DNA of 64,000 nt from Chloroflexus sp. Y-396-1 (GTDB lineage Bacteria > Chloroflexota > Chloroflexia > Chloroflexales > Chloroflexaceae). The notes beneath the pieces are model-generated. The model did not search any database. It had not been told where the DNA came from and saw nothing but the letters and a program-made list of their open reading frames with translations. Below, one piece after another: positions 1-64,000 of this stretch (position 1 is its first letter; each line of letters begins with the position of its first letter). The stretch lies in the NCBI RefSeq assembly GCF_000516515.1, contig NZ_KI911784.1, positions 1,334,881-1,398,880 on the forward strand, read 5' to 3'. The position numbers and the translations under genes were made by a program.

Positions 1-216
1 GACCTAACCGAACGTGAGCTAGAAAACATCCTCGACCCCTGGGAAGAGGTGAGCGACCCGCTTGATCCGGCAGGGTACGCCGAACGTGTGACTGCCAGCA
101 CCTTCCCCGGCGAAACCTTCCGCGTGCTCAAGGAAAAGGAAATGCGGCAATTTGGCGAGTACCGCACGCGGCGGTTGGTGCTCGAAGCGTGGGAGCGGTT
201 GTCACGAGCACGGTGA
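1..216 (+). CDS. C-terminal fragment of an unrecognised protein (5' end outside window)
   Basis: Frame 1 is open from the first base to a TGA at 214-216 and encodes 71 residues, so the gene enters from the left. The sequence is charged and probably helical, starting DLTERELENILDP and ending in RRLVLEAWERLSRAR. The opening resembles the 'LTxxEL..LLDP' tail seen in some fumarase/aspartase-superfamily lyases, but the following 50 residues do not fit that, so I do not assign a family. It converges on the gene at 261-1685, with a GC-rich hairpin between the two stops. The open frame and hairpin are observed; function is unknown. Confidence 0.55.
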   Translation, partial: DLTERELENILDPWEEVSDPLDPAGYAERVTASTFPGETFRVLKEKEMRQFGEYRTRRLVLEAWERLSRAR

Positions 217-238
217 AAGGTACCATACCCACTGTAGG

Positions 239-257
239 GGCGCGGCGCTGCCGCGCC
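239..257. terminator. GC hairpin between convergent genes
   Basis: A perfect 8-bp stem (GGCGCGGC/GCCGCGCC) with a GCT loop lies between the stop at 216 and the convergent stop at 261. There is no T tract on either side, so it would be a non-canonical, possibly bidirectional terminator. Confidence 0.5.
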
Positions 258-260
258 TAT

Positions 261-1685
261 TCACAAATGCTGAGAGAACCGCATATCGTTGAATGCCGTT
301 CCCGTAAGATGCCCCCGTTCATCAACTTGAGCTGATTTCCCGCTGACTTTCCAATCACGCCCGAAGTTCCCTAGCCCGCCAATCATCTGCGGCGACCCGG
401 ATTGATCGAATGTGGCATACACCATCAATCGGGCATGCGCATCGATCCGCTCAAATGGGTGTGGTGACCACGGGGCATAGACATCAACCGGATAGGTCAC
501 ATTCACGTAGCGCTGGATAATCCATGGTTCGCCCTGGGCGATTCGTGATTGCACAAACGCCAGTGTTTTCTGGGCTGCACTCCGCGAACCATTGATACGA
601 AAGACACCACGACCCTGGCTGTAATACAAGCCACTCCCTGCACCGCACTTTAACACCAGCATACGTCGCGCCGCCGTTGATAGATAAGCAATCTGATCGA
701 TAGTACGAACGCGCTGGAGTTGACAGGCAATCTCGGCGGGCAAACCAATCGCCAGCGGTGAGAGATCAACGACATCGGAACGCAACAGCGCAACAGCGCC
801 AAAGAGCGCCCGTATCCGATCATCAAAGAGATGAGCATAAGCCGGCATAAACGGTAGCGCCATACCCCACTTTTGACGATAGACATAGTTAAGCGGGGTT
901 TCAACCCAGAGTTTACCCTCGGTAGCAGCTCGTGCGATCCGCACAATCATTGGTGGTGGAAGCGCTGGGAGCAATTCTTGACCATACAGAAAATCGATGC
1001 GGAGCAGCTTGCCGCCATCGGCAATCGAGAGATACCCATTTCGTTCGATAATTCGCCGTGCTCCTTCACGCCGATTCAGAACAATATAGTGTATCCCTCG
1101 TTGCGTGTAGATGCGGCGCAGGTAATGTTCACCACGCAACCAGACACTACGAACTGCGTTAACGGCAACCGGGTTGTGGCTACTACAACGCATGATAAGC
1201 TGGTACAGTCCTTGCACCGGATGGCCGGGATGGATGGTAGGGGTTGGGGCGATACTGGCGCAAACATCGTGAATGCCGAAGAAGAGACCCAAGCCACCCG
1301 ATTTCCATTGTACTTCAGCAATTTTCTGCTCGGCGCCAATGGTGATGTAGTCAACCCGACAAAAACGCGGTTCAAGACCGGCCGCGAGCGTCATCCGCTG
1401 CGCCTGAATCTCTTCAGGCCGGAGGCCATACTCGCACAAATCGGCAATCCAACGCGGCTCTTCGCCGGCCAGGGCAGCCCGGTAGAGAGCATTCCACGTT
1501 CGATAAAAATGCTGTAGACAACGCAGATCGGCGTCAATAGCAGCGACTTCATCCTGACTGATGATGCACGACGAAGGCGTGATCAAAGACGGATATGTTT
1601 CACCCGTTCCGTAGATTAAACCGTTGGTTGTCAAAGCGGCGAGCAATTCATCCACTACACCATCAGGATGACGGAGAATGTCCAT
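261..1685 (-). CDS. ATP-grasp-like protein, last gene of six-gene operon
   Basis: The 474-residue soluble protein has no signal peptide. Its C-terminal third looks ATP-grasp-like: a strand-loop containing LVLKCGAGSGLYYSQGRGVF (about residues 342-361) is followed by QRYVNVTYPVDVY (about 390-402). This resembles the lysine strand, glycine-rich loop and E/Q-[YF] adenine strand of ATP-grasp ligases. A conserved-looking block follows with GGLGNFGRDWKVSGKS. ATP-grasp enzymes join a carboxylate to an amine or thiol through an acyl phosphate. It lies 9 bp after an asparagine-synthetase-like gene, so two ATP-dependent amide-forming enzymes are adjacent. The fold is inferred from pattern only, and the substrate is unknown. 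Confidence 0.45.
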   Translation of the reverse strand: MDILRHPDGVVDELLAALTTNGLIYGTGETYPSLITPSSCIISQDEVAAIDADLRCLQHFYRTWNALYRAALAGEEPRWIADLCEYGLRPEEIQAQRMTLAAGLEPRFCRVDYITIGAEQKIAEVQWKSGGLGLFFGIHDVCASIAPTPTIHPGHPVQGLYQLIMRCSSHNPVAVNAVRSVWLRGEHYLRRIYTQRGIHYIVLNRREGARRIIERNGYLSIADGGKLLRIDFLYGQELLPALPPPMIVRIARAATEGKLWVETPLNYVYRQKWGMALPFMPAYAHLFDDRIRALFGAVALLRSDVVDLSPLAIGLPAEIACQLQRVRTIDQIAYLSTAARRMLVLKCGAGSGLYYSQGRGVFRINGSRSAAQKTLAFVQSRIAQGEPWIIQRYVNVTYPVDVYAPWSPHPFERIDAHARLMVYATFDQSGSPQMIGGLGNFGRDWKVSGKSAQVDERGHLTGTAFNDMRFSQHL

Positions 1686-1694
1686 AGTCTTTGT

Positions 1695-3356
1695 CTACAA
1701 GCGATAAGCCCGAAGCCATAACTCGAGCGTCAGCAGCAACCAGATAAACTGACCGTGACGTCGCCAGACCAACCCTCTGCCCTGCATCCAGGCACGAACA
1801 GTTTGTTCACGGAAGAGGTTGCGCGTGCGTGCCGATGGCCCGAGCAATACGTCATTTGCCATCGCGGACAGTGGGCCATGAAGCCAATAGTTTACCGGCA
1901 TCAACATTCCACTCTTAGGACGGTACAAAATCGTTGACGGCAGCAGATCGCGGACTGCCTGTTTCAAGAGCCATTTCTCTTGCAATCCATTGAGTTTCAG
2001 CGTTGGTGGCAGCGCAAACGCCGCATCAACCAGCTCTGGATCAAAGAGTGGGGAACGACCTTCCACACCACCGGCTGCCGTTAACCGCTCAACCTTTGGC
2101 AGAATGTGGTGTGCTCCTTTAGTACGGAGATTGGTATACAGCAACCGGTTAAGAAATGATGACATGCGCGGCGATTCCAGATACGGTTGGACGTGACGTT
2201 CCAGTGGTGGTGCTGCGCGTAACGTTGCAAGTACATCTGGATGAAGCAGCCGCTCTAAATCGCGGTAGCACTTTTGATACGAATGCAAATAGGCCCGAGC
2301 GCGAGCTACCGGGTCTGGATCGGTGCGGTGGAATTCAAACATAAGCATCGGCAGATTCTTGGGGCCACCAAACACCGGATCGCCACCTTCACCATTCAAG
2401 ATCACCGATAGGCCATCACGGGCTGCTGCACGCGCCATCAGCAAATTGGGTGTCGTCAACGGATCGCCAACCGGACAATCAAGAAAGGCCACCGTCTCTG
2501 CCAGATGATCGGCAATCTGCTGTCCATTAAAGGTCAGGATGGTATGGTTTGTGCGGCAGTGAGCTGCAACCAGACCGGAATAGGCCAGTTCGTTGGGATA
2601 TTCTTCGCCAAAGTTAATCGCATACGTGCGCACGGTGCGGTTGTGCAACTGTACTGCCAGGGCGGTAACCAGACTGCTATCAATACCACCGGAAAGAAAG
2701 ACTCCCACCTCCTGATCCACCGGCAACCGAATCGCAACCGCCCGTTCAAGCAGAGTACGTAACCGTTGCGCATACGTCTCGGGCGGTTCAGCCTCGCTCC
2801 ATTCACGTTCAGCAGGTTCCCAAAATATCTCTTCGTGGCTTCCGCCATCGGCCTTTAAGCGGAGACAACGCCCCGGCAGCATCTTGTACACACCTTCAAT
2901 CAGCGTCTCTTCCCCCGGCAGATAGGCAAAGGTCAAAAACGCACGAACCGCATTCAGATTAAGACGTGTCTGAGGAAGGTATGCGCGCAATGCTTGCAAA
3001 GAGAGCGAGGCTATCCATCGCCCATCACAATAGGTATAGAATAGGCTGCGCGTCCCTACGTGATCACGAACCAGGATGAGATCGGCGCCGTCAACGATGA
3101 CAAGGGCAAACATGCCATTAGCCAGGGCAAAACCACGTGCGCCGTATTGAGTATAAAGTTGCAACAATACCGTTTCGTCAGAGCAGTCTTCCGGCAATGG
3201 GCAACCGTCACGCCGTAACGTCTCGAGCAGGAAGGCCCGGTTGAACAGCCGTGCCGTACCGGCTACCGGTCGGCGATCAAGTTGTACCGTTCCCGACGGC
3301 TCACCATCAGGAACAACAGCAGAGATGATTAGATGTTGGACCACTTCAGAAATCAT
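1695..3356 (-). CDS. Asparagine synthetase-like enzyme lacking the N-terminal cysteine
   Basis: The 553-residue protein has the two-domain plan of class II glutamine amidotransferase/asparagine synthetases. The N-terminal Ntn-type domain is recognisable (NGMFALVIVD, RDHVGTRSLFYTY), but the protein begins MISEVVQ, so the catalytic Cys2 that hydrolyses glutamine is absent. The synthetase domain looks complete: PP-loop SGGIDSS near residue 222, GEGGDPVFGG near 319, EGRSPLFDPELV, and KWLLKQAVRD...RPKSGM near the C-terminus. In characterised families (beta-lactam synthetase, lasso-peptide cyclase), loss of the glutaminase goes with intramolecular or non-ammonia amide formation after AMP activation. 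The start overlaps the upstream stop by 4 bp (ATGA), indicating translational coupling. The substrate is unknown. Confidence 0.8.
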   Translation of the reverse strand: MISEVVQHLIISAVVPDGEPSGTVQLDRRPVAGTARLFNRAFLLETLRRDGCPLPEDCSDETVLLQLYTQYGARGFALANGMFALVIVDGADLILVRDHVGTRSLFYTYCDGRWIASLSLQALRAYLPQTRLNLNAVRAFLTFAYLPGEETLIEGVYKMLPGRCLRLKADGGSHEEIFWEPAEREWSEAEPPETYAQRLRTLLERAVAIRLPVDQEVGVFLSGGIDSSLVTALAVQLHNRTVRTYAINFGEEYPNELAYSGLVAAHCRTNHTILTFNGQQIADHLAETVAFLDCPVGDPLTTPNLLMARAAARDGLSVILNGEGGDPVFGGPKNLPMLMFEFHRTDPDPVARARAYLHSYQKCYRDLERLLHPDVLATLRAAPPLERHVQPYLESPRMSSFLNRLLYTNLRTKGAHHILPKVERLTAAGGVEGRSPLFDPELVDAAFALPPTLKLNGLQEKWLLKQAVRDLLPSTILYRPKSGMLMPVNYWLHGPLSAMANDVLLGPSARTRNLFREQTVRAWMQGRGLVWRRHGQFIWLLLTLELWLRAYRL

Positions 3357-3949
3357 CCAAAATCTCCGATGTCGAAATCGTCTGTAAGATCACTGCCGTC
3401 TACATCCTGTTCAACCACGACTGGGTCATAATGAATCTCATTGCTAGACTCAATCTCATAGGCATGCTGACTTTCATCGTCATACGAATCACCCACGCTA
3501 GAGCCGCCCGTCATACTAGCGTCATTAGTACGCGCCATTTGTTCCCGCAATTTTTGTCGTAACATCTCCTCTTCTTCTGGCGTTAGATAATCGGGTGGTG
3601 GCACAAGCGATCCCAACAGAAAGCCAGCGCCTAGCGATGCCAGTATCATCCCCACCCGTCCGCCAAACGACGTTTGATTGATGGTTAACACTCGTCCTCC
3701 GTACCACAGCGTGCGCCCATACCCTTGCTCGCGTGCATAGAAAACTCTGCCGTTACTCAGGGTGCGTTTAATAATGCCATCACCGAGCAATTCATCAACA
3801 CCAGAGTATCCCTGACTATCCTGCCACTCCACCACCCAATCTGACTGCCGCCGTCGCCACTCGTAGGTCCCGTCACTGAAGGAACGTCGGACACTCCCAT
3901 CGGCAAGCACTTCATCTTTGTATGTTAAGACGCGAGGCTCTAGTTTCAC
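3353..3949 (-). CDS. Unknown protein with a membrane segment and acidic C-terminal tail
   Basis: I do not recognise this 198-residue protein. Residues 1-85 contain imperfect short beta-type repeats (LADGSVRRSFSDGTYEW, LGDGIIKRTLSNGRVFY) resembling MORN/YD-like strand pairs. One hydrophobic Gly-rich segment follows (about 97-117). The last 65 residues are very acidic with scattered Ser/Thr/Tyr and end DLTDDFDIGDFG. It is the fourth gene of the operon, 13 bp downstream of the previous stop and overlapping the Asn-synthetase-like gene by 4 bp. Possible roles are a membrane-tethered scaffold or a modification substrate for the neighbouring ligases. Both are speculative. Confidence 0.6.
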   Translation of the reverse strand: MKLEPRVLTYKDEVLADGSVRRSFSDGTYEWRRRQSDWVVEWQDSQGYSGVDELLGDGIIKRTLSNGRVFYAREQGYGRTLWYGGRVLTINQTSFGGRVGMILASLGAGFLLGSLVPPPDYLTPEEEEMLRQKLREQMARTNDASMTGGSSVGDSYDDESQHAYEIESSNEIHYDPVVVEQDVDGSDLTDDFDIGDFG

Positions 3950-3962
3950 AGGACCCTCCAGG

Positions 3963-4916
3963 TTATGAAACCCAACTCATGTATCCAGATGTGCGCCATT
4001 GACGTACTTGCGACCACCACGAAGCTCGCTTGGGCCGTACACGGGTAACAGCCCGTAGTGCACGGAGCAGTGACACTGGCGGCAACGCAGCAATCTCAGT
4101 GTATAAACCGGCCCCCATCCAGAGACGCTCGATCGGTAATAGCGTCACTGGTATCTCGCCTAGATCAACCGGTTGATGTAACGCAAAGAGATGGCGCCGC
4201 AGTGCATGGATAGGACGTAATCCCAACGAACGCACCCGCAAACCGTATGGTAGCTCCAATTGTGCGGGGGCCTCTCTAACCCAACGCATACTGGACGGGC
4301 TAGCGTCGTGTAACAGGAGTACTCTGGGTGAAGGGGCGCGCATGAGCATAGCTACTAGCGCATCTGGCAATGGCGTTGCCTCCTTGGCTGCCAGAATTGC
4401 ACAGGGTATTTCCATATGTAAATAGTTTGCCCGCAACATGTGTGCGATTGAGCTATCCTGACAGATGATTGCGTAGGCCAAACCATAATCGTACAGGTCA
4501 GATTCACGTTCACCGAACGTCAGCGAAGACATCGGTGGTACGGCAGAGAGCAGGCCAGCCGGTTCCCCATAGCGTGTCTGATACACTGCCAACGCCTCAT
4601 CGAACGGCGCAACCGATACCGGCGGGTGGATCGTAAACGGCAGATGTCGTACAAGCTGGGGAAACGTCACCCGAACAGCAGCGCTTACCAGCCCATTCCA
4701 CAGTGGTCGTCTACCAGATAGCGCCATCAGGCCTGCGATGCCACCGGTAACCGAGTAAGACCATCGATCAACTAGGCGGGAAAATGGGCGCAGCGTTCGG
4801 CAAACCTCGTAGTAAAGCTGCCGACGTGTGTAACGAACCCCGAAGCTGTCTAACCGCGTCACACTCTGATCAAGTGCGGTAACAAGCGATAGGAGTGAAG
4901 GCGTCCTCCTAATCAT
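3963..4916 (-). CDS. Unknown protein, paralog of the next upstream gene; possible degenerate Toprim-like domain
   Basis: The 317-residue protein has no close family I recognise. It shares an ordered motif set with the product of 4931-6106: RYTxRQL near the start, a LLLHDAS strand, a [ST]LGLRPxHxxRxxL block, and an almost identical C-terminus (GYMSWVS here, GFMTWPS there). The order IICQDSSIAHMLRAN, ...PDALVAMLM, VLLLHDAS, SLGLRP resembles the Toprim layout of TopoVI-A/Spo11-type proteins, but the acidic Glu and the DxD are replaced. It lacks the zinc ribbon and strong transmembrane pair of its paralog. It is the third gene of the operon. The paralogy is seen in the sequence; the Toprim link is inference. 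Confidence 0.6.
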   Translation of the reverse strand: MIRRTPSLLSLVTALDQSVTRLDSFGVRYTRRQLYYEVCRTLRPFSRLVDRWSYSVTGGIAGLMALSGRRPLWNGLVSAAVRVTFPQLVRHLPFTIHPPVSVAPFDEALAVYQTRYGEPAGLLSAVPPMSSLTFGERESDLYDYGLAYAIICQDSSIAHMLRANYLHMEIPCAILAAKEATPLPDALVAMLMRAPSPRVLLLHDASPSSMRWVREAPAQLELPYGLRVRSLGLRPIHALRRHLFALHQPVDLGEIPVTLLPIERLWMGAGLYTEIAALPPVSLLRALRAVTRVRPKRASWWSQVRQWRTSGYMSWVS

Positions 4917-4930
4917 TGCATCCGCTTCCT

Positions 4931-6106
4931 TTACGAAGGCCAGGTCATAAACCCAACTGACCGAGCCTTAGTCTGGGCCTGAGTTTCTGGATCAACCATT
5001 TGCTTCGGTACAGTTTGTTCTACCGCAACCGTTGCCCGCTTTAGTGCTGCTCGTTCTACCGCTTTCGTTACCACCTTTATCAGGCGGGCAGGTGGAATAA
5101 ACAGCACAGAGGTCTCATACCCCTTGCGTAACCATTTTTGCTCGGCCTTCGTCAGCTTTAAGCCGTTTGGTACGCTGGCCTGCCATTCAAATAATTGCAA
5201 CCATGCTCGCGACGGCTGGAGCTTGCGCCAGGGTAAGCGCAATCGTTGTACATGCCGTGGATGCAACCCCAGGTCAATAATCCGGTGTTGCGGGGTCAGT
5301 TCCCACTCCTTCCTCAGGATCGTCACCATCAAACTCCCAAACAGACTGGCATCGTGAATGAGGAAAATTGGCAGACGTGGCCGATTACGTAACAGGTTAA
5401 TCACATCTCTGTCGAAATCAGTAAGCTGACGCGGGTTGAGTAACGCCAACCCAAGCTGCTCTACTAAGCCATTAGCTCGTAAACAGTCGAGAACATCCTC
5501 GGAGAAGGAGGCTACCACCGCTCGCACACGAGACAGCGGCATATGAAACTGGCGCAAAGCAACAATTTCTTCCTCAGCGACCCGACCGGGGAGCAAGCCG
5601 TGGATGTGTTCCCAGGGTTCGATGTAGTGAACCTCGAATTGTGCAAGCACTTGTTCAAATCGTTTGATATCTAAAGGATTTTTCCGAAAAAACAGAGAAT
5701 ATATCGGAATAAGTATAACAAGTACAACAAAAAGAAACATCAGGAAAATTCGGAGCAAGTAAATAAGAAATGCCACTGAATTTGATATAACAAGACTCGC
5801 ACATAAGATTACGAATATTATTACGGAGAAAGGAACTAGCAAATTCATCAATCTCCAAGATAAAAAAGATGTAAATTGCAACCTTCTTTTCGACGCTTGC
5901 AAAATTACTGCATGTGCCAATTGCCGTGCAGTATACCTATATGTACCCTTTCCGCTCAACCGTTCGGCAATACCGCGTAAGCGCAGGTCGCTTAAACCTA
6001 GGACGTTCTCCCTTGGCTCTAGGGCAAACGCTTTCTTACAACAAGAACATATTCGACCGGTTCGCTCACGGTAGCGCAGTTCAGCGAGGCAGTGTGGGCA
6101 TTTCAT
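4931..6106 (-). CDS. Zinc-ribbon membrane protein, paralog of the following gene
   Basis: The 391-residue protein opens with a zinc ribbon (CPHC at residues 3-6, CSCC at about 20-23), followed by RYTARQL, then two strong hydrophobic segments (about residues 85-140, AT-rich at DNA level). A cytoplasmic-looking C-terminal domain contains IFLIHDAS, DLGLHPRHVQRL and a terminal GFMTWPS. The C-terminal half matches the motif order of the product of 3963-4916, so the two are divergent paralogs. The upstream cupin stop abuts this start at 6106/6107. A regulatory or nucleic-acid role is possible given the zinc ribbon and possible Toprim-like core, but no activity can be assigned. Confidence 0.65.
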   Translation of the reverse strand: MKCPHCLAELRYRERTGRICSCCKKAFALEPRENVLGLSDLRLRGIAERLSGKGTYRYTARQLAHAVILQASKRRLQFTSFLSWRLMNLLVPFSVIIFVILCASLVISNSVAFLIYLLRIFLMFLFVVLVILIPIYSLFFRKNPLDIKRFEQVLAQFEVHYIEPWEHIHGLLPGRVAEEEIVALRQFHMPLSRVRAVVASFSEDVLDCLRANGLVEQLGLALLNPRQLTDFDRDVINLLRNRPRLPIFLIHDASLFGSLMVTILRKEWELTPQHRIIDLGLHPRHVQRLRLPWRKLQPSRAWLQLFEWQASVPNGLKLTKAEQKWLRKGYETSVLFIPPARLIKVVTKAVERAALKRATVAVEQTVPKQMVDPETQAQTKARSVGFMTWPS

Positions 6107-6793
6107 CTACGCACCTCCCTCTAACACACTGGCCAGTCGCCGGAGCCACCCTGCCAGTCGTTCGCGTAGCGATGTCGTTGCATGTACCCGATCCGTTGCC
6201 ATTTCCGTTTCCAATTGCCGCAACGCCTCAAACAACCGCGCTGCTACCTGATCACCCCGACGGGCACGCTCCGCTGCCATCGCTGCGGTAATCGCATAAT
6301 CCTCGTGATCGATACCCATACCGGTGTTGGCAATCACTAATGGCAACGGTGTATCAGCACGATTGTTGAACGAGTGTGGCATCATCGCCGGAATGTGCAG
6401 CATCGAACCGGGGATCAGGCGCACGTGAGCGACGGTTGACCGTTCTTGATCGTACAACCCACACGACGCATACCCCATGCTTAGCACAAAGTGCTCGGCG
6501 CCATGGGCGTGCGGCGTGAAGGCGCTGTGTGAACGGACAAAGCCAAGCTTACAGGTGGCGTTCGTTGGGTTTTCGTCTGAAGTCGTAGCAGAGCCGATGA
6601 GATAGCGCGTATACTGCCCTGCGTCAATAAAGCGAAGCATGTCAACACAATCTTCGCTACGTCGAGTTGGATCGAGACGACGGAGGCAATCTCGCCCTAC
6701 AGCATAAACGACTCCGTCCGGAGCAAAGTAGTACACCGTTGCACCAGAAGGAAGCGTGCGTTTGAGGTGTTCGAGGTATGGAGCGATAGACAT
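6107..6793 (-). CDS. Cupin-domain protein, first gene of operon
   Basis: The 228-residue protein carries a central cupin barrel: motif 1 is FTPHAHGAEHFVLSMG (His, His, Glu ligands) and motif 2 is GSMLHIPAMMPHSFNN, whose His is the fourth ligand. Cupins bind a divalent metal and act as oxygenases, isomerases or small-molecule sensors. The C-terminal 60 residues form a charged helix rather than a DNA-binding domain. It is the promoter-proximal gene of the 261-6793 operon, with a 14-bp palindrome about 70-80 bp upstream of its start. It could be a metalloenzyme of the pathway or its ligand sensor. Confidence 0.75.
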   Translation of the reverse strand: MSIAPYLEHLKRTLPSGATVYYFAPDGVVYAVGRDCLRRLDPTRRSEDCVDMLRFIDAGQYTRYLIGSATTSDENPTNATCKLGFVRSHSAFTPHAHGAEHFVLSMGYASCGLYDQERSTVAHVRLIPGSMLHIPAMMPHSFNNRADTPLPLVIANTGMGIDHEDYAITAAMAAERARRGDQVAARLFEALRQLETEMATDRVHATTSLRERLAGWLRRLASVLEGGA

Positions 6794-7106
6794 ACCTGGG
6801 TAGACACTTGCGAGACGTATTTTGCCGACACACGGTTAAGATACCATAACTCGATTTATCTTTTGTTAACAAAAAATTATGAAAATGTTAAGCCATCCCT
6901 GGCCGACGGTCTTCCATTCGGTGTTCCTTACCGTTTAGATCACGAACGAGACACTGGCAGCCTGCCTTACACATTCTGCCTAGAGACGAGTGAGCGAGGT
7001 TCTAGCAACCCTTTGCGTGCCAAGACATGCCTCTTCCTGTAGACATACCAGTCTCCATGGGTATAACGACAGAAGACAATGGCAACTCACCATCATGGTC
7101 TATTCT
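6794..7106. other. Intergenic region: leader of the cupin operon
   Basis: This 313-bp gap holds the upstream region of the minus-strand operon that starts at 6793 and the 3' flank of the minus-strand membrane protein gene ending at 7107. An AT-rich stretch at 6840-6890 with a palindrome is the only distinctive element. On the minus strand, TGGTATCTT at about 6847-6839 could be an extended -10. No convincing gene is present. Confidence 0.5.
6861..6874. promoter_or_regulatory. 14-bp perfect palindrome upstream of cupin operon (candidate operator)
   Basis: TTTTGTTAACAAAA is perfectly self-complementary and lies 68-81 bp upstream of the cupin start, next to the likely minus-strand promoter. Its symmetry and location suit a repressor or activator dimer site, but no regulator is identified. 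Confidence 0.4.
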
Positions 7107-9104
7107 TTAGGTGGGAAGATAAGTTCGGTCGTGCTCATGCGTGGAATGATCGCGCTCACGGGGTTTCTGTATCATCACGAGTAGCCCAATCCCTACAATA
7201 AGGTTGATCGTTCCGGTAAGAATAATCAGGCCTCCCATTCGTAGCGCCTGTTCGGTTGTCAGTTCGGAACGCGGTAGATACCAAAGCCAGTGGTCTATCA
7301 GATGCTGGTTTGCCGGTTCATAGTACCACGCCCAACGAGGATTGGGACGTGCCGGTAGTGGCGCCACAGCAGTATCTACAATTGCAAGACGAGTATCATC
7401 ATCGGTCTGACCATACAAGGCAACGATGATTGGCCCTAATGGCTCATCACGATCACTGAAACCTATGGCAAGTGGATTCCACGGCTGTACAACAACCTCC
7501 AAACGACTCCAACCAGATGGTAGGCGCAGGTGATAAAGACGTCGCTGCCCGCTTGGTAATCTGCCTTGATCATAACCGTTCAAGCGGAGACGCAATTGAC
7601 TATCAGGTGCTCCGACCGGACGTTGATCATCAAGGATCAGCGTGATGCGCGCGGCGCTGTTCACAAGACAAGCGAATTCCCCCTTTGGTCCGGTGCGTCG
7701 CGGGAATATTGCGCCATCTGTAGACTCACCGGCATAGATACCATCACCCAGTTGGCAGAAAGGTGGCGGAACACGATAACGCGCCCACCGGTCGAACAAC
7801 AGCCGCCAGTGCCCGACCAGTGGCGATTCAGCGATAGTGTAGGTGCTATTATGGAAAGGGGTCGAAACAACATACGTATCAAAATTAAGAAGAACGCCAC
7901 CAAGATTACCGATGAATCCTGTAGTACTGAGGACGAGCACCAGAATCAACAAGCCTATCTTCAACTGTTGCGCCGAGGTTGGCATGAAAAGACTGGACGC
8001 CAAAATGATAACCGGCGCCACGACTGGCAATAAGAAGCGTGGTCCCCAAACGCCACCACCTGGCCAATGTGCCCAGCAGGCATAGAGGAACAGGTGCGAG
8101 AGGAACAATCCTACAACTATCAGAACCAATGCTCGCTTACCGCGCCGCCAGAAGACAATCCCACCAGGAAGTGCCAGCAAGAGAGCTGGTGCATACAAGA
8201 ACACACTTTTTCCCGGACTAAGCAGCAAGCCGAAAAGCCCTTCACCAAGCGGGGTGGTGAACGAAAATGCTTCACTTTCGTATCCAGAGGCTATTGGTGT
8301 TGCAAAGCGGGCCAGGTTGTACCATCCGAACAGGGCCAGACCGGGAAGCAATCCAACCATCCAGCTTAATACTCCAATGAATACGCTACGCGGAATGTGC
8401 CATCGTCGTACAGCAATCCCGTACATTTGCAACAGTAAACGGTATTGCAGCCAAACGTTCGATAATTCCCAGAGAATGTACAGAGCGATGATCGGCAGTG
8501 CAACCGCAGCAGCAATTCGCGTCACAAGTAGCAACCCGGACAGCAATCCTGACACAAACAGTTGCCAATAATTGGTTCTGGAGGATTGAAATGCACTCCA
8601 GGCATAGTAGGTCGCGCTAAGGAGCAAGAGAGCGGCGAGCGGCTCGGAAAAGAATGTCCGGGCATAAACCCAGGCAAAAGTGGACAGACCGTAAATGAGC
8701 GCCAAGACTAGTGACCATCCGATAGTCGCACCAAGTTGTTGTGCCCAGCGCGCTATGACGGCACATGTTGCCGCAGTGAGCAATCCATTTAGCATCGTTA
8801 CTGTAAACCGAGACGCATAGTCGGCAGACGAGCCGGTGTGTGCGATGATCGTGCCCAACAGATGCAGTGGTATGGCGAGTAGCGAAGGAAGGATGCCGTA
8901 AGGTGAATAGACGTTGCCATCACGACCAGGACGCAACGCCACGACCGGTGCACCATCTTCAACGACAACTGCCACATCGCCGCGTTCGAGCAGGCTACGA
9001 GTGACGGCAAGCATCGTTTCTTCATCAGCCGAATATGTATGTCCGCTCATCGTGAGCAGGTAGAAACCACTGAGCATGAAAAAGACGGCAAGCGCTAATC
9101 GCAT
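7107..9104 (-). CDS. Polytopic membrane glycosyltransferase-like protein (GT39/ArnT-like)
   Basis: The 665-residue protein has about ten to twelve hydrophobic segments, beginning with an N-terminal membrane anchor and a luminal loop with SADEETMLAVTRSLLERG. An acidic residue pair in the first loop followed by 'sladrGd' is typical of GT-C enzymes (dolichyl-/undecaprenyl-phosphate-sugar transferases of the PMT/ArnT clan). The C-terminal ~200 residues are a soluble beta-rich domain and a last membrane helix. It would move a sugar from a lipid carrier to protein or lipid outside the membrane. It is a single-gene unit: the downstream operon has its own leader. An AGGA sequence sits 9 bp before the ATG. 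The family call is moderate; the substrate is unknown. Confidence 0.65.
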   Translation of the reverse strand: MRLALAVFFMLSGFYLLTMSGHTYSADEETMLAVTRSLLERGDVAVVVEDGAPVVALRPGRDGNVYSPYGILPSLLAIPLHLLGTIIAHTGSSADYASRFTVTMLNGLLTAATCAVIARWAQQLGATIGWSLVLALIYGLSTFAWVYARTFFSEPLAALLLLSATYYAWSAFQSSRTNYWQLFVSGLLSGLLLVTRIAAAVALPIIALYILWELSNVWLQYRLLLQMYGIAVRRWHIPRSVFIGVLSWMVGLLPGLALFGWYNLARFATPIASGYESEAFSFTTPLGEGLFGLLLSPGKSVFLYAPALLLALPGGIVFWRRGKRALVLIVVGLFLSHLFLYACWAHWPGGGVWGPRFLLPVVAPVIILASSLFMPTSAQQLKIGLLILVLVLSTTGFIGNLGGVLLNFDTYVVSTPFHNSTYTIAESPLVGHWRLLFDRWARYRVPPPFCQLGDGIYAGESTDGAIFPRRTGPKGEFACLVNSAARITLILDDQRPVGAPDSQLRLRLNGYDQGRLPSGQRRLYHLRLPSGWSRLEVVVQPWNPLAIGFSDRDEPLGPIIVALYGQTDDDTRLAIVDTAVAPLPARPNPRWAWYYEPANQHLIDHWLWYLPRSELTTEQALRMGGLIILTGTINLIVGIGLLVMIQKPRERDHSTHEHDRTYLPT

Positions 9105-9425
9105 CGCTGTAGGTCCTGTTCTCTGTCAATATTCTTGTTTGTCGGGTGGCATTCTTTTTTTGTGCAGCGTAGCCGACTATGCAATAAGATCATTAAACTC
9201 ACGTCCAGGATCGTTCCGACGCAGCTCTACATCGTGATAGTTTATCATCAATATTCCGCTCGGCCCTGTTCGGTCTTTACCGTTCTCTGACAGGGCTTGT
9301 GCCTACAATAGTAATAGTGTTACCATTTTTGTTATACACACCACAATCCCATACACGTTGGACCCTGTTTTCAGATAAACACAGTGCTTGACGCTCTCTA
9401 GCAGCGACCATTATAATGAAGCGAA
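9105..9425. other. Divergent intergenic region
   Basis: This 321-bp spacer lies between the divergent genes starting at 9104 (minus) and 9426 (plus). It holds a good sigma-70-type promoter for the plus-strand gene (see 9388-9417). I see no gene or repeat in the rest. Confidence 0.6.
9388..9417 (+). promoter_or_regulatory. Sigma-70-type promoter
   Basis: A -35 TTGACG (9388-9393) and a -10 TATAAT (9412-9417) are separated by 18 bp. The predicted start site is at about 9424, only 2 bp before the first ATG of the downstream gene. This implies either a leaderless mRNA or use of the in-frame ATG at 9456. Confidence 0.75.
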
Positions 9426-9821
9426 ATGAAACAGCGTTCCGGTACCCTGAAACCAATGGCCGAAACAACGTTTGCCGATCTGGTGGCTGAAGTCCTTGAC
9501 AACCTTCCACCCGTCTTTGCTCGTTACCTGGAGACGGTTGAGATCGTTGTAGCACCGCGCCTGAGCCGTGAGCAACGGCGTGCCCTTGGGCTGCGTCCCT
9601 GGCAGACCATCTACGGTCTCTACGAGGGTGTGCCAATCACCGAACAGCAATCTGGGGAAATTGTGCCACCGGCTATCATCACCATTTTCCAGGAACCACT
9701 GGAGCGCGATTTTCGCACCAGAGCAGCGCTGCGCGCCCAGATACGCCGCACAGTGCTCCACGAAATTGCCCACCATTTTGGTATCAGCGATGAACGACTC
9801 CGCGAGCTAGATGCCTACTGA
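9426..9821 (+). CDS. Minimal zincin metallopeptidase-family protein (MMP-like)
   Basis: This 131-residue protein belongs to the small family of predicted Zn-dependent proteases with the pattern 'F..lv.eaLd.lP..f', a 'LyGlY.G.P' strand and an HExxH helix. Here these are FADLVAEVLDNLPPVF, LYGLYEGVPIT and LHEIAHHFG near residue 111. The next Glu/Asp-rich helix (ISDERLREL) could supply the third ligand. The physiological substrate is unknown across the family. The strong promoter at 9388-9417 puts the transcript start nearly on the first ATG. The domain itself starts at MAETTF, so the ATG at 9456 is an alternative start. The GH18 gene follows 31 bp downstream. Confidence 0.85.
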   Translation: MKQRSGTLKPMAETTFADLVAEVLDNLPPVFARYLETVEIVVAPRLSREQRRALGLRPWQTIYGLYEGVPITEQQSGEIVPPAIITIFQEPLERDFRTRAALRAQIRRTVLHEIAHHFGISDERLRELDAY

Positions 9822-9851
9822 TGGGTTACAGCCATCCATCGCTTTGACAGC

Positions 9852-11111
9852 ATGAGGTCGCACGTGCGCATTGGCACCATCATCACTGGAATAATCTACC
9901 TGAGTGCGCTAGCAACTGCTGGATTACTCCTTTGGCAAACGCTACAGATGTCAAGCACACTCATTACCCTCCCAACTGGTGCCACCACCCCAACGGCAGC
10001 AACTGCACCGACGGCCACGTCTGCACCGGTACTGATCTTACCCACCCCAATCCCGCCAACACCGCTACCCACTGCGGCGCCGCCTGAGCCAGAAACGATT
10101 GGCTACCATCCGAAGAGTGGTCGCTACATTGCAGTCTGGCTACCACCGAACTTCGTCGGCGATGCCCGAGATTCGTTCTTTGCCAACGTTGATATTATCG
10201 ATGACATCAGTCCCTTCTGGTACACCACCGATGCCAGTGGCCGACTGTACGGTCAGCGAGACGATGAGCTGGTAGAGATCGCTCATAAACACAACGTGCG
10301 GATCATCCCATCCATCCACAACGTCAATAATCCTGGTGCTGTCGTGCCTGTGTTGAGCAATCCGCAACTGCGCGCACGGCATATTCAGAATATCGTCGAT
10401 GAGGTATTGGCCCGCAACTACGATGGGATCGACATCGATTACGAATCACTGGCGCCGTCGCTCCGTGATGACTTCACCGCGTTTATTGTTGACCTTGCCG
10501 CTGCCTTGCACGCGCACAACAAACTGCTTACCGTGGCCGTGCATGCCAAAGATCGCGACGACGGTGGCCTGGGGGCCTTTCAAGACTGGGCAGCGATTGG
10601 GCCGCACGTCGATCAGTTACGGATCATGACCTACGATTACCACTGGCGTGGCTCCGGGCCTGGCCCGGTCGCACCGGCCTACTGGATCGAAGCAGTGGCA
10701 AACTACGCCCGCGAGGTGGTCGATCCGGCGAAAGTCTTACTAGGAGTACATTTCTACGGCTACGATTGGCCGCCAACTGGGAATGCAACAGCCCGACCGT
10801 GGCGCATCATTGAAGAAATCATCAACGAATATCAGCCAACGGTCAGTTTTATCGAGCGCAACGCTCGCGGTCGGGTCGGCGAGAGCACCTTTACCTATCG
10901 AACCAGCGCCGGCACCCGCACAGTCTGGTTTATGACCGATACCGGCCTGGCCGATAAAATTGCAACTGTACAGCGGCTCGATCTGGCCGGGATCGCTATC
11001 TGGCAGTTGGGGTACGAACGGCCCGAATACTGGCAGACCGTGCGTGCCAATCTGGTACAAGATTCGACGTTGACTCAGCGGGCCTTAAATGCGTTGTTGC
11101 CCGATCACTGA
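9852..11111 (+). CDS. Membrane-anchored GH18-family glycosidase (YaaH/CFLE-like)
   Basis: The 419-residue protein has one N-terminal transmembrane helix (about 9-30), a Pro/Thr/Ala-rich linker to about residue 75, and a TIM-barrel domain. The GH18 signature DGIDIDYE is near residue 190-197 with the catalytic Glu present. Supporting motifs are ISPFWY, IPSIHN, LTVAVHAKD, MTYDYHW and GIAIWQLGY. GH18 proteins of this type cut N-acetylglucosamine polymers such as peptidoglycan or chitin, or only bind them. The anchor suggests action at the outer face of the membrane. It probably shares a transcript with the zincin gene. It is complete, with all barrel motifs visible. Confidence 0.9.
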   Translation: MRSHVRIGTIITGIIYLSALATAGLLLWQTLQMSSTLITLPTGATTPTAATAPTATSAPVLILPTPIPPTPLPTAAPPEPETIGYHPKSGRYIAVWLPPNFVGDARDSFFANVDIIDDISPFWYTTDASGRLYGQRDDELVEIAHKHNVRIIPSIHNVNNPGAVVPVLSNPQLRARHIQNIVDEVLARNYDGIDIDYESLAPSLRDDFTAFIVDLAAALHAHNKLLTVAVHAKDRDDGGLGAFQDWAAIGPHVDQLRIMTYDYHWRGSGPGPVAPAYWIEAVANYAREVVDPAKVLLGVHFYGYDWPPTGNATARPWRIIEEIINEYQPTVSFIERNARGRVGESTFTYRTSAGTRTVWFMTDTGLADKIATVQRLDLAGIAIWQLGYERPEYWQTVRANLVQDSTLTQRALNALLPDH

Positions 11112-11190
11112 CGCGCAAGACCACCTTATCCGTCGTTCAAGAATGGAACGAACACCTAAGCAAAAATACGTTTTGGCGCATCGCAATAAT

Positions 11191-11612
11191 GAGTGCACTG
11201 CAAAAACTTACCACGGAGCACACAGAGTACACAGAGCGTGTAAGGTTCATGAATAACATGAATAAAAGGATGAATCTACTGCAAAAACCCATCATGGAGC
11301 ACATAGGGCGCGCAGAGCGTGCAAGATTTATGAGTAAAAGAGTACTTTTTCAACCTTTTAAGGCATATAAGAAAAATTTTTACGCTCTATTTTGGACAGA
11401 AGATAAATCTATCTTTAGTCTCTGTGATCTCTATGGTCTCTGTGGTGAAACGATTGCCTTTTTGCAGTGAAGTCAAGGATAATTTTTGGCCATTGGGCGC
11501 ATTGTAAGAAAAATGTTCACAACCCTATGTTCAATGAAAGATAAAATTATCTTTAGTCTCTACGATCTCCGTGATCTCTGTGGTGGAAAGATCATCTTTT
11601 TGCAGTGGAGTC
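11191..11612. mobile_element. Family A MITE-like element (outer copy, interrupted by a second copy)
   Basis: The left end GAGTGCACTGCAAAAA (11191-11206) and right end TTTTTGCAGTGGAGTC (11597-11612) are near-perfect 16-bp inverted repeats. The element is flanked by direct AATAAT repeats at 11185-11190 and 11613-11618. Removing the inner copy and one AAGGAT repeat joins AATAAAAGGAT to AATTTTTGGCC, which matches the uninterrupted copy at 23820-24022 at the same place. The interior carries ACCACGGAG/CTCTGTGGT-type inverted segments. No transposase is encoded, so it is non-autonomous. Confidence 0.9.
11272..11474. mobile_element. Family A MITE-like element (inner copy)
   Basis: This 203-bp copy starts GAATCTACTGCAAAAA (11272-11287) and ends TTTTTGCAGTGAAGTC (11459-11474). 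Direct repeats AAGGAT at 11266-11271 and 11475-11480 flank it exactly. Its length equals that of the copy at 23820-24022, although the middle sequence differs. It sits inside the outer element, so it inserted later. Confidence 0.88.
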
Positions 11613-11866
11613 AATAATGCAATATACGCCACCTGCACCCAGGTCAAGGCGACTTCCCAACTCGCCTCACGCACGTGGTGCACAGAGAAAGCTGAGCGGG
11701 CCAGGTACTGTAGCCCAAGCACCGAAAACGTGACACCACTCTCACGACGCCAGTGGTGTATGAATACCGTACAATGTCAGATCGCGACAGAAGGAAAATG
11801 ACATCACCATCCATTCAGTGGTAAACTAGAGTTGCTATCTATCGCAGCACGTTGAACGAGACAACA

Positions 11867-12934
11867 ATGACAACCACCACAAGTGAGACTGGAGTACAGG
11901 CACATCCAGCCGAAGCCCGGGAACTAGTCGAGCGTGGTATCGCCGCCGCTCGTGGTGGTCAGCGGCGCGTTGCAGCTGGCCTGCTGGCCCGTGCTCTCAG
12001 GCTTGATCCACGCGACGAACGGGCCTGGTTGTGGCTCAGCGATGTCGTTGATGATCCTGCGCAACGCATGTTTTGCTTACAGGCCGTTTTACAGATCAAT
12101 CCAGCCAATCCGCACGCCCGTCGTGGTCTGGCCTACCTCCAACGCCAGGGTACAGCAATCTCACGGCCGGTAGCCGATCTCAGCCCACCAACCGTCTCAC
12201 CCGAACCAACAATCAGCCCACCACCGTCACCATCGTCCACGGCAGTCACCCAATCGAGTCATGACTGGTGGTTTCATTGGCGCTGGCAACGCCGTGAAAC
12301 CTCACGGGTTCGGCTTGTACTTTGGTTGATACCCATCGTGTTACTGACCGTCGCCCTTCTGCTGCATCACAGCATCAGTCGCGCACGGGAACAGGCCCTC
12401 GCGGCACTGGCCGCCGAACAGGTACAGGTGTTCAGCGTAGAAACAGCGTCCATCACCGCTCTCCCCACACCTACACCGCTACCCGTCCTTGAAGCTGAAC
12501 CACTGGCCGTCGTTGAAAGCCTGACGGTGTCTTACCTCAGTGCAGTTGAGGCCATCCGTTCCGATTTACGTACAGCAACCAACGCATATCGCCAGGAGAC
12601 CAGTCAGCCCGGTGGTGCATCGGTGAACCACGTAGCGGCGACTCAGCGCTTGCGAGCAACCGTAGCCCAAGCGCTGGCAACCCTAGGCGAGTTGCGACCG
12701 CCAGGGGTATTAGTACCGGCGCACGAAGATTACCGGCGTGGCCTTGAACTAGAGCTGGCCGGTCTTGATGCAATTCTCGATTTCTACAGCACATACGACG
12801 TATCCCACGCAAACCGTGCTGCACTGCGCTTTCAAGAGGCGCGGGCATTTGTCGAACGCGCCCAGCTCAGTTTTCAGACGCAGCGCCAGTTGCTCGGCGA
12901 ACAGAGCTTGCTAAGTGCCTACACGATTCGGTGA
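11867..12934 (+). CDS. TPR-repeat single-pass membrane protein
   Basis: The product is about 355 residues from the ATG at 11867; an in-frame TTG at 11852 is the alternative start. Residues about 15-115 form two or three TPR-like helical pairs (ARELVERGIAAARGGQRRVAAGLLARAL, LDPRDERAWLWLSDV, NPANPHARRGLAYL). A Pro/Ser/Thr-rich linker follows, then a transmembrane helix near residue 150-170 (LVLWLIPIVLLTVALLL) and a helical extracytoplasmic domain. The 'polarised' TPR-plus-anchor layout is common in Chloroflexota and suggests a protein-interaction role. No catalytic motif is seen. It stands between the family A element and a hairpin-rich spacer, so it is probably monocistronic. Confidence 0.75.
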   Translation: MTTTTSETGVQAHPAEARELVERGIAAARGGQRRVAAGLLARALRLDPRDERAWLWLSDVVDDPAQRMFCLQAVLQINPANPHARRGLAYLQRQGTAISRPVADLSPPTVSPEPTISPPPSPSSTAVTQSSHDWWFHWRWQRRETSRVRLVLWLIPIVLLTVALLLHHSISRAREQALAALAAEQVQVFSVETASITALPTPTPLPVLEAEPLAVVESLTVSYLSAVEAIRSDLRTATNAYRQETSQPGGASVNHVAATQRLRATVAQALATLGELRPPGVLVPAHEDYRRGLELELAGLDAILDFYSTYDVSHANRAALRFQEARAFVERAQLSFQTQRQLLGEQSLLSAYTIR

Positions 12935-13016
12935 TCGTTAGGGACTTGCAACGGGTTCCGCTTCGGATTGCCTTCACGGAACAACGAAAGATAATTCCAG
13001 GCTCAGTACGCACTAT

Positions 13017-13033
13017 GCGGGCCAGAGGCCCGC
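13017..13033. terminator. GC hairpin downstream of TPR gene
   Basis: A perfect 7-bp stem (GCGGGCC/GGCCCGC) with an AGA loop sits 83 bp after the stop. The same stem occurs at 46615-46631. A terminator or repeated-hairpin role is possible; there is no T run. Confidence 0.4.
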
Positions 13034-13066
13034 GCACCCAGGTGACATACTATACGATGGATGTAC

Positions 13067-13088
13067 GGGCGCAGCGACGCTGCGACCC
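13067..13088. repeat. GGGCGCAGC-type hairpin
   Basis: GGGCGCAGC, a GAC loop and GCTGCGACCC form a stem with one bulge. The same arm sequence forms the perfect hairpin at 15506-15527, so this is a recurring intergenic hairpin motif of the genome. Confidence 0.4.
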
Positions 13089-13153
13089 TTACTCCTATTC
13101 AAAAACATTATCGCCAAAATAAGAAAACCGTTATCCCATTACCACTAGCGCCA

Positions 13154-13162
13154 TGGTATAAT
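13154..13162 (+). promoter_or_regulatory. Extended -10 promoter for the FmdB-nucleotidyltransferase cluster
   Basis: TGGTATAAT (TGn followed by a consensus TATAAT at 13157-13162) lies 55 bp before the FmdB start codon. No good -35 is seen 17 bp upstream, as is usual for extended -10 promoters. Confidence 0.6.
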
Positions 13163-13217
13163 GCGGGTGGGCCACGTCCGCCCCATATCCTTTCCCCTGA
13201 TGTTATGAGGTGACGCT

Positions 13218-13451
13218 ATGCCGATGTACGAGTATAGCTGCTTGGACTGCACCCACCAGTTCGAACAGCTACGACCGATGAACGCTGCCGATCAAAACAT
13301 CGTTTGCCCCTTCTGCCAGAGCACCCACGTGCAACGTCGCTTATCCTTATTCGCAACGCATAGCCGTGGCGAAGCGGCAACCACCAGCACCACCAGCACC
13401 TCCGGTGGCGGATGCAGTTGCAGCGCTTGCAGTTGTGGCCCAAGGAGCTAA
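13218..13451 (+). CDS. FmdB-family zinc-ribbon protein
   Basis: The 77-residue protein starts MPMYEYSCLDC, the hallmark of the FmdB/CxxC_CXXC_SSSS regulatory-protein family. It has two CxxC pairs (CLDC and CPFC) forming a zinc ribbon. The tail is Ser/Thr/Gly-rich and Cys-rich (CSCSACSCG), which could bind a further metal. Family members are small predicted transcriptional or assembly factors of unknown mechanism. A GAGGTGA ribosome site precedes the ATG. The nucleotidyltransferase gene begins 3 bp after the stop, so the two are surely cotranscribed. Confidence 0.9.
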   Translation: MPMYEYSCLDCTHQFEQLRPMNAADQNIVCPFCQSTHVQRRLSLFATHSRGEAATTSTTSTSGGGCSCSACSCGPRS

Positions 13452-13454
13452 CGT

Positions 13455-14429
13455 ATGCGTGTTATGATCCTGACCGCCGGTCTCGGTACGCGCCTCCGCC
13501 CGCATACCTTTGTGCGGCCCAAGCCACTTGTGAGCGTCGCCGGCAAGGCAGTGTTAGCCCACATTATCGATTATCTGGCGCCTCTCCAAATTGATGAACT
13601 GATCTGCGTAGTTGGTTATCTGGGGAACCAGATCGAGGAATTCATGCGGGCAAACTACACCTACCCGATGCGGTTCCTCGAACAGAAGGTAATGCGGGGG
13701 CAAGCTGATGCGATTGCCCTGGCTCACGATCTAAGCGGGCCACTCTTGGTGGTGTTTGGTGATGGGTTGCTCGAATTTGATATTGAACAACTTAATCAGC
13801 ACCCCGATTATGGTATCGTCTACTGCAAAGAGGTCGATGATCCGCGTCGTTTTGGGGTGGTAGTCGTTGAAAAAGGGCGCATCGTGCGCCTGGTCGAAAA
13901 GCCGAGTGAGCCGATCTCCAATCTGGCGGTAGCCGGTATCTACTACGTACCAGAGGCTGCCCGGCTTATGTCGGCAATTGATTACATCATGCAAAACAAC
14001 ATCCAAACCAAAGGCGAGTTCTATCTGGCCGATGCCCTGCAAGTGATGATCGACCGCGGTGAAGAATTGCGCGCCGAAACGGTTAGGGTGTGGTACGACT
14101 GTGGCACTATCGAGGCCCTGCTCGATACCAATCGCTACCTCCTCGATCACGGTCACCACAATACCACCGAGTATCCAAACGCCGTCATCATTCCTCCGGT
14201 CAACATTGCCGCCACCGCCGTGATCGAACAGGCGGTTATCGGCCCCTACGTCTCGATTGCCGATGGCGCAGTCGTGCGCCAGGCCATTGTGCGCGACTCG
14301 ATCATTAATGCTGGGGCCCAAATTCAGTCAGTGATTCTCAACCGTAGCCTGATCGGCGATCGCGCTACGGTAAATGGCGTTAGTCAAGAGTTGAATGTCA
14401 GCGACTTATCTGATATTCGTTTTAGGTGA
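13455..14429 (+). CDS. Sugar-phosphate nucleotidyltransferase with C-terminal left-handed beta-helix
   Basis: The 324-residue protein opens with the NTP-transferase signature MILTAGLGTRLRPHT...KPLVSVAGKAVL (GxGxRxxP-K loop). FGDGLLEFD is the metal-binding strand, and VEKPSEP and KGEFYLADAL complete the catalytic domain to about residue 235. Hexapeptide-like repeats follow (IGPYVSIADGAVVRQAIV, SVILNRSLIGDRATVNG). It would make an NDP-sugar from sugar 1-phosphate and NTP, feeding glycan or lipid-linked sugar synthesis. The closest functional class is glucose-1-phosphate thymidylyl-/uridylyltransferase-like, but the sugar cannot be read from sequence. AAGGAG precedes the ATG; the next gene starts 6 bp downstream. 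Confidence 0.85.
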   Translation: MRVMILTAGLGTRLRPHTFVRPKPLVSVAGKAVLAHIIDYLAPLQIDELICVVGYLGNQIEEFMRANYTYPMRFLEQKVMRGQADAIALAHDLSGPLLVVFGDGLLEFDIEQLNQHPDYGIVYCKEVDDPRRFGVVVVEKGRIVRLVEKPSEPISNLAVAGIYYVPEAARLMSAIDYIMQNNIQTKGEFYLADALQVMIDRGEELRAETVRVWYDCGTIEALLDTNRYLLDHGHHNTTEYPNAVIIPPVNIAATAVIEQAVIGPYVSIADGAVVRQAIVRDSIINAGAQIQSVILNRSLIGDRATVNGVSQELNVSDLSDIRFR

Positions 14430-14435
14430 ACAACT

Positions 14436-15494
14436 ATGATAGCTTACAACTTCCATGCCGTAAGCAATGGCGCTCGCGGCGAGGCCAATGAGGGCCGCTG
14501 GGAGTTGGCCTCGTCTGGCAACAGGCAGAAGCCAGGTATGGTCGCTGCTAACCATGCCCTCTCACGTAGTGCCGAACAAGAAACCATTCGGCGTCTCACA
14601 CATGCCGCCGATTCCGCAACGGCTCGCCTCTTGACAGCAATATACGTCGCTCTCAAAACCTATCCCTGTCTCATATTGAGCGGTCGCGCCGGAGCGGGCA
14701 AAGCAGCACTGGTACAACATCTCGCCAATGCGATTGTCGGTGAGGCGCCCGGCCAATTGATAAGGATTGGTTCGGCAAACTGGGCAACACGTAGCGGCCA
14801 ATACGACTATTTCCGTGATCTGCATACTCGGTTTGGTGATAGCCAGTTGGGCGAGGTGCTCAGCGAGGCGCAATCTCCGCAAGGTACCGGAAAGCTGTAC
14901 ATTGTATTTTTCGACGGCCTGGCCCCCGATGAACTCTTTCATTACGTGCACAAGCGGCTACACCTCTTGCCCTTTGCCGTCGAGAGTGTCCCTGCTCTGT
15001 CGGTACCAACAAATGTCTGGTTCATCGCAACCGTTCATCATCCCCAGCAGTTATCAGCGCGTGATGCTCAGATACTGACGCATGCCCAGCAGATCAATAT
15101 GAGTGCGTATCGCCGATCATTACCACCATTGCCACCACCACCGGTTGGCTTGCAACGTGCCGCACTGCAAGATACCGTCCGTGACGCGGTTGCCGCACGT
15201 GATCGGCTGCGGATAGTGTTTGGGCAACCGCAGTTGCCCCAACTCAATCCTTCAACCCATATCACGAATTTTTTGCGCTGGTACGGAATTACGCTGGGGA
15301 ACACGCTTGATAACGATATGTGGTTATTCTTAGCTAACAGCTTCGACCGTTATGGTCACGGGTTATTTGCCCCCGATGCGCAACACAATCTTCAGATCGC
15401 ATACGATCTGAGGATCGTGCAACGAGTGCTGGTCCATCTTGATCCGGCCAGCACGGCGTTGCAACCAGAACTGACCCGCGCAGTTGGGTGTTGA
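14436..15494 (+). CDS. AAA-type P-loop protein with altered Walker A
   Basis: The 352-residue protein has an N-terminal region of about 65 residues, then a P-loop SGRAGAGKA near residue 83-91. The Ser/Thr that normally coordinates Mg-nucleotide is Ala. A hydrophobic strand ending in Asp (LYIVFFDG) could be Walker B. A later strand VWFIATVHHPQQLSARD resembles the sensor-1 and arginine-finger region of MoxR/McrB-type AAA proteins. The C-terminal half is helical and unrecognised. It is the third gene of the FmdB-nucleotidyltransferase cluster (6-bp gap). It may bind but not hydrolyse nucleotide; its partner is unknown. Confidence 0.7.
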   Translation: MIAYNFHAVSNGARGEANEGRWELASSGNRQKPGMVAANHALSRSAEQETIRRLTHAADSATARLLTAIYVALKTYPCLILSGRAGAGKAALVQHLANAIVGEAPGQLIRIGSANWATRSGQYDYFRDLHTRFGDSQLGEVLSEAQSPQGTGKLYIVFFDGLAPDELFHYVHKRLHLLPFAVESVPALSVPTNVWFIATVHHPQQLSARDAQILTHAQQINMSAYRRSLPPLPPPPVGLQRAALQDTVRDAVAARDRLRIVFGQPQLPQLNPSTHITNFLRWYGITLGNTLDNDMWLFLANSFDRYGHGLFAPDAQHNLQIAYDLRIVQRVLVHLDPASTALQPELTRAVGC

Positions 15495-15505
15495 GATGGA
15501 GGTCG

Positions 15506-15527
15506 GGGCGCAGCGGCGGCTGCGCCC
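15506..15527. terminator. Hairpin between convergent genes
   Basis: A perfect 9-bp stem (GGGCGCAGC/GCTGCGCCC) with a GGCG loop lies between the stop at 15494 and the convergent stop at 15568. It lacks a T tract; its place suggests shared transcription termination. Confidence 0.55.
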
Positions 15528-15567
15528 ATACATCCTCTCGATTATTGAACGAACTCAGCACATCCCA

Positions 15568-16659
15568 TCACCGTACCAGCGCGGCCAGCGTCGTATCATA
15601 ACGTGGGGCCAGATTCTGCCAACGGTAAGGCATCGCCAGTACCGACCAATCGTACTGCATCAATCGCGGTAAATTCCCGATCAACCGCTCTAAGGCTAAC
15701 GGCAGATCGTCGTCTGTGGGGTAAAGACAATCGGCATGCCATTCTGGCGGTATCAAATCGGGATAGTTCAGTCGGGCCGGTAACAGCGGCACACACCCAC
15801 AAGCAATTGCTTCGAGTATCGCAATCCCAAAGTACTCCTGGATGGCTGCCGACACCACAATATCGGCCTGCCGCAGCAGATGCAGATACGCTGCCCGACT
15901 CTCGGCAAAACCCCAGTGAATCGTCCGGTCAGCCCAACGCTGGCGAGCGGCTACCAGATCAGGGGCCATCGGATCAATATGCTCGCCTGTTACAATCAGG
16001 CGAAATGTCACCCCACGCCCAGCCAGATACTCCAACGCTGCCATCACAACGTGTGGTTGCTTATCATATTCCCAACGCGCATTCCACAGAATCACCGGTG
16101 GTGCAGATGGGTCACGCGGGAGACGCGATGGTAATACAGGCAGATCAAGACCAGGTGGAAGCACCAGTGACTTGGCAGCAATCTGATCTACCGTCTGTAG
16201 CTCGTGGTAATCATGATAGCGCCGGAGCATGGTCGGCAGGGCGGTTAGCCAATCACGCCGATGAAAATCGGAATTGAAAATAACCGCATCGGCTACTAAT
16301 GCGCTGGTAAAATTGATCCAGGCAAAGGTGTAATCGCGCTTGCGGCCCGGCGGTAGCGGATACGTCAGTTGATTTTCGTGAAAATAGATCGCGGTTGGAA
16401 CCGATCCCAACGTGCGATCGGTCAACGCACGAAAAACGGCCAGGTCAAGCATATCGGTAGTAACTATCACATCAGGGATTTCAGCCAACGCTGCCACCTG
16501 CCGGGCCAGCGTGATCGCCCCACCTCGCATCCGCCACCGCCATCCCCCAGCCTGATTCATCGTAATGAGTCTGACCTGATGAGCACTATGCGCGGCATAA
16601 CCGCTCGCCACTGCCGCGTGTGATCCGCCATGAAACGGATCAAGCCACCATATCTTCAT
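15568..16659 (-). CDS. tRNA-queuosine alpha-mannosyltransferase (QTMAN/GTDC1)-like glycosyltransferase
   Basis: The 363-residue GT4-type glycosyltransferase carries the DUF3524 N-terminus: IWWLDPFHGGSHAAVASG, WRWRMRGGAITLA, FHENQLTYPLP and FNSDFHRRDWL. The C-terminal Rossmann domain has WNARWEYDKQPHVVMAAL, the catalytic-loop EYFGIAILEAIACGCVPLLP and NYPDLIP. These are the signatures of the family that includes the vertebrate enzyme adding mannose to queuosine in tRNA-Asp. Bacterial members exist, but their product is less established. It is a single gene converging on the AAA gene; no queuosine-synthesis gene lies nearby. The family is strong, the substrate inferred. Confidence 0.82.
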   Translation of the reverse strand: MKIWWLDPFHGGSHAAVASGYAAHSAHQVRLITMNQAGGWRWRMRGGAITLARQVAALAEIPDVIVTTDMLDLAVFRALTDRTLGSVPTAIYFHENQLTYPLPPGRKRDYTFAWINFTSALVADAVIFNSDFHRRDWLTALPTMLRRYHDYHELQTVDQIAAKSLVLPPGLDLPVLPSRLPRDPSAPPVILWNARWEYDKQPHVVMAALEYLAGRGVTFRLIVTGEHIDPMAPDLVAARQRWADRTIHWGFAESRAAYLHLLRQADIVVSAAIQEYFGIAILEAIACGCVPLLPARLNYPDLIPPEWHADCLYPTDDDLPLALERLIGNLPRLMQYDWSVLAMPYRWQNLAPRYDTTLAALVR

Positions 16660-16753
16660 CGTGTTGGTATTTTTACGCTCGCTGACCGTACATTATGCCC
16701 GCATTGAAGGGGCAACGCGGAGCTTCACCCCCGCGACACTATACACAAAGACA

Positions 16754-17446
16754 TCAGTCATCGACCCGCATCATATACGCATTGACCCCTTCAACCCCTA
16801 ATTGTGCTTCCAGGTTCAACAGATGGCGCAGCGGCTTTTGATAGGGATGGTTTTCGTCAAGCATCCGTGCCGCCGCTTTATGACTCCCAAGCTGCAAGAG
16901 ATGGCGATAGGCGACCCACTCCGCATGCCCTTCACGGAGAAAATCATTCCGCAACAGTGGACAGTGCTCGGCCTGCCAGGCGTGTGCATACTCATGGGCT
17001 GCCGTGATACGAAAAACGAGTAACGGCAACCCGTAGAGCAAATAAATGACTCGCACATGATTCTGCCGTCGGTACAACCCAAGTGTATCCTGACCGGGAG
17101 CAACCAGGCCACGTAACCGGGCCATCGTCGGCGCATCAACCAGACGAAAGGCCACCCCTACCCGAAGCTGTAACCCCATCCCTGTAGCCAGCAGGCCCGC
17201 TGTCTGCTGAAACAGGTCTTGTGCGCGACTCGGATCGTAGATTGCCACGGCATGGCAGGCATCACACTGCTGTCGCCCATCATGCAGCTTCCAGAAGTGA
17301 TTGCCGAGCGGCGCACCGCACGTATTACAACGGGGCCGAGTAGCAATACACTGTGGGCAAAACCGCTCTGGGCGATCAACTAATACGTAATAACTACCGG
17401 CCAACGGTTGCCCACAACTGGCACAGCGCGAATCATGAGCGGTCAT
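16754..17446 (-). CDS. DA1-like protein: LIM-type zinc-binding modules plus HExxH peptidase
   Basis: The 230-residue protein starts with two four-Cys/His zinc modules (CASCGQPL...CPQC, CNTCGAPL...CDAC; residues 8-62), arranged like a LIM domain. An alpha-beta metallopeptidase domain follows, with AAHEYAHAW near residue 147-155 and a downstream REGHAEWVAY helix giving the third ligand (Glu). This order matches bacterial homologs of plant DA1, an ubiquitin-activated peptidase that limits organ growth. No eukaryote-type ubiquitin system is evident here, so the activator and substrate are unknown. It is the last gene of the five-gene minus-strand operon, 32 bp after the esterase stop. Confidence 0.8.
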   Translation of the reverse strand: MTAHDSRCASCGQPLAGSYYVLVDRPERFCPQCIATRPRCNTCGAPLGNHFWKLHDGRQQCDACHAVAIYDPSRAQDLFQQTAGLLATGMGLQLRVGVAFRLVDAPTMARLRGLVAPGQDTLGLYRRQNHVRVIYLLYGLPLLVFRITAAHEYAHAWQAEHCPLLRNDFLREGHAEWVAYRHLLQLGSHKAAARMLDENHPYQKPLRHLLNLEAQLGVEGVNAYMMRVDD

Positions 17447-17478
17447 AACTCACCTGCCCGAACAACGCCCCACCATCT

Positions 17479-18144
17479 TCAGGGAGCGTGCGGCGGCGGC
17501 CCATCGAGTTGCTCGGCCAGCCAGTGCTGCATGAGACTCAAACCGTTTGGATGCAAGCTGTGCCCAACCGGATCCTCGTGATACCGATGACGAGGCGCGT
17601 AGCGCGCCAGTATATCACGAGTACTTCGGGCGTGCTCGACCGGAATCACCTCATCGTAGGTTCCGTGCAATTGCAGAATAGGAAGCCGCTCGATACCGGC
17701 AGCCGGTGGCTGCGTAGTGAAGGCCGGATCAAGATACCCATTGGCCGCAATAACACCGGCCAGTCGTTCCGGAATCCGCCAGGCCAGCGCCAGGCTCAAG
17801 ATAGCACCCTGACTGAAGCCAAACAAATAGGTACGCTGGGGATCGGTGCCGATCCGACCCGGCAATTCACTGATGAACCTAATCAATAATTCAACCGCCT
17901 GTGATCGCCCAACTGGATCGGGAATTAACCGGCCCGGCGCGCCACTCAGCTCGTACCATGCAAATCCTCCCCAGGGGAGTGCAATTGGTGCCCGCGCACT
18001 CACAATATGGACCCGATCATCGATCATATCAGCCAGTTCAAAGAGATCACGTTCATGGCTACCAAAACCGTGCAACATGACCAAGAGTGGGGCCGGCCCT
18101 TGCTCAATGAATGGTCGGCGTTCAATGGTGCGAATCGTTGTCAT
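17479..18144 (-). CDS. Phospholipase/carboxylesterase-family alpha/beta hydrolase
   Basis: The 221-residue cytosolic hydrolase has LLVMLHGFGSHERDL (oxyanion-hole region), the nucleophile elbow GFSQG (about residue 110), a catalytic Asp in GTYDEVIPVEHAR and a His in VGHSLHPNG. This is the complete triad and usual length for the carboxylesterase 2 (YpfH/LysoPLA-like) family, which cleaves short or acyl-chain esters. The start overlaps the LysM gene stop by 4 bp (ATGA), so translation is coupled. Substrate is not predictable; the operon suggests an envelope role. Confidence 0.88.
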   Translation of the reverse strand: MTTIRTIERRPFIEQGPAPLLVMLHGFGSHERDLFELADMIDDRVHIVSARAPIALPWGGFAWYELSGAPGRLIPDPVGRSQAVELLIRFISELPGRIGTDPQRTYLFGFSQGAILSLALAWRIPERLAGVIAANGYLDPAFTTQPPAAGIERLPILQLHGTYDEVIPVEHARSTRDILARYAPRHRYHEDPVGHSLHPNGLSLMQHWLAEQLDGPPPHAP

Positions 18145-18755
18145 GGGATCACCAGTTCCTGCCCGACTTGCAGGTTGTCACCCTGTGCCGGAGTAAGATT
18201 ATTAGCCTGTAGAATTGCTTCAATTGTAACCCCAAACCGTTCGGCAATGATACGCAATGTATCCCCGGCTTGCACAGTATAACGTCGTGGTCCGGCGGCT
18301 GTTGGGGTAGCAGGAGGTTCCGGAGTCGCGGTTGGTTCGGCAGTGGGGGTTGGTTCAACGGTGGGAGTTGGTTCGGCAGTGGGTGTTGGTTCAGGCGTCC
18401 TCGTTGCCGTTACCGTTAGCGTTGGTCGGGGTGTCATTGTTGGTACGACCGGCATTGTTGGCATGATCGGTAACAGCTCTTGATCAAGCGAATCGGTAAC
18501 CGGCGGTACCCAGGCCGGTAACAACGTCAAATCACCGATCCGCAGGGGTGGCAATGGGTTCCGACTGATTGTAAAGATAGCCGCTGCCACTCCGATCAGA
18601 ATGCCAGTCATTCCAACTGCGATGCCGACGGCGCCAATGAAACGCTGACCAATGCGCAGCACAAGTGCACTGATCGGCGGCGCCAAAAAAATAAAGATCA
18701 GCAGGAACCAGAGTGTTGTTTCTGTCAACATATCATTATTATTCGCCAACATCAC
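18141..18755 (-). CDS. Membrane protein with C-terminal LysM domain
   Basis: The 204-residue protein has two N-terminal transmembrane helices (about 10-30 and 35-65), an extracytoplasmic segment, then a Pro-Thr-Glu-rich linker of 'EPTPT' repeats (about 105-150). It ends with one LysM module (YTVQAGDTLRIIAERFGV...ILQANNL...LQVGQELVIP). LysM binds GlcNAc-containing glycans such as peptidoglycan, so it probably tethers the membrane to the wall. It sits 21 bp downstream of the LCP gene. The repeat linker makes the DNA GGTTCGG-rich but not duplicated elsewhere. Confidence 0.88.
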   Translation of the reverse strand: MMLANNNDMLTETTLWFLLIFIFLAPPISALVLRIGQRFIGAVGIAVGMTGILIGVAAAIFTISRNPLPPLRIGDLTLLPAWVPPVTDSLDQELLPIMPTMPVVPTMTPRPTLTVTATRTPEPTPTAEPTPTVEPTPTAEPTATPEPPATPTAAGPRRYTVQAGDTLRIIAERFGVTIEAILQANNLTPAQGDNLQVGQELVIP

Positions 18756-18776
18756 GCTGCACAGGGCGTCACCGCA

Positions 18777-20177
18777 TTACGGTACCAATGCCCAGCGTGG
18801 TTCGTAATCCAACCCAACGACCAGCACAATATCTGCGCCCAAGGGTTGTGGCGGTGCATCAGCCGGTGGTGTCGCAAAAACCTGACTCGGTGGCAACCCC
18901 AAATGTGCAGCCAGCCGGGCCAGTGTTTTCGGTTTCCCAGTGTAATCGATCAGTATCGTCTTCTCACGCCGTTCGGTATTACTGGCAGGCAATGTCTGAA
19001 AATTTGCTTGCGTCAATGCACGACTGATTCGCCCTGCCAGACCGTTCACCGAGGTACCGTTTAAGACCTGCACCTTCGCCTGTTCGCTGTCGATTTGCGG
19101 TCCAGCCCGGACTCGTTCGACCAACATTTCCAGATCGCGCCGGTTCCAGTAAATATCCGATCCAATTTCGGCAACTACTGCCACATCACGCGGATTGATA
19201 CTGAATGTTGCGATCCGCCCGACATCAATAGCCTGGGCCAACATCAACAAATCGCGCAAGGCAGCCGGATCGTCAATTGGCAGAGTCGTCTTGATACTGC
19301 GCCGCGCCTCTTCGATGAATGTTGTCAACACCCCTGCCTGATCGATCAGGCCCCGCCGCTGGATCGTCGCAACCACTGCCCGCAACAACATCTGTTGCCG
19401 TTGGGCACGATCGAAATCACTCGAACCGTGACGGGATCGTGCGTACTTCAACGCAGTCTTCCCATCGAGTATCTGTAGACCGGCAGGAATGAAGATACGT
19501 TCGTACCCATAATCATCGGTAGGAAAACTACTGTCGAGAAGTGGCGCAGGAACGTCGATCAAAACGCCACCTATCGCATCGATTAACCGTTCAAAGCCGC
19601 TAAAATCGAGTTGAGCCACATAATCAACCGGCATATTCAGCAGCATCGCGACCGTCTCGGCAGTCAACGCTCCCCCAGCAGCGGCCGGATCAGTGCCAAG
19701 CCCGTACAGACTGGCTGCATGCTGATAGCCATAACTGTACGCAGCATTGATCTTCTGTTCGCCAAGACCGGGGATCACGGCCACCGTATCTCGTGGGATC
19801 GAGAGCAAACTGACCCACTGTTCGGTCGGATGGATGTACGCCAGAATCAATGTATCACTGCGCACTCCCTCGGCGCCATCGGTACGTTGATCAACACCGA
19901 GCAGCAATACCGTAAATGGCTGCCGAAACATTGCACTAGTCAGCGTTGCCGTCCTGGCCGGCGGGCGCAGTTCATTCTGGCGCATACTGGACAGAGTATG
20001 CCATACCCAACCTACACCGCTGAACGCTAGCAGCAGCACACAAACGATTCCACCAATGAGAACCAGCCATCGCCAACGCTGCCGACGCCGGGCACGAAGT
20101 AGGGCAACTCGTTCCCGTGCACTGCCTTGCGGTAACGTAGGTGGGCGTTGCCGTCGGTTACCACGTTGTCGATCCAT
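18777..20177 (-). CDS. LytR-CpsA-Psr (LCP) family glycopolymer transferase with LytR_C domain
   Basis: The 466-residue protein has a basic N-terminus, one transmembrane helix (about 36-60) and the LCP core: LLLGVDQR, RSDTLILAYI, SIPRDTVAVIPG, KINAAYSYG, FERLIDAIGGVLIDVP and KYARSRHGSSDFDRAQRQQ. The Arg/Asp residues that bind the polyprenyl pyrophosphate and Mg are present. A LytR_C domain (about 365-450) follows. LCP enzymes attach lipid-linked glycopolymers to peptidoglycan or to proteins on the cell surface. It is the second gene of the operon, 14 bp after the SpoIIE-type phosphatase. Confidence 0.92.
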   Translation of the reverse strand: MDRQRGNRRQRPPTLPQGSARERVALLRARRRQRWRWLVLIGGIVCVLLLAFSGVGWVWHTLSSMRQNELRPPARTATLTSAMFRQPFTVLLLGVDQRTDGAEGVRSDTLILAYIHPTEQWVSLLSIPRDTVAVIPGLGEQKINAAYSYGYQHAASLYGLGTDPAAAGGALTAETVAMLLNMPVDYVAQLDFSGFERLIDAIGGVLIDVPAPLLDSSFPTDDYGYERIFIPAGLQILDGKTALKYARSRHGSSDFDRAQRQQMLLRAVVATIQRRGLIDQAGVLTTFIEEARRSIKTTLPIDDPAALRDLLMLAQAIDVGRIATFSINPRDVAVVAEIGSDIYWNRRDLEMLVERVRAGPQIDSEQAKVQVLNGTSVNGLAGRISRALTQANFQTLPASNTERREKTILIDYTGKPKTLARLAAHLGLPPSQVFATPPADAPPQPLGADIVLVVGLDYEPRWALVP

Positions 20178-20191
20178 TGTCGTCCGATACC

Positions 20192-20956
20192 CTACTCATC
20201 TATTACTTCCGGCTCATCAGGTGGTTCGTACAGGCTAGATGCTACGATTGGTGCACTCATCGTCAATCGACGCAATCCGGGGATACCGTTGATCGGCAAA
20301 ATGGCCAGCACCACAATACTCATATCATCAGACGGTTGACCATCATCAAGCTCAAGCGCACGCTGGAGAATACTATCAACCAGTGTCTGTGGATCACGGC
20401 CCTCATGGGCCGGCCACGCCGCCAGATAATTGGGCAACCCCAAATCCTCACCACGTCGCTCTCCTGCTCGCAACAAGCCATCGGTAAACAAGACGACATA
20501 GGTATAGGGGACAACCGGTATCTCACTGATATGAGGACGGATTAATGGTTGCAAGCCAATCGGACTGGAGGGCGCGTTAAAACTGCGCATTTCCTGCGGT
20601 GTAATGACGAAAAACGGCGCCGGATTATTACGGGTAACCAGAATCTTTGGCCCGGCAAAATCAACCGAAAGAATATTCAACGTTGCTGCCGCCTGTCCCA
20701 TTCGATAGGTATACAGATAGTCATGGACAGCTCGCGCCACTGCTCCATCACGTGCCCCGTCTTTCAGCAACGTAATCGCTCGCGTCGCTACCAGATGCGA
20801 CAACGTTTTGGCACTGCGGCCACTGCCCTGCCCATCAACCAGAACAAACGAAAACCCACCACCCGGACGCTCAATCGTCTCGAGCGTATCACCACTCTCA
20901 ATATCACCATACCGGGGAACTTTGGCAACTGCTACACGCATTTCCAGATCGGCCAT
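20192..20956 (-). CDS. SpoIIE/PP2C-type serine phosphatase
   Basis: A PP2C-like domain fills nearly the whole protein: VLVDGQGSGRSAK (metal-binding Asp-Gly), LTRNNPAPFFVIT-type strand, SSPIGLQP, VVLFTDGLLRAG and PSDDMSIVVLAI (final metal Asp). The start at 20956 (MADLEM) is preferred because a GAGGGG site lies 9 bp upstream; an earlier in-frame ATG is at 20998. Such phosphatases dephosphorylate anti-anti-sigma factors or other Ser-phosphoproteins. No sensor domain is fused, so input must come from a partner. It is the first gene of the envelope operon and diverges from the aldehyde dehydrogenase. Confidence 0.85.
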   Translation of the reverse strand: MADLEMRVAVAKVPRYGDIESGDTLETIERPGGGFSFVLVDGQGSGRSAKTLSHLVATRAITLLKDGARDGAVARAVHDYLYTYRMGQAAATLNILSVDFAGPKILVTRNNPAPFFVITPQEMRSFNAPSSPIGLQPLIRPHISEIPVVPYTYVVLFTDGLLRAGERRGEDLGLPNYLAAWPAHEGRDPQTLVDSILQRALELDDGQPSDDMSIVVLAILPINGIPGLRRLTMSAPIVASSLYEPPDEPEVIDE

Positions 20957-21014
20957 TGCATTCATCCCCTCTTGATTACTCATAATCTGTAACAGCATAC
21001 CATAACTTACAACA

Positions 21015-21023
21015 TGCTATAAT
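21015..21023 (+). promoter_or_regulatory. Extended -10 promoter of aldehyde dehydrogenase gene
   Basis: TGCTATAAT (TGn plus consensus TATAAT at 21018-21023) lies about 50 bp before the start codon. No clear -35 is seen. Confidence 0.6.
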
Positions 21024-21074
21024 CACATTGTTACCAGGTAATAGCGATTCTTTGAACGATTGAGGAGGACGATG

Positions 21075-22571
21075 ATGTCCGAAGGGCGTGTATTTCATAA
21101 CTTGATCGGTGGCGAATTCGTTCCGGCTCAGAGTGGAAAAACCTTTGAGCGACGCAATCCTGCCGATACTCGCGATCTGGTGGGTGTATTCGCCGACAGC
21201 GATGAGCGTGATGTCCATGCGGCTGTTGAAGCGGCTAAAGCAGCTTTCCCCCATTGGAGCAAGGTGCCAGCACCAAAGCGTGGTGAGATTTTGCTGCGCG
21301 CTGCTGAACTTCTTCAAGCCCGTAAAGAGCAGTACAGTCGTGATCTCACTCGCGAGATGGGCAAACCGCTCTTCGAGGCTGGCGGCGATATTGTCGAAGC
21401 GATCGGAATGGCGCAGTACGCCGGTAGTGAGGGGCGGCGAATGTTTGGGGTTACAACCCCTTCCGAATTGCCCAACAAGTTTCAGATGAGTATTCGGCAG
21501 CCAATCGGTGTAGTTGGCCTGATCACGCCGTGGAACTTTCCAATGGCTATTGCATCCTGGAAGATGTTACCGGCCATCGTCTGTGGCAACACGGTTGTGA
21601 TTAAACCGGGTGAAGATGCCTCGGTCAGTACGTACAATCTGGTGCAGTGCCTAATGGAGGCCGGTTTACCTCCCGGTGTAGTCAACATTGTTACAGGGTA
21701 CGGACCAAGAGCCGGTCAACCGCTGGTCGAACATCCCGATGTACCGGTCATTTCATTTACCGGTAGCACCGAAACCGGTCGGCTGGTATACGAACTGGGT
21801 GCGCGCCGGATCAAACGGGTTAGCCTCGAAATGGGTGGCAAGAACCCATTAATTGTGATGCCCGACGCAGATCTCGACCTGGCGCTCGATGGCGTCTTGT
21901 GGGCAGCCTTTGGTACCACCGGTCAACGCTGTACTGCCACCAGCCGCCTGATTGTCCACCGCGCCGTTGCCCGTGAATTGGTTGATCGGATTGTGGCGCG
22001 TGCCCAGTCACTACGGGTAGGCAATGGCCTCGACCCGACTACCGAGATGGGGCCACTGGTCAATGAAAAGCAGTTGCAGCGGGTGCTAAACTACATCGAA
22101 ATCGGCAAACAAGAAGGCGCCACGCTGCTGTGCGGTGGCTACCGACTTACCGGCGGCGACTATGATTATGGCTACTTTATCGCGCCTACCGTTTTTACCA
22201 ACGTTACACCTCAGATGCGGATCGCTCGTGAAGAGATTTTCGGGCCTGTTCTCAGTGTGATCGAAGTCGATAGCCTTGATGAAGCGATCACTATTGCCAA
22301 CGACGTTGCTTACGGCCTCAGCTCTGCAATCTACACGCGCGACATCAACGCTGCTTTCCGGGCTATGCACGCGCTTCAGGCCGGTATCGTGTACATCAAC
22401 GCCCCCACCATCGGCGCCGAAATCCATCTGCCCTTCGGTGGTGTCAAGGCAACCGGTAACGGTCATCGCGAAGCCGGGCCAACGATGCTTGATGTCTTTT
22501 CCGAGTGGAAGAGTGTTTACATCGATTACAGCGGGACACTGCAACGCGCTCAGATTGATAATGCTGATTAA
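21075..22571 (+). CDS. NAD(P)-dependent aldehyde dehydrogenase
   Basis: This aldehyde dehydrogenase-superfamily enzyme of about 498 residues has [13 protein letters not shown] (substrate/NAD region), [18 protein letters not shown] (Rossmann glycine loop), LEMGGKNP (general-base Glu) and GQRCTATSR (catalytic Cys). It oxidises an aldehyde to a carboxylate. Overall pattern is closest to the 2,5-dioxovalerate/succinate-semialdehyde branch, but the substrate is not fixed. The start at 21075 is chosen because AGGAGG (21063-21068) is 6 bp upstream; the TTG at 21060 overlaps this site and is unlikely. A GC hairpin at 22596-22616 ends the unit. Confidence 0.9.
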
Positions 22572-22595
22572 CGCAAGCTAACGGTTCACCGGTCG

Positions 22596-22616
22596 GGGCG
22601 GGTTCACAACCCGCCC
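22596..22616. terminator. GGGCGGGTT/AACCCGCCC hairpin
   Basis: A perfect 9-bp stem with a CAC loop lies 24 bp after the aldehyde dehydrogenase stop. Close relatives of this hairpin occur at 59660-59682 and 38483-38505. Confidence 0.6.
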
Positions 22617-22620
22617 GCAG

Positions 22621-22655
22621 TCTAAAACCACGCCCCCGATACCACGGGTTTTAGA
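22621..22655. repeat. TCTAAAACC/GGTTTTAGA inverted repeat
   Basis: Nine-bp arms at 22621-22629 and 22647-22655 surround a GC-rich loop, directly after the preceding hairpin. The second arm includes a T run, so the pair may form a two-part terminator. Confidence 0.45.
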
Positions 22656-22756
22656 CACAATCTATGGAGGCTTATCTTACTTTTCAGCAAAAACACATCT
22701 TGGTAATCACTCAGTGATATACTGAAAAGGTATTTTGGCTTCCCTGGAGAACGACC

Positions 22757-23806
22757 GTGCGATTTTTTCTGGCAATTCCGGTCATCCTGTTGATTGCCTG
22801 CTCATTAGGACCTGGTTCGGCATCAACAACCACATCAAAACTGGTTATTATGGGTTGGGTTGGCTACATGCCCCAACAATTGCTCGACACGTTTCAGGCT
22901 GAGACTGGAATTGCGGTTGAATACATCGGTTACGACACACCTGAACAGGCACTAGCAGCATTAGACCAGGGTAAGTCTTGTGATCTCATGATCATAAACA
23001 GTCCATTTATTCCCACATTGATTTCTACCGAAAAAATAGTCCCTCTCAATTACGAAAATATTCCCAATGCACGTAATATCAGGATTGACTTCCGCGATAT
23101 GGTGTATGATCCTGGCGGTCGCTACTCAATCGTTTATCAATGGGGTATTACCGGCTTACTGGTACGTACCGATCTGATTGATAAATCAATCACGAGCTGG
23201 GCTGATTTATGGGATCCGACACTTGCGGGGAAAATTGTGCTCTGGCCAATTCCACGCGATACAGTGAGTGTTCTGCTGAAGTCGTTGGGGTATTCAATCA
23301 ATACGACCGACCCTCATCAACTGGCGCTTGCCCGCGAGCATGCTCCTGAACTGGCTCGCCGGATGACGATGGTTGAAGAAGGATATGAGGTCGTGACGCC
23401 ATACCTTATTTCCGGCGATTATGTTGTCGCCCTTGGTTGGGCTTATGATGCGCTCGATGCCCAGGCCCAAACCGACCAGATAATGTTTGTTATCCCTGCT
23501 GAGGGGACAATCCTTTGGGTTGATACTTTCGTAGTGCCAACACGTAGTACCCAAAAAGTATTGGCTGAACGTTTTATCAACTTTGTGCTGCAACCAGCTA
23601 TAAGCGCGCTCGTAACCAACGAGACAAAGACGGCAACCGCCAATGAATTGTCGTTACCGTTCATTGATCCGGCATTGCGCAATAATACAGTCGTTTTTCC
23701 CTCACCTACCATGTTACGTAATGCCGAATTGGAAATGCCACTCGATCCACAAACCCAAGCTATCTACAATGAAATATATAATATTTTCATCGAGGGAAAA
23801 CCGTAA
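22757..23806 (+). CDS. PotD-like periplasmic binding lipoprotein
   Basis: The 349-residue lipoprotein starts at GTG with GGAGA 5-6 bp upstream; the signal peptide ends in the lipobox LLIAC at about residue 15. The mature protein is a type-2 periplasmic-binding fold: VIMGWVGYMPQQLLDTFQAE, DLMIINSPFIPTLI, YQWGITGLLVRTDL, WADLWDPTLAGKI, and the EGTILWVDTFVVP strand typical of spermidine/putrescine-binding proteins. No permease or ATPase gene is adjacent, so it is an orphan binding protein. It could serve a distant transporter or present ligand to the hybrid kinase encoded 283 bp downstream. Confidence 0.85.
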   Translation: MRFFLAIPVILLIACSLGPGSASTTTSKLVIMGWVGYMPQQLLDTFQAETGIAVEYIGYDTPEQALAALDQGKSCDLMIINSPFIPTLISTEKIVPLNYENIPNARNIRIDFRDMVYDPGGRYSIVYQWGITGLLVRTDLIDKSITSWADLWDPTLAGKIVLWPIPRDTVSVLLKSLGYSINTTDPHQLALAREHAPELARRMTMVEEGYEVVTPYLISGDYVVALGWAYDALDAQAQTDQIMFVIPAEGTILWVDTFVVPTRSTQKVLAERFINFVLQPAISALVTNETKTATANELSLPFIDPALRNNTVVFPSPTMLRNAELEMPLDPQTQAIYNEIYNIFIEGKP

Positions 23807-23819
23807 TCAAGATATTTTT

Positions 23820-24022
23820 GAGTGCACTGCAAAAACTCACCACGGAGCACACAGCGTACACAGAGCGTGTAAGATTTATGAATAAAAGGATCATTTTTGG
23901 CCATTGGGCGCATGGAAGAAAAATGTTCACAACCCTATGTTCAATGAACGATAAAATTATCTTTAGTCTCTGCGATCTCCGTGGTCTCTGTGGTGGAAAG
24001 ATCACCTTTTTGCAGTGGAGTC
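23820..24022. mobile_element. Family A MITE-like element (intact single copy)
   Basis: This 203-bp element begins GAGTGCACTGCAAAAA and ends TTTTTGCAGTGGAGTC. Direct repeats ATTTTT at 23814-23819 and 24023-24028 flank it exactly. It starts 14 bp after the lipoprotein stop and ends 66 bp before the kinase start. It is the uninterrupted version of the outer element at 11191-11612. No coding capacity. Confidence 0.9.
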
Positions 24023-24088
24023 ATTTTTGCTAATGATTAGATTTCATTATTCACCTTCATCACATACAAGCCTATATGACGTTCTACC

Positions 24089-26866
24089 ATGCTAAATATG
24101 CTGTTGATCAACACCCTGTTCACACTAACGAGGTCATCTGTGCAACCGCTACAACGCTGGCAACAATCGATTAAAACCAGTTTACGGGCTAAATTATTAC
24201 TCTTTCTAAGTCTAAGCATGCTATCAATATTGGTGATAGCAGCTTACGGTGTTTTCCGATATATCGAAACGGTTGAACAGGAGGGATGGGCCGGTCGGCA
24301 ACGCGAAGCAGCTCAGTATGCAGTTCGCACAATCGATGACTTTCTGCTGCGAGTTGAAGATACGCTCAGCCTGGTGGGAGCATTATCGGTTCAACAGATT
24401 CGGCAATCACCTGAATTATTACCTGAAATTCTTAACCGCATTCCCGCCTGGATCGAGATTGTCCGTGTCGATGCAAGCGGTCGTGTCATCGCGTCGACCA
24501 GCCGTGATCAATCTATCCTAACCAATCTGGCTACCATTCCACTCGCAAACTGGTTCCAACAGGCGCGCAAGGGAAACAATTACCTTAGCCCGTTGTTTAT
24601 TACCGCTACTAGTGAGCCGTACATTATTCTGTCGATGCCGGCGAGTGATGGCGGAGTCGTTGCCGGTCGGTTACGGATGAATTTGTTGTGGGAAACTGTA
24701 GCGACGATCCGGTTTGGCCGTACCGGGCATGCCTATATCGTCGATGATCTTGGCTTCATTATTGCCCATCCTGATCCGCAAGTTGTCCTTGCTAATACTA
24801 GCATAAGTGAACGTCCAGAATTTCGTACCTTTCCACCCGATGGTAACCAGCGTTTCTACATTAATCGCTTTCAACAAGAGACTCTCGGCGTCGCGCTGAA
24901 TATTCCCGGTACCCCCTGGCGATTAGTGACCGAAATACCTGAAAATGAAGCCACTGAGCTGTCGACGCGGGCCGGAATTGTTGTCACCATCAGTCTATTC
25001 CTTTTTGGTGCGCTCATCCTGCTGAGCATAAATTATCTGCTCGATCGCTTCATCTTCCGCGTTCTGGATGAACTCCGACAAGGTGCTGAACGAGTTGGTA
25101 GCGGTGACCTCACCCACCCGCTGGTCGTCCCGCCTGAGTATGAACTGGCTCAGGTCGCCAGTGCCTTCAATACGATGATGCACCAGTTGCATACCCGCAA
25201 CCTTGAAATTGCTCGCCAGACCGAAAGTCTGAAAACCGAGATCCAGCAACGGCGCCGGATCGAGCAAGAACTGATACGGGCACGCGACGCTGCTGAAGCA
25301 GCTTCACGAGCGAAGAGTACCTTTCTTGCCACAATGAGCCATGAGTTGCGTACTCCCTTGACGGCAATTATCGGCTACAGCCAACTACTAGAACAATTAA
25401 TCAGTCAGGGGATATATGATACGGTCGCCCACGATGTCGGACGTATTCGTGCTGCCGGTACGCATCTCCTTTCCCTTATTAACGACATTCTTGATATTTC
25501 CCGGATTGAAGCCGGTCGAATGACGGTCAGCATCGAGTATGCCGATGTGGCAGATTTGGTACACTCTGCCGTGAATACCGTTCTGCCCCAAATCGAGAAG
25601 AATCGGAACCGCCTACAGATCAATTGCCCACCAGATATTGGTATCCTAAACAGTGATGCAACCAAGGTGCGCCAGGCATTGATCAACCTGTTAAGTAATG
25701 CCGCAAAGTTTACTGAAGATGGTGAGATAATCTTGACCGTGAGCCATTATTATGAGAACGAGCAGAAGTGGTTCCGCTTTGCCGTTACTGATACCGGTAT
25801 TGGCATCCCCGCCGACAAACTAGATAAGCTGTTCAAAGCGTTTTCGCAGGTTGATGATACACCTACCCGCAAATACGGTGGTACCGGCCTGGGGCTGGCC
25901 TTGAGTCAGCGTTTATGTGCGCTTATCGGTGGCAGAATTACGGTCGAGAGTATTGTTGGAGTCGGATCAACATTTACTATCGAAGTCCCTGCCGAACTCA
26001 ATGCAATCTCTCCGACATCAGAGCTGGACGCACCCAACCTTTCCGCATTGCCAGTACCGATCACGACTGATAGTACCACCTCGACAGTAACGGCCAGAAA
26101 TGCTGTTTTACTGATCATCGACGATGATCCAACAATGAGCGACATGTTGCGTCGACTCATACCAGCTACTGAAGCGACTATCGTTACTGCTGAGACCGGC
26201 GCTGAAGGCCTGCAACTGGCTGCCGCGCTCATCCCTGAGGTGATTGTCCTCGATCTAAAATTACCCGATTTGCACGGCCTCGAAGTGTTGGCGCGGCTGC
26301 GTGAAAACCCAGAGCTATCTCACATCCCAATCGTTGTGCTGACGATTGATGACCAGGCGCAGCACGGTCTGACCCTCTCGGTTGACGAATATCTGGTCAA
26401 GCCTGTCGAGCCGAACAGATTGATCAGCACTGTCAGACGTTTCTACCAACCCAAAGCCGAAGTTTTAACACCATATATTTTGCTGGTTGAAGATGATCCA
26501 GCACTCGCCGAATTGTTCGCTCAAAACCTACGAACCGTCGGCTGGTCGGTAGAGGTCGCCTTCGATGGCGAAACCGGTCTTACTGCTGCGCTAAGCCGAC
26601 CGCCAGCACTCATGTTGCTTGATTATATGTTGCCCGGTATGGATGGCCTACAATTGCTTGAACAGTTACGAAGCCATCCACATGGGAAGAATATTCCGGT
26701 GATCTTGATGACGGCCCATGAGTTAACCGCTGATGAACGACAACAACTGGCAGCTAGTGTAAGCATGATTCAACGTAAAGCAGAATTAAACCTGGAGCAA
26801 ATGATCGATCATTTGCGACGGCTACTGTCCCAGAACAAGCCTTTACTCAGTAACAAGGCAGGGTAA
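24089..26866 (+). CDS. Hybrid sensor histidine kinase with Cache-type sensor and two receiver domains
   Basis: In order along the 925 residues: membrane helix (about 31-52), extracytoplasmic Cache-like sensor (about 55-290), second helix (about 293-315), HAMP (about 315-368), coiled coil, HisKA with MSHELRTPL (His near residue 417), HATPase_c with INLLSNAAKF, DTGIGIP and GGTGLGLALS, receiver 1 (IIDDDPTM; Asp in VIVLDLKLPD near 721) and receiver 2 (LVEDDPAL; Asp in MLLDYMLPGMDG near 843). The protein should phosphorelay from His to the fused receivers and to the separate regulator starting 3 bp downstream. The ligand is unknown. Confidence 0.92.
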   Translation: MLNMLLINTLFTLTRSSVQPLQRWQQSIKTSLRAKLLLFLSLSMLSILVIAAYGVFRYIETVEQEGWAGRQREAAQYAVRTIDDFLLRVEDTLSLVGALSVQQIRQSPELLPEILNRIPAWIEIVRVDASGRVIASTSRDQSILTNLATIPLANWFQQARKGNNYLSPLFITATSEPYIILSMPASDGGVVAGRLRMNLLWETVATIRFGRTGHAYIVDDLGFIIAHPDPQVVLANTSISERPEFRTFPPDGNQRFYINRFQQETLGVALNIPGTPWRLVTEIPENEATELSTRAGIVVTISLFLFGALILLSINYLLDRFIFRVLDELRQGAERVGSGDLTHPLVVPPEYELAQVASAFNTMMHQLHTRNLEIARQTESLKTEIQQRRRIEQELIRARDAAEAASRAKSTFLATMSHELRTPLTAIIGYSQLLEQLISQGIYDTVAHDVGRIRAAGTHLLSLINDILDISRIEAGRMTVSIEYADVADLVHSAVNTVLPQIEKNRNRLQINCPPDIGILNSDATKVRQALINLLSNAAKFTEDGEIILTVSHYYENEQKWFRFAVTDTGIGIPADKLDKLFKAFSQVDDTPTRKYGGTGLGLALSQRLCALIGGRITVESIVGVGSTFTIEVPAELNAISPTSELDAPNLSALPVPITTDSTTSTVTARNAVLLIIDDDPTMSDMLRRLIPATEATIVTAETGAEGLQLAAALIPEVIVLDLKLPDLHGLEVLARLRENPELSHIPIVVLTIDDQAQHGLTLSVDEYLVKPVEPNRLISTVRRFYQPKAEVLTPYILLVEDDPALAELFAQNLRTVGWSVEVAFDGETGLTAALSRPPALMLLDYMLPGMDGLQLLEQLRSHPHGKNIPVILMTAHELTADERQQLAASVSMIQRKAELNLEQMIDHLRRLLSQNKPLLSNKAG

Positions 26867-26869
26867 ACG

Positions 26870-27247
26870 ATGGCAAAAATTCTTATCGTAGAAGATGATG
26901 TTAACAATCGCGATCTGATCGCACGACTGGTAGAATTGATGGGGCACGAACCAATTTTGGCAGTCGATGGCGCTCAGGGTGTTGCCCTCGCCCGCAGCAT
27001 GCTGCCCGATCTGATCGTGATGGATATGGGATTACCCGTGCTCAATGGCTGGCAGGCCACCCACCGTATTAAATCGCAACCAGCCACCAGTCATATTCCG
27101 ATCCTGGCATTGACTGCTTACGCTCTCACCGAAGATCGGACACGCTCACTGGATGCTGGTTGTGATGACTTTGAGACCAAACCGATTGACTTCAACCGCT
27201 TCCGTGAAAAAGTTGAAGCATTGCTTCACCGGCGCGGAAACCGGTAG
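26870..27247 (+). CDS. Single-domain CheY-like response regulator
   Basis: The 125-residue protein is a lone receiver domain: ILIVEDDVNNRDLI (acidic pocket), phospho-acceptor Asp in DLIVMDMGLPVLNG, Thr in ILALTAYA and Lys in DDFETKPIDF. No output domain is present, so it acts by protein contact, most likely as the third receiver of the phosphorelay started by the upstream hybrid kinase (3-bp gap, surely cotranscribed). The sequence family is the 'two-component system response regulator, DivK-like' group. Confidence 0.93.
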   Translation: MAKILIVEDDVNNRDLIARLVELMGHEPILAVDGAQGVALARSMLPDLIVMDMGLPVLNGWQATHRIKSQPATSHIPILALTAYALTEDRTRSLDAGCDDFETKPIDFNRFREKVEALLHRRGNR

Positions 27248-27282
27248 CTGCTGAGCAACCTTTGTAAGTGTTCAGAACACAC

Positions 27283-27311
27283 TTGCACAGCGTTACACAA
27301 TGTGGTAATAT
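27283..27311 (+). promoter_or_regulatory. Promoter of tRNA-Ser
   Basis: A -35 TTGCAC (27283-27288) and -10 TAATAT (27306-27311) with a 17-bp spacer lie just before the tRNA. Transcription would begin about 4-5 bp before its first base. Confidence 0.7.
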
Positions 27312-27322
27312 CGCAACCGAAA

Positions 27323-27413
27323 GGGCAGGTCGCATAGTTGGTCTAGTGCGCGGCACTGGAAATGCCGTACAGCGGAAACGCTGTCGTGGGTTCGAATCCC
27401 ACCCTGCCCGCCA
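27323..27413 (+). tRNA. tRNA-Ser (anticodon GGA)
   Basis: The acceptor stem pairs GGGCAGG (27323-27329) with CCTGCCC (27403-27409), followed by discriminator G and an encoded CCA. The anticodon arm is CGGCA-CTGGAAA-TGCCG, anticodon GGA, reading UCC and UCU. A long variable arm (class II tRNA) and the T arm GTGGG-TTCGAAT-CCCAC complete the cloverleaf. Confidence 0.97.
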
Positions 27414-27612
27414 GTTGGTCTCTTCCACCACTTTCTGTCGTGACAATCGCTTAGGAACTGACAAAAGGCTTGCTTAAAGATACTTTTCCTAGCATTGGAA
27501 CGCGCAATGTACTATCTTGCATCACCCTAAGCACAGCACCTCCTGTTCACCACATCAGGAGAGGTGGATTGAGAACCCATCTCCCACCAGCATCGCCAAC
27601 TCGATACATCCG

Positions 27613-28218
27613 TTACAAAACAAATAGCGTAATTGCCAGATACAAGAGAATCCCTCCAATATGCAAACTTACGATACCCCAAAAATATCTGGCATACGAA
27701 GACTTACTGATTTTATGTCGAAAGAGCTGCTGCGCAAGCAGTGCACCAGGCCATCCCCCTAACAGCTCCCATGCGTGGAGAGTCTGTTCACGGATACGCC
27801 AAACCCCAAATCGTGCTCGTTGCTTATCTTCTTGGTATAGCATCAGCGTCACCGCACTGCACGCCAGATACCACCCAGCAACCCATGACGGCATTACCAT
27901 TGCGAATACTGCAAGCCCCAACAAGATCACAAATGCGCCAACGACCAACAAGGCCAACACGGTATCAAAACCAGAAACCGATCCGACAATCTGTGGCGCT
28001 GCCGACTGTGTTCGTACATTGACTGCCCGTAATCGTCCCTGAGCATCGGGCTGAACAGTAAATTTGACCGTTTCACCTGGATGCGGCTGCCAGTTGCGGT
28101 CGAAGGTATCGCGAATATGAAAAAAGATGTCACCTTGATGACTTGGTGAAGTGATAAAGCCGTATCCTTCTTTCTGCTTCCAACTGGCAACTCTGCCGAA
28201 GTAACTTTGATCGTTCAT
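27613..28218 (-). CDS. Cold-shock domain fused to DUF1294 membrane domain
   Basis: The 201-residue protein starts with a cold-shock/OB fold (YFGRVASWKQKEGYGFITSP and DIFFHIRDT, RNP1- and RNP2-like; residues 5-70). It continues with about four hydrophobic segments of the DUF1294 type, with the typical MLYQEDKQRA...RIREQTLHAWELLGGWPGALLAQQLFRHK block. The fusion is common in bacteria; it is thought to place a nucleic-acid-binding domain at the membrane, but the function is unknown. It stands alone on the minus strand, converging on the tRNA. Confidence 0.9.
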   Translation of the reverse strand: MNDQSYFGRVASWKQKEGYGFITSPSHQGDIFFHIRDTFDRNWQPHPGETVKFTVQPDAQGRLRAVNVRTQSAAPQIVGSVSGFDTVLALLVVGAFVILLGLAVFAMVMPSWVAGWYLACSAVTLMLYQEDKQRARFGVWRIREQTLHAWELLGGWPGALLAQQLFRHKISKSSYARYFWGIVSLHIGGILLYLAITLFVL

Positions 28219-28455
28219 AGGAACTTGCCAACGTAATCAGCAACGAATATGACCTGTTTAGTAAGTATACTATATTGCACATATTACCAGATTCCTGAAG
28301 ACCAACACAATTTACAAAACATCAAACCCTCCTTTCCGCAGCGACGCTGTCACGCAGGGCTTCACCTAGCATGGGCTATGGGCGCAATCCTTTGCCGTGA
28401 CCACGGAAGTCCTACAGGGACAATAGGTTTCCCGGCGATAAGACCCGTTGCTGTT

Positions 28456-29514
28456 TCATTCTTCTAAACCATGCAAACGCCGCAACTCGGCTTCAAGCTG
28501 GCGCAAACGGGCTTCAAGCTCTGCCCGCGCTGCTGCTTCCCGTTGCGCTTGTTCCGTCGCCGCTCGTGCTTGCTCCGCCGCTGCACGCGCCAGCGCTTCC
28601 GCCTCCGCCCGTGCTGCCGCTTCCCGTCGGGCCTGTTCTTCCGCCTCTGCCCGCGCTGCCGCTTCCCGTCGGGCCTGTTCTTCCGCCTCCGCCCGTGCTG
28701 CCGCTTCCCATCGGGCCTGTTCTTCCGCCTCTGCCCGTGCTGCCGCTTCCCGTCGGGCCTGTTCTTCCGCCTCCGCCCGTGCTACCGCTTCCTGTCGCGC
28801 TCTCGCCTCGGCTTCCGCCGCCTGCTGCACTACCGTCGCATAGTCACCAAACGCCGTGCCGTCGTCGGTGTAGCAAACCACGTGGTCGCCCTCCACCCCT
28901 AGCCACAGCCCGGCAACCTCCAGATGCACCCACCCCCGCGCATCGGGCGGCTGAAGCCGGTAGGTGTCCCCCACCAGCCGGTAATCGAGCAACCGGAGCT
29001 GCCGCTCCCCCCGCCGTCCGAGATTGTCCACAATCACGTACTGCGCCACCCCCGCCCGTGCGTAGTGCACCACCTTCCGCACCACGTCGTTCTCCCGCGT
29101 CTCCGGCGACGTGATTTCAATAATCAACGCCGGTCGCACCCCCTCCTCCGCCACGTCAAAGGTGCTCCAATCCCGTCGCTCACGCAGCCCCGGAATGACC
29201 ATCACGTCCGGCCCGTGCGGCCGCAGGTCGGGCACGTCCCACGCTACCCGCACATCACTCAGCACGATGGCCTGCCCGTGCGGTTCGAGCCGGGCGCGCA
29301 GCACCGCCGTGAGGTACATGCGGTCGGTTTCGTGACGGTCACTGTGCACGATGAAGTCTCCCACTTCGGGGTGCAACACGTCTTCGAGGGTGAGCGGCAC
29401 CTGTTCGAGGTGGTCGGGGTCGTCGGGGGTGGGGCGACGGACGTAGCGCCAGCCGTAGCGGAAGGGGTCGTCTTCGGGGAGCGGGGCAGGTGCGGTGGCA
29501 ATCGGATGGGTCAT
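28456..29514 (-). CDS. Uma2-family endonuclease-fold protein with repeat-built coiled-coil tail (copy A)
   Basis: The 352-residue protein starts at MTHPIATAP, chosen because GGAGG lies 6 bp before this ATG. Residues about 30-215 form the Uma2/DUF820 PD-(D/E)xK nuclease fold: [10 protein letters not shown] (Asp), [21 protein letters not shown] (Glu and Lys) and [10 protein letters not shown]. The tail from about residue 235 is an Ala/Glu/Arg coiled coil containing four [14 protein letters not shown] units (42 bp each). Uma2 proteins are very numerous in Cyanobacteria and Chloroflexota, their role mostly unknown. The gene is a near duplicate of 29876-30826, including promoter and leader. Confidence 0.88.
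28619..28786. repeat. Four tandem 42-bp repeats inside Uma2 copy A
   Basis: Units start at 28619, 28661, 28703 and 28745; they differ by only a few bases and encode 14-residue (two-heptad) coiled-coil units on the minus strand. The second Uma2 gene has a related 84-bp spacing between GCTTGTTCTTCC blocks, so the unit number appears to vary between copies. Confidence 0.9.
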
Positions 29515-29552
29515 TGCAGTTCCTCCCTGGTGTGGTAGGTGGGTCTGCCGGT

Positions 29553-29561
29553 ATTGTAGCA
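29553..29561 (-). promoter_or_regulatory. Extended -10 promoter of Uma2 copy A
   Basis: Read on the minus strand, TGC followed by TACAAT lies 38 bp before the start codon. The identical sequence precedes copy B. Confidence 0.5.
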
Positions 29562-29819
29562 CAGCGATGGACGTAACGCAGGCGCGACGGCGCTGCCTTG
29601 ATGGGCTGAAGATGGTGATGATGGTGGGTGCAAGCCATTGCGTGTTCCGGTGTCAGCTAAAAACGTGCTTCCGTATAAGAAACCGTTTGAGTGACCAAAA
29701 AGATACGCAGAAAAATGGGGAAATGGTGGGGAAGGTGCACAATGCACCGGTATGAGCCGGTACGATGGCGGAACGGGTGTGGTACAGCGCCGGACATCCT
29801 CTAGGGCAGGCAGAATGTA

Positions 29820-29848
29820 AGAGGGGCAACCTGCTCGGTTGCCCCTCT
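29820..29848. terminator. Hairpin downstream of Uma2 copy B
   Basis: AGAGGGGCAACC pairs with GGTTGCCCCTCT (12 bp, 5-base loop), 28 bp beyond the copy B stop on the minus strand. Only a short T run follows. Confidence 0.65.
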
Positions 29849-29875
29849 CACCGTCCCGCCAGGTTCGGTATCCGC

Positions 29876-30826
29876 CTACGTCAATCCCCGTAACCGTCGT
29901 AACTCGGCCTCTAGTTCGCGCAGACGGGCTTCAAGCTCTGCCCGCACAGCCGCTTCCTGCCGGGCCTGCTCTGCCACCGCACGAGCTTGTTCTTCCACCG
30001 CTCGCGCCCGTGCTTCCGCCTCGGCGCGGGCAGCCGCTTCCCGCTGCGCTTGTTCTGCCGCCGCACGAGCTTGTTCTTCCGCCGCTCGCGCCCGTGCTTC
30101 CGCCTCGGCGCGGGCAGCCGCTTCGTCTGCCGCCTGCTGCACTACCGTCGCGTAGTCGCCAAACGCCGTGCCGTCGTCGGTGTAGCAAACCACGTGGTCG
30201 CCCTCCACCCCTAGCCACAGCCCGGCAACCTCCAGATACACCCATCCTCGCGCATCGGGCGGCTGAAGCCGGTAGGTGTCCCCCACCAGCCGATAATCGA
30301 GCAACCGGAGCTGCCGCTCCCCCCGCCGTCCGAGATTGTCCACAATCACGTACTGCGCCACCCCCGCCCGTGCGTAGTGCACCACCTTCCGCACCACGTC
30401 GTTCTCCCGCGTCTCCGGCGACGTGATTTCAATAATCAACGCCGGTCGCACCCCCTCTTCCGCCACGTCAAAGGTGCTCCAATCCCGTCGCTCACGCAGC
30501 CCCGGAATGACCATCACGTCCGGCCCGTGCGGCCGCAGGTCGGGCACGTCCCACGCCACCCGCACGTCACTCAGCACGATGGCCTGCCCGTGCGGTTCGA
30601 GCCGGGCACGCAGCACCGCCGTGAGGTACATACGGTCGGTTTCGTGACGGTCACTGTGCACGATGAAGTCTCCCACTTCGGGGTGCAACACGTCTTCGAG
30701 GGTGAGCGGCACCTGTTCGAGGTGGTCGGGGTCATCGGGGGTGGGGCGACGGACGTAGCGCCAGCCGTAGCGGAAGGGGTCGTCTTCGGGGAGCGGGGCA
30801 GGTGCGGTGGCAATCGGATGGGTCAT
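29876..30826 (-). CDS. Uma2-family endonuclease-fold protein with coiled-coil tail (copy B)
   Basis: The 316-residue protein is almost identical to copy A over the nuclease domain (one change seen is WVYLEVAGLW for [10 protein letters not shown]) and keeps the Asp-Glu-Lys catalytic set. The tail differs: [24 protein letters not shown]-type units, shorter and arranged with an 84-bp period. The start at MTHPIATAP follows GGAGG by 6 bp. It is transcribed in the same direction as copy A but has its own promoter and terminator, so this is a tandem duplication of a full transcription unit. The tails, unlike the catalytic domains, are diverging. Confidence 0.88.
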   Translation of the reverse strand: MTHPIATAPAPLPEDDPFRYGWRYVRRPTPDDPDHLEQVPLTLEDVLHPEVGDFIVHSDRHETDRMYLTAVLRARLEPHGQAIVLSDVRVAWDVPDLRPHGPDVMVIPGLRERRDWSTFDVAEEGVRPALIIEITSPETRENDVVRKVVHYARAGVAQYVIVDNLGRRGERQLRLLDYRLVGDTYRLQPPDARGWVYLEVAGLWLGVEGDHVVCYTDDGTAFGDYATVVQQAADEAAARAEAEARARAAEEQARAAAEQAQREAAARAEAEARARAVEEQARAVAEQARQEAAVRAELEARLRELEAELRRLRGLT

Positions 30827-30864
30827 TGCAGTTCCTCCCTGGTGTGGTAGGTGGGTCTGCCGGT

Positions 30865-30873
30865 ATTGTAGCA
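30865..30873 (-). promoter_or_regulatory. Extended -10 promoter of Uma2 copy B
   Basis: The minus-strand sequence TGC-TACAAT is identical to that of copy A at the same distance from the start codon, showing that the duplication included the promoter. Confidence 0.5.
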
Positions 30874-31120
30874 CAGCGCTGGGCAGCGTGCAGGGGCGAC
30901 GGCGGCAGCGCAGCACACGGCAGCGGGTGGTGATGGTTTCCCTTCATCGTGTATTCCTGGTGCTCAAAACGGTGCTCGATAAAGAAACCGTTTGAGCGGT
31001 CAGAAAGTTACACGAAAACCTGCGGCAATGCTGAACCTACCCAAAACTTTCTGTTACAGGACGAGTTTCACCCGCTCACCTCACAGCGCGACTGGCACTC
31101 TAAAACAAGAGACTTTCTTA

Positions 31121-31357
31121 GAGCACGATCAAAAAACCCAGATTTCTCATTGGGCACGTACTGTGCCTATGTAACTATTTGAGAGGTTGCCAATATTTTT
31201 TCGCTCCCGCACCTCGCCTTCCCCCTTCCTCTCCTTGTGAGAGAGCGGACGGGGCCAGGGGAAGGTGAGGGCCGCTGGCCGTGCTCCGCAGCACAGGGAC
31301 CATTATGGCGCTGTCATGGTCGAGCCTCAGCAAAAGCCCGAGTTGTTGATCAGGCTC
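31121..31357. mobile_element. Family B MITE-like element, copy 1
   Basis: The left end GAGCACGATCAAAAA (31121-31135) and the right end TTGTTGATCAGGCTC (to 31357) are imperfect inverted repeats. They match the perfect termini of the copy at 47175-47560. The two copies share interior blocks, including GTGCTCCGCAGCACAG or its one-base variant and ATGGTCGAG near the right end. TTA precedes the left end, TCA follows the right, so a TTA target duplication would be imperfect here. No coding capacity. Confidence 0.65.
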
Positions 31358-31372
31358 TCAGACGTATTCGGA

Positions 31373-31399
31373 TTGACGATAAGTGTGGTATACTATAAC
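31373..31399 (+). promoter_or_regulatory. Possible promoter of the miaB operon
   Basis: TTGACG (31373-31378) and TATAAC (31394-31399) are separated by 15 bp, shorter than optimal. They lie just outside the right end of the family B element and 34 bp before the first gene. Confidence 0.4.
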
Positions 31400-31432
31400 A
31401 GCACAATTATCGTGCTCAGTGAGGAGAAACTT

Positions 31433-32053
31433 ATGTCTGCACAAGCTCCCGCCGAACTCGACCTGGCGGTTGCATCACTCATTATGGTGCGACCTGATGA
31501 AGATCGCGCTGAATACGAAGAACAGTACGAAAGTGTGGCTGCCGTGCAGGACCAACTGCGCGAGTTTGGCATTGATATCGATCTCCTTAGCCAGCCTGGC
31601 GTCGAGGTTTGGGAAGGGTCGATTGAAACCATGGGTGCCCTTTACCAGTTGGCCCGAATGGCGGCTCACCTTGAGCGTGGGAACGATCTGGCGCCGATCA
31701 TTGCTGATGGACCGGTGCTCGACGAAGACCTTGACCGCGCTGTAACCGATGTTTGGGATGAGTTGGTTCCCAGTCGCTACCGCCATTTGATCAACTTGCA
31801 GGGAATTAATAGCTATTATTTGCCGGTCGATTTTGCCGATCCTATTTACTTGCCTTTTGAGACAGATGAAGGTGAAGAGGATCAGGCCTTCTTCGGCTCG
31901 TCGGTACAATTGCTGCGAGAGCTATCGGAATTGGCTCCACAGTTGATCAAGGCTGGTGTCTCACCACGTTCTGATGCGTTTCGTTGCCTTGAGTCGCTGC
32001 GAGAAGCGGCGCGGCAGAGCGTTGAATGTGGTTTACCGGTGATCGTTTGGTAA
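31433..32053 (+). CDS. Unrecognised acidic cytosolic protein upstream of miaB
   Basis: The 206-residue protein starts at MSAQAPAEL, where GAGGAG lies 6-7 bp upstream. It is acidic (EDRAEYEEQYE, FETDEGEEDQ), largely helical, with no signal peptide, membrane segment or catalytic motif I recognise. The central part (LINLQGINSYYLPVDFADPIYLPFE) looks like a structured alpha/beta core. miaB begins 7 bp after its stop, so it belongs to that operon. Function unknown; a partner or regulator in tRNA modification is only suggested by position. Confidence 0.7.
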   Translation: MSAQAPAELDLAVASLIMVRPDEDRAEYEEQYESVAAVQDQLREFGIDIDLLSQPGVEVWEGSIETMGALYQLARMAAHLERGNDLAPIIADGPVLDEDLDRAVTDVWDELVPSRYRHLINLQGINSYYLPVDFADPIYLPFETDEGEEDQAFFGSSVQLLRELSELAPQLIKAGVSPRSDAFRCLESLREAARQSVECGLPVIVW

Positions 32054-32060
32054 AGGCTCC

Positions 32061-33461
32061 ATGCAGGATGTAATCTTCTTTGACCAACGCCCCCGTCCTG
32101 ACCGTGATCAGACACCGCGTGAGCGGCGCTATTACGTCTGGACGGTTGGGTGCCAGATGAATATATCTGACTCTGAACGGCTCGAAGCTGCATTACAGGG
32201 TGTGGGCTATAGTCCGGCTGCTCGCCCTGAAGATGCCAGCTTTATTGTGTTGAACTCTTGCAGTGTTCGAGCCTCGGCCGAAGAACGTATTCTCGGCAAG
32301 CTGGGTGAATTGGTACGGGTCAAACGCGCCCATCCTGATACGCGGATTGTGCTCTGGGGATGCATGGTAGGCCCGAACAATCGCTCGATCTTCGCCGAAC
32401 AATTACCGATGGTCGACTATTTTGTCTCGCCTTCGGCTGTTGATGAGGTAGTGGCGCTGGCGCCAAATCCAATCTATACACTTGATGAGCCAGCTTTGCC
32501 CGTGCGCGATTGGTCGCATCCACCAGTTTCGGTGCACGTACCCATCCAGTACGGTTGCAATATGACCTGTTCTTACTGCGTGATCCCGTTGCGTCGGGGC
32601 CGCGAACGGTCGCGACCGTTGACTGAAATTGTTGATGAGGTGCGTCGCATTGTTGCCCGTGGGGCAAAAGAGATTACTCTGCTTGGTCAGATTGTTGACT
32701 CGTGGGGCCATGACCTCCCCGGTCGCCCTGAATTGGCCGATCTGCTCGAGGCAGTCGATCCGACGCCGGGTCTGTTGCGCTTGCGTTTCCTCACTTCCCA
32801 TCCGGCCTGGATGACCGATCGTTTGATTGAAACGGTTGCGCGCTTACCGCGTTGCCAGCCCGAGATCAATCTACCTGTTCAGGCTGGTTCTGATCGAGTC
32901 CTCAAGTTGATGCGTCGTGGATATACTGTTGCTCGCTACAAGGCACTGATTGCGAAGATTCGCGCTACTATCCCCGATATTTCACTGACAACCGACATTA
33001 TTGTTGGTCATCCCGGCGAAACCGAAGACGATTTTCGTCAGACGATGGAGCTGTGTGCCGAGATTGGTTTTGATAAGGTACATATCGCTGCCTTCTCTGC
33101 TCGACCGGAGACGCGGGCTGCTGAAATGGAACAAGACCCGGCACTTGCCGTTCCGCCTGAAGTTAAAGAGGAACGTCGCCGTCGACTCGAACAGTTACAA
33201 GAGCGGATTGCAACCGAGCGTATGGCGCGTTTCCTTGGTCAGACGGTAGAGGTTCTGGTCGAAGGTGAAAGCAAAGGAAAATGGCGTGGTCGTACACCCG
33301 GCAATCGCCTGGTGTTCTTTAGCCATCCTCAAGACCTGACCGGCCAGTTGGTACCGGTGAAGATTACCGCTACCAGTCCATGGTCGTTGCAGGGAATACT
33401 GCAACGTGATGATTCGGTTCATGCTCAATACGAGGAGAATGACCTTGTCAAAGCAAGATGA
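32061..33461 (+). CDS. miaB: tRNA-2-methylthio-N6-dimethylallyladenosine synthase MiaB
   Basis: The 466-residue radical-SAM methylthiotransferase has the N-terminal UPF0004 domain with three cluster cysteines (VGCQMN, NSCSVR, WGCM), the radical-SAM triad CNMTCSYC (near residue 167) and a C-terminal TRAM domain (about 385-450). It adds a methylthio group to C2 of i6A37 in tRNAs reading UNN codons, using two [4Fe-4S] clusters and SAM. The family loop usually QNVNSYG is QIVDSWG here. The downstream TPR gene begins inside its last 23 bases. Confidence 0.92.
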   Translation: MQDVIFFDQRPRPDRDQTPRERRYYVWTVGCQMNISDSERLEAALQGVGYSPAARPEDASFIVLNSCSVRASAEERILGKLGELVRVKRAHPDTRIVLWGCMVGPNNRSIFAEQLPMVDYFVSPSAVDEVVALAPNPIYTLDEPALPVRDWSHPPVSVHVPIQYGCNMTCSYCVIPLRRGRERSRPLTEIVDEVRRIVARGAKEITLLGQIVDSWGHDLPGRPELADLLEAVDPTPGLLRLRFLTSHPAWMTDRLIETVARLPRCQPEINLPVQAGSDRVLKLMRRGYTVARYKALIAKIRATIPDISLTTDIIVGHPGETEDDFRQTMELCAEIGFDKVHIAAFSARPETRAAEMEQDPALAVPPEVKEERRRRLEQLQERIATERMARFLGQTVEVLVEGESKGKWRGRTPGNRLVFFSHPQDLTGQLVPVKITATSPWSLQGILQRDDSVHAQYEENDLVKAR

Positions 33462-34287
33462 GAAGATGCGTATTCGTCGCCGCCTTCAGGAAAAGGCGAT
33501 TGAGCTGGCTGCCCTTAACCGCTGGCAAGAGGCGGCTGAGTTGAATCAACAGTTGTTGCGGGTAGGTGAAGATGTTGAAACCTACAATCGGCTCGGTAAG
33601 GCCCTCTTTGAGCTGGGTAAGTACGCTGAAAGCCATCGTGCCTATCAGAATGCGTTGCGCCTGAATGCTGCCAATCCAATTGCGCGTAAGAATGTTGCCC
33701 GGCTTGAGGCGTTATTGGCCCGTGGTATTACCGAAGCACCGATTACGCGCTCGACACGCCAGCAGGTCGATATGCGCATGTTTATCACTGAAACCGGGCG
33801 TACTGCGCTGACTTCATTGGTAGATGTGCAGCGTGGTCCGGCGGTTGATGCTCTGATCACAGGTGAAAAGGTAGAACTGCGGGTCGAAGGAAAGATGGTT
33901 TATGTCTTCGACCTCGACGGTAATTTGATCGGGCGCATTGAGCCGAAGTTGAGCCATCGTCTCGTCGAGCTGATGAACGGTGGCAATCGCTATCTAGCCG
34001 CGGTAGTGCAGTCCGATTCGCGCAATGTGCGGATTCTCATTCGTGAGGTGTATCAAGACCCCAGCCAGCGTGGGCGGGTCTCCTTCCCTGGCAAGTTGGG
34101 TGAAGGGGCTACGATCCTGTCGTCACTCCGCTTCGACGATTACGAAGACCTGCTTGAGGAAGAAGAATTGATCGAAGAGCCAGAAACCTTCGATGAGGAT
34201 TTTGTCGGCGGTGATGAGGAAGAAGAGATTGGTCTCGATGAAATTGATCAAGATGTCGCCGACGACGACGATGGCCTTGAAGAATAG
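33439..34287 (+). CDS. TPR plus HIRAN-like domain protein with acidic C-terminus
   Basis: The roughly 282-residue protein begins with two TPR-type repeats (about 10-85: NRWQEAAELNQQLL, YNRLGKALFELGKYAESHRAYQNAL). A beta-rich region (about 135-215) with VYVFDLDGNLIGRIEPKLSHRLVELM resembles a HIRAN-like nucleic-acid-binding fold, and the last 60 residues are strongly acidic. The gene overlaps the end of miaB. The ATG at 33439 lies only 1 bp after GAGGAG, so the in-frame TTG at 33445 (7 bp spacing) may be the real start. Role unknown; its place suggests RNA-related function. A strong terminator follows. Confidence 0.75.
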   Translation: MTLSKQDEKMRIRRRLQEKAIELAALNRWQEAAELNQQLLRVGEDVETYNRLGKALFELGKYAESHRAYQNALRLNAANPIARKNVARLEALLARGITEAPITRSTRQQVDMRMFITETGRTALTSLVDVQRGPAVDALITGEKVELRVEGKMVYVFDLDGNLIGRIEPKLSHRLVELMNGGNRYLAAVVQSDSRNVRILIREVYQDPSQRGRVSFPGKLGEGATILSSLRFDDYEDLLEEEELIEEPETFDEDFVGGDEEEEIGLDEIDQDVADDDDGLEE

Positions 34288-34320
34288 TCATAACACCTGA
34301 TGAGTATTTAATAAAATACA

Positions 34321-34358
34321 GGTGCGAGGGTATCTCTCCCTCGCACCTATACGTTTTT
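34321..34358 (+). terminator. Rho-independent terminator of the miaB operon
   Basis: GGTGCGAGGG/CCCTCGCACC forms a perfect 10-bp stem with a 7-base loop (34321-34347), followed by a run of six T's at 34353-34358. This is the best intrinsic terminator in the window. Confidence 0.93.
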
Positions 34359-34464
34359 TGATCATGGGTGCGATTCAGATACGACGACTCGATCATCGCT
34401 GTCGGTTTACCCTATTGCATAGTTTTTCATTCGCAATCTACATTCTCCATTCGCCCTGATATTT

Positions 34465-36273
34465 CTATTCACGTCCTGCAGCCTCGATGTACTCCAGACT
34501 CTGGTGGCGAAAATAGGTGTTGTATAGTTCAGCATAATGAGTACCGGCTGCTAACAATTGGTTGTGCGATCCTTGTTCGAGAATCGTCCCATGACGCAAC
34601 ACAATAATCCGATCTACCTCTTGTACAGTACTGAGCCGGTGGGCAATGATGATCGCCGTTCGCCCACGCATCGCCTCATCAAGTCCCTCTTGAATCAGCA
34701 CTTCAGTGAGTGGATCGATGCTGGCCGTTGCCTCATCGAGAATGAGGATCGCTGGGTCTTGCAGCAACACCCGTGCCAGGGCCACAAGTTGGCGTTGCCC
34801 CATACTTAATCCGCTCCCACGTTCACCTACCGGAGTGTCGAGACCATGAGGAAGCGCTGCCAGCCAGTCGCCATGGCCAACGCGACGCGCAGCCGCTAAT
34901 ACAGCATCATCATCGGCATCAGGGCGTCCGTAGCGAATGTTTTCGCGTACTGTGCCATCGAACAAAAATGGGGTCTGAGTCACCATGCCGAGCTGACTCC
35001 GGTAAGCGTTCAGATCGAGGTGTCGTATGTCATACCCGTCAATCCGAATCTGCCCACCTTGAAATTCGTAGAACCGTGCAATCAGCTTAGCGATGCTGCT
35101 CTTGCCCGAGCCGGTGTGACCAACCAGGGCCACGCGCTCACCCGCTTTGATGTGAAGGTTGAACTGACGTAACACTGGTTCGCCTGGTTTATAGGCAAAA
35201 TCGACCTGCTCGAACATGATCTCACCGCGTAGCCGTCCAGGATCAATTCGGTCGAGTTGTACCACACGCGGTTCGGCGTCGATCAGCGCAAAGACACGCT
35301 CGCCAGCAGCCAGCCCAAGCTGGAACTGGCTCCAGAATGAAGCAATGCTGGTCAGCGGGAACCAGAAATTCTGAAGACCCTGGATAAACAGAAACCATGT
35401 ACCGGTTGTCAATTCACCAGTGTACACGGCCTGTCCACCAAGGTAGACCAGCAGCGCCGTACCTACTGCGGCAAGCAGATTAAGTAACGGAAAGATGCTA
35501 CTAAAGGTATATCGGGTTTGCAGATTCACCCGCCGGCTTTTCTGATTAACATCGAGAAAATCGGCATAGATAGCCTGCTCCTGGCGAAACGTTTTGGCAA
35601 CCCCAATCCCGCTTACCGTCTCCTGGATATGATTGCTGACCTCGGCATTTACCCGACGTGAAGCGGTAATGACACGACGGGCGATGGCCCGGAAGGCCAG
35701 GGCAGCGCCGATAATGAGCGGGGCCAGACCGAGTAAAATCAGGGTTAACGACCAACTGACACTGGCTAGATAGCCGACTAACACGAAAACTAACAGTAAT
35801 CGGCTCAGCAGATCCATTGTCAGTGTCATGACCTGTGCAAAGGCTGCGGTATCGGAATTGACCCGACTCACAATCTTTCCCGATGGGAACTGATCGTAGA
35901 AACTCAAATCACGGGCTAGAACGGCATTGACTGCATCGTGGCGCATTGCCAGCACGACCTCGCCAATTGCCTTCACCGACATTGTCTGCCGAATCAGGTT
36001 AAACACCCACGCGAGACATGCGATGAGCGCCAAAGCACCGGCTAGTACCGCGACTTGATTGAGCGACGTTGCCGTTTGAATCTCATCGATGCTGTACGCG
36101 ATAAAGATCGGGATCAACGCCTCAATGAGAGCGGTGGCCGTGATCATCAAGGCCGCTGTGATAATTTTGGACGCTTGCGGACGAAAGTAGTTTAGGATGC
36201 GCCGTACTAGCTCACGATCACGGTACTTACGGTCGTATCCTTCCGCATCAAGACCATCAAACAGAAAACCCAT
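34465..36273 (-). CDS. ABC exporter half-transporter (second subunit of pair)
   Basis: About 602 residues from MGFLFDGL (the start 2 bp after the upstream stop). Six transmembrane helices (about 25-315) are followed by a nucleotide-binding domain: Walker A GHTGSGKSS, Q-loop VTQTPF, signature LSMGQRQL, Walker B ILILDEATASID and switch His in IIAHRLSTV. The signature has Met in place of the first Gly after LS. Together with the 36275-38092 product it should form a heterodimeric type IV exporter for lipids, drugs or peptides. The substrate is not predictable. Confidence 0.9.
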   Translation of the reverse strand: MGFLFDGLDAEGYDRKYRDRELVRRILNYFRPQASKIITAALMITATALIEALIPIFIAYSIDEIQTATSLNQVAVLAGALALIACLAWVFNLIRQTMSVKAIGEVVLAMRHDAVNAVLARDLSFYDQFPSGKIVSRVNSDTAAFAQVMTLTMDLLSRLLLVFVLVGYLASVSWSLTLILLGLAPLIIGAALAFRAIARRVITASRRVNAEVSNHIQETVSGIGVAKTFRQEQAIYADFLDVNQKSRRVNLQTRYTFSSIFPLLNLLAAVGTALLVYLGGQAVYTGELTTGTWFLFIQGLQNFWFPLTSIASFWSQFQLGLAAGERVFALIDAEPRVVQLDRIDPGRLRGEIMFEQVDFAYKPGEPVLRQFNLHIKAGERVALVGHTGSGKSSIAKLIARFYEFQGGQIRIDGYDIRHLDLNAYRSQLGMVTQTPFLFDGTVRENIRYGRPDADDDAVLAAARRVGHGDWLAALPHGLDTPVGERGSGLSMGQRQLVALARVLLQDPAILILDEATASIDPLTEVLIQEGLDEAMRGRTAIIIAHRLSTVQEVDRIIVLRHGTILEQGSHNQLLAAGTHYAELYNTYFRHQSLEYIEAAGRE

Positions 36274-36274
36274 A

Positions 36275-38092
36275 CTATGCAGCCCCTTCTGTTGCCCGCA
36301 CAACCCCGGTTTCGGGTACCGCGTGTTCGTAACGCGCAAAAATGCGACGATAGTGCGGTGATGTACGTAAGAGTTCTTCGTGTTTCCCTGACGCTACCAG
36401 TCGACCGCTATCGAGGACTAGAATCTGATCGGCCCACCGAATCTGAGCCAACCGATGGGTGATCAACAGGACGGTACGTCCCTGCTGGGCCTGACGGATG
36501 GCACGCTGAATTTCGTCTTCGGTAGCACTATCGATCGCACTGGTACTATCATCGAGAATAAGGATACGTGGATGGGCAAGAAACGCACGCGCCAGTGCAA
36601 TTCGCTGGCGTTGACCTCCAGAGAGTGTCACTCCACGCTCGCCGATCACCGTCTGATAGCCATCTGGCATGCGACTGATAAACTCATGTGCCTGTGCTGC
36701 CCGTGCTGCCGCTTCAATCTCTGCTTGCGTTGCCCCAGGAGCGCCGAAAGCGATATTTTCGGCAATTGTGCGTGAGAAGAGAAAAATATCTTGCTCGATC
36801 TTGCCGATCTGTGAGCGTAACGCATCAAGATTCCAGTCCCGGACATCAACCCCATCGATCAATACGCGCCCGCTGGTGGCATCGTAGGTACGATTCACCA
36901 ACTGAGTCAGCGCACTTTTCCCACTCCCCGTCTGTCCAACAATAGCTACTGTCTGCCCGGCAGGAATGTGGAATGAGATGTCGTGCAAGACCTGATGGGG
37001 AGCTTCATCGGGATGAGCGGCAAAACTGAAGCTCACATGCTCAAACGTGATCTCGCCGCGTAGCGGCGCACTATAGCCATTCGGGTTCTCATCGAGATCG
37101 GTTTCAGCATTGATGACAGATAAAATCCGGCGCGCTCCGGCCAGGCCGGCCTGGAAAACTGAAAAAGCAAAGAGCGAAATAAATGTAGGAAATCGCAATA
37201 CATTCATCAAACCGATAACGGCAACGACCTGCCCTAAACCAATCTCGCCAATGCTGTAGAGCCAGAGTGCATGAAAGAATTGGGCGCCTAGAGCGATTCC
37301 AAACAGCAAAAGTGGCAAATAGCGAGCTTCGATGCGGCCTTGTTCAATGAACAGATCACGAAAACGTTGTGCGTTCCGCAAATACTTCGAACGTTCGAGT
37401 GCTTCACGGGCACTGGCCTTAACGACCTCAATCCCGCTAATGGTCTCTTCCAGCCCGGCGTTCATCAAACCATACTGCTCACGTTGACGCTGAATAACCG
37501 GCATCAATCGATGCAGATACTGACGTGCCGTGATAATATACCCGACGACGAAGAGCAACGGGATGATCATCAATCGCGGCTCGGTAAAAAAGATAAACGT
37601 GAGCGGTACCACGATCCCCAACACTGTTTCAGAAATCAATGTGGTTCCGGGTACGATCATATTCGCTACCAGATTGGTATCATCAGTCGCACGGGCCATG
37701 AGATCACCCGCTCGCTGGCGATCATGAAACGCCTTACTCTTCGCGAGCAGACTTTCATAAAATTCCTGACGAATATCAGCTTCAACCCGTGCTGCCACTG
37801 TTTCTGCCGATAGACTGCCGATCAATGCACTGAGGCTATCAGTGACCATCAACGCCAGAACTCCAAGCGCCAGTGCTGTCAAGGCTGCATAGTCTGGCGG
37901 GCCACTCAGCACATCGGCTGCGCGCCCGATGACCGCCTGTGCTCCTGAATAGGCAGCCCATGCTGTGATAAAACAGAGGTAAAATCCTAGCGCAAATGGC
38001 CAGTAACGTCCAACATGCGAGAGGAGCCAACGCGCTACGCTGCGTCGGTCGTAGGTATACGCTGAAGCAATGGAAAATTCGCTACGCTGCAC
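36275..38092 (-). CDS. ABC exporter half-transporter with degenerate Walker B (first subunit of pair)
   Basis: The 605-residue protein has six membrane helices (about 25-320) and a nucleotide-binding domain: Walker A GQTGSGKSA, LSGGQRQRIALARA, and Walker B ILILDDSTSAID. The catalytic Glu after Walker B is Asp. With the LSMGQ signature of the partner, this forms the degenerate ATP site known from heterodimeric exporters such as TM287/288. The two genes are separated by a single base, ensuring equal expression. The upstream 460 bp hold a possible minus-strand -10 (TATACT, 38142-38137). Confidence 0.92.
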   Translation of the reverse strand: MQRSEFSIASAYTYDRRSVARWLLSHVGRYWPFALGFYLCFITAWAAYSGAQAVIGRAADVLSGPPDYAALTALALGVLALMVTDSLSALIGSLSAETVAARVEADIRQEFYESLLAKSKAFHDRQRAGDLMARATDDTNLVANMIVPGTTLISETVLGIVVPLTFIFFTEPRLMIIPLLFVVGYIITARQYLHRLMPVIQRQREQYGLMNAGLEETISGIEVVKASAREALERSKYLRNAQRFRDLFIEQGRIEARYLPLLLFGIALGAQFFHALWLYSIGEIGLGQVVAVIGLMNVLRFPTFISLFAFSVFQAGLAGARRILSVINAETDLDENPNGYSAPLRGEITFEHVSFSFAAHPDEAPHQVLHDISFHIPAGQTVAIVGQTGSGKSALTQLVNRTYDATSGRVLIDGVDVRDWNLDALRSQIGKIEQDIFLFSRTIAENIAFGAPGATQAEIEAAARAAQAHEFISRMPDGYQTVIGERGVTLSGGQRQRIALARAFLAHPRILILDDSTSAIDSATEDEIQRAIRQAQQGRTVLLITHRLAQIRWADQILVLDSGRLVASGKHEELLRTSPHYRRIFARYEHAVPETGVVRATEGAA

Positions 38093-38553
38093 GATTGTTC
38101 TGCTCCTTTCGCCTCTAAAAATAGAACATGGTTGCTAGTATACTTGATCGAGATAGGTTAGAGATCGGTCAGAAGATGGAAAAAGGGTTCTGCGCCCGTA
38201 CCTCATGAATTGCAGCAGCGGCACCGTGTTTATGTCATGGGCGGCGTCGCATCCCAAATCACCTGTCGATTCCCATCTGAATGAGCAAGACACCGCCCTG
38301 ATCCAGGAGATTCCAACATTGATCCCTTCCGAATCAGGTTGGTCGTCAGTTGTATCCCGTCTCTCAACAGGTGCATCCGTCGTCACGTGACGACGATGTA
38401 TTAAGATGGACGCTAAAAGTGCGTCCGAAACCTCCTTGACCACTAGAGGAATGAACAGAGAGAAGCGCAAGTTAGAAGGAAAGGGGCAGGTTCGGAACCT
38501 GCCCCCAGAGTGTGCTGCTACGAGCGGCAATACAGTCCGCTTTCCGATATGTT
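38093..38553. other. 461-bp intergenic region
   Basis: It contains the leader of the ABC exporter operon (minus strand) and, at 38483-38505, the terminator of the secreted-protein gene. In between I see no convincing gene; open frames there lack ribosome sites and coding character. Confidence 0.55.
38483..38505 (-). terminator. Terminator hairpin of the secreted-protein gene
   Basis: GGGGCAGGTT/AACCTGCCCC forms a 10-bp stem with a CGG loop, 49 bp past the stop at 38554 on the minus strand. It is followed by a T/C-rich run (TTTCCTTCTAACTT). Confidence 0.7.
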
Positions 38554-39774
38554 CTACGGTAGCGACCAGACACTTATATCGCGCACGTGCCAGTCGGCAC
38601 CCCACCAGCGATCCCCGCGAAATTCAACCTGCGTCGTTCCGGCTGGAATGGGCATCCAGAAATTGCGGAAATGTTCATCTTTGAAATAGCGACTGTCTTG
38701 TAATTGCAGACGAGCAGTTTGCCAGGCGCCACCGTCAAAACGAACCTGTAGATTGGGGCCGATTCCGACGAAACGCAGATAGGCGTTGGTTGGCGCCGGT
38801 GCCGATAGGGTAGCGATAGGGTTTGCGCGGTCGGCATAACGACGGTCGGCAGCGATCATCGTAAATGGCCGAGTGGGGCTGATCGTGATGTTATCCCAAT
38901 GCCATGTTCCTGGTCGGCAGGGTGACGTACAGTCTTTGAGCGGATTGTACGAGTGGTGACCAAACTGGACAACTCCTTGATCCCAGCCCAGATCGGCAAT
39001 TCTGGTATCTACCCAATAGAAGTTATAGGCCGGCATGCCAAACTTGATACTAGTACGTGAGATTTGCAATTCAAAGGTGTCACGGCGCGTAGGACTTGGC
39101 TCAAGAAAGCGATCATACGGAATAGGGATACCATCGATCACTGTAGGCTGAAAATTGCGATAAATGATGACATCAAAAAAATTACCGGTGAGATCCATCC
39201 GTACCTGAACGGCATTGCGCGGTGGGCCACTGACATCGACCACCATATCGAGAGGGAGCTGGAGATGTTCATTGTAAGGACTAATCCAGAGATCAATCCA
39301 ATCGCGGAGACTGGTACGTAATGTTGAGACATCAAAGCGAATCGTTGCTGTGCCTCCGCTGAAATCGACCAGATGATTCGGCGTCAGATAGATCATACCG
39401 TAACCGCTGGCCTTAATGGCGGTCATAACGTGGTTACGACATAGATAGACAGCTTCTTCGTAACGACGAATGGTATGTGTAGCCGGGGCGGGTGAACAAT
39501 CGGTACCATGCTCAGCGTCCATTGGTTCAAGCTGATACCAGGTATTCACGTCGCGGGAATGTATCGTGACATCCCAATGCGCCGGGTTCCAGCTTTGGGG
39601 TTGATTCGGTTCACCGGTAAATGTTTCGGTGAAGATTGAAGGCTTCACAATGATTGGGATAAATTGACGATGGCCACCGTTTGCGACAACCGCTAACGAG
39701 GGTTGACAGATGAACCAGAGCAATCCACTTAACCAGCAGACAGTCAACGTTGTCAGCCAGAATCGTCGTTGCAT
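38554..39774 (-). CDS. Secreted beta-sandwich protein of unknown function
   Basis: About 406 residues from MQRRFWLTT; this start has GGAGG 5 bp upstream. A signal peptide (WLTTLTVCWLSGLLWFICQPSLA) is followed by the short hydrophobic motif FIPIIVKP. The body reads as a jelly-roll glycan-binding or GH16-like fold (PAHWDVTIHSRDVNTWYQL, IRFDVSTL, DLWISPYN, HWDNITISP, VEFRGDRWWGADWHVRDISVW), but I see no GH16 catalytic ExDxE. A cystine pair may lie in CTSPCRPG. It lies downstream of a GH5-like gene with a hairpin between; a glycan-related role is likely. Confidence in secretion is high, in function low. Confidence 0.75.
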   Translation of the reverse strand: MQRRFWLTTLTVCWLSGLLWFICQPSLAVVANGGHRQFIPIIVKPSIFTETFTGEPNQPQSWNPAHWDVTIHSRDVNTWYQLEPMDAEHGTDCSPAPATHTIRRYEEAVYLCRNHVMTAIKASGYGMIYLTPNHLVDFSGGTATIRFDVSTLRTSLRDWIDLWISPYNEHLQLPLDMVVDVSGPPRNAVQVRMDLTGNFFDVIIYRNFQPTVIDGIPIPYDRFLEPSPTRRDTFELQISRTSIKFGMPAYNFYWVDTRIADLGWDQGVVQFGHHSYNPLKDCTSPCRPGTWHWDNITISPTRPFTMIAADRRYADRANPIATLSAPAPTNAYLRFVGIGPNLQVRFDGGAWQTARLQLQDSRYFKDEHFRNFWMPIPAGTTQVEFRGDRWWGADWHVRDISVWSLP

Positions 39775-39795
39775 CAAAACCTCCAAAACATTCAG

Positions 39796-39835
39796 CGACG
39801 CCTCAGCTCTGGTATGACCAGGGTGTGAGGCGTCG
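39796..39835 (-). promoter_or_regulatory. Large nested hairpin in leader of secreted-protein gene
   Basis: Arms CGACGCCTCA (39796-39805) and TGAGGCGTCG (39826-39835) are perfect inverted repeats, with an inner CTGGT/ACCAG stem around ATG. It sits 22 bp before the start codon on the minus strand, just upstream of the GGAGG. It may act as an attenuator, an mRNA stabiliser or the GH5 gene's terminator. Confidence 0.5.
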
Positions 39836-39943
39836 TTGCGATGACTCGTAGTGTCATTCGATGCCATTTGAAAGATGACATCGGAACTTTACTACCATAT
39901 TGTACGTTGTATCACGAACCAGAAAGTAACAGCTTTGTCTCAA

Positions 39944-41185
39944 CTACTTGATTGCAAGCGGAATGTAGACGCGCACCGTTAACAATGAAGGAACGATCTG
40001 TAACTCCTGAGACGCCGTACTAGCCAGTGAACGTACCGCTGTCTGGGCATCTGACCATTGACCGGTACCATCGTTCACATTGAAGTATGGCCATACCCAC
40101 ACACCGGCATAGCAGTTCGCGTGGAGCTCAGCGAGTAACTGAGTTGGTGTACGATGTGTACCGCCAGCATTCGCTGGCACCTCGCCGACCACGACCGGTT
40201 TGTCGAAACCTGCCTCGTACCAATCGTTGAAGAGCGGGGAATAGCTCCAATACTGCTCGTCACCGTTCATCCAGCCATAGTAGTGAATCTGGTAGAAATC
40301 GAGATAGCCTTGTGGATCGTAGACGGTCAACTGCGCATCGCTCCAGAAATTGCCACTGGCGCCAAGTGCTCGTGCGCTATTCCACTTCATCGAGGCACTG
40401 CCGACCGTTGTCAACTGGTTAGAATTGCGATGGATAGCACCGGAAATTTCAGCAATAAAGCGCTGCATCTGGGCCAGTGTCACCGGCTGGGAGACCTCTC
40501 TTGCCGGGGTAAAGTGGGGTGGTTCGCTAATGCCAAACTCTGGCTCGTTAAAAATATCCCATGCCAGCACATTCGGATGAGTGCCAACCGTGTACCCATT
40601 TGTGCCAACCGGATACCGGAGCATTGGCAACAGAGCGTTGTTGATAAACGAGGCACGTTTCGCACTATCAACGATGAGATCACGGTGACCGCCCGCGTGT
40701 TCACCTCGATCATAAGGTGTTGAGTCGGCGAAGAGCATATCGAAGCTCCAGAGAGTGAAGACGAGATAGATATTCTCTTCGCTTGCGATCTGGATGGCAC
40801 TGGCCAGGCTGGGCAAGAAATTGGCATCAAGACCGGTCACTGCACCGCCACTGTTCGCATTAAATTCGGGTGCCCCCCGGCCATCGGCAAACAACCACCA
40901 GCGCACGGTGTTAGCACCTTGCTGGCGGAGCGCACGAAACATCGCCCGGGTTGCGTTGGCATCGTAGGTGTGCTGATTCCACTCTTCGACTGTGCCGAAA
41001 TCGGCGCTATAGCCACCATTAAGCCAGGGGACATTTGCACCTAGCAAGAACCAGCGTCCGCCAAAACGTGGTACGAGGTGTGAACGGTCACCAGAACATC
41101 CTGCCGAGGTAGTAACAGTTGATGGGACAAGCGAAAGAATACCGAAGAGGAGTGCAATCCAGGCTAATCGTCGTGTATAAGCCAT
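39944..41185 (-). CDS. Secreted GH5-like glycoside hydrolase (cellulase/mannanase superfamily)
   Basis: The 413-residue protein has an N-terminal signal peptide (LAWIALLFGILSLVPSTVTTSA), then a TIM-barrel domain. Features are FLLGANVPWLNGG, GANTVRWWLF, VLAWDIFNEPEFG with the acid/base Glu near residue 213, IHYYGW, and PVVVGEVPAN with the nucleophile Glu near 334. This fits retaining clan GH-A enzymes of GH5 type acting on beta-mannan or beta-glucan; exact specificity is not readable. The protein ends VRVYIPLAIK, a motif similar to that after the signal peptide of the next gene's product. AGAGG lies 6 bp before the ATG. Confidence 0.85.
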   Translation of the reverse strand: MAYTRRLAWIALLFGILSLVPSTVTTSAGCSGDRSHLVPRFGGRWFLLGANVPWLNGGYSADFGTVEEWNQHTYDANATRAMFRALRQQGANTVRWWLFADGRGAPEFNANSGGAVTGLDANFLPSLASAIQIASEENIYLVFTLWSFDMLFADSTPYDRGEHAGGHRDLIVDSAKRASFINNALLPMLRYPVGTNGYTVGTHPNVLAWDIFNEPEFGISEPPHFTPAREVSQPVTLAQMQRFIAEISGAIHRNSNQLTTVGSASMKWNSARALGASGNFWSDAQLTVYDPQGYLDFYQIHYYGWMNGDEQYWSYSPLFNDWYEAGFDKPVVVGEVPANAGGTHRTPTQLLAELHANCYAGVWVWPYFNVNDGTGQWSDAQTAVRSLASTASQELQIVPSLLTVRVYIPLAIK

Positions 41186-41316
41186 GACGAGCCTCTTTGT
41201 CGATCGGTTGATAAGTAACTTTCATCGACTCACCCTCCGGTATTTTAGCACTTGATGAAAGAAATGTCATCATGCGGAAGCTAGGTCTATAGTACTAAAA
41301 ACCTTGCTCATGCGTT

Positions 41317-42492
41317 CTACGAGTTCATGAAACGCTGCAGAGCAGAATGAACGCGATTCAGTGCCTCATCGAGTTGTGATCTGGGGCAACCAAAGTTGAT
41401 ACGGATAAAGCCTTCACCACCGGGGCCAAACATCGCCCCGTCAGAAAAAGCTACTCGTGCTTCATCGAGGAAGAAGCGGTAGGGGCTGGTTGCGAGCGGT
41501 AGGTCACGGCAATCAATCCAACCGAGATACGTCGCTTGTGGTACGGTACAGCGGAGCAGCGCCATTTCGGTGGTGATGCGCGTGACATAGCGATCACGAT
41601 TAGCGGTAAGATAACGCAACAGTGCTGTCAGCCATTCATCACCATGTTCGTAGGCGGCCAGTGCACCGGCGAATCCAAATACGTTCACGTGCGGCACAAT
41701 GCCGGCTGCAGCGCGACTCACCTGGCGGCGTAATTCAGGATTGGGGATGATCGCCATACTACAGCCGAGACCGGGAAGATTGAAGGTTTTGCTCGGCGCC
41801 ATGAGCGTAATGGTATGCGCTGCAATAGTCGAATCGAGCGCGGCCAGGGGGATATGTTGCGTATCCCCTAGCAATAAGTCGCAGTGAATCTCGTCGGAAC
41901 AAATAATGACATTACGTTCAATGCAAATCTCGGCCAGGCGTCGTAAGGTTGGCGGATCATATTCGAGACCAACCGGATTATGTGGATGGCTGAGCAGCAA
42001 GAGTCGAGTGCGTTGGTGGATAGCATCGGTGAAGGCATCAAAATCAATAGCGTAAGTGAGCGTGGACCCGGAAACGGTCAACGCTAGCGGACAGGTGTCG
42101 ATCTGGCGTTGCTGATTACGCGGCGCACTAAGGAAAGGCGGGTAAGCTGGAGTCAGAGTAAGGACACTATCACCGACCTCACCAAACGCCCGACAGAGCA
42201 CATTAATCGCCGAAACCAATCCCGGCAAAAAGAGAATCTGCTCTGGCTGAATATCCCACTGATAGAGACGAGCCATACGCTCACAAATCACTTCGGCCAG
42301 TCGATGAGGATGGGATGGATAGCCGAAAATAGCATGGGCAGCTCGTTCCTGGAGTGCGGCAACTACCGCTGGTGGTGAAGCAAAATCCATATCAGCTACC
42401 CACATTGGTAAGACATCGGCCGGATACTGTTCCCATTTGATACTGCCGGTACCTCGGCGGGGAATAATCTGATCAAAATTAAAGTTGCTCAT
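41317..42492 (-). CDS. MalY/PatB-family PLP-dependent aminotransferase (cystathionine beta-lyase type)
   Basis: The 391-residue fold-type I enzyme has WVADMDFASPPAV, FGYPSHP, NPVGLEYDPPTL (conserved Asn-Pro-x-Gly), CSDEIHCDLL (PLP ring Asp) and MAPSKTFNLPGLG with the Schiff-base Lys. This pattern is specific to the MalY/PatB group, whose members cleave cystathionine or cysteine C-S bonds and may moonlight in regulation. It follows accA by 82 bp on the same strand, so it might be part of that transcript. An AAGGACA site precedes the ATG. Confidence 0.9.
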   Translation of the reverse strand: MSNFNFDQIIPRRGTGSIKWEQYPADVLPMWVADMDFASPPAVVAALQERAAHAIFGYPSHPHRLAEVICERMARLYQWDIQPEQILFLPGLVSAINVLCRAFGEVGDSVLTLTPAYPPFLSAPRNQQRQIDTCPLALTVSGSTLTYAIDFDAFTDAIHQRTRLLLLSHPHNPVGLEYDPPTLRRLAEICIERNVIICSDEIHCDLLLGDTQHIPLAALDSTIAAHTITLMAPSKTFNLPGLGCSMAIIPNPELRRQVSRAAAGIVPHVNVFGFAGALAAYEHGDEWLTALLRYLTANRDRYVTRITTEMALLRCTVPQATYLGWIDCRDLPLATSPYRFFLDEARVAFSDGAMFGPGGEGFIRINFGCPRSQLDEALNRVHSALQRFMNS

Positions 42493-42573
42493 TGACTGTG
42501 TCCTTATGGCAATAAAAGGCGCGTGGGAGCCGTCAATATAACCACGCGCAGTTTATTATCATCCTTGCCATCG

Positions 42574-43422
42574 CTATCTTCGGCTGAAGAAATCCATTTG
42601 CTGCTCCTGATACTGACCAATTGCGCGATACTTTTGATAGCGTTCGCGCAAGATTGTTTCAATATCCCGTTGCTGCAAATCGGCTAGATGGAAACGGATC
42701 CGTTCACCGACAGTTTTAATCGCAGCTAGGCGGTCAGTATGCGCACCACCGGGTGGTTCGGGGATCACCTCATCGATGATGCGCAGCTCGTAGAGATCGG
42801 ACGCCGTGAGTTTCAACGCCTTCGCTGCTTCTGGGGCTTTCGCTGCATCACGCCATAAGATCGACGCTGCCGCCTCTGGCGGCGCTACCGAATAAATGGA
42901 GTTTTCTTGCATCAAGATACGATCGGCAACACTGATTGCCAGGGCACCACCACTACCACCTTCACCAATCACCACCGCAATACTGGGTACCCGCAACGTT
43001 GTCATCAGCATGATGCTTTCCGCAATGGCATTTGCCTGTCCGCGCTCCTCCGAACTCTTGGTTGGATCGGCAGCCGGTGTATCAACAAAACAGATCACCG
43101 GCAGGCCGAACTTTTCAGCATGGCGCATGAGGCGCTGCGCTTTGCGATACCCTTCAGGATGCGGCATTCCAAAATTACGGCGCATATTCTCGCGCGTATC
43201 GTTACCTTTCTGATGCCCAATAACCATAACTGTCTGACCGGCAAAGGTGGCCATACCGCCCACCATAGCCGGATCATCGCCGAAGCGACGGTCACCGTGC
43301 AGTTCAATAAAATCCTCACACAGCGCCGCAATGTAATCGAGCGTGTGCGGTCGCTGCGGATGTCGCGCTAATTGCACACGATCCCAGGGTGTCAGGGTTT
43401 GTGGAATAGAAGTCTCTTCCAT
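42574..43422 (-). CDS. accA: Acetyl-CoA carboxylase carboxyltransferase, alpha subunit
   Basis: About 282 residues from the ATG at 43422, chosen because GAGG lies 6 bp upstream; a GTG at 43434 is the alternative. Signature stretches: FIELHGDRRFGDDPAMVGG, IGHQKGNDTRENMRRNFGMPHPEGYRKA, FVDTPAADP, and GEGGSGGALAISVADRI (carboxyl-CoA oxyanion loop). With AccD it moves CO2 from biotin to acetyl-CoA to make malonyl-CoA for fatty acids and, in Chloroflexus, for the 3-hydroxypropionate bi-cycle. The biotin carboxylase and carrier genes are not in the window. Confidence 0.95.
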   Translation of the reverse strand: MEETSIPQTLTPWDRVQLARHPQRPHTLDYIAALCEDFIELHGDRRFGDDPAMVGGMATFAGQTVMVIGHQKGNDTRENMRRNFGMPHPEGYRKAQRLMRHAEKFGLPVICFVDTPAADPTKSSEERGQANAIAESIMLMTTLRVPSIAVVIGEGGSGGALAISVADRILMQENSIYSVAPPEAAASILWRDAAKAPEAAKALKLTASDLYELRIIDEVIPEPPGGAHTDRLAAIKTVGERIRFHLADLQQRDIETILRERYQKYRAIGQYQEQQMDFFSRR

Positions 43423-43440
43423 GCCATGCCTCACGTGGCG

Positions 43441-44358
43441 CTACATAATTGGTTGCGGTAAGGTTGCTCGTCGGGTTGCAAGATCGGCTTTCGTTGTGGA
43501 TACCGAACGCTGATGGTACAGGCGAAGAATCTTGGCCAGTGTATCGCGCATTTCACTGCGCGGCACGACCATATCGATCATCCCGTGTTCAAGCATGAAC
43601 TCTGCGGTCTGGAAACCGGCCGGCAACTTCTGACGCATGATCTGCTCGATCAAGCGCTTACCTGCAAAACCAATATTTGCTCCTGGTTCAGCAATGATAA
43701 TGTCGGCGACCGAGGGGTAAGAGGCGGTAACGCCACCGTAGCAGGGATCAACCAGCAAAGCAATATGAGGTTGGCCGACAGCCGCCAGGCGGGTCAGGGC
43801 CATGGTCACTTTAGCCATCTGCATGAGGCCAATGACCCCTTCTTGTTGACGAGCCCCGCCTGAGGTATTGATGGTGAGCAATGGTACACCTAGTTCAGCA
43901 GCTCGCTCAGCGGCGCGAGCCATCTTTTCACCATAGACACTACCCATCGAAGCGCCCATAAAGGAGAAATCAGCAACGGCGATGCATAGTCGGATTCCAT
44001 TAATTGCACCAACGCCTGATATGACCGCATCAGCCATTCCGGTGCGTTGCTGGGTTTTGACCAGCTTATTTGCGTAACTCTCCTCGTCGGCTACAAAACC
44101 GAGTGGATCGGTCGGTAGCAGGTTGGCATCCATTTCACGGAACGAACCAACGTCGAGCAAACCGAGCCACTCGTGGGCGCTCATACGCATGTGATGGCCG
44201 CACTTGGGGCAAACCTTCAGGTTGTCGTTGAGCTGTTTTTTGTAGATAAGCTCACGACATACACTGCACTTTACCCACAGATCATCAGGGATTTGAGCGC
44301 TCTCTTGATCCTCGCGTCCGGTGAATCCTTTGCGACTAAAGCGGAAAAACTCTTTCAC
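43441..44358 (-). CDS. accD: Acetyl-CoA carboxylase carboxyltransferase, beta subunit
   Basis: The 305-residue protein has the N-terminal zinc finger (CSVCRELI...CPKCGHHMRMS) and a crotonase-like core: FMGASMGSVYGEKMARAAERA, TINTSGGARQQEGVIGLMQMAK and DPCYGGVTASYPS. Together with the accA product it forms the alpha2beta2 carboxyltransferase. accA starts within 20 bp after its stop. A minus-strand extended -10 at 44442-44434 lies about 76 bp upstream of the ATG. Confidence 0.95.
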   Translation of the reverse strand: MKEFFRFSRKGFTGREDQESAQIPDDLWVKCSVCRELIYKKQLNDNLKVCPKCGHHMRMSAHEWLGLLDVGSFREMDANLLPTDPLGFVADEESYANKLVKTQQRTGMADAVISGVGAINGIRLCIAVADFSFMGASMGSVYGEKMARAAERAAELGVPLLTINTSGGARQQEGVIGLMQMAKVTMALTRLAAVGQPHIALLVDPCYGGVTASYPSVADIIIAEPGANIGFAGKRLIEQIMRQKLPAGFQTAEFMLEHGMIDMVVPRSEMRDTLAKILRLYHQRSVSTTKADLATRRATLPQPIM

Positions 44359-45224
44359 TGCTCCTGCTCTTTCACTTGGCGCGAATATGCGCGTCGGCTG
44401 GTGATTTTATTCACAGTACGTCGGTTGCCTTATATTATAGCACGAGCTGAAACGTAGGAGGTATAGTTGATACATAAAAAGATACACTCAACGACTATTC
44501 TGTATCCGATGGTATCAAACTCATTTCGGCACAAACTCTGCACCTGGCGACCCAACCGGGCTGGCGATGGGGTCGAGCACTTCTGAAAATGTACTGGGTA
44601 GTACACGGGCCACTGGCCCGCACATCGACACTCCCGTTGTGCCCTGCTCTAACGGGTGATACCGCCAGCGCTAGACTGGTCATGAGTCGTATTTCCTCCA
44701 TAGATTTCATCCCTCGTGAAGTGACTACAAGTTATTCGGTTTGGCTTTCAAGACGATCACCCACGCAGTCACCTGGCAACGCGGGCCGTCGGCCTGGGTT
44801 GTGCAGCGCATAGTAACCTATCAGTTTTCGTATCAGAACACCGTCCCCTCAATGCCTCCGTATCGGAGATGGAGAAGGGAGGGAACTCGACCTTACAATA
44901 CGCTGACGCATATGATTGGCGCGCGAACGGGGCTGCTAGGACGATGTGCTCCGGGTCATGTGCTGGGAGCGCACCCGACGGCTGATCGAGCGCGATGGAT
45001 TGAAGAACGGCTGTCGGATCGAATGGCTGCACTTGGAAACCGTCGAGCGGGTACAGTGCGTCTGAGACCAAAGATGAAAACTTTAAAAACCCCTTCGATC
45101 TCACCCACCTGAGAACACGACAAAGCAGCATCATCACTCATATCGGTATGCTACGTGATAAACTGTCTATAGATCGCAATACCAGATCGCACTCTCTAGC
45201 GAGGGATGAGGAAGGGGATCATAT
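44359..45224. other. 866-bp intergenic region without a supported gene
   Basis: Apart from the accD promoter (44434-44442), no strong ribosome site, domain or repeat was recognised here. Several short open frames on both strands overlap and none has a plausible protein sequence. It may be a decayed gene. Confidence 0.5.
44434..44442 (-). promoter_or_regulatory. Extended -10 promoter of accD-accA
   Basis: On the minus strand TGC precedes a consensus TATAAT (plus-strand ATTATA at 44434-44439). A start site about 70 bp upstream of accD is implied. Confidence 0.6.
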
Positions 45225-45722
45225 ATGCGCTATGAAGACCGATTGGCTTTACGACGTTTAATAGAAGAACAACAGGCTGCGGCACTTGGTACAGTTACTC
45301 CTGACGGAGTGCCATTCGTGTCTTATGTGCTGTACGCGGTTGAACGACGGAACGGACACACACCGGGTCTATTGCTTTTGTTGAGTCGATTAGCAACGCA
45401 CACCAATCATTTGCTGGCCGGTTCACCGCTCTCGCTGTTGATAACTGCATCACCGCAAAGTGTTACCGACCCCCAAGCGTTGGCCCGTGTCACGTTACAA
45501 GGTTCTGCTCAAGACATACCACGACATTCGCCCGACTTTCCAACAGCACAATTAACATATTTGCAGCGTTTACCTACACAGCAACACCTGTTTGCCCTGC
45601 CGGATTTCACCTTATTCCGCGTCACGCTCCACGAGGCGCGGTATATCGGTGGTTTTGGGCGAGCTTTTACACTCGATGCTGCCAGACTAGCGGAAGCACT
45701 CATGGTCACAGAACCGGCATAA
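45225..45722 (+). CDS. HugZ-like FMN-binding split-barrel protein
   Basis: The 165-residue protein shows the pyridoxamine-phosphate-oxidase-like split barrel: AALGTVTPDGVPFVSYVLYAV, LLLLSRLATHTNHLLA, SLLITAS...DPQALARVTLQG. The terminal block ALPDFTLFRVTLHEARYIGGFGRA is typical of HugZ-family proteins, some of which degrade heme. The extra C-terminal domain of full HugZ enzymes is absent, so heme oxygenase activity is uncertain. It may simply bind flavin or heme. GAAGGGGA precedes the ATG. It appears monocistronic. Confidence 0.82.
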   Translation: MRYEDRLALRRLIEEQQAAALGTVTPDGVPFVSYVLYAVERRNGHTPGLLLLLSRLATHTNHLLAGSPLSLLITASPQSVTDPQALARVTLQGSAQDIPRHSPDFPTAQLTYLQRLPTQQHLFALPDFTLFRVTLHEARYIGGFGRAFTLDAARLAEALMVTEPA

Positions 45723-45857
45723 TTGAGCAGTGAAAGCGGCTTTTATAGTGTGTCTGAAAAATAATCCTCTTGCCTAAGCTACGTGGGAGTCATACGGCCT
45801 GCTGAAGCCATGCTTCATCAGGAATTGCTTCAATCCTTTATTTCAGGGTATCAAGTC

Positions 45858-46301
45858 TCAGGATTTATCAAAAAGTGCCAAGCCCAACGCAAAAATACCC
45901 GGCGCAAGACCGGAAAGGCTCAATATAGTAATAACAATTGGTGGGAACCATATCTCATACCAGGAATTGATCGTAGCGTCTTGAGGCATTTGCGGGTTAT
46001 ACAGGATCGGCACTTGATCACCTACTCGGTAGGAGGTGGAACTACCACCAGTATTGCTCTCAAACTGGAAAGTCTCGCCAGTTTGCGTTTGGAACTCGAT
46101 CCGTGGATAGTAGTTTGTATCATCACCAACACGACGTCGGATGACTTCAACTACAGTACCTGTACCATCGATCATCCTTGTCAGACGCTCACTGGTCGCG
46201 TTCAGCCAGAACAGGCCGATGAACAACAAAACCAGACCAATGACTGTAAAGGTTAGACCGATGAGAAGAGCACCTGTTCTAGACAGTGGTCGTGAACTCA
46301 T
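45858..46301 (-). CDS. DUF3592 two-helix membrane protein
   Basis: The 147-residue protein has a helix at each end (about 10-32 and 115-140) around an extracytoplasmic beta-strand domain containing GTVVEVIRRR, YPRIEFQTQTGETFQFES and YRVGDQVPILYNPQMPQDATI. This matches the DUF3592 family (function unknown; some plant members are reported in immune signalling). No cotranscribed neighbour is visible. Confidence 0.85.
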   Translation of the reverse strand: MSSRPLSRTGALLIGLTFTVIGLVLLFIGLFWLNATSERLTRMIDGTGTVVEVIRRRVGDDTNYYPRIEFQTQTGETFQFESNTGGSSTSYRVGDQVPILYNPQMPQDATINSWYEIWFPPIVITILSLSGLAPGIFALGLALFDKS

Positions 46302-46614
46302 GAGAGCGTCCTCCGATTACTAAATCTGCCTCAATATCCCTGTGAAGTACTGTATCGAGCGGGTAATGCAGACAATAGCTGGTGTTTGCCGAAAATAATG
46401 ACTTTCACCACATTGTAGAGGAGGACACTGTCTCTGATGGTGTGTTGAGATAGTCTACTACGATGAGGCTCGCTGAAGATTGCCCCCCTACCTATGGACT
46501 ACCGTCAGTCCTAACCGATACGCCACGTGTTCATGGGGTATTGTACAATGAAATAGCAAAGAGATACAAAATCGTAATCTTTCAGATTATTGCCAACAAT
46601 GAACGGAAGGGTGC

Positions 46615-46631
46615 GCGGGCCTCCGGCCCGC
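46615..46631. repeat. GCGGGCC/GGCCCGC hairpin
   Basis: A perfect 7-bp stem with a TCC loop, identical in stem sequence to the hairpin at 13017-13033. It is a recurring small intergenic structure. Confidence 0.5.
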
Positions 46632-47174
46632 CTCGTGCAACGTACTGCAGGGCAAGCATTGCCCGCCCTATCAACACGCTATCTGGAGCGGGCATCCAAC
46701 CTACCCATGATCCCCCTTCCTCTCCCCATATGGACGAGGAAGAGGGTTGGGGTGCGGAGCGCCGGGCATGCTGATGAAACATGCGCTGGCTGCCACGTGA
46801 TCACCCTACACGGCTGGTAAGGCTTTTCAGCATTCTTACCTTTCGCGGTAGAGGTAATGTGAGGAGAGGAATGGCGAGATTCTCAACTCGCCTACTGCGC
46901 GTACAGAGATGTACTGCTTCCTATCCCAACTTTGCGCTGTCCACCCCCTGTTTGTCTCGCCGATAACGCCCGTCCCTGCCTTGTAGGGGCGATTACCCAA
47001 CCTGCCGCTGAACTGGCCATGTCGCAAACAGGGTAGGGACGGGTGCTCAACCTGCCCACCGTATGGTGACGAGTATAATCGGCGAGACAACGAGGGCCTG
47101 AACGCAGACTACCGTCCGAACGAAAAGCTGCGCGCTTTCGCACGGGTTACGAACGGCCTGGGAACCCCTCCTTA

Positions 47175-47560
47175 GAGCATGATCAAAAATCTGGGTTTTT
47201 TATTGGGAAGTACCGTGCCTGGGCAACCACTGGGTTGGGAGGCCAACGTTCTGTTCCGCCACCCGCCACACGTTCTCGCTGCTGAGCAGGCAGCGTCAGG
47301 CGCTGCGCGTGACGGGTTGAGGAAGCGAGGTTCACCCCGCACCCCATCCTTCCCCTTCTTCTCCCCGTGAGGGAGAGGAAAGGGGCCAGAGGGAAGGTGA
47401 GGGTCGCCAGGCATGCTCCGCAGCACAGACGCTGACACCGTTGCCCCCCTTTTCCGGCGCGTCGCGGAGACGCATGCGTTGCCTGCCACCGTTTCCCTGA
47501 CTATTATAGCAATGTTATGGTCGAGACTCATCAACAGCCCAGGTTTTTTTGATCATGCTC
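47175..47560. mobile_element. Family B MITE-like element, copy 2
   Basis: Perfect 15-bp inverted termini: GAGCATGATCAAAAA (47175-47189) and TTTTTGATCATGCTC (47546-47560). TTA occurs directly outside both ends (47172-47174, 47561-47563), a possible 3-bp target duplication. Interior blocks match copy 1 at 31121-31357, but this copy is about 150 bp longer. No transposase is encoded. Confidence 0.78.
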
Positions 47561-47813
47561 TTACATCCCAACTGCCGGGTAGGGAAAAAACTTTGAAAAC
47601 CCTGAGCAGAATGAAGTACCATGTGTTAACTAGGCTTCAGCTCTGACATGATTGCACTACCTCTTCGCGGGGGGATTAGAAGCCTATCTTATTTAGCACT
47701 TTACGAAAAAAAAACTTCTAAACGTTATATCAAGGTGTAGGGTTGAAGGTAGGAATACAGCAGGATACGTCTCTCGATAGCAGATCATTCCAGCGTTTAG
47801 AAATTACACGATC

Positions 47814-50800
47814 ATGTTGATCGAATTACTCGCTTCCATTCTGTTTCTCTGGATCAGTGCTGGTCTGACCGGCAGTATTGCCTATTATGCGTTTCGTCGG
47901 ACGAGTCAGCCCGGCGCACTTGCGCTAGCGTTCTTACTATCGGCAATGAGTGCGTGGTCGGTATTGTATGCCGGCGAACTGTTCGTACCTGGGTTGCAGG
48001 GGAAGATACTCGCTGCTAAACTGCAATATCTTGCCATTACGCCGATACCGCCGCTGTGGCTGATCTTTTCTTTGCAATATACCGGTCGTGCTGATTGGTT
48101 GACTCCAGCTCGCCAGCGCTGGCTATTCATACCTGGGATCATAACCTGTCTTCTCGTGTTCACCAATGAATGGCATCGTCTGATCTGGCAAGGTACTATA
48201 CTCGATCCTGCTGGTCATCCTGAATTGTATGTAACCGGAAGGGGCATCTGGTTTTGGGTGCATACCACGTATGCTTACGGACTGATCACTGTCGGTATTA
48301 TCCGCTTCATCTGGTTTGCCACCCAGGTTCCACGATTGTACCGGTTGCAGGCTCTGTTTATGGTTTGCAGCACACTCGTGCCACTGGTGGGAAATGCCGT
48401 CTATCTCTTCGGTGGTCTGCCACGTAGTTGGTTCGATCCTACACCGTTTTTCTTTTCCGCTTCAGGAGTCCTACTGGCGGTTGGCTTTTTTCGAGTTGGG
48501 TTATTTGATGTGATTCCCATCGCTGCACGATTGATTATTGCTAACCTGCAAGATGCAGTGATTGTGCTCGATCACCTGTATCGCGTCATTGATCTGAACC
48601 CGGCAGCCCGCCAACTCTTTCAATGTGGTGAAGAGGTGATCGGCCATGATTTTCGCGATGTATTGCATCTGCCTGGCCTAACACTTGCCCGTGATGGTAT
48701 GGCTGAAGGTCAACAGGAAATTGTCTTTCAACGTGAAGGAGTGCAGCAAATTTTCCAGCTAACGGTTTCCGTGATTCACGACCGAAAGGGGCTGTCACTC
48801 GGTTATATACACGTCTGGCGCAATGTGACCCACGAACAGATGCTGCTCGCTGCCGAGCGCCAGCATACTGAACGCCAGCAGTACCTTGTGCAGGCAATTG
48901 GCGAGCTGTTAGTTGCCGTCGATCTGGAAACCTTTTACACGACGCTTATGAAAGCTGCTCAACAGGTATTGAGCGCTGACCGGGCAGCGGTGTATCTCTA
49001 TGACCGTGAAACAGATAGTTTGAGTTGTCCTTATGCGAATGGTCTTTCTGGCGAATATATCGACACAATAAACCGTTTCTTTCGCAAGGTTCCTGGCGCA
49101 CGACTGTTGCAGCGACCCCAGCCAATAGTCATTACCGATGCGCAAACCGATCCGGCAACTGCTGCATTACGCGAGGCCATCGTGGGCGAAGGATTTCACA
49201 CGTATGCGGTTTTTCCACTGATCGGGTCGCATGGTCTCTTTGGTGCGTTTGCGGTCTACCGTAACGTTATCAAACCCTTTTCGGAGGATGAAGTTCACGG
49301 CGGTCAGACCCTGGCGTACATGGCTGCGGCCATGCTAGAGAATAGCCGTCTGCTGGCTGCTACTCGTCAGTATGCCCGTCGGATGGCACTGCTAAACGAG
49401 ATTACCCGGGCAGCGCTGGAGGTCCATGACCTTCAACAAATGTCTCGGTTGCTCGCCAATCGGCTGGGAGCGTTGTTTGAGGCAGATGGCGCGTTTATCA
49501 CCCTGTGGGATGACCATCTGCAACGACCGGCACCAGCAGCGGCCAACGATGAGTTACACGATTATTATGTGCAGATTCAGGCTGAACCTGGTGAGCCAAC
49601 CCTCACAGAGGCCGTCTTGCAGGCTGGCAAGGTTTTAGCCGTGGAAGACCTGTCTAACACGCCATACCTCAGTCCACGGATTGCAGCGTTGTTGCCGACC
49701 CGTTCAATGCTAGCGTTACCGTTGATTGTTGAGCGGCAGAAGCTAGGAGCAGCGTTGATTGGGTTTAACCAGCCACATCGTTTTACTTCCGAAGAGATAG
49801 CCCTTGGTGAACAGGCCGCGGCCCAGATTGCTCTGGCAATTGTGAAAACCCGACTGCTGGTAGCCGAGCGAGAACAACGGCAATTGGCTGAAGCATTACG
49901 CCAGGCAGGACTGGCGCTGAGTGAAACTCTTGACCTTAATACGGTCCTTGCGCGGCTTCTCGATGAATTGCAGCGCGTTATACCGTATGACTCGGCAAAT
50001 GTCATGATGGTTGAGCATGATGCACAACAACAACCCATCCGTGCTTACCTGACACACCTCCGTGGGTATGAACAATTCGGCGAAAAGGTTGCGCGTGCTG
50101 CTAAAGCCGTTATATTCGAGATTGCGACGACACCCAACTTGCAGAGGATGATTGAAACCAGACGGCCACTCATCATTTCGGATACAGCTTCCTATCCCGG
50201 TTGGATACACATCGAAGCGGCGGCCCATGTGCGTTCATGGGCAGGTGCACCGATTATTGCTCATGGGCGGGTCATAGCTTTCTTTTCACTTGATAAAACC
50301 GAGCGCTCCTTTTATCGTCAAGAGCATGCTGAGTACCTGGCGGCTTTTGCTAGCCAGGCTGCACTAGCTATCGAAAATGCCCGTTTGTACGGTGAAGCGA
50401 AACGACGTAGTGAAGAGCAGCGTATGCTGTATGCGGCAACTCGTGATTTTAGTGCTGGTCTGGACGCGGATGCAATTTTACAAGCTGTTATTCATCATAC
50501 CGTCGAGGCATTACAAGCAGCAATATGTGTTGTCTTACGATGGGAGCCGGCATCCGAACAGTTAGTTGTTGTGCGGGCCTGTGAAGCATTGACCAGCGGT
50601 AGTACGCAACTGGCCAGAGTGTACAGTCTACGTGTAGAACCCACGTTGCACCGCGCATTAACGGAATGTGAGCCGCTGCGCCTTCAGCCTCATTCGGTTG
50701 CCGATAGTACATTCCTGGCCCAACTTGCGCCCATGAAGCTGCTGATCTTACCGCTGGCAACCGGTTTGAAGAGCGCAGTGTACGGTCTGGTTGTCGTTGG

Positions 50801-51419
50801 TCGTACCGCTAATGCGGTCGATTTTAACGATACCGATGTTCAGTTAGGACAAAGCCTGGCGACCCAGGCCGCGACTGCACTTGAGAATGCACGGTTGTAT
50901 GCAGAGGTTGAATCGCTAGCAGTAACGGACAGTCTTACCGGGATCGCAAACCGACGAGCGCTTGACCGCGCTCTCGAACGTGAACTGGTGCGCGCTCGCC
51001 ATTATGGGTATCCGCTGGCACTGGTTATGGCAGATGTCGACTCGTTCAAGCAGTATAACGACACCTATGGTCATCTGGCCGGTGATCAACGGCTACGTGC
51101 AGTTGCCCTTCTGTTAACGCAATGTGTTCGTGACATCGACTTTGTGGCCCGCTATGGTGGCGAGGAGTTTGTGATTATCCTGCCAGATACCAATAGGCAG
51201 CAGGCATTACGGATTGCTGAGCAGATTCGCCAGCGTGCCGAAGCTGAGTACCCAGGATCATTGAATGGTTGTTCGATTCCCGGTTATACGCTCAGTATGG
51301 GGGTGGCTGTTTTTCCCGAAGATGCGCAAACACCGGCTGAATTGCTGTTAGCCGCCGATAATGCCGAGTTGGCGGCAAAGCGCGCCGGAAAGAATCGGGT
51401 CTGTAGTATCATTTCTTAA
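47814..51419 (+). CDS. Diguanylate cyclase with 7TM, PAS and multiple GAF sensor domains
   Basis: The 1201-residue protein runs: seven-helix N-terminal membrane module of the histidine-kinase type (1-225), PAS (about 235-340), about four GAF domains (about 360-520, 535-695, 700-870, 876-1030) and a GGDEF domain (1035-1201). The active-site loop is RYGGEEF. The product-inhibition I-site RxxD is present as RDID exactly five residues upstream. It should make cyclic di-GMP in response to signals read by the GAF/PAS domains and be subject to feedback. No EAL domain is attached. It converges on the ANTAR regulator gene with a hairpin between. Confidence 0.93.
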   Translation: MLIELLASILFLWISAGLTGSIAYYAFRRTSQPGALALAFLLSAMSAWSVLYAGELFVPGLQGKILAAKLQYLAITPIPPLWLIFSLQYTGRADWLTPARQRWLFIPGIITCLLVFTNEWHRLIWQGTILDPAGHPELYVTGRGIWFWVHTTYAYGLITVGIIRFIWFATQVPRLYRLQALFMVCSTLVPLVGNAVYLFGGLPRSWFDPTPFFFSASGVLLAVGFFRVGLFDVIPIAARLIIANLQDAVIVLDHLYRVIDLNPAARQLFQCGEEVIGHDFRDVLHLPGLTLARDGMAEGQQEIVFQREGVQQIFQLTVSVIHDRKGLSLGYIHVWRNVTHEQMLLAAERQHTERQQYLVQAIGELLVAVDLETFYTTLMKAAQQVLSADRAAVYLYDRETDSLSCPYANGLSGEYIDTINRFFRKVPGARLLQRPQPIVITDAQTDPATAALREAIVGEGFHTYAVFPLIGSHGLFGAFAVYRNVIKPFSEDEVHGGQTLAYMAAAMLENSRLLAATRQYARRMALLNEITRAALEVHDLQQMSRLLANRLGALFEADGAFITLWDDHLQRPAPAAANDELHDYYVQIQAEPGEPTLTEAVLQAGKVLAVEDLSNTPYLSPRIAALLPTRSMLALPLIVERQKLGAALIGFNQPHRFTSEEIALGEQAAAQIALAIVKTRLLVAEREQRQLAEALRQAGLALSETLDLNTVLARLLDELQRVIPYDSANVMMVEHDAQQQPIRAYLTHLRGYEQFGEKVARAAKAVIFEIATTPNLQRMIETRRPLIISDTASYPGWIHIEAAAHVRSWAGAPIIAHGRVIAFFSLDKTERSFYRQEHAEYLAAFASQAALAIENARLYGEAKRRSEEQRMLYAATRDFSAGLDADAILQAVIHHTVEALQAAICVVLRWEPASEQLVVVRACEALTSGSTQLARVYSLRVEPTLHRALTECEPLRLQPHSVADSTFLAQLAPMKLLILPLATGLKSAVYGLVVVGRTANAVDFNDTDVQLGQSLATQAATALENARLYAEVESLAVTDSLTGIANRRALDRALERELVRARHYGYPLALVMADVDSFKQYNDTYGHLAGDQRLRAVALLLTQCVRDIDFVARYGGEEFVIILPDTNRQQALRIAEQIRQRAEAEYPGSLNGCSIPGYTLSMGVAVFPEDAQTPAELLLAADNAELAAKRAGKNRVCSIIS

Positions 51420-51488
51420 ATGACGGCAACCAGTTCTGACAGTTATCTGTGACCACTTTCTGTCATCTCGTCCACTATGCCCGTTATC

Positions 51489-51532
51489 GCCAGTAGGGAT
51501 TAATCTGGCGTAACCCGCCAATCCCTACTGGC
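51489..51532. terminator. Long hairpin between convergent genes
   Basis: GCCAGTAGGGATT (51489-51501) pairs with AATCCCTACTGGC (51520-51532), with an inner TGGCG/CGCCA stem. It lies between the stops at 51419 and 51600 and may terminate both transcripts. Confidence 0.6.
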
Positions 51533-51599
51533 AACGAGAGATCGGATTAGAACCTATTCCTTTCATGTTTTAGCCAACTGATATTGTTGCTTGTAGCGT

Positions 51600-52196
51600 T
51601 CATTGCCCGGTGGTCTGCCTACGTGACAACTGATGGGTTAGGAGTATCGCCTGCGCCACCTCGCGCATTGTCTTACGGTTACGCATTGCCAGTTGTTGAA
51701 TCCGGCGAAATGCCTCTGCTTCACTCAAGCCATGCGCATCCATTAGGATACCCTTGGCCTGTTCAATCTCTTTGCGCGTTTCCAGACGCTCTCGCAACGT
51801 CAGCATCTCTTTCCGTCGTGTTTGATAGTCTTGCCAGCGTGCAAGCGTAATCTCAATCAGCGGCAAGAGGTCAGTATCGCGAAATGGTTTCATGAGACAG
51901 CCAAACACCCCTGCGGCTCGTGCTCGCTCGGCCAGCTCACGTGATGCTGAAGCCGTGAGCAGGATAACCGGTGCTAAGCCCTCCTGGTGAAGTATCGTTG
52001 CAACTTCTAGACCATCGAGATAGGGCATTTTGTAGTCGAGCAACACCAAATCAGGTCGCACCTGGCGCGCTACTGCAACTGCCTGCTGACCATCAGCCGC
52101 TTCGCCGACGATCAGATAACCGAGCGCGAGTAATACTTCACGTATGTGAAATCGAATCAATGCCTCGTCGTCTGCTATCAAGAGTCGCGCTGTCAT
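51600..52196 (-). CDS. Response regulator with ANTAR RNA-binding output domain
   Basis: About 198 residues from MTARLL, with GGAG 6-8 bp upstream. The receiver domain (1-120) has LLIADDEAL, phospho-Asp in LVLLDYKMP, Thr in ILLTASA and Lys in LMKPF. The C-terminal ANTAR domain (about 130-190) has RKEIEQAKGILMDAHGLSEAEAFRRIQ. ANTAR regulators bind paired hexaloop hairpins in mRNA leaders and prevent termination when phosphorylated. No cognate kinase or target leader is adjacent. In frame, the gene could extend to 52295, but that region lacks a ribosome site. Confidence 0.93.
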   Translation of the reverse strand: MTARLLIADDEALIRFHIREVLLALGYLIVGEAADGQQAVAVARQVRPDLVLLDYKMPYLDGLEVATILHQEGLAPVILLTASASRELAERARAAGVFGCLMKPFRDTDLLPLIEITLARWQDYQTRRKEMLTLRERLETRKEIEQAKGILMDAHGLSEAEAFRRIQQLAMRNRKTMREVAQAILLTHQLSRRQTTGQ

Positions 52197-52355
52197 GCGT
52201 GCTCCAAACACAATAAGCACCTGCCGTCGCAACCGTTGCAACGTGCAGGTGGCATCAATGCGGATATAACATATATGGTTAGTATAAAGGAACAAATGCG
52301 TCAGCGGCTATAGCCGAATTGCACAATATGTTATGTACGCTCGTGACGAGTTTCG

Positions 52356-53429
52356 TTACAATGGTTCAACACCATGCCCCGCTGTAATATGATCGAGTTC
52401 GATGATACCCCCGTGTAAGCGAAAACCACCCTGAAAGGGATTGGTCGCTAGGAAGAGCGGTGTATCGAGATCGACAAAACGAAACCCACCTAACCCGGCT
52501 GCGAAATGGGCCGCCATGGTCATTGCCAGGATCGATTCAATCATTCCACCGATCATGAGGCCCAGTCCGGCAGTACGGGCAATCGCCGCGATTTCGAGTG
52601 CTTCAACCACCCCGCTCTTCATCAGTTTGATATTGATGACATTGGCTGCGCGTTCCTGCACAATACGTAGCACATTCAACGCACTACTTGCCGTCTCGTC
52701 AGCCGCAATCGGTGCTCCACCCCATTGCACCAGTTGACGCAGACCAGCCCAATCATCGGCTGCAACCGGTTGTTCGACTAGTACCGGTACGATCCGTTGC
52801 AAGCTCAGGGCGCCAAGGAGTTCGAGCATCTGCTCGGCGGTAAAGCCTCCATTCCCATCGAGGATGAGCGGGGCATCTGGCGCCAGCGCATAGATTGTCG
52901 TGATTCGGGCCAGATCGTGAGATAGATCACTGCCACCGATTTTAACCTTAATTTGACGGATACCCCGTTCGAGAATATCCAGGGTGGCCAACGCTGCTTC
53001 CTCGACCGTACCGGTTGTAATCGTCATATCGGTTTCGAGCGTATGCCCAGCGCCACCAAAGAAGACGTAGAGCGGTAGCCGATAATGGCGGGTCAGTGCA
53101 TCGAGAATTGCTGTCTCGATAGCGCAGCGCGCCGATCCGCTCGTGCTAATCCGATCACGCAGCAGCGCGGCAATCGCTCGCCATTCACGCACATCAGCGC
53201 CTTCGATTGCTGAACGTACTACTTCAATCGCCTGTTGCGTATTGGCCTGGGTTTCACCGTTAAAGGCCGGAAAAGGCGCAGCTTCGCCGTAGCCACGAAT
53301 GCCGTTGGTCAGTTCGACCGTCACTAACAGGTTATGGGCGATCTCTTGCATCCCCCCAGCGATCCCAAACGGATGACGTAGTGGGATGTCGAGGGGGGCG
53401 ACCGATAACGAACGAATGACGGTACTCAT
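52356..53429 (-). CDS. Enolase-superfamily dipeptide epimerase (L-Ala-D/L-Glu epimerase-like)
   Basis: The 357-residue protein has the muconate-lactonizing subgroup layout: capping domain GYGEAAPFPAFNGET, KVKIG (first catalytic Lys), metal ligands in LILDGNGG, LVEQPV and IAADETA, and the second Lys in NIKLMKSGVVEA. These match L-Ala-D/L-Glu and related dipeptide epimerases, which recycle or remodel peptidoglycan peptides. Other dipeptide specificities cannot be excluded. It follows the DMT transporter gene by 17 bp and is divergent from the MurF-alanine racemase gene, which supports a cell-wall link. Confidence 0.9.
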   Translation of the reverse strand: MSTVIRSLSVAPLDIPLRHPFGIAGGMQEIAHNLLVTVELTNGIRGYGEAAPFPAFNGETQANTQQAIEVVRSAIEGADVREWRAIAALLRDRISTSGSARCAIETAILDALTRHYRLPLYVFFGGAGHTLETDMTITTGTVEEAALATLDILERGIRQIKVKIGGSDLSHDLARITTIYALAPDAPLILDGNGGFTAEQMLELLGALSLQRIVPVLVEQPVAADDWAGLRQLVQWGGAPIAADETASSALNVLRIVQERAANVINIKLMKSGVVEALEIAAIARTAGLGLMIGGMIESILAMTMAAHFAAGLGGFRFVDLDTPLFLATNPFQGGFRLHGGIIELDHITAGHGVEPL

Positions 53430-53446
53430 AAGCGTTTCAGACCACG

Positions 53447-54391
53447 TTAAGCGCGATACTGCTGTTGCAGGTAGACCGTAATTGTGACTAGCACGATAAT
53501 CGCCCCCAACACCTGCCAGAGGTTCTGCAATTGCTCACCGAGCAACAGTGCAGCTAGCCCCAGCGCACTGATCAGCCGCCAACCCATTGTACTACTGACC
53601 AGCGGCGCACCCAGGTGGCGGAGGGCAACAATCTGGCCGAGATTGGCCCCAAGGAGAACAAAGACCACGAAAGCTGCAAAGACCATCCAATCGTGTGGCC
53701 CGATAACGGCAAACCGATCCCACTGTTCGCCAAGCAACAGGCTCATTGCGCCGCATGTGACGGTGAGAGCAACCAGTTGCGCAAACAACATCGCTTCAGC
53801 GCTGATATTACCAACGGAGGTTGCACGTGGTATCAGTATCATGTAGAACGCTAACGCAAATGCCGAGACTAGTGCAATTGCAATGCCCAGCACATCGCTT
53901 TCGGTCAGTCGCAACACGGTACCATTACTGAGATCGCCGCTCATCATCAATAATGAGCCGAAAAACGAGAGGCTAATAGCCGGGAGCGTGAAGCGAGGTA
54001 AGCGGTTGCGAAAGAACAATTTGCTCAAGAGAGCAACAATGAGGGGTGTGAGCAACGTGATAAGTTGGACGTAGATGGCTAACGTAAAGCGCGCCGAGGT
54101 CAGATTCGTCATGGCTCGAATACTGACAACCAGTGCAAACAACCAGATAATCGGTGTGTGCCAGATGTCTGTACGAATGTGCCGGTAGGCAAACGGTACA
54201 TATACGATCAGCGCCAGGAGATTACCGAGCGCAAGGATAGCCATACTCGGTAAGTAACTGATCGTTTGCAGATAGCGGGCCAGGACTGGATATGCACCCC
54301 AACCGGTGTGAGCAAGAAGGGTAACGAGTAACCAGATCCATGAAACGCCGGTATGAGTTGTCGTAGTCGCTGTAGAGGAAGCGTTATTCAT
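53447..54391 (-). CDS. EamA-family (DMT) transporter
   Basis: About 314 residues and ten hydrophobic helices in the two-EamA-repeat arrangement. The start at 54391 (MNNASS) is tentative because no clear ribosome site is seen; an upstream in-frame start at 54445 would overlap the divergent gene. Features include an early HTGWGAYPVLARYLQ helix, and an RHLGAPLVSSTMGWRLISALGLAALLLGEQL stretch typical of the last repeat. DMT proteins export amino acids or other small metabolites. Its neighbour is a dipeptide epimerase, so a peptide or amino-acid substrate is plausible. Confidence 0.85.
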   Translation of the reverse strand: MNNASSTATTTTHTGVSWIWLLVTLLAHTGWGAYPVLARYLQTISYLPSMAILALGNLLALIVYVPFAYRHIRTDIWHTPIIWLFALVVSIRAMTNLTSARFTLAIYVQLITLLTPLIVALLSKLFFRNRLPRFTLPAISLSFFGSLLMMSGDLSNGTVLRLTESDVLGIAIALVSAFALAFYMILIPRATSVGNISAEAMLFAQLVALTVTCGAMSLLLGEQWDRFAVIGPHDWMVFAAFVVFVLLGANLGQIVALRHLGAPLVSSTMGWRLISALGLAALLLGEQLQNLWQVLGAIIVLVTITVYLQQQYRA

Positions 54392-54444
54392 AGGGCATAT
54401 TATAACCTGAGTTTCGGATGATGATGTGAACGTGATGGGGAACA

Positions 54445-56895
54445 ATGAACATTCAACTCGCCGAACTGATTGCGGCTGGTGGAAAGGTTAGCGGGCCGAT
54501 CCACGCCGATACCTTCACCGATTGGAGTTACGATTCGCGACTCACCGCTGCCGGAGAGTGTTTTATCGCGTTACGCACAGTACGGGCAGATGGACATGAT
54601 TACATTCCGGCTGCGATAGCTGCTGGTGCACGTGGTGTCTTGTGTGTGCGTCCACCGTATGATGCCGGCAATGCGACGGTTATTGTCTGTGATGAGCCGC
54701 AGACGCTCTTGCTGCGCTGGGCGAGTACCCGTTTACAGGTATTGCAGCCGACAGTCATTGCCGTGACCGGTGGGATCGGTAAGACCCTGGCACGGCGAGC
54801 GATTGCGGCCGTGTTAGCTATGCAGGCGCCCACCTTTCAAAGTCGTCGCAATTTCAATTCGCTCCTGGGGCTACCGATTGCGCTAGCCCGTCTTGGTCAG
54901 GCCGACCGCTACGCAGTGCTCGAGTTTGCCGGTGAGCATCTGGCGACGCTGGCAACGGCGTTTCCGCCTCAGATCGCGGTGGTAACACCCGCTGCCGATA
55001 TGGCGATGGCCGCATTCCTGGCCGACAAAGGAGTAATGGTGGTTGCCGCCGAAGGGATTTCACCGGCAAATATCTGCTATGGCACCGGTCGAGAGTGTGC
55101 AGTGCGGGCAACCGATATTTCCTACCACCGTCAGGGGGTGGATTTTGTTGCTTTGAGCCGGGAAGTGACCATTCCCGTTTCAACCCCGCTTTTGGGCCTT
55201 CCCGGTGTTATGGCGGCACTGGCTGCCGTTGCGGTTGGGCTGATATGCGGCGTTCCACCGGAGGCGATCCAACACGCCCTAGCTCATCTTGCAGCACCGG
55301 CAGGACGTTTACATCCATTACCCGGCGCCAATGGTGAACTCATTCTCGATGATAGTTTCAATGCCACTCCAACAGCCATGGTGGCGGCAATGCAAACCAT
55401 GGCTGCATTGCCGGCCAAACGCCGCATTGCCGTTTTAGGTACACCTACCGAATTGCCGGCTATTGATGCGACACCACTACTGACCGAGCTGGGTGCACTG
55501 GCAGCCCGTAGCGCCGATTACCTGGTGCTCAAAGGGGGTGGGGCGGCGGCAATGGCCCAAGCTGCACGGATGACCAATCCCACCATTCCCATTCACGTCG
55601 TTGACACCAACGATGCGGCGCGTGCTGCCTTGCCCGACGAGCGCAACCAGGGCGATCTGGTGTTGGTGTCGGGCGGGGCTGGCGAGCGGCTTGAACAGGT
55701 TGTAGCGCCACTGTTAGCCGCCGACTGTCCGCCAGAACGCAACCTCGTGCGCCAGGAACCGGCCTGGCGTAGTGTACGGATCGGTGATCCGGCGCGTCCA
55801 ACCTGGGTGCATCTCGATCTGACCGCCATTAGCGACAATGTTCGTGCGCTCCGAACGCATGCCGGTGTACCGCTAATGGTTGTGCTTAAAGGCGATGGTT
55901 ACGGTCATGGTGCGGCGCGGGTTGCGCGAGCGGCATTGTGGGCAGGAGCCGAGATGCTGGCCGTTGCGACTCTGGGTGAAGGACGGGCATTGCGTGCACA
56001 GGGTATTCATGCCCCAATTCTGGTGCTGGGCTATACGCCACCATGGCAGGTTGCCGAAGCGATCCATCTCGATTTGATGATTACGCTCTTCGATGGCGAT
56101 ACTGCCCAGGCGCTTAGTAATGCCGCCACCGAAATCAGACGCCCTGCTCGTGTGCATGTCGAAGTTGATACGGGTATGGCTCGTCTAGGCCTCGCGCCGG
56201 CTGAGGTCGCACCATTCCTGACCTGGCTGCGTGATCTCCCCGCTATCGAAGTGGTTGCACTCTACACTCATTTTGCCCGCGCCGATGAAGCCGATCCGAC
56301 CCCAACCGAGCAGCAGTTGGCTCGTTTCCAGACCCTGATCACCGAACTTACCGCAGCCGGTTTACGCCCGCCACTGATCCATGCGGCCAACAGTGCGGCG
56401 ACATTACGCTTTCCGGCCAGCCATTTCGATATGGTTCGACCAGGATTGGCTTGCTACGGATTGGCACCAGGGGCTGCTGTTCCACTCTTGCCGGGCATGC
56501 GGCCAGCACTAAGCTTTTACAGTGAAGTAGCTCAGGTCAAGGAACACCCGCCTGGCGCACCGATCTCCTACGGTGGTACATTTATCACAGCCCGCCCGTC
56601 GCGCATCGCTACCATTCCGGTAGGCTACGCCGACGGTCTGCGTCGTTCACCACCCTGGCGGGAAGTGCTGATTCGGGGGAGACGCGCACCAATTGTCGGG
56701 CGCATTTGCATGGACTATGCTATGGTCGATGTAACCGATATTCCCAGTGTTCAACGTGGTGATACTGTTACGCTCATAGGACAACAGGGCGAGGCTTCAA
56801 TAAGCGTTGATGAGATCGCTGGTTGGCTGGGAACGATCAGCTACGAAGTGCTGACCGGCATCTTACCGCGAGTGCCGCGTGAGATTGAACCGTAA
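54445..56895 (+). CDS. MurF-like/alanine racemase fusion protein
   Basis: The 816-residue protein joins an N-terminal MurF-type Mur-ligase (1-430) to a C-terminal alanine racemase (about 450-816). The racemase is complete: PLP-lysine in VVLKGDGYGHG, second-base Tyr in ISYGGTF, GRICMDYAMVDVTD and YADGLRR. The ligase has a P-loop GGIGKT, RNFNSLLGLPIALARL and ILDDSFNATPTAMVAAM, but the stretch with the conserved His and the carbamoylated-lysine region (AAHLEGFGS...AKGEI in typical MurF) is shortened and altered. Racemase supplies D-Ala; MurF normally adds D-Ala-D-Ala. GGGGA precedes the ATG. Confidence 0.9.
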   Translation: MNIQLAELIAAGGKVSGPIHADTFTDWSYDSRLTAAGECFIALRTVRADGHDYIPAAIAAGARGVLCVRPPYDAGNATVIVCDEPQTLLLRWASTRLQVLQPTVIAVTGGIGKTLARRAIAAVLAMQAPTFQSRRNFNSLLGLPIALARLGQADRYAVLEFAGEHLATLATAFPPQIAVVTPAADMAMAAFLADKGVMVVAAEGISPANICYGTGRECAVRATDISYHRQGVDFVALSREVTIPVSTPLLGLPGVMAALAAVAVGLICGVPPEAIQHALAHLAAPAGRLHPLPGANGELILDDSFNATPTAMVAAMQTMAALPAKRRIAVLGTPTELPAIDATPLLTELGALAARSADYLVLKGGGAAAMAQAARMTNPTIPIHVVDTNDAARAALPDERNQGDLVLVSGGAGERLEQVVAPLLAADCPPERNLVRQEPAWRSVRIGDPARPTWVHLDLTAISDNVRALRTHAGVPLMVVLKGDGYGHGAARVARAALWAGAEMLAVATLGEGRALRAQGIHAPILVLGYTPPWQVAEAIHLDLMITLFDGDTAQALSNAATEIRRPARVHVEVDTGMARLGLAPAEVAPFLTWLRDLPAIEVVALYTHFARADEADPTPTEQQLARFQTLITELTAAGLRPPLIHAANSAATLRFPASHFDMVRPGLACYGLAPGAAVPLLPGMRPALSFYSEVAQVKEHPPGAPISYGGTFITARPSRIATIPVGYADGLRRSPPWREVLIRGRRAPIVGRICMDYAMVDVTDIPSVQRGDTVTLIGQQGEASISVDEIAGWLGTISYEVLTGILPRVPREIEP

Positions 56896-57001
56896 GAATA
56901 CGTTGCCCCGAGCGCAAAAGGAGTTCCACATTGTTTGGGCAGATCCGTGTACAATGGCAATCAACAGCAGCTTCGCGATAAGTGATGGTAAGGAGCAGGC
57001 T

Positions 57002-58567
57002 ATGCTTACCCCGTTTCAAAATGAACCGTTCGGAAATTTTGACAGTGGTGACCGGCGGGCGGCGATGCAGCGGGCGATCCGCCATGTTGCCGGACAACTA
57101 GGCGCCACCTATCCGCTGATCATTGGTGGTGAACGGATTGTGACCGAGCGTAAATTGCCTTCGATCAATCCGGCTGAACCGAAGAAAGTTGTGGGCTACG
57201 CCAGCAGTGCCTCTCAAGAGCATGCCCATCAGGCACTGCTGGCAGCCAACGCCGCATTCCGTACCTGGTCACGCACACCGGTTAGTGCGCGCGCACAGGT
57301 GTTGTTGCGGGCCGCGGCCATTATGCGGCGACGGAAGGAGGAACTGGCCGCGTGGATGATGCACGAGGTGAGCAAGAACTGGGTTGAAGCCGATGCGGAT
57401 GTCGCCGAAGCGATTGACTTTTGTGAGTGGTATGCGCGTCAGGCAATTGCACTTCAGGGCGAACGGCAACCCCTCGTTCCTTACCCCGGTGAGGATAACG
57501 AGTTGCGCTACCTGCCATTAGGGCCTGGGCTGGCGATACCTCCCTGGAACTTCCCGCTGGCAATTGTGACGACACTCACCGTTGCGCCGATTGTCGTGGG
57601 GAATACGGTCGTGTTAAAACCCTCACCACGAGCACCGATCATTGCGGCTATCCTTGTCCAGATTCTCGAAGAGGCTGGTTTACCGCCTGGTGTTGTGAAT
57701 CTGGTGACCGGTGAAGATGCGGTCCTGGGAGATTTCCTGGTCGATCATCCGTTGGTGCGCTTCATTGGCTTTACCGGTTCAAAGAATGTCGGTCTGCGGA
57801 TTCTGCAGCGGGCCGCCGTCCGTCAACCTGGTCAGAACTGGATCAAACGCACGATCCTCGAAATGGGCGGCAAAGACGCAATTATTGTCGATGAAACTGC
57901 CGATCTGGAAGCCGCTGCAACCGGTATTGTGGTCAGTGCGTTCGGTTTTCAGGGGCAAAAATGTAGTGCTTGCTCACGTGCAATTGTCGTTGATCAGGTC
58001 TACGATCAGGTCTTGCAGCGAGTCGTCGAGAAGACGAAGGCGTTGCGGCTAGGGAATCCTACCAAACCAGAAACCGATCTAGGCGCGGTGATTGATCAGC
58101 GGGCCTTTGATACCATTAGCCAGTATATTGCGATAGGCCAGGAAGAGGGAAGACTGGTTACTGGTGGTGAAGTCATCGATCACGAATTGGTTAAGGATGG
58201 TGGCTTTTTTATCAATCCAACCATCTTTGCTGATGTGAAACCTCACGCCCGCATCGCCCAGGAAGAGATTTTTGGTCCGGTCCTGGCCTTCATCCGTGCT
58301 GCGAATTTCACTGAGGCCCTGGCTATTGCAAACGATACTGAATACGGTCTGACCGGTGGTCTTTACAGCCGGAGCCTCGAACGCTTGGAGCAGGCTCGCG
58401 AAGAGTTTCATGTCGGTAATCTCTATTTCAATCGGAAGTGTACCGGTGCTCTGGTTGGAGTGCAGCCATTCGGTGGCTTTAATATGTCAGGCACTGACAG
58501 CAAGGCCGGTGGCACCGATTACCTACGTCTGTTTACTCAGCCTAAGGTCATTAGCGAGCGCTTTTAA
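57002..58567 (+). CDS. pruA: L-glutamate gamma-semialdehyde dehydrogenase (1-pyrroline-5-carboxylate dehydrogenase)
   Basis: About 521 residues from MLTPFQNEPFGNF, chosen for AGGAG 7-8 bp upstream. The start sequence, YPLIIGGERIVTERKLPSINPAEP, and KSSP-free NAD region IPPWNFPLAIVT...KPSPRAP, the glycine loop FTGSKNVGLRIL, LEMGGKDAIIVD and QGQKCSACSRAI (catalytic Cys) match the P5C dehydrogenase group. It oxidises glutamate semialdehyde to glutamate in proline or arginine breakdown. Proline dehydrogenase is not in the window. The DUF72 gene follows 8 bp after the stop. Confidence 0.9.
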   Translation: MLTPFQNEPFGNFDSGDRRAAMQRAIRHVAGQLGATYPLIIGGERIVTERKLPSINPAEPKKVVGYASSASQEHAHQALLAANAAFRTWSRTPVSARAQVLLRAAAIMRRRKEELAAWMMHEVSKNWVEADADVAEAIDFCEWYARQAIALQGERQPLVPYPGEDNELRYLPLGPGLAIPPWNFPLAIVTTLTVAPIVVGNTVVLKPSPRAPIIAAILVQILEEAGLPPGVVNLVTGEDAVLGDFLVDHPLVRFIGFTGSKNVGLRILQRAAVRQPGQNWIKRTILEMGGKDAIIVDETADLEAAATGIVVSAFGFQGQKCSACSRAIVVDQVYDQVLQRVVEKTKALRLGNPTKPETDLGAVIDQRAFDTISQYIAIGQEEGRLVTGGEVIDHELVKDGGFFINPTIFADVKPHARIAQEEIFGPVLAFIRAANFTEALAIANDTEYGLTGGLYSRSLERLEQAREEFHVGNLYFNRKCTGALVGVQPFGGFNMSGTDSKAGGTDYLRLFTQPKVISERF

Positions 58568-58575
58568 GAGTATGC

Positions 58576-59439
58576 ATGATTAGAATTGGATGCGCCGTTT
58601 GGGCTTATAACGGTTGGGTTGGTGATCTCTTTCCACCAGGAACGCGCAGTAGCGAGTTTCTCAAACTCTACAGTCGAAAACTGGCGACGGTGGAAGGAAA
58701 TACAACCTTCTATGCCACACCATCGGTAGCGACGGTGGCGCGATGGGTGGAGGAGACACCACCTATCTTCCACTTTTGTTGTAAGTTGCCGCGAGAAGTA
58801 AGCCATACGGGTTCACTCGCCGAGCGCCTGCCGCAGGCCCGAACCTTTGTTGAACGAATGCAAGGTCTAGGATCGCGCTGTGGCCCGTTCTTCTTGCAAC
58901 TACCGCCGGGCTATGGTCCGGCTCGTCTCGCCGATCTGGAACGTTTTCTAGCCGGCTGGCCGCGTGACGTTGCGCTGGCGGTAGAGGTCCGTCATCCCGA
59001 CTGGTATTTGCCACCAGCCGAGGAATCACTGATGACTCTCCTTAACCGCTATCATGTTGGGCGGGTTGTAATGGATGTTCGTCCAATCCGCGATCCGACC
59101 GATCCGGCCGGATTACTGCTCGCCGATGCCCGTGAGCGCAAACCAGATGTGCCGCTGCGACCGTTGCGCAGCAGTGGGCCAACGCTGGTGCGCTACATCG
59201 GTCATCCCGATCTGGCCCGCAACACGCCGTTTCTCAATGAGTGGGCAGCACGCATCGCAGCATGGGCACAGACCGATCCGCGCATCTATCTGTTTATGCA
59301 TTGCCCTGATGAGGCCCGCTCACCAGACCTCTGCCGCCAGATCGCAGCGCGTCTGCGTGAACGCGGGGCGCCGTTGGTTGAGCCATTGGATGAACCGCCA
59401 CCATCACCAATGCAACTCGATATGTTTGGTTTGCAGTAG
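58576..59439 (+). CDS. DUF72-family (YecE-like) TIM-barrel protein
   Basis: The 287-residue protein has the DUF72 signature: IRIGCAVWAYNGWVGDLFPP, LATVEGNTTFYATPS, FHFCCKLPREVSH, PFFLQLPPGY, LAVEVRHPDWY, VVMDVRP, VRYIGHP and YLFMHCPDEARSP. The fold is a TIM barrel without established activity; some members are associated with metal or nucleic-acid chemistry. It lies 8 bp after the glutamate-semialdehyde dehydrogenase stop and is probably cotranscribed. No catalytic claim is made. Confidence 0.92.
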   Translation: MIRIGCAVWAYNGWVGDLFPPGTRSSEFLKLYSRKLATVEGNTTFYATPSVATVARWVEETPPIFHFCCKLPREVSHTGSLAERLPQARTFVERMQGLGSRCGPFFLQLPPGYGPARLADLERFLAGWPRDVALAVEVRHPDWYLPPAEESLMTLLNRYHVGRVVMDVRPIRDPTDPAGLLLADARERKPDVPLRPLRSSGPTLVRYIGHPDLARNTPFLNEWAARIAAWAQTDPRIYLFMHCPDEARSPDLCRQIAARLRERGAPLVEPLDEPPPSPMQLDMFGLQ

Positions 59440-59762
59440 AGGTGTGGCCGTGTAACAATGCGAAGATGATAGATGAGCCATCATCTACGGTATCGTGTCT
59501 GGTTTACCTTGGACATTGGTCTATGGCTTGCAATTCAATATTGTGGCAGGTAGTCAGCTTGAGCACGTCTCTACTGTGGCTATGATGTGTGTGCCTCTCA
59601 GTAACAGGGAATATGGAGGCAAGGTGTTAAGGTGTCGTTCTGGTGCGACAGGATTCACCGGGGCGGGTTTAGAACCCTCCCCTACCATTCTTGTACCGGG
59701 CTTCAGTTCCGTGAAACGTCGTGGAAATGGTTTCTACTATCACTGCTGAGGAGAAACCACGC
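59440..59762. other. 323-bp leader region of the ProRS-like gene
   Basis: It contains a GGGGCGGGTT-type hairpin (59660-59682) but no T-box specifier or AGGGTGG antiterminator sequence, which might be expected before a synthetase gene. No gene is seen. Confidence 0.6.
59660..59682. repeat. GGGGCGGGTT/AACCCTCCCC hairpin
   Basis: A 10-bp stem with one mismatch and a 3-base loop, closely related to the hairpins at 22596-22616 and 38483-38505. It lies about 80 bp before the start codon. Confidence 0.5.
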
Positions 59763-61337
59763 ATGCGATTTGCTGCCCTCTTTGGTCGTACCCTCCGTCA
59801 GGCGCCGACCGAAGCCGATAATCCGGCAACGCAGTTGCTCTGGCGGGCCGGGATGCTGCGTTCGCTGGATACCGGCGAACCTGCTTTATTGCCGTTGGGA
59901 AATGCGGTTTTGCAGCATCTGATAACCCATCTAACCCATACGCTTCGTCGTAATGGTTCCCAAGAAATCTACCTGCCAACAATGGCGAGTTGGTTGAATG
60001 CGATAACCACTTTGGCCCGCCGTGAGATCGATTCATACCGTCAATTACCGCTGTCTGTCTGGAGCCTGCGCCGCCGCCAACGTGCAACGGTGCGTCAACG
60101 ATCTGGACTGCTCGATCTGCCCGTTGTAACATCCTTGAGCTGGGCAGGGTTAGCACTCGACGTTGCTCAAGCTCAAACGAACCTTGCGGCAACCATTGAA
60201 CAGTTACGCACAACGCTGCACAAATGCGGGCTGATGGTGGTGGGCGATGCGCTCAAGGCGGAACGTGGCGCAACGATCATCGTCGATACACCGGCAGGAC
60301 CGCTCACGACCCTCGATTGTCCGGTTTGTGGGGTACGCACGCCAATCGACCTGGCGCCACTTGCTCCTTTGCCGGAGTATTCCGAGCCAGCGCCGGCTAT
60401 GAGTCTAGTTGAAACACCCAATGCGAATACTATAGCAGCCCTGGCTACCTTCCTTGGCATCTCAACCTCAGCTACGGCCAAAGCTCTTTTCTTCAATGCA
60501 CGTTGTGCTGGTGAGCAGCGACTGATCTTTGCCGTGGTACGTGGCGACCGGGAAGCGAGTCTGGCCAAACTAGCTGCGGTTGTTGGCGCCGACGAACTTT
60601 TGCCTGCCGAAGAAGCACAGATCAGAGCGTGTGGTGCTGTACCCGGCTACGCCTCGCCGGTTGGCCTGCGAGATGTGTTCGTGGTTGCCGATCAGACGGT
60701 CACGAATGGTGCTCCACTCGTAGCCGGAGCAAACCGTCCCGGTTATCATCTGCGCGATGTTGTGTACGGGCGCGATTGGCAAGCCACACTGGTCGCCGAT
60801 ATTGCTCAGGCGGTTGTTGGTGATCCATGTCCATTCTGTAGTACAGCGCGTGCGGAAGGGCATGGCGCAGCAGTTGGTGTTGTAACAACACCACAAGCAA
60901 CCACGCTACTCGTGCAAGATGCCGAGGGGCAAAACCGGCCACTGGTGGTTACAGGGATCGAACTCGATCTTGAACCACTCTTGCACATTGCAGTAGAACA
61001 GAATCACGATGAGCGTGGTATTGTGTGGCCAGTCGCCATTGCGCCGGTCACTGTGCATCTGGTAACGATAGGACGGAGCGATGCGGTCATAACCGCTGCA
61101 CAAACACTGGCCACTGAATTACAGACTGCCGGTTGGACTGTGCTGATCGATGATCGTGATGAACGGGCCGGAGTGAAGTTCAACGATGCCGATCTGATCG
61201 GCGCTCCCTGGCGAGTCGTTATCAGCGAGAAGCTTTTGGCTACAGACCAGGTTGAAATTCGTCATCGCACGGCTAGTCAGCCGACGATTGTGAACAGAAG
61301 CGAACTGAAAGAAGCCCTGCACGACCAGTCGCGGTAG
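59763..61337 (+). CDS. Prolyl-tRNA synthetase paralog with lost catalytic signatures
   Basis: About 524 residues from MRFAALFGRTLRQAP, with GAGGAG 8 bp upstream. The full bacterial ProRS layout is visible: N-terminal class II core (RAGMLRSL...LPLGNAVLQHL...QEIYLPTM), an inserted YbaK-type editing domain (about 215-385: AKALFFNARC, VVRGDREASLAKLAAVVGA, GYASPVGLRD, VAGANRPGYH) and a C-terminal anticodon-binding domain (about 420-520). However, the THEE block is deleted, motif 2 (RDE..R.GLLR.REF) reads RATVRQRSGLLDLPV, and the motif 3 Arg (GIGxxR) is missing in GIELDLEP. It should not aminoacylate; an editing or regulatory role is inferred. Confidence 0.85.
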   Translation: MRFAALFGRTLRQAPTEADNPATQLLWRAGMLRSLDTGEPALLPLGNAVLQHLITHLTHTLRRNGSQEIYLPTMASWLNAITTLARREIDSYRQLPLSVWSLRRRQRATVRQRSGLLDLPVVTSLSWAGLALDVAQAQTNLAATIEQLRTTLHKCGLMVVGDALKAERGATIIVDTPAGPLTTLDCPVCGVRTPIDLAPLAPLPEYSEPAPAMSLVETPNANTIAALATFLGISTSATAKALFFNARCAGEQRLIFAVVRGDREASLAKLAAVVGADELLPAEEAQIRACGAVPGYASPVGLRDVFVVADQTVTNGAPLVAGANRPGYHLRDVVYGRDWQATLVADIAQAVVGDPCPFCSTARAEGHGAAVGVVTTPQATTLLVQDAEGQNRPLVVTGIELDLEPLLHIAVEQNHDERGIVWPVAIAPVTVHLVTIGRSDAVITAAQTLATELQTAGWTVLIDDRDERAGVKFNDADLIGAPWRVVISEKLLATDQVEIRHRTASQPTIVNRSELKEALHDQSR

Positions 61338-61565
61338 ACAACATTTCATACCAGTTTGCGGTATCAGTCTCGGGCTGCAACGTTTTCAGTGCCCGTGTCG
61401 TGGAAGGCGCCTCTCCTCTATTCCCACCAGCCCCCTTCTTCTCGGCCATGAGAAGTGGAAGTGGGCCTGGCGGGAGCCTACCCCTCTCTTCCATTACCAC
61501 TATCGGGTTGGGAACGAACGCTGTAAATCTCTAACCGATCATCGAGAGGCGAGCGCACCGCACTT

Positions 61566-62366
61566 CTACTTTGTACCAAGTATCTTCACGAGCCATGCCC
61601 TGACGGCAGCGCGGGCCGCTTCGGCGGAAGGTGAAGCATCGGTATACAGTGCACCTGAACGCACGACAGCGATCGTTTCTCGAAACTGTTGGAACGCAGT
61701 TAGATCGGCCAACCGATCTGGCTGATTGGCGCCATTTGTCAGGTTGATAAGCGCCTCAGGGCGATTAGAAAAGACGACATAATGCTCGATCAAGCCTACT
61801 GCACGAAGCGGATGAGCAATCTCGCCGATGAAGATCGTTGTGTTCCCTGCTTGCTGTTGGGTAATGGTTTCACCACGATTACGGCGTACCGTCAGATGTT
61901 TCTCTAAAAACAGACGGGCCTGAGGATCATTGCGAGAAGCGAGGAAGATCAGCACCTCACCGTTCGTTACCAGATCAGTTGCGACATCGCGCGTTACTGG
62001 CGTAAAATCACGCACAACAATCGCAATATCGCTGCCGATCCACGTCACGACATCGCGATCCAGGTCAACCCCAAGCAACGCGGCGACATTGGCTGCCGCA
62101 TCAGATGGTAGGGTCATGCCGAAGATTTCACTCAACGCACGTTCAATGCGCGGTTGCTCAGGCACATCGCTCAGGGTTGGCGATAAACTGGCGTACAGTT
62201 GCACATCAGCCGGTAAGAGTTCGGCCGGCGCTGGCCCCCTTTGTACGGTAACAAACCAGTAGAGGAAAATGGCGCCGAGTAACACGGCGATCAGCGTAAT
62301 CGCCAGACCACCGACGAAAGCATACCCAAGGCCACGCTCACGAAGTACAGTTGGAGAGTTGATCAT
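61566..62366 (-). CDS. DUF3352-like single-pass membrane protein
   Basis: The 266-residue protein has one N-terminal helix (about 15-40), then an extracytoplasmic domain with PAELLPADVQLYASLSP, LGVDLDRDVVTWIGSDIAIVV, IFLASRNDPQARLFLEKHL and IGLIEHYVVFSNRPEALINL-type blocks characteristic of DUF3352 proteins. These are common in Cyanobacteria and Chloroflexota and have no known function. It is a lone minus-strand gene convergent with the ProRS-like gene. Confidence 0.8.
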   Translation of the reverse strand: MINSPTVLRERGLGYAFVGGLAITLIAVLLGAIFLYWFVTVQRGPAPAELLPADVQLYASLSPTLSDVPEQPRIERALSEIFGMTLPSDAAANVAALLGVDLDRDVVTWIGSDIAIVVRDFTPVTRDVATDLVTNGEVLIFLASRNDPQARLFLEKHLTVRRNRGETITQQQAGNTTIFIGEIAHPLRAVGLIEHYVVFSNRPEALINLTNGANQPDRLADLTAFQQFRETIAVVRSGALYTDASPSAEAARAAVRAWLVKILGTK

Positions 62367-62673
62367 AAGTTATGCAAGTTGTGTACATACGTCACCTTGT
62401 GTCTCCGTTGGTATGGTACCATGAATTACACCTGTTAACAAAAGGCTCGCTTGTAAGGAAATCGAGTATCAGTTGCAGTGACAAACATTTTACAATGTGA
62501 AACGTGCGGCTGCTGGCTGTTGTTATCCCTCTGCATTTCTCTACGGCGAAAGAAGGGTGAAATGAAGCACAATGCGGAACAAGCTGTACAGACTTGGCCA
62601 CGTTCTCAGCGTCTGATCGGTATGAGTACGATGTGATGGTACTAGCTCATCACTCAGGAGCAGGCAGATAGGT
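62367..62673. other. Divergent 307-bp intergenic region
   Basis: It lies between the divergent starts at 62366 and 62674. A 10-bp palindrome ATGGTACCAT occurs at 62413-62422, close to the minus-strand gene. No gene or consensus promoter was recognised. Confidence 0.5.
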
Positions 62674-63672
62674 ATGCAAATCGAGACCTTACCGGTAGCA
62701 GCAGCCATCGGACATATCCTTTGTCACAATATAGCCGATGCGCAGGGACGGAAGGCCTTTAGTAAGGGTCGCCGATTACAGGCCGAAGATGTACTCCGCC
62801 TCGCTGAGTTAGGTTTTACTACCGTGCGGGTTGCCGTCCTGACGTCTGATGATGTACACGAAGATGAGGCAGCATTACGCCTGGCACAGGCTGTAGCTGG
62901 ACCCGGTGTAGTGATCGGTGATCCATACGCCGGCCGGGTGAACCTCCGCGCTGCGTACAACGGTCCGTTGATGATCGACGCTGAAGCTTTGCTGACAATC
63001 AATTTGATCGATGGTCTAACCGTTGCAACGTTACCGCCGTATACACTCGTCTCGGCCGGTCAGATGATCGCCACAATTAAGATTATTCCCTTTGCGGTAC
63101 CTGCTTCAGACATTGCACAGGCTAGCGCTGTCGTCGGCGAGCAGGGGGTATTGCGCGTGGCGCCGCTGGTGCGCTGCCGAATTGGTGTTGCGTTGGTAAG
63201 CAGTCCATCAGCACGGGCGCGGGTCGAACGCGGTGTACTACCGGCAATTGTCGGGCGCATTACCGATCTGGGTGCAACAATGGTCGCGTGGCATCATGTA
63301 CCACCAGACGAATCCGAAGTAGCTGCCGGACTAACATCACTGGTGGCAGCCGGTGCTGATTTGATCATTACAGCCGGTGAAACCTCTGTTGTTGATCGTG
63401 ACGATGTTATTCCACGAGCGGTCAAACGGATCGGCGGCGAGATTGCTCACTATGGCGCTCCGGTTGAACCGGGGAATCTGCTCTTCCTTGCTTACGTGCC
63501 CGGTATTGCTGATAGTATTCCGCTGATCGGCGCCCCTGGGTGTGTCCGTTCCCGCGATCAAAATATCGTCGATCTCATCTTACCCCGCTTGATGGCGAAT
63601 GAACGCATTGGCAGGCGCGAAATCGTTGCCCTTGGTCTTGGTGGACTACTCGGTTCAGTTCGTCGAGGGTGA
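62674..63672 (+). CDS. Molybdopterin-binding (MoaB/MogA-fold) domain protein
   Basis: The 332-residue protein begins with a region (GHILCHNIADAQGRKAFSKGRRL) resembling the start of MoeA-type proteins. A beta-rich middle follows (about 80-165), and a C-terminal MoCF-type domain with RIGVALVSSPSARARVERGVLPAIVGRI, LVAAGADLIITAGETSVVDRDDVIPRAV and EPGNLLFLAYVPG...LIGAPGCVRS. Such stand-alone proteins are annotated as molybdopterin-binding; they may take part in cofactor insertion. The usual TGG/GGxS catalytic loops are changed (TAGETSVVDRDD), so activity is unsure. GGAGCAGG precedes the ATG. A TPR gene follows. Confidence 0.82.
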   Translation: MQIETLPVAAAIGHILCHNIADAQGRKAFSKGRRLQAEDVLRLAELGFTTVRVAVLTSDDVHEDEAALRLAQAVAGPGVVIGDPYAGRVNLRAAYNGPLMIDAEALLTINLIDGLTVATLPPYTLVSAGQMIATIKIIPFAVPASDIAQASAVVGEQGVLRVAPLVRCRIGVALVSSPSARARVERGVLPAIVGRITDLGATMVAWHHVPPDESEVAAGLTSLVAAGADLIITAGETSVVDRDDVIPRAVKRIGGEIAHYGAPVEPGNLLFLAYVPGIADSIPLIGAPGCVRSRDQNIVDLILPRLMANERIGRREIVALGLGGLLGSVRRG

Positions 63673-63741
63673 GCACGATGAAACATCACTCTGGCGCCAT
63701 TTGTATGTTTGATCATTATCCATAGCTAAGAGAGGAAAACG

Positions 63742-64000
63742 ATGAATCTTGAACATCTCTACTATGACCGACGAGAAGCGGCTCTGGCCGACTTTAATCG
63801 GGCTATCGCCATCGATGATTCTTACGCATGGGCCTATTTTCAACGCGGGCAGGTGTTGCGTGAATTAGGTCGGCCGGAAGAGGCGCTGGCCGATCTGACC
63901 CGCGCCTGCGAACTGGAAGCCGATGATCCAGCGTACCATGCTGAACGTGGCGAGACGTTGCGCATGCTTCGCCAATATGAAGCTGCCATTAACGCTTTTT
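63742..64000 (+). CDS. TPR-repeat protein, 3' end beyond window
   Basis: An ATG at 63742 with GAGAGGA about 6 bp upstream opens a frame that runs off the window (86 residues seen). It contains TPR units: EAALADFNRAIAIDDSYAWAYFQRGQVLRELGR, PEEALADLTRACELEADDPAYHAERGETLR and a third beginning MLRQYEAAINAF. It lies 69 bp after the molybdopterin-binding gene. Protein interaction is the likely role; the rest cannot be seen. Confidence 0.85.
   Translation, partial: MNLEHLYYDRREAALADFNRAIAIDDSYAWAYFQRGQVLRELGRPEEALADLTRACELEADDPAYHAERGETLRMLRQYEAAINAF

What the first reader, a model, noticed from the sequence alone, without database searches (positions are those of the whole stretch)
261..6793. Six-gene minus-strand operon with two amide-forming ligase-like enzymes and unknown partners
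Seen: cupin, two paralogous unknowns, an acidic-tailed membrane protein, an Asn-synthetase-like enzyme without its glutaminase Cys and an ATP-grasp-like protein. Gaps run from a 4-bp overlap to 14 bp. Knowledge: Cys-less Asn synthetases and ATP-grasp enzymes typically build peptide or amide natural products. No transporter, protease or RRE gene of known lasso or graspetide clusters is present. Inference: an undescribed biosynthetic or protein-modification pathway.
Basis: partly seen in the sequence, partly recalled or inferred. Interest (0 to 1): 0.75.

Follow-up and report, generated by a model that had tools for sequence, protein, structure and literature searches.

The report
Conserved operon around a repurposed asparagine synthetase
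Five adjacent bacterial genes of unknown purpose, found in the same order in hot-spring filamentous bacteria, Streptomyces relatives and a Verrucomicrobium, appear to be a small membrane-associated machine in which an asparagine-synthetase relative probably attaches something to the tail of a partner protein.

Summary
The six genes are real, in the stated places. Their core is a conserved module. Genes A-E (metal cupin; Zn-ribbon membrane protein B; its paralogue C; sheet protein D with an acidic tail; Cys-less asparagine-synthetase-like E) recur in one order in Chloroflexota, Streptomyces and Micromonosporaceae, and B-E in an uncultured Verrucomicrobium. A reduced form without recognisable D lies on a cyanobacterial plasmid. 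C and D occur in the same 23 of 150 genomes of the class. The window copy nests among Roseiflexus copies, so it was exchanged horizontally.

New here: B/C carry a Topo VI-A/Spo11/JetD-type Toprim fold whose catalytic Glu and second Asp are lost. E keeps its ATP site but has lost the glutaminase site. D always stops exactly at ...[DS]FG after a hypervariable linker.

Best guess (confidence about 0.4): E adenylates D's terminal carboxylate and joins it to an amine, with B and C as membrane scaffold. The module is shown by computation; the chemistry is inferred. No library or paper searched describes the module.

The parts
6107..6793 (-). Gene A: metal-binding cupin, first gene of the operon
   Evidence: Cupin motifs HAH..H and PH..N conserved in 34/35 homologues; sub-threshold Pfam cupins; present in 16/150 class genomes
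4931..6106 (-). Gene B: N-terminal zinc ribbon, hydrophobic (membrane) region, pseudo-Toprim domain, C-terminal GFMTWP
6038..6100 (-). Zinc-ribbon cysteines of B (C3, C6, C20, C23)
   Evidence: Sequence; weak Pfam zinc-ribbon matches in many members
4937..4954 (-). GFMTWP motif near the C-terminus of B
   Evidence: 95 of 105 B/C-family C-termini carry it
3963..4916 (-). Gene C: paralogue of B without zinc ribbon; helical N-terminus, Topo VI-A-like pseudo-Toprim, C-terminal GYMSWV
   Evidence: AlphaFold pLDDT 90; fold match Z 10.5 to Topo VI-A 1d3y
4299..4310 (-). HDAS of C: former Toprim DxD with second Asp replaced by Ser
3969..3986 (-). GYMSWV, C's version of the G[FYH]M[ST]WP motif
3353..3949 (-). 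Gene D: nine-strand single sheet, hydrophobic helix, acidic linker, C-terminal DFG
   Evidence: co-occurs with C in 23/23 genomes
3677..3934 (-). DG-rich antiparallel beta-sheet of D (residues 6-91), TCP/G-box-like
   Evidence: AlphaFold strands; best PDB profile hits are CPAP TCP domains, E 0.011-0.021
3599..3658 (-). Hydrophobic segment of D (residues 98-117)
   Evidence: Kyte-Doolittle maximum 1.86
3356..3364 (-). Invariant C-terminal DFG of D
   Evidence: 45 of 45 genuine D C-termini end [DS][FS]G, 44 of them FG; 33 of these do not overlap E
1695..3356 (-). Gene E: asparagine-synthetase-like enzyme, glutaminase site lost, synthetase site intact
2673..2693 (-). SGGIDSS ATP/PPi loop of E
   Evidence: Invariant SGGxDSS in 44/44 homologues
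261..1685 (-). Gene F: lineage-specific accessory, possible circularly permuted ATP-grasp
   Evidence: Only Roseiflexus-type operons; weak profile link

Best explanation
A-E is a self-contained protein-modification module at the inner face of the membrane. D is the substrate or carrier: its single-layer sheet is a binding platform, a hydrophobic helix holds it at the membrane, and a disordered acidic linker presents the invariant C-terminus [DS]FG-COOH. E binds that tail, adenylates a carboxylate (most likely the C-terminal one, otherwise the neighbouring Asp) with ATP, and joins it to an amine other than glutamine-derived ammonia. B and C are catalytically dead Topo VI-A/Spo11-type Toprims reused as a membrane scaffold; their WP tails may dock on D's sheet, as proline motifs dock on the CPAP TCP domain. 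A is a metal cupin that senses or tailors the product. F is a later, optional addition. Shown by computation: module, folds, lost and kept active sites, conserved tail. Inferred: that D's tail is E's substrate, the amine, and the roles of A, B, C and F.
For: Conserved order A-B(-B')-C-D-E in Chloroflexota, Streptomyces and Micromonosporaceae, and B-B'-C-D-E in the Verrucomicrobium; C and D in the same 23/150 genomes. E: SGGxDSS, EK and the Lys of RPKSG in 44/44, MCG and NGE glutaminase motifs lost in all, while canonical paralogues in the same genomes keep them. D ends [DS][FS]G in 45/45 genuine termini after a linker of mostly 38-106 aa, also where D and E do not overlap and whichever Gly codon is used, which points to the terminus itself. 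D and E are translationally coupled (ATGA) in 12 of 46. In the cyanobacterial locus, where no D was found, the B/C-like protein itself ends QSFG. Precedent: AS-like enzymes PesC, TsrC and ScdTA act on C-terminal carboxylates of ribosomal peptides (PMC13060819); LysW is a carrier with a conserved C-terminal EDWGE (PMC10433800). B/C: Topo VI-A-type Toprim with catalytic residues lost. Amine-related neighbours in some lineages: aminobutyraldehyde-dehydrogenase-like gene after E in actinobacteria, PLP decarboxylase in Gloeothece.
Against: No physical or biochemical evidence links E to D. A conserved free C-terminus can equally be a docking peptide. No amine donor gene is universal. The Glu of E equivalent to the AsnB catalytic Glu is Gln, Leu, Arg or Trp in 11 of 44. 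There is no protease to release a product and no hydrolase to reverse a link. The match of D's sheet to CPAP is weak (E 0.011) and its fold search could not be run.
Confidence: 0.4

Rival explanations
1. Small-molecule pathway: E joins two small metabolites (or uses free ammonia) to make an amide; B, C and D are only a membrane scaffold, and D's DFG tail is a docking peptide for E or B/C; the cupin tailors the product.
For: Closest solved relatives of E are small-molecule enzymes: hydroxyamidotransferase 7ylz, beta-lactam synthetase 1jgt, asparagine synthetases, CarA. Several actinobacterial operons are followed by an aldehyde-dehydrogenase gene and the Gloeothece one holds a PLP decarboxylase. 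Tail motifs on B/C lie near, not at, the C-terminus, as docking motifs do.
Against: No transporter, no carrier, no universal second enzyme. The strict stop right after FG in D is more than a docking motif needs.
Confidence: 0.3
2. Conflict or defence system: a mobile module that guards against phages or plasmids, with Topo VI-A-like sensors (B/C) and E making a modified effector or tail.
For: Patchy distribution (12/245 in the order of Streptomyces smaragdinus, 6/200 in the family of Dactylosporangium), horizontal exchange, plasmid copies, and fold kinship of B/C to JetD and MksG, nucleases of plasmid defence.
Against: No PADLOC match of note for any of the six genes; nuclease residues lost in B/C; none in viral contigs; no consistent defence neighbourhood seen.
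Confidence: 0.12
3. Cross-linking or polymer: E forms isopeptide bonds between Asp side chains of D's acidic tail and amines of neighbouring proteins, making a covalent membrane-associated sheet.
For: Acidic residues make up 29% and Asp/Glu/Gly/Ser 67% of the last 40 residues of D; lasso cyclases of the same superfamily activate Asp/Glu side chains (established knowledge).
Against: The linker is not conserved in length or sequence, only its end is; one D homologue has a very short tail (L057, 152 aa in all).
Confidence: 0.1
4. E is simply the cell's asparagine synthetase and the operon is housekeeping.
For: E is the only Asn_synthase protein found in the window's genome.
Against: Cys and glutamine-binding motif lost in all members; relatives carry E beside canonical asparagine synthetases; E always travels with B-D and C/D are absent from most of the class.
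Confidence: 0.03

Closest known systems
Peptide-modifying AS-like enzymes: PesC, TsrC, ScdTA, lasso cyclases (McjC type)
   Same: Same Asn_synthase superfamily; ATP-dependent adenylation of a carboxylate on a ribosomal product
   Different: PesC uses glutamine; here the glutaminase site is lost. The putative substrate is a roughly 200-aa membrane protein without leader; no curated RRE, protease, MNIO or transporter family recognised
LysW/ArgW amino-group carrier protein with LysX/ArgX
   Same: Carrier with acidic-aromatic-Gly C-terminus (EDWGE vs DDFG) and an ATP-dependent ligase
   Different: LysW is a small Zn-binding protein charged by LysX on a terminal Glu; D is unrelated in sequence, has a membrane helix, ends in Gly, and its partner is AS-like
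Topoisomerase VI A subunit / Spo11 / JetD / MksG
   Same: Toprim fold of B/C (Z 7.1-10.5) and aligned motif positions
   Different: Catalytic Glu lost, DxD mostly DAS, zinc ribbon and membrane region added in B; not a nuclease by its residues
CPAP TCP10/G-box domain
   Same: DG-rich single-layer antiparallel sheet; CPAP's binds a proline motif through aromatics
   Different: Weak sequence match only; bacterial, shorter, fused to membrane helix and acidic tail
XrtA/PEP-CTERM amidotransferase (TIGR03108)
   Same: E scores E 5e-70 to this model
   Different: 236.9 bits against a cut-off of 816.9; not that family

Membership tests
Glutamine-dependent asparagine synthetase | N-terminal catalytic Cys and glutamine-binding NGE motif | tested here: not met
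   Absent in every E homologue in the alignment; present as MCG and NGE/CGE in all 11 canonical paralogues used
Asn_synthase superfamily (ATP-dependent carboxylate adenylation) | SGGxDSS loop, GEGGD and conserved Lys residues | tested here: met
   44/44 SGGxDSS, EK and RPK-Lys; 43/44 GEGGD
Topo VI-A/Spo11/JetD-type Toprim (fold) | Toprim fold of this type | tested here: met
   Model pLDDT 90; Z 10.5 to 1d3y, 10.3 to 9o0g, clear gap to non-Toprim rows; Pfam TOP6A-Spo11_Toprim in 2 members, best E 3.6e-4; top PDB profile hits 2zbk, 1d3y
Topo VI-A/Spo11 (active enzyme) | Catalytic Glu and DxD metal ligands | tested here: not met
   Glu in only about 2 of about 100; second Asp is Ser in 73 and Asp in 14
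Lasso peptide cluster | B1/B2 (RRE and protease) and small precursor with leader | tested here: inconclusive
   No such family among the six genes in Pfam, NCBIfam or PADLOC; E is far below the lasso cyclase cut-off (114.8 of 525 bits); small precursor ORFs were not searched exhaustively
Graspetide / ATP-grasp ligase (gene F) | ATP-grasp fold and nucleotide residues | tested here: inconclusive
   No Pfam or PDB hit of note; hhalign P 1e-4 to GSP_synth relatives over the shared core; control pair GSP_synth vs CP_ATPgrasp_2 also failed, so the test is weak
LysW-type carrier protein | Ligation of an amine to the conserved C-terminus | not testable with these tools
   Only the conserved terminus was shown
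Known anti-phage defence systems | Match to PADLOC models | tested here: not met
   None beyond a chance-level QueC match, E 0.021

The most novel reading that the evidence does not exclude
A new class of ATP-dependent protein C-terminal conjugation: an AS-like ligase charges the invariant DFG terminus of a membrane-tethered carrier protein, on a platform of Topo VI-derived pseudo-Toprims, functionally like LysW or Pup systems but unrelated in parts.
Probability: 0.3. Interest if true: 0.88.

Novelty: categorically new. Interest (0 to 1): 0.68.

Why it matters
A five-gene unit kept together across phyla must do one job, yet four of its protein families (A, B, C and D) have no name in Pfam, NCBIfam, PHROGs or PADLOC above cut-off. 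It shows the Topo VI-A/Spo11 Toprim fold reused without its catalytic residues in membrane-associated proteins. It also offers a simple test (mass of D with and without E) for a possible new kind of protein tail modification.

Tried and rejected
Housekeeping asparagine synthesis by E: rejected on lost glutaminase motifs and linkage. Known defence system: no PADLOC match of note. Phage origin: no PHROGs match for A, B, C, D or F above chance (E was not scanned), none in viral contigs. F as core partner: rejected by distribution. D's terminal Gly explained by the ATGA overlap with E: rejected, since 33 of 34 non-overlapping rows also end [DS][FS]G and the one exception is a broken-contig fragment. 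GFMTWP as a genome-wide sorting signal: each of 12 genomes or records holds only 1-3 exact DNA matches; those whose coordinates were compared with the annotated loci fall in the operon. One match, on contig C9 of G155 (Virgisporangium aurantiacum), lies elsewhere and was not followed; control counts with the reversed pattern are similar in some genomes. Structure search for D: interrupted and then switched off, so its kinship to CPAP rests on weak sequence similarity. Literature searches for the combination gave nothing relevant; preprint servers and subscription papers are mostly not covered. The RQLYY stretch of C resembles the Spo11/Topo VI-A tyrosine motif from memory only; not tested.

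Full report
OBSERVATION. The window is 64 kb of a 4.89-Mb single-contig genome (G000:C1:1334881-1398880). Named records behind loci of its own genus are labelled Chloroflexus, so it is most likely a Chloroflexus. Six ORFs on the minus strand fit the finding exactly. In the direction of transcription they are A 6107-6793, B 4931-6106, C 3963-4916, D 3353-3949, E 1695-3356 and F 261-1685, with gaps of 0, 14, 13, -4 and 9 bp.

CONSERVATION. In 150 genomes of the class, C has a relative in 23 and D in the same 23. A is found in 16 and F in 9, counting one fragment. Reading the DNA round these hits shows the order A-B-C-D-E wherever contigs and gene content allow. A scan of 84,980 species genomes with the D alignment found 22 loci: Roseiflexus, Chloroflexus, Candidatus Viridilinea and other Chloroflexota, but also Dactylosporangium, Virgisporangium, Streptomyces smaragdinus and an uncultured Verrucomicrobium. 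The actinobacterial operons have the same order, often with two copies of B; the Verrucomicrobium has B-B'-C-D-E, and no A match was found on its contig. In the order of Streptomyces smaragdinus 12 of 245 genomes and in the family of Dactylosporangium 6 of 200 carry D. Two plasmids carry members: a Streptomyces megaplasmid with the whole set, and a linear Gloeothece plasmid with a B/C-like protein and two E-like enzymes but no recognisable D. No viral contig does. F is confined to Roseiflexus, two Chloroflexus and a decayed copy (G048); its distant homologues occur in other Chloroflexota, and those read lie in other gene surroundings.

HISTORY. In a tree of E the window copy groups with Roseiflexus (100/100), while four other Chloroflexus copies form a separate supported clade. 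The operon in this genome was therefore most likely exchanged horizontally with the Roseiflexus lineage.

E. Pfam Asn_synthase, E 3e-77. Best solved relatives are a hydroxyamidotransferase (7ylz), beta-lactam synthetase and asparagine synthetases. The N-terminal Cys and the NGE glutamine site are gone in every member, while canonical paralogues from the same genomes keep MCG and NGE. The synthetase loop SGGxDSS, the EK pair and the Lys of RPKSG are invariant in 44 sequences; the Glu of ExRxP is replaced in 11. E is the only Asn_synthase protein found in the window's genome. The f6 Chloroflexota and Gloeothece have a second, divergent E-like gene.

B AND C. No library names them. A profile of 41 members has Topo VI-A chains as its best PDB hits, weak but aligned on the Toprim motifs (E 0.11 and 0.31). 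Pfam TOP6A-Spo11_Toprim matches two members (best 3.6e-4). The AlphaFold model of C is confident (pLDDT 90), and its residues 126-292 match Topo VI-A, JetD, a C. glutamicum nuclease (8b7f, taken to be MksG) and Spo11 (Z 7.1-10.5; unrelated folds mostly 4-5). The catalytic Glu is mostly Gln (C) or Pro (B), the DxD is mostly DAS, and a preceding His and the Asn of LRAN are nearly invariant. B adds a zinc ribbon and a hydrophobic region. 95 of 105 C-termini carry G[FYH]M[ST]WP or a close form within about 27 residues of the end.

D. AlphaFold gives a nine-strand sheet (residues 6-91), helices and a disordered tail. The best profile hits in the PDB are CPAP TCP/G-box domains (E 0.011), single-layer sheets that bind a proline motif through aromatic residues (PMC3776556). 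That D's sheet binds the WP tails of B and C is a guess from this. The tail varies mostly from 38 to 106 residues but stops at [DS][FS]G in all 45 genuine termini. In 12 rows the stop overlaps E's ATG; 33 of the 34 rows without overlap also end [DS][FS]G, with all four Gly codons used, and the one exception is a frame-broken contig. Overlap therefore does not explain the terminus.

A. A cupin whose metal-ligand motifs are kept in 34 of 35 sequences. F. No library match of note; a weak profile link to GSP_synth/CP ATP-grasp proteins over a common core. Treat as possible ATP-grasp.

MECHANISM. The best-supported reading is that D's free C-terminus is the working end and E the enzyme that acts on it, with B and C as membrane platform and A as sensor or tailoring enzyme. 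AS-like enzymes that act on C-termini of ribosomal peptides are known (PMC13060819), and carriers with a conserved acidic-aromatic C-terminus are known (LysW, PMC10433800). Loss of the glutaminase site suggests an amine other than ammonia from glutamine. The aldehyde-dehydrogenase gene after E in several actinobacteria and the PLP decarboxylase in Gloeothece hint at amine metabolism, but they are not universal. Confidence in this chemistry is about 0.4; confidence that the five-gene module is real is above 0.95.

NOVELTY. No family library and none of the literature searched describes the combination. E belongs to a known superfamily and B/C to a known fold, but the system resembles no described one; 'categorically new' refers to the system, not to its single domains. 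Whether the chemistry is new is untested.

Noticed in passing
L130:8192-10019 and L131:7925-9734 (Virgisporangium): A second cluster of two B/C-like genes and a D homologue ending DDFG, with no E or A match in the fetched region.
   Followed up: no
L176:649-2801 (other Chloroflexota): A distant F homologue lies directly before a reading frame resembling lysine 2,3-aminomutase (by eye); may hint at F's substrate.
   Followed up: no
L100:2811-17442 (Gloeothece verrucosa linear plasmid NC_014534): B/C-like protein ending QSFG beside two Cys-less E-like enzymes and a DAP/ornithine-decarboxylase-like gene; a TIGR04222 protein with a GGCGCGC tail and a protelomerase lie nearby.
   Followed up: partly
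L094:10313-11653, L128:5864-7216, L129:6260-7591: An aldehyde dehydrogenase (aminobutyraldehyde-dehydrogenase-like, well below the equivalog cut-off) follows E in several actinobacterial operons.
   Followed up: partly
L055 / L170 (G048): Decayed remains of F downstream of a B-B-C-D-E operon, showing F can be lost while the core stays.
   Followed up: no
L066:1857-3221 (f6 Chloroflexota): B/C homologue that keeps a D-T-D Toprim motif and Asp at the Glu position, perhaps closer to an active ancestor.
   Followed up: no

What the first reader, a model, noticed from the sequence alone, without database searches (positions are those of the whole stretch)
59763..61337. Full-length prolyl-tRNA synthetase paralog without catalytic residues
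All ProRS domains are recognisable, including the YbaK-type editing insert and anticodon-binding domain. However, the THEE block is deleted, motif 2 is rewritten (RATVRQRSGLLDLPV) and the motif 3 Arg is gone. The frame is intact over 524 residues and has a good ribosome site, so it is kept by selection. Possible roles: trans-editing of mischarged tRNA-Pro, tRNA binding or regulation.
Basis: partly seen in the sequence, partly recalled or inferred. Interest (0 to 1): 0.75.

Follow-up and report, generated by a model that had tools for sequence, protein, structure and literature searches.

The report
Dead prolyl-tRNA synthetase kept for proofreading
This Chloroflexus gene encodes a complete-looking prolyl-tRNA synthetase that has lost the parts needed to charge tRNA but has kept its proofreading and anticodon-reading parts; the same loss seems to have happened about ten separate times in the phylum, so the protein probably clears tRNA-Pro that a second, different-type synthetase has loaded with the wrong amino acid.

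Summary
Observation confirmed. Window 59763-61337 (+) encodes a 524-aa bacterial-type (family II) ProRS. The THEE loop is deleted (about 30 aa), motif 2 is rewritten and the motif 3 Arg is Pro. The INS editing domain, its essential Lys (K240) and the anticodon-binding domain (ABD) are intact. The genome also holds one complete type-I (archaeal/eukaryotic-like) ProRS, so this protein is not the charging enzyme. All eight Chloroflexus genomes have both. Purifying selection is strongest on INS (omega 0.06-0.10), then ABD (0.11-0.15), then the dead core (0.16-0.37). AlphaFold predicts the whole ProRS fold (pLDDT 92.6; Z 34.6 to E. faecalis ProRS). The same state recurs in Roseiflexus and other Chloroflexota: 27 of 146 sampled sequences, 11 clades, about 10 inferred losses (3 forced by well-supported branches). 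INS Lys is kept in every one; a type-I ProRS is present in every such genome checked but one incomplete MAG. Best reading: a displaced ProRS turned into a multidomain trans-editing factor for Ala-tRNA(Pro), analogous to archaeal ThrRS-ed and unlike single-domain ProXp/YbaK factors. Activity is inferred, not shown. Relatives with type-I ProRS and no INS-family domain show that such editing is not always required.

The parts
59748..59753 (+). Shine-Dalgarno-like GAGGAG, 9 nt before the ATG
   Evidence: read in sequence
59763..61337 (+). CDS of the 524-aa editing-only ProRS candidate
   Evidence: orthologues with open frames in all 8 genus genomes; purifying selection
59763..60374 (+). remnant of the class II aminoacylation core, N-terminal part (aa 1-204), catalytically dead by sequence
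   Evidence: no tRNA-synt_2b hit; signature 4 of 20; fold still predicted
60000..60002 (+). residue 80: point where about 30 residues including THEE are missing relative to intact relatives
   Evidence: alignment
60081..60125 (+). motif 2 remnant RATVRQRSGLLDLPV (aa 107-121)
   Evidence: holds the only segment of the model with pLDDT under 50, aa 109-112
60399..60812 (+). INS (YbaK/ProX-type) editing domain, aa 213-350
   Evidence: Pfam tRNA_edit; highest conservation in the protein
60480..60482 (+). Lys240, equivalent of the INS-superfamily catalytic Lys (E. coli ProRS K279)
   Evidence: invariant in the 51-sequence alignment and in every decayed copy; role from PMC10164551
60954..60983 (+). 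motif 3 remnant TGIELDLEPL (aa 398-407), Arg replaced by Pro
61032..61322 (+). anticodon-binding domain (aa 424-520)
   Evidence: Pfam HGTP_anticodon; D463, R465, G470, D475, G480, P482, R484 invariant

Best explanation
The protein is a former bacterial-type ProRS that no longer activates proline and works as a dedicated trans-editing factor. It uses its anticodon-binding domain to pick out tRNA(Pro), the INS domain to hydrolyse wrongly attached amino acid (most likely Ala), and the dead synthetase core only as scaffold and dimer interface. The mis-charged substrate would come from the resident type-I ProRS, which has no INS domain. Shown here: loss of the proline/ATP motifs, retention of INS and ABD, a second complete ProRS, purifying selection, predicted fold, recurrence. 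Inferred: that INS is active, that Ala is the target, that the core only scaffolds.
For: (1) The catalytic signature is 4-5 of 20 positions in all Chloroflexus copies against 20 of 20 in nearly all other relatives, while INS Lys240 and the Gly/Pro loop are kept. (2) A type-I ProRS with a recognised class II core is the only other ProRS in the genome. (3) In unsaturated Chloroflexus pairs dN/dS is 0.06-0.10 for INS, 0.11-0.15 for ABD and 0.16-0.37 for the dead core. (4) In fully decayed groups the core differs about twice as much as INS (ratios 2.04 and 2.17); in intact groups the ratio is 0.77-1.25. (5) Recurrence: 27 decayed sequences in 11 clades, 10 parsimony changes on a tree of INS+ABD columns only; INS Lys kept in all; type-I ProRS present in every decayed genome checked except one 82%-complete MAG. 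(6) ProRS INS has no tRNA specificity of its own and depends on the ABD reading the anticodon (Das et al., PMC3973320), which explains why the ABD is kept. The INS-superfamily Lys is strictly conserved and needed for deacylation (PMC10164551). (7) Residues that line the Ala pocket in E. coli INS (I263, L266, K279; my own knowledge of Kumar 2012, not held) correspond by spacing to I224, L227, K240. (8) High-confidence whole-ProRS fold. (9) tRNA(Pro) is the ordinary C1:G72, A73 type. (10) The only other INS-family gene in this genome is YbaK-like and its last part is out of frame.
Against: No biochemistry. Several relatives with a type-I ProRS have no tRNA_edit domain at all (for example G010, G025, G032 at 99-100% completeness; also G017, G039, G058), so editing in trans is not indispensable in this group. 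Mischarging of Ala by these type-I enzymes is unknown. The ABD and dead core are also under constraint, so other tRNA(Pro)-binding roles are possible. Deep nodes of the tree are weak: only 3 changes are forced by well-supported branches.
Confidence: 0.72

Rival explanations
1. Scaffold for YbaK: the dead ProRS binds tRNA(Pro) and recruits the free-standing Cys-tRNA(Pro) deacylase, standing in for the bacterial ProRS that YbaK normally docks on; its own INS may be secondary.
For: E. coli YbaK lacks tRNA specificity and gains it from a ProRS:tRNA:YbaK 2:1:1 complex (PMC6344894). YbaK-like genes are found in this genome and in Chloroflexus relatives G003 and G006.
Against: INS is the most conserved part and keeps its catalytic Lys. 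In this genome the YbaK gene itself is out of frame near its end.
Confidence: 0.08
2. Regulatory or sensor paralogue (HisZ- or GCN2-like): it binds uncharged or charged tRNA(Pro) and controls another protein, without hydrolysis.
For: The ABD and a folded core are kept. The gene lies two genes downstream of L-glutamate gamma-semialdehyde dehydrogenase, a proline-catabolism enzyme, in the Chloroflexus loci examined.
Against: The neighbourhood is not kept in loci outside Chloroflexus although the decayed state recurs. A pure tRNA binder would not need strict conservation of the INS catalytic site.
Confidence: 0.1
3. INS deacylase with a different amino-acid target (Cys, Ser, Thr or a non-protein amino acid) on tRNA(Pro).
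For: INS relatives (YbaK, ProXp-ST1/ST2, ProXp-x) show differing specificity (PMC11295145).
Against: The INS sequence stays inside the ProRS family, close to intact cis-editing relatives, and keeps the residues that match the Ala pocket.
Confidence: 0.08
4. Decaying pseudogene with no remaining function.
For: The catalytic motifs are destroyed.
Against: Open frames in all 8 genomes of the genus, dN/dS 0.06-0.37, a confident fold and recurrence with the INS Lys always kept.
Confidence: 0.02

Closest known systems
Bacterial-type (family II) prolyl-tRNA synthetase, e.g. Enterococcus faecalis ProRS (PDB 2j3l)
   Same: Whole domain order and fold; INS between motifs 2 and 3; ABD
   Different: THEE loop deleted, motif 2 rewritten, motif 3 Arg lost; coexists with a type-I ProRS
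ProXp-ala (free-standing Ala-tRNA(Pro) deacylase)
   Same: Proposed reaction and the need for it (a charging ProRS without INS); homologous INS fold with the same Lys
   Different: ProXp-ala is a single domain that reads the acceptor stem (PMC3973320, PMC10164551); this protein carries an ABD and a synthetase core
ThrRS-ed, archaeal Ser-tRNA(Thr) hydrolase
   Same: Works like it: an editing domain plus ABD derived from an aaRS, acting in trans beside a separate charging enzyme
   Different: Unrelated editing domain, other tRNA, in archaea; this protein keeps its whole catalytic-domain fold
YbaK/EbsC Cys-tRNA(Pro) deacylase
   Same: INS superfamily, acts on tRNA(Pro) in trans
   Different: Single domain without tRNA specificity; weak match only (21 bits against 153)

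Membership tests
Bacterial-type prolyl-tRNA synthetase (as an enzyme that charges tRNA) | Class II active site: THEE loop, motif 2 and motif 3 residues | tested here: not met
   4 of 20 signature positions; below NCBIfam cut-offs
[quoted passage not shown]
INS / YbaK-ProX editing domain superfamily | tRNA_edit domain with the invariant catalytic Lys | tested here: met
   Pfam E 1.6e-22; K240 invariant
INS / YbaK-ProX editing domain superfamily | Hydrolysis of mischarged tRNA | not testable with these tools
   needs an in vitro deacylation assay
ProXp-ala | Free-standing single-domain protein | tested here: not met
   three-domain protein of 524 aa
ThrRS-ed-like aaRS-derived trans-editing factor (works-like class) | aaRS-derived, editing domain plus ABD, no aminoacylation site, separate charging enzyme in the genome | tested here: met
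   activity itself not testable here
ThrRS-ed (by descent) | ThrRS-type editing domain | tested here: not met
   editing domain is tRNA_edit/INS; only the shared anticodon domain hits PRK14938 weakly
Pseudogene | Relaxed selection or disrupted frames in relatives | tested here: not met

The most novel reading that the evidence does not exclude
A recurrent evolutionary route: when a type-I ProRS takes over charging, the resident bacterial ProRS is converted, about ten independent times in Chloroflexota, into a multidomain editing-only protein. It would be the first INS-family trans-editor that selects its tRNA by reading the anticodon.
Probability: 0.6. Interest if true: 0.78.

Novelty: new variant of a known kind. 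Interest (0 to 1): 0.7.

Why it matters
A 2024 review states that INS-superfamily members other than the ProRS INS domain are single-domain proteins (PMC11295145). A whole synthetase reduced to proofreading would add a new architecture to translation quality control. It also gives natural separation-of-function ProRSs, with editing and anticodon reading but no synthesis, for the open question of how anticodon binding steers the CCA end to the distant editing site. Any annotation of these genes as proline--tRNA ligase would be wrong, and the repeated losses form a natural experiment on why cells keep proofreading after charging is taken over by another enzyme.

Tried and rejected
Pseudogene or sequencing error: rejected (8 congeneric genomes, dN/dS). 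Sole charging enzyme of the cell: rejected (complete type-I ProRS present). A single ancient loss: disfavoured. The full-length tree lumped some decayed rows by long-branch attraction, so INS+ABD columns alone were used; Roseiflexus copies group with an intact neighbour (G051) with strong support. Conserved gene neighbourhood as a clue to function: the P5C dehydrogenase - DUF72 - pseudo-ProRS order is kept in Chloroflexus only. Literature on ProRS in Chloroflexus or Chloroflexi, or on catalytically dead ProRS with INS: nothing relevant found in the held library, which lacks most subscription papers. The Fisher test for decay against type-I presence (P = 0.006) is not corrected for relatedness and partly trivial, because a cell needs at least one ProRS. 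The Ala-pocket paper (PMC3270972) is not held.

Full report
OBSERVATION. The frame at 59763-61337 (+) is real: 524 aa, an ATG with GAGGAG 9 nt upstream, no internal stop. Pfam recognises the editing domain (tRNA_edit, aa 218-331) and the anticodon-binding domain (aa 424-520), but not the class II core. NCBIfam's bacterial ProRS models match aa 80-521 at about half to two thirds of their cut-offs. Because the THEE loop and motif 2/3 arginines bind proline and ATP in class II ProRS (general knowledge of the family), aminoacylation should be impossible.

THE REAL proS. The genome (G000, one contig, 99.98% complete) has exactly one other ProRS: a 480-aa type-I (archaeal/eukaryotic-like) enzyme, 549 bits against a cut-off of 437, with recognised catalytic, anticodon and ProRS C-terminal domains. 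It has no INS domain. The two tRNA(Pro) genes found have the usual bacterial C1:G72 and A73. The only other INS-family gene is YbaK-like, and its last part is out of frame.

WHO HAS IT. Contig sizes and record titles identify the genus as Chloroflexus: the contig of L007 is 17,006 bases, as is the Chloroflexus sp. SKYG63 contig. All eight genomes of the genus carry the gene (the seven others at 66-72% identity) and a type-I ProRS. In the class, 68 of 131 genomes have a bacterial-type ProRS and 102 a type-I ProRS. Most bacterial-type copies are fully intact (20 of 20 signature positions), including those aligned from genomes that have no type-I enzyme, such as Herpetosiphon.

REPEATED LOSS. Besides Chloroflexus, strongly decayed copies (11 or fewer of 20) occur in Roseiflexus (g23), G020, G008, G084 and, outside the class, in families f65, f46, f49, f32 and two Anaerolineae MAGs. 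Milder decay is seen in g5, g31, G019 and G347. On a tree built from INS and ABD columns only, 27 decayed of 146 sequences form 11 clades and need 10 changes by parsimony; well-supported branches alone force 3 (a smaller tree gave 5 and 3). Deep branches are weak, so 'about ten' is an estimate and three is the floor set by the supported branches. The class-level decayed genomes have a type-I ProRS in 16 of 17 cases, the exception being an 82%-complete MAG whose sister genomes have it. The decayed genomes tested outside the class all have it too (the L207 and L214 MAGs were not tested). INS Lys is present in every decayed copy.

SELECTION AND STRUCTURE. In close Chloroflexus pairs dN/dS is lowest in INS (0.06-0.10), then ABD (0.11-0.15), then the dead core (0.16-0.37); more distant pairs are near saturation at synonymous sites and were not used. 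Within decayed groups the core differs about twice as much as INS (2.04 and 2.17), against 0.77-1.25 in intact groups; the mildly decayed groups g5 and g31 already show 2.1-2.5, suggesting they are on the same path. In the 51-sequence alignment of decayed and intact copies the invariant columns crowd into INS (T218, P219, T223, I224, T238, K240, R260, G261, D262, G291, G295, G322, A323, N324, H329, R337, D338) and the ABD (D463, R465, G470, D475, G480, P482, R484). The AlphaFold2 model has mean pLDDT 92.6, with only aa 109-112, in the motif 2 remnant, forming a stretch under 50. Its best matches are intact bacterial ProRSs: Foldseek E 3e-48 to 2j3l, and VIA-align Z 34.6, rmsd 5.7 over 513 residues.

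MECHANISM. Published work shows that the ProRS INS domain hydrolyses Ala-tRNA(Pro), has no tRNA preference of its own and depends on the ABD recognising G35/G36 (Das et al., PMC3973320). The INS-superfamily Lys is essential (PMC10164551). What survives here is exactly that minimal editing kit: INS, its Lys, and the ABD on a folded core that can hold them in place. The best explanation is therefore a trans-editing factor that clears Ala-tRNA(Pro) made by the INS-less type-I ProRS. Shown: gene structure, motif loss, second ProRS, selection, recurrence, predicted fold. Inferred: hydrolysis, Ala as target, scaffold role of the core.

LIMITS. Several type-I-only relatives have no INS-family domain at all, so proofreading in trans is not obligatory in the group. 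No enzyme activity was measured. Alternatives such as a YbaK docking platform (PMC6344894) or a regulator remain possible but explain the INS conservation less well. In Chloroflexus the gene sits downstream of L-glutamate gamma-semialdehyde dehydrogenase and a DUF72 gene; this order is not kept in the other loci searched.

PLACE AMONG KNOWN SYSTEMS. By descent it is a bacterial ProRS; by its active site it fails the ProRS test. In function it resembles archaeal ThrRS-ed, an aaRS-derived editing domain plus ABD working in trans (PMC11295145), and ProXp-ala. Known INS-family trans-editors are single-domain proteins, so the architecture is a new variant. No prior description was found in the held library, which omits most subscription papers.

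Noticed in passing
L004:1429-1842 (+), own genome C1 about 3,972,698-3,973,111: The only free-standing INS-family gene of this genome (YbaK-like) goes out of frame near its end: the conserved C-terminal stretch continues in another frame. Either a sequencing error or a broken YbaK.
   Followed up: partly
L113 (G038, Herpetosiphon second proS copy); also G041, G047, G050, G053, G055: The mirror case: a second bacterial-type ProRS with all catalytic positions intact, whose INS catalytic Lys (checked in G038) is Gln, beside a fully intact copy and no type-I ProRS.
   Followed up: partly
G010, G025, G032 and others: Near-complete Chloroflexota genomes with only a type-I ProRS and no tRNA_edit domain at all; how they cope with Ala-tRNA(Pro) is open.
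   Followed up: no
window 56879-59439: L-glutamate gamma-semialdehyde dehydrogenase and DUF72 genes directly upstream; the order is kept in Chloroflexus loci, not in the others searched.
   Followed up: yes
window 54445-56895: One 816-aa frame that reads like a MurF-type ligase fused to an alanine racemase; judged by eye only.
   Followed up: no
L102 and L103 (G060): Two different decayed ProRS copies in one Roseiflexus-genus genome; could be a duplication or strain mixture.
   Followed up: no
window aa 186-190 (CPVCG) and 356-360 (CPFCS): Two CxxC motifs flanking INS, mostly conserved in relatives (C186, C356 and C359 nearly invariant), may bind a metal.
   Followed up: no
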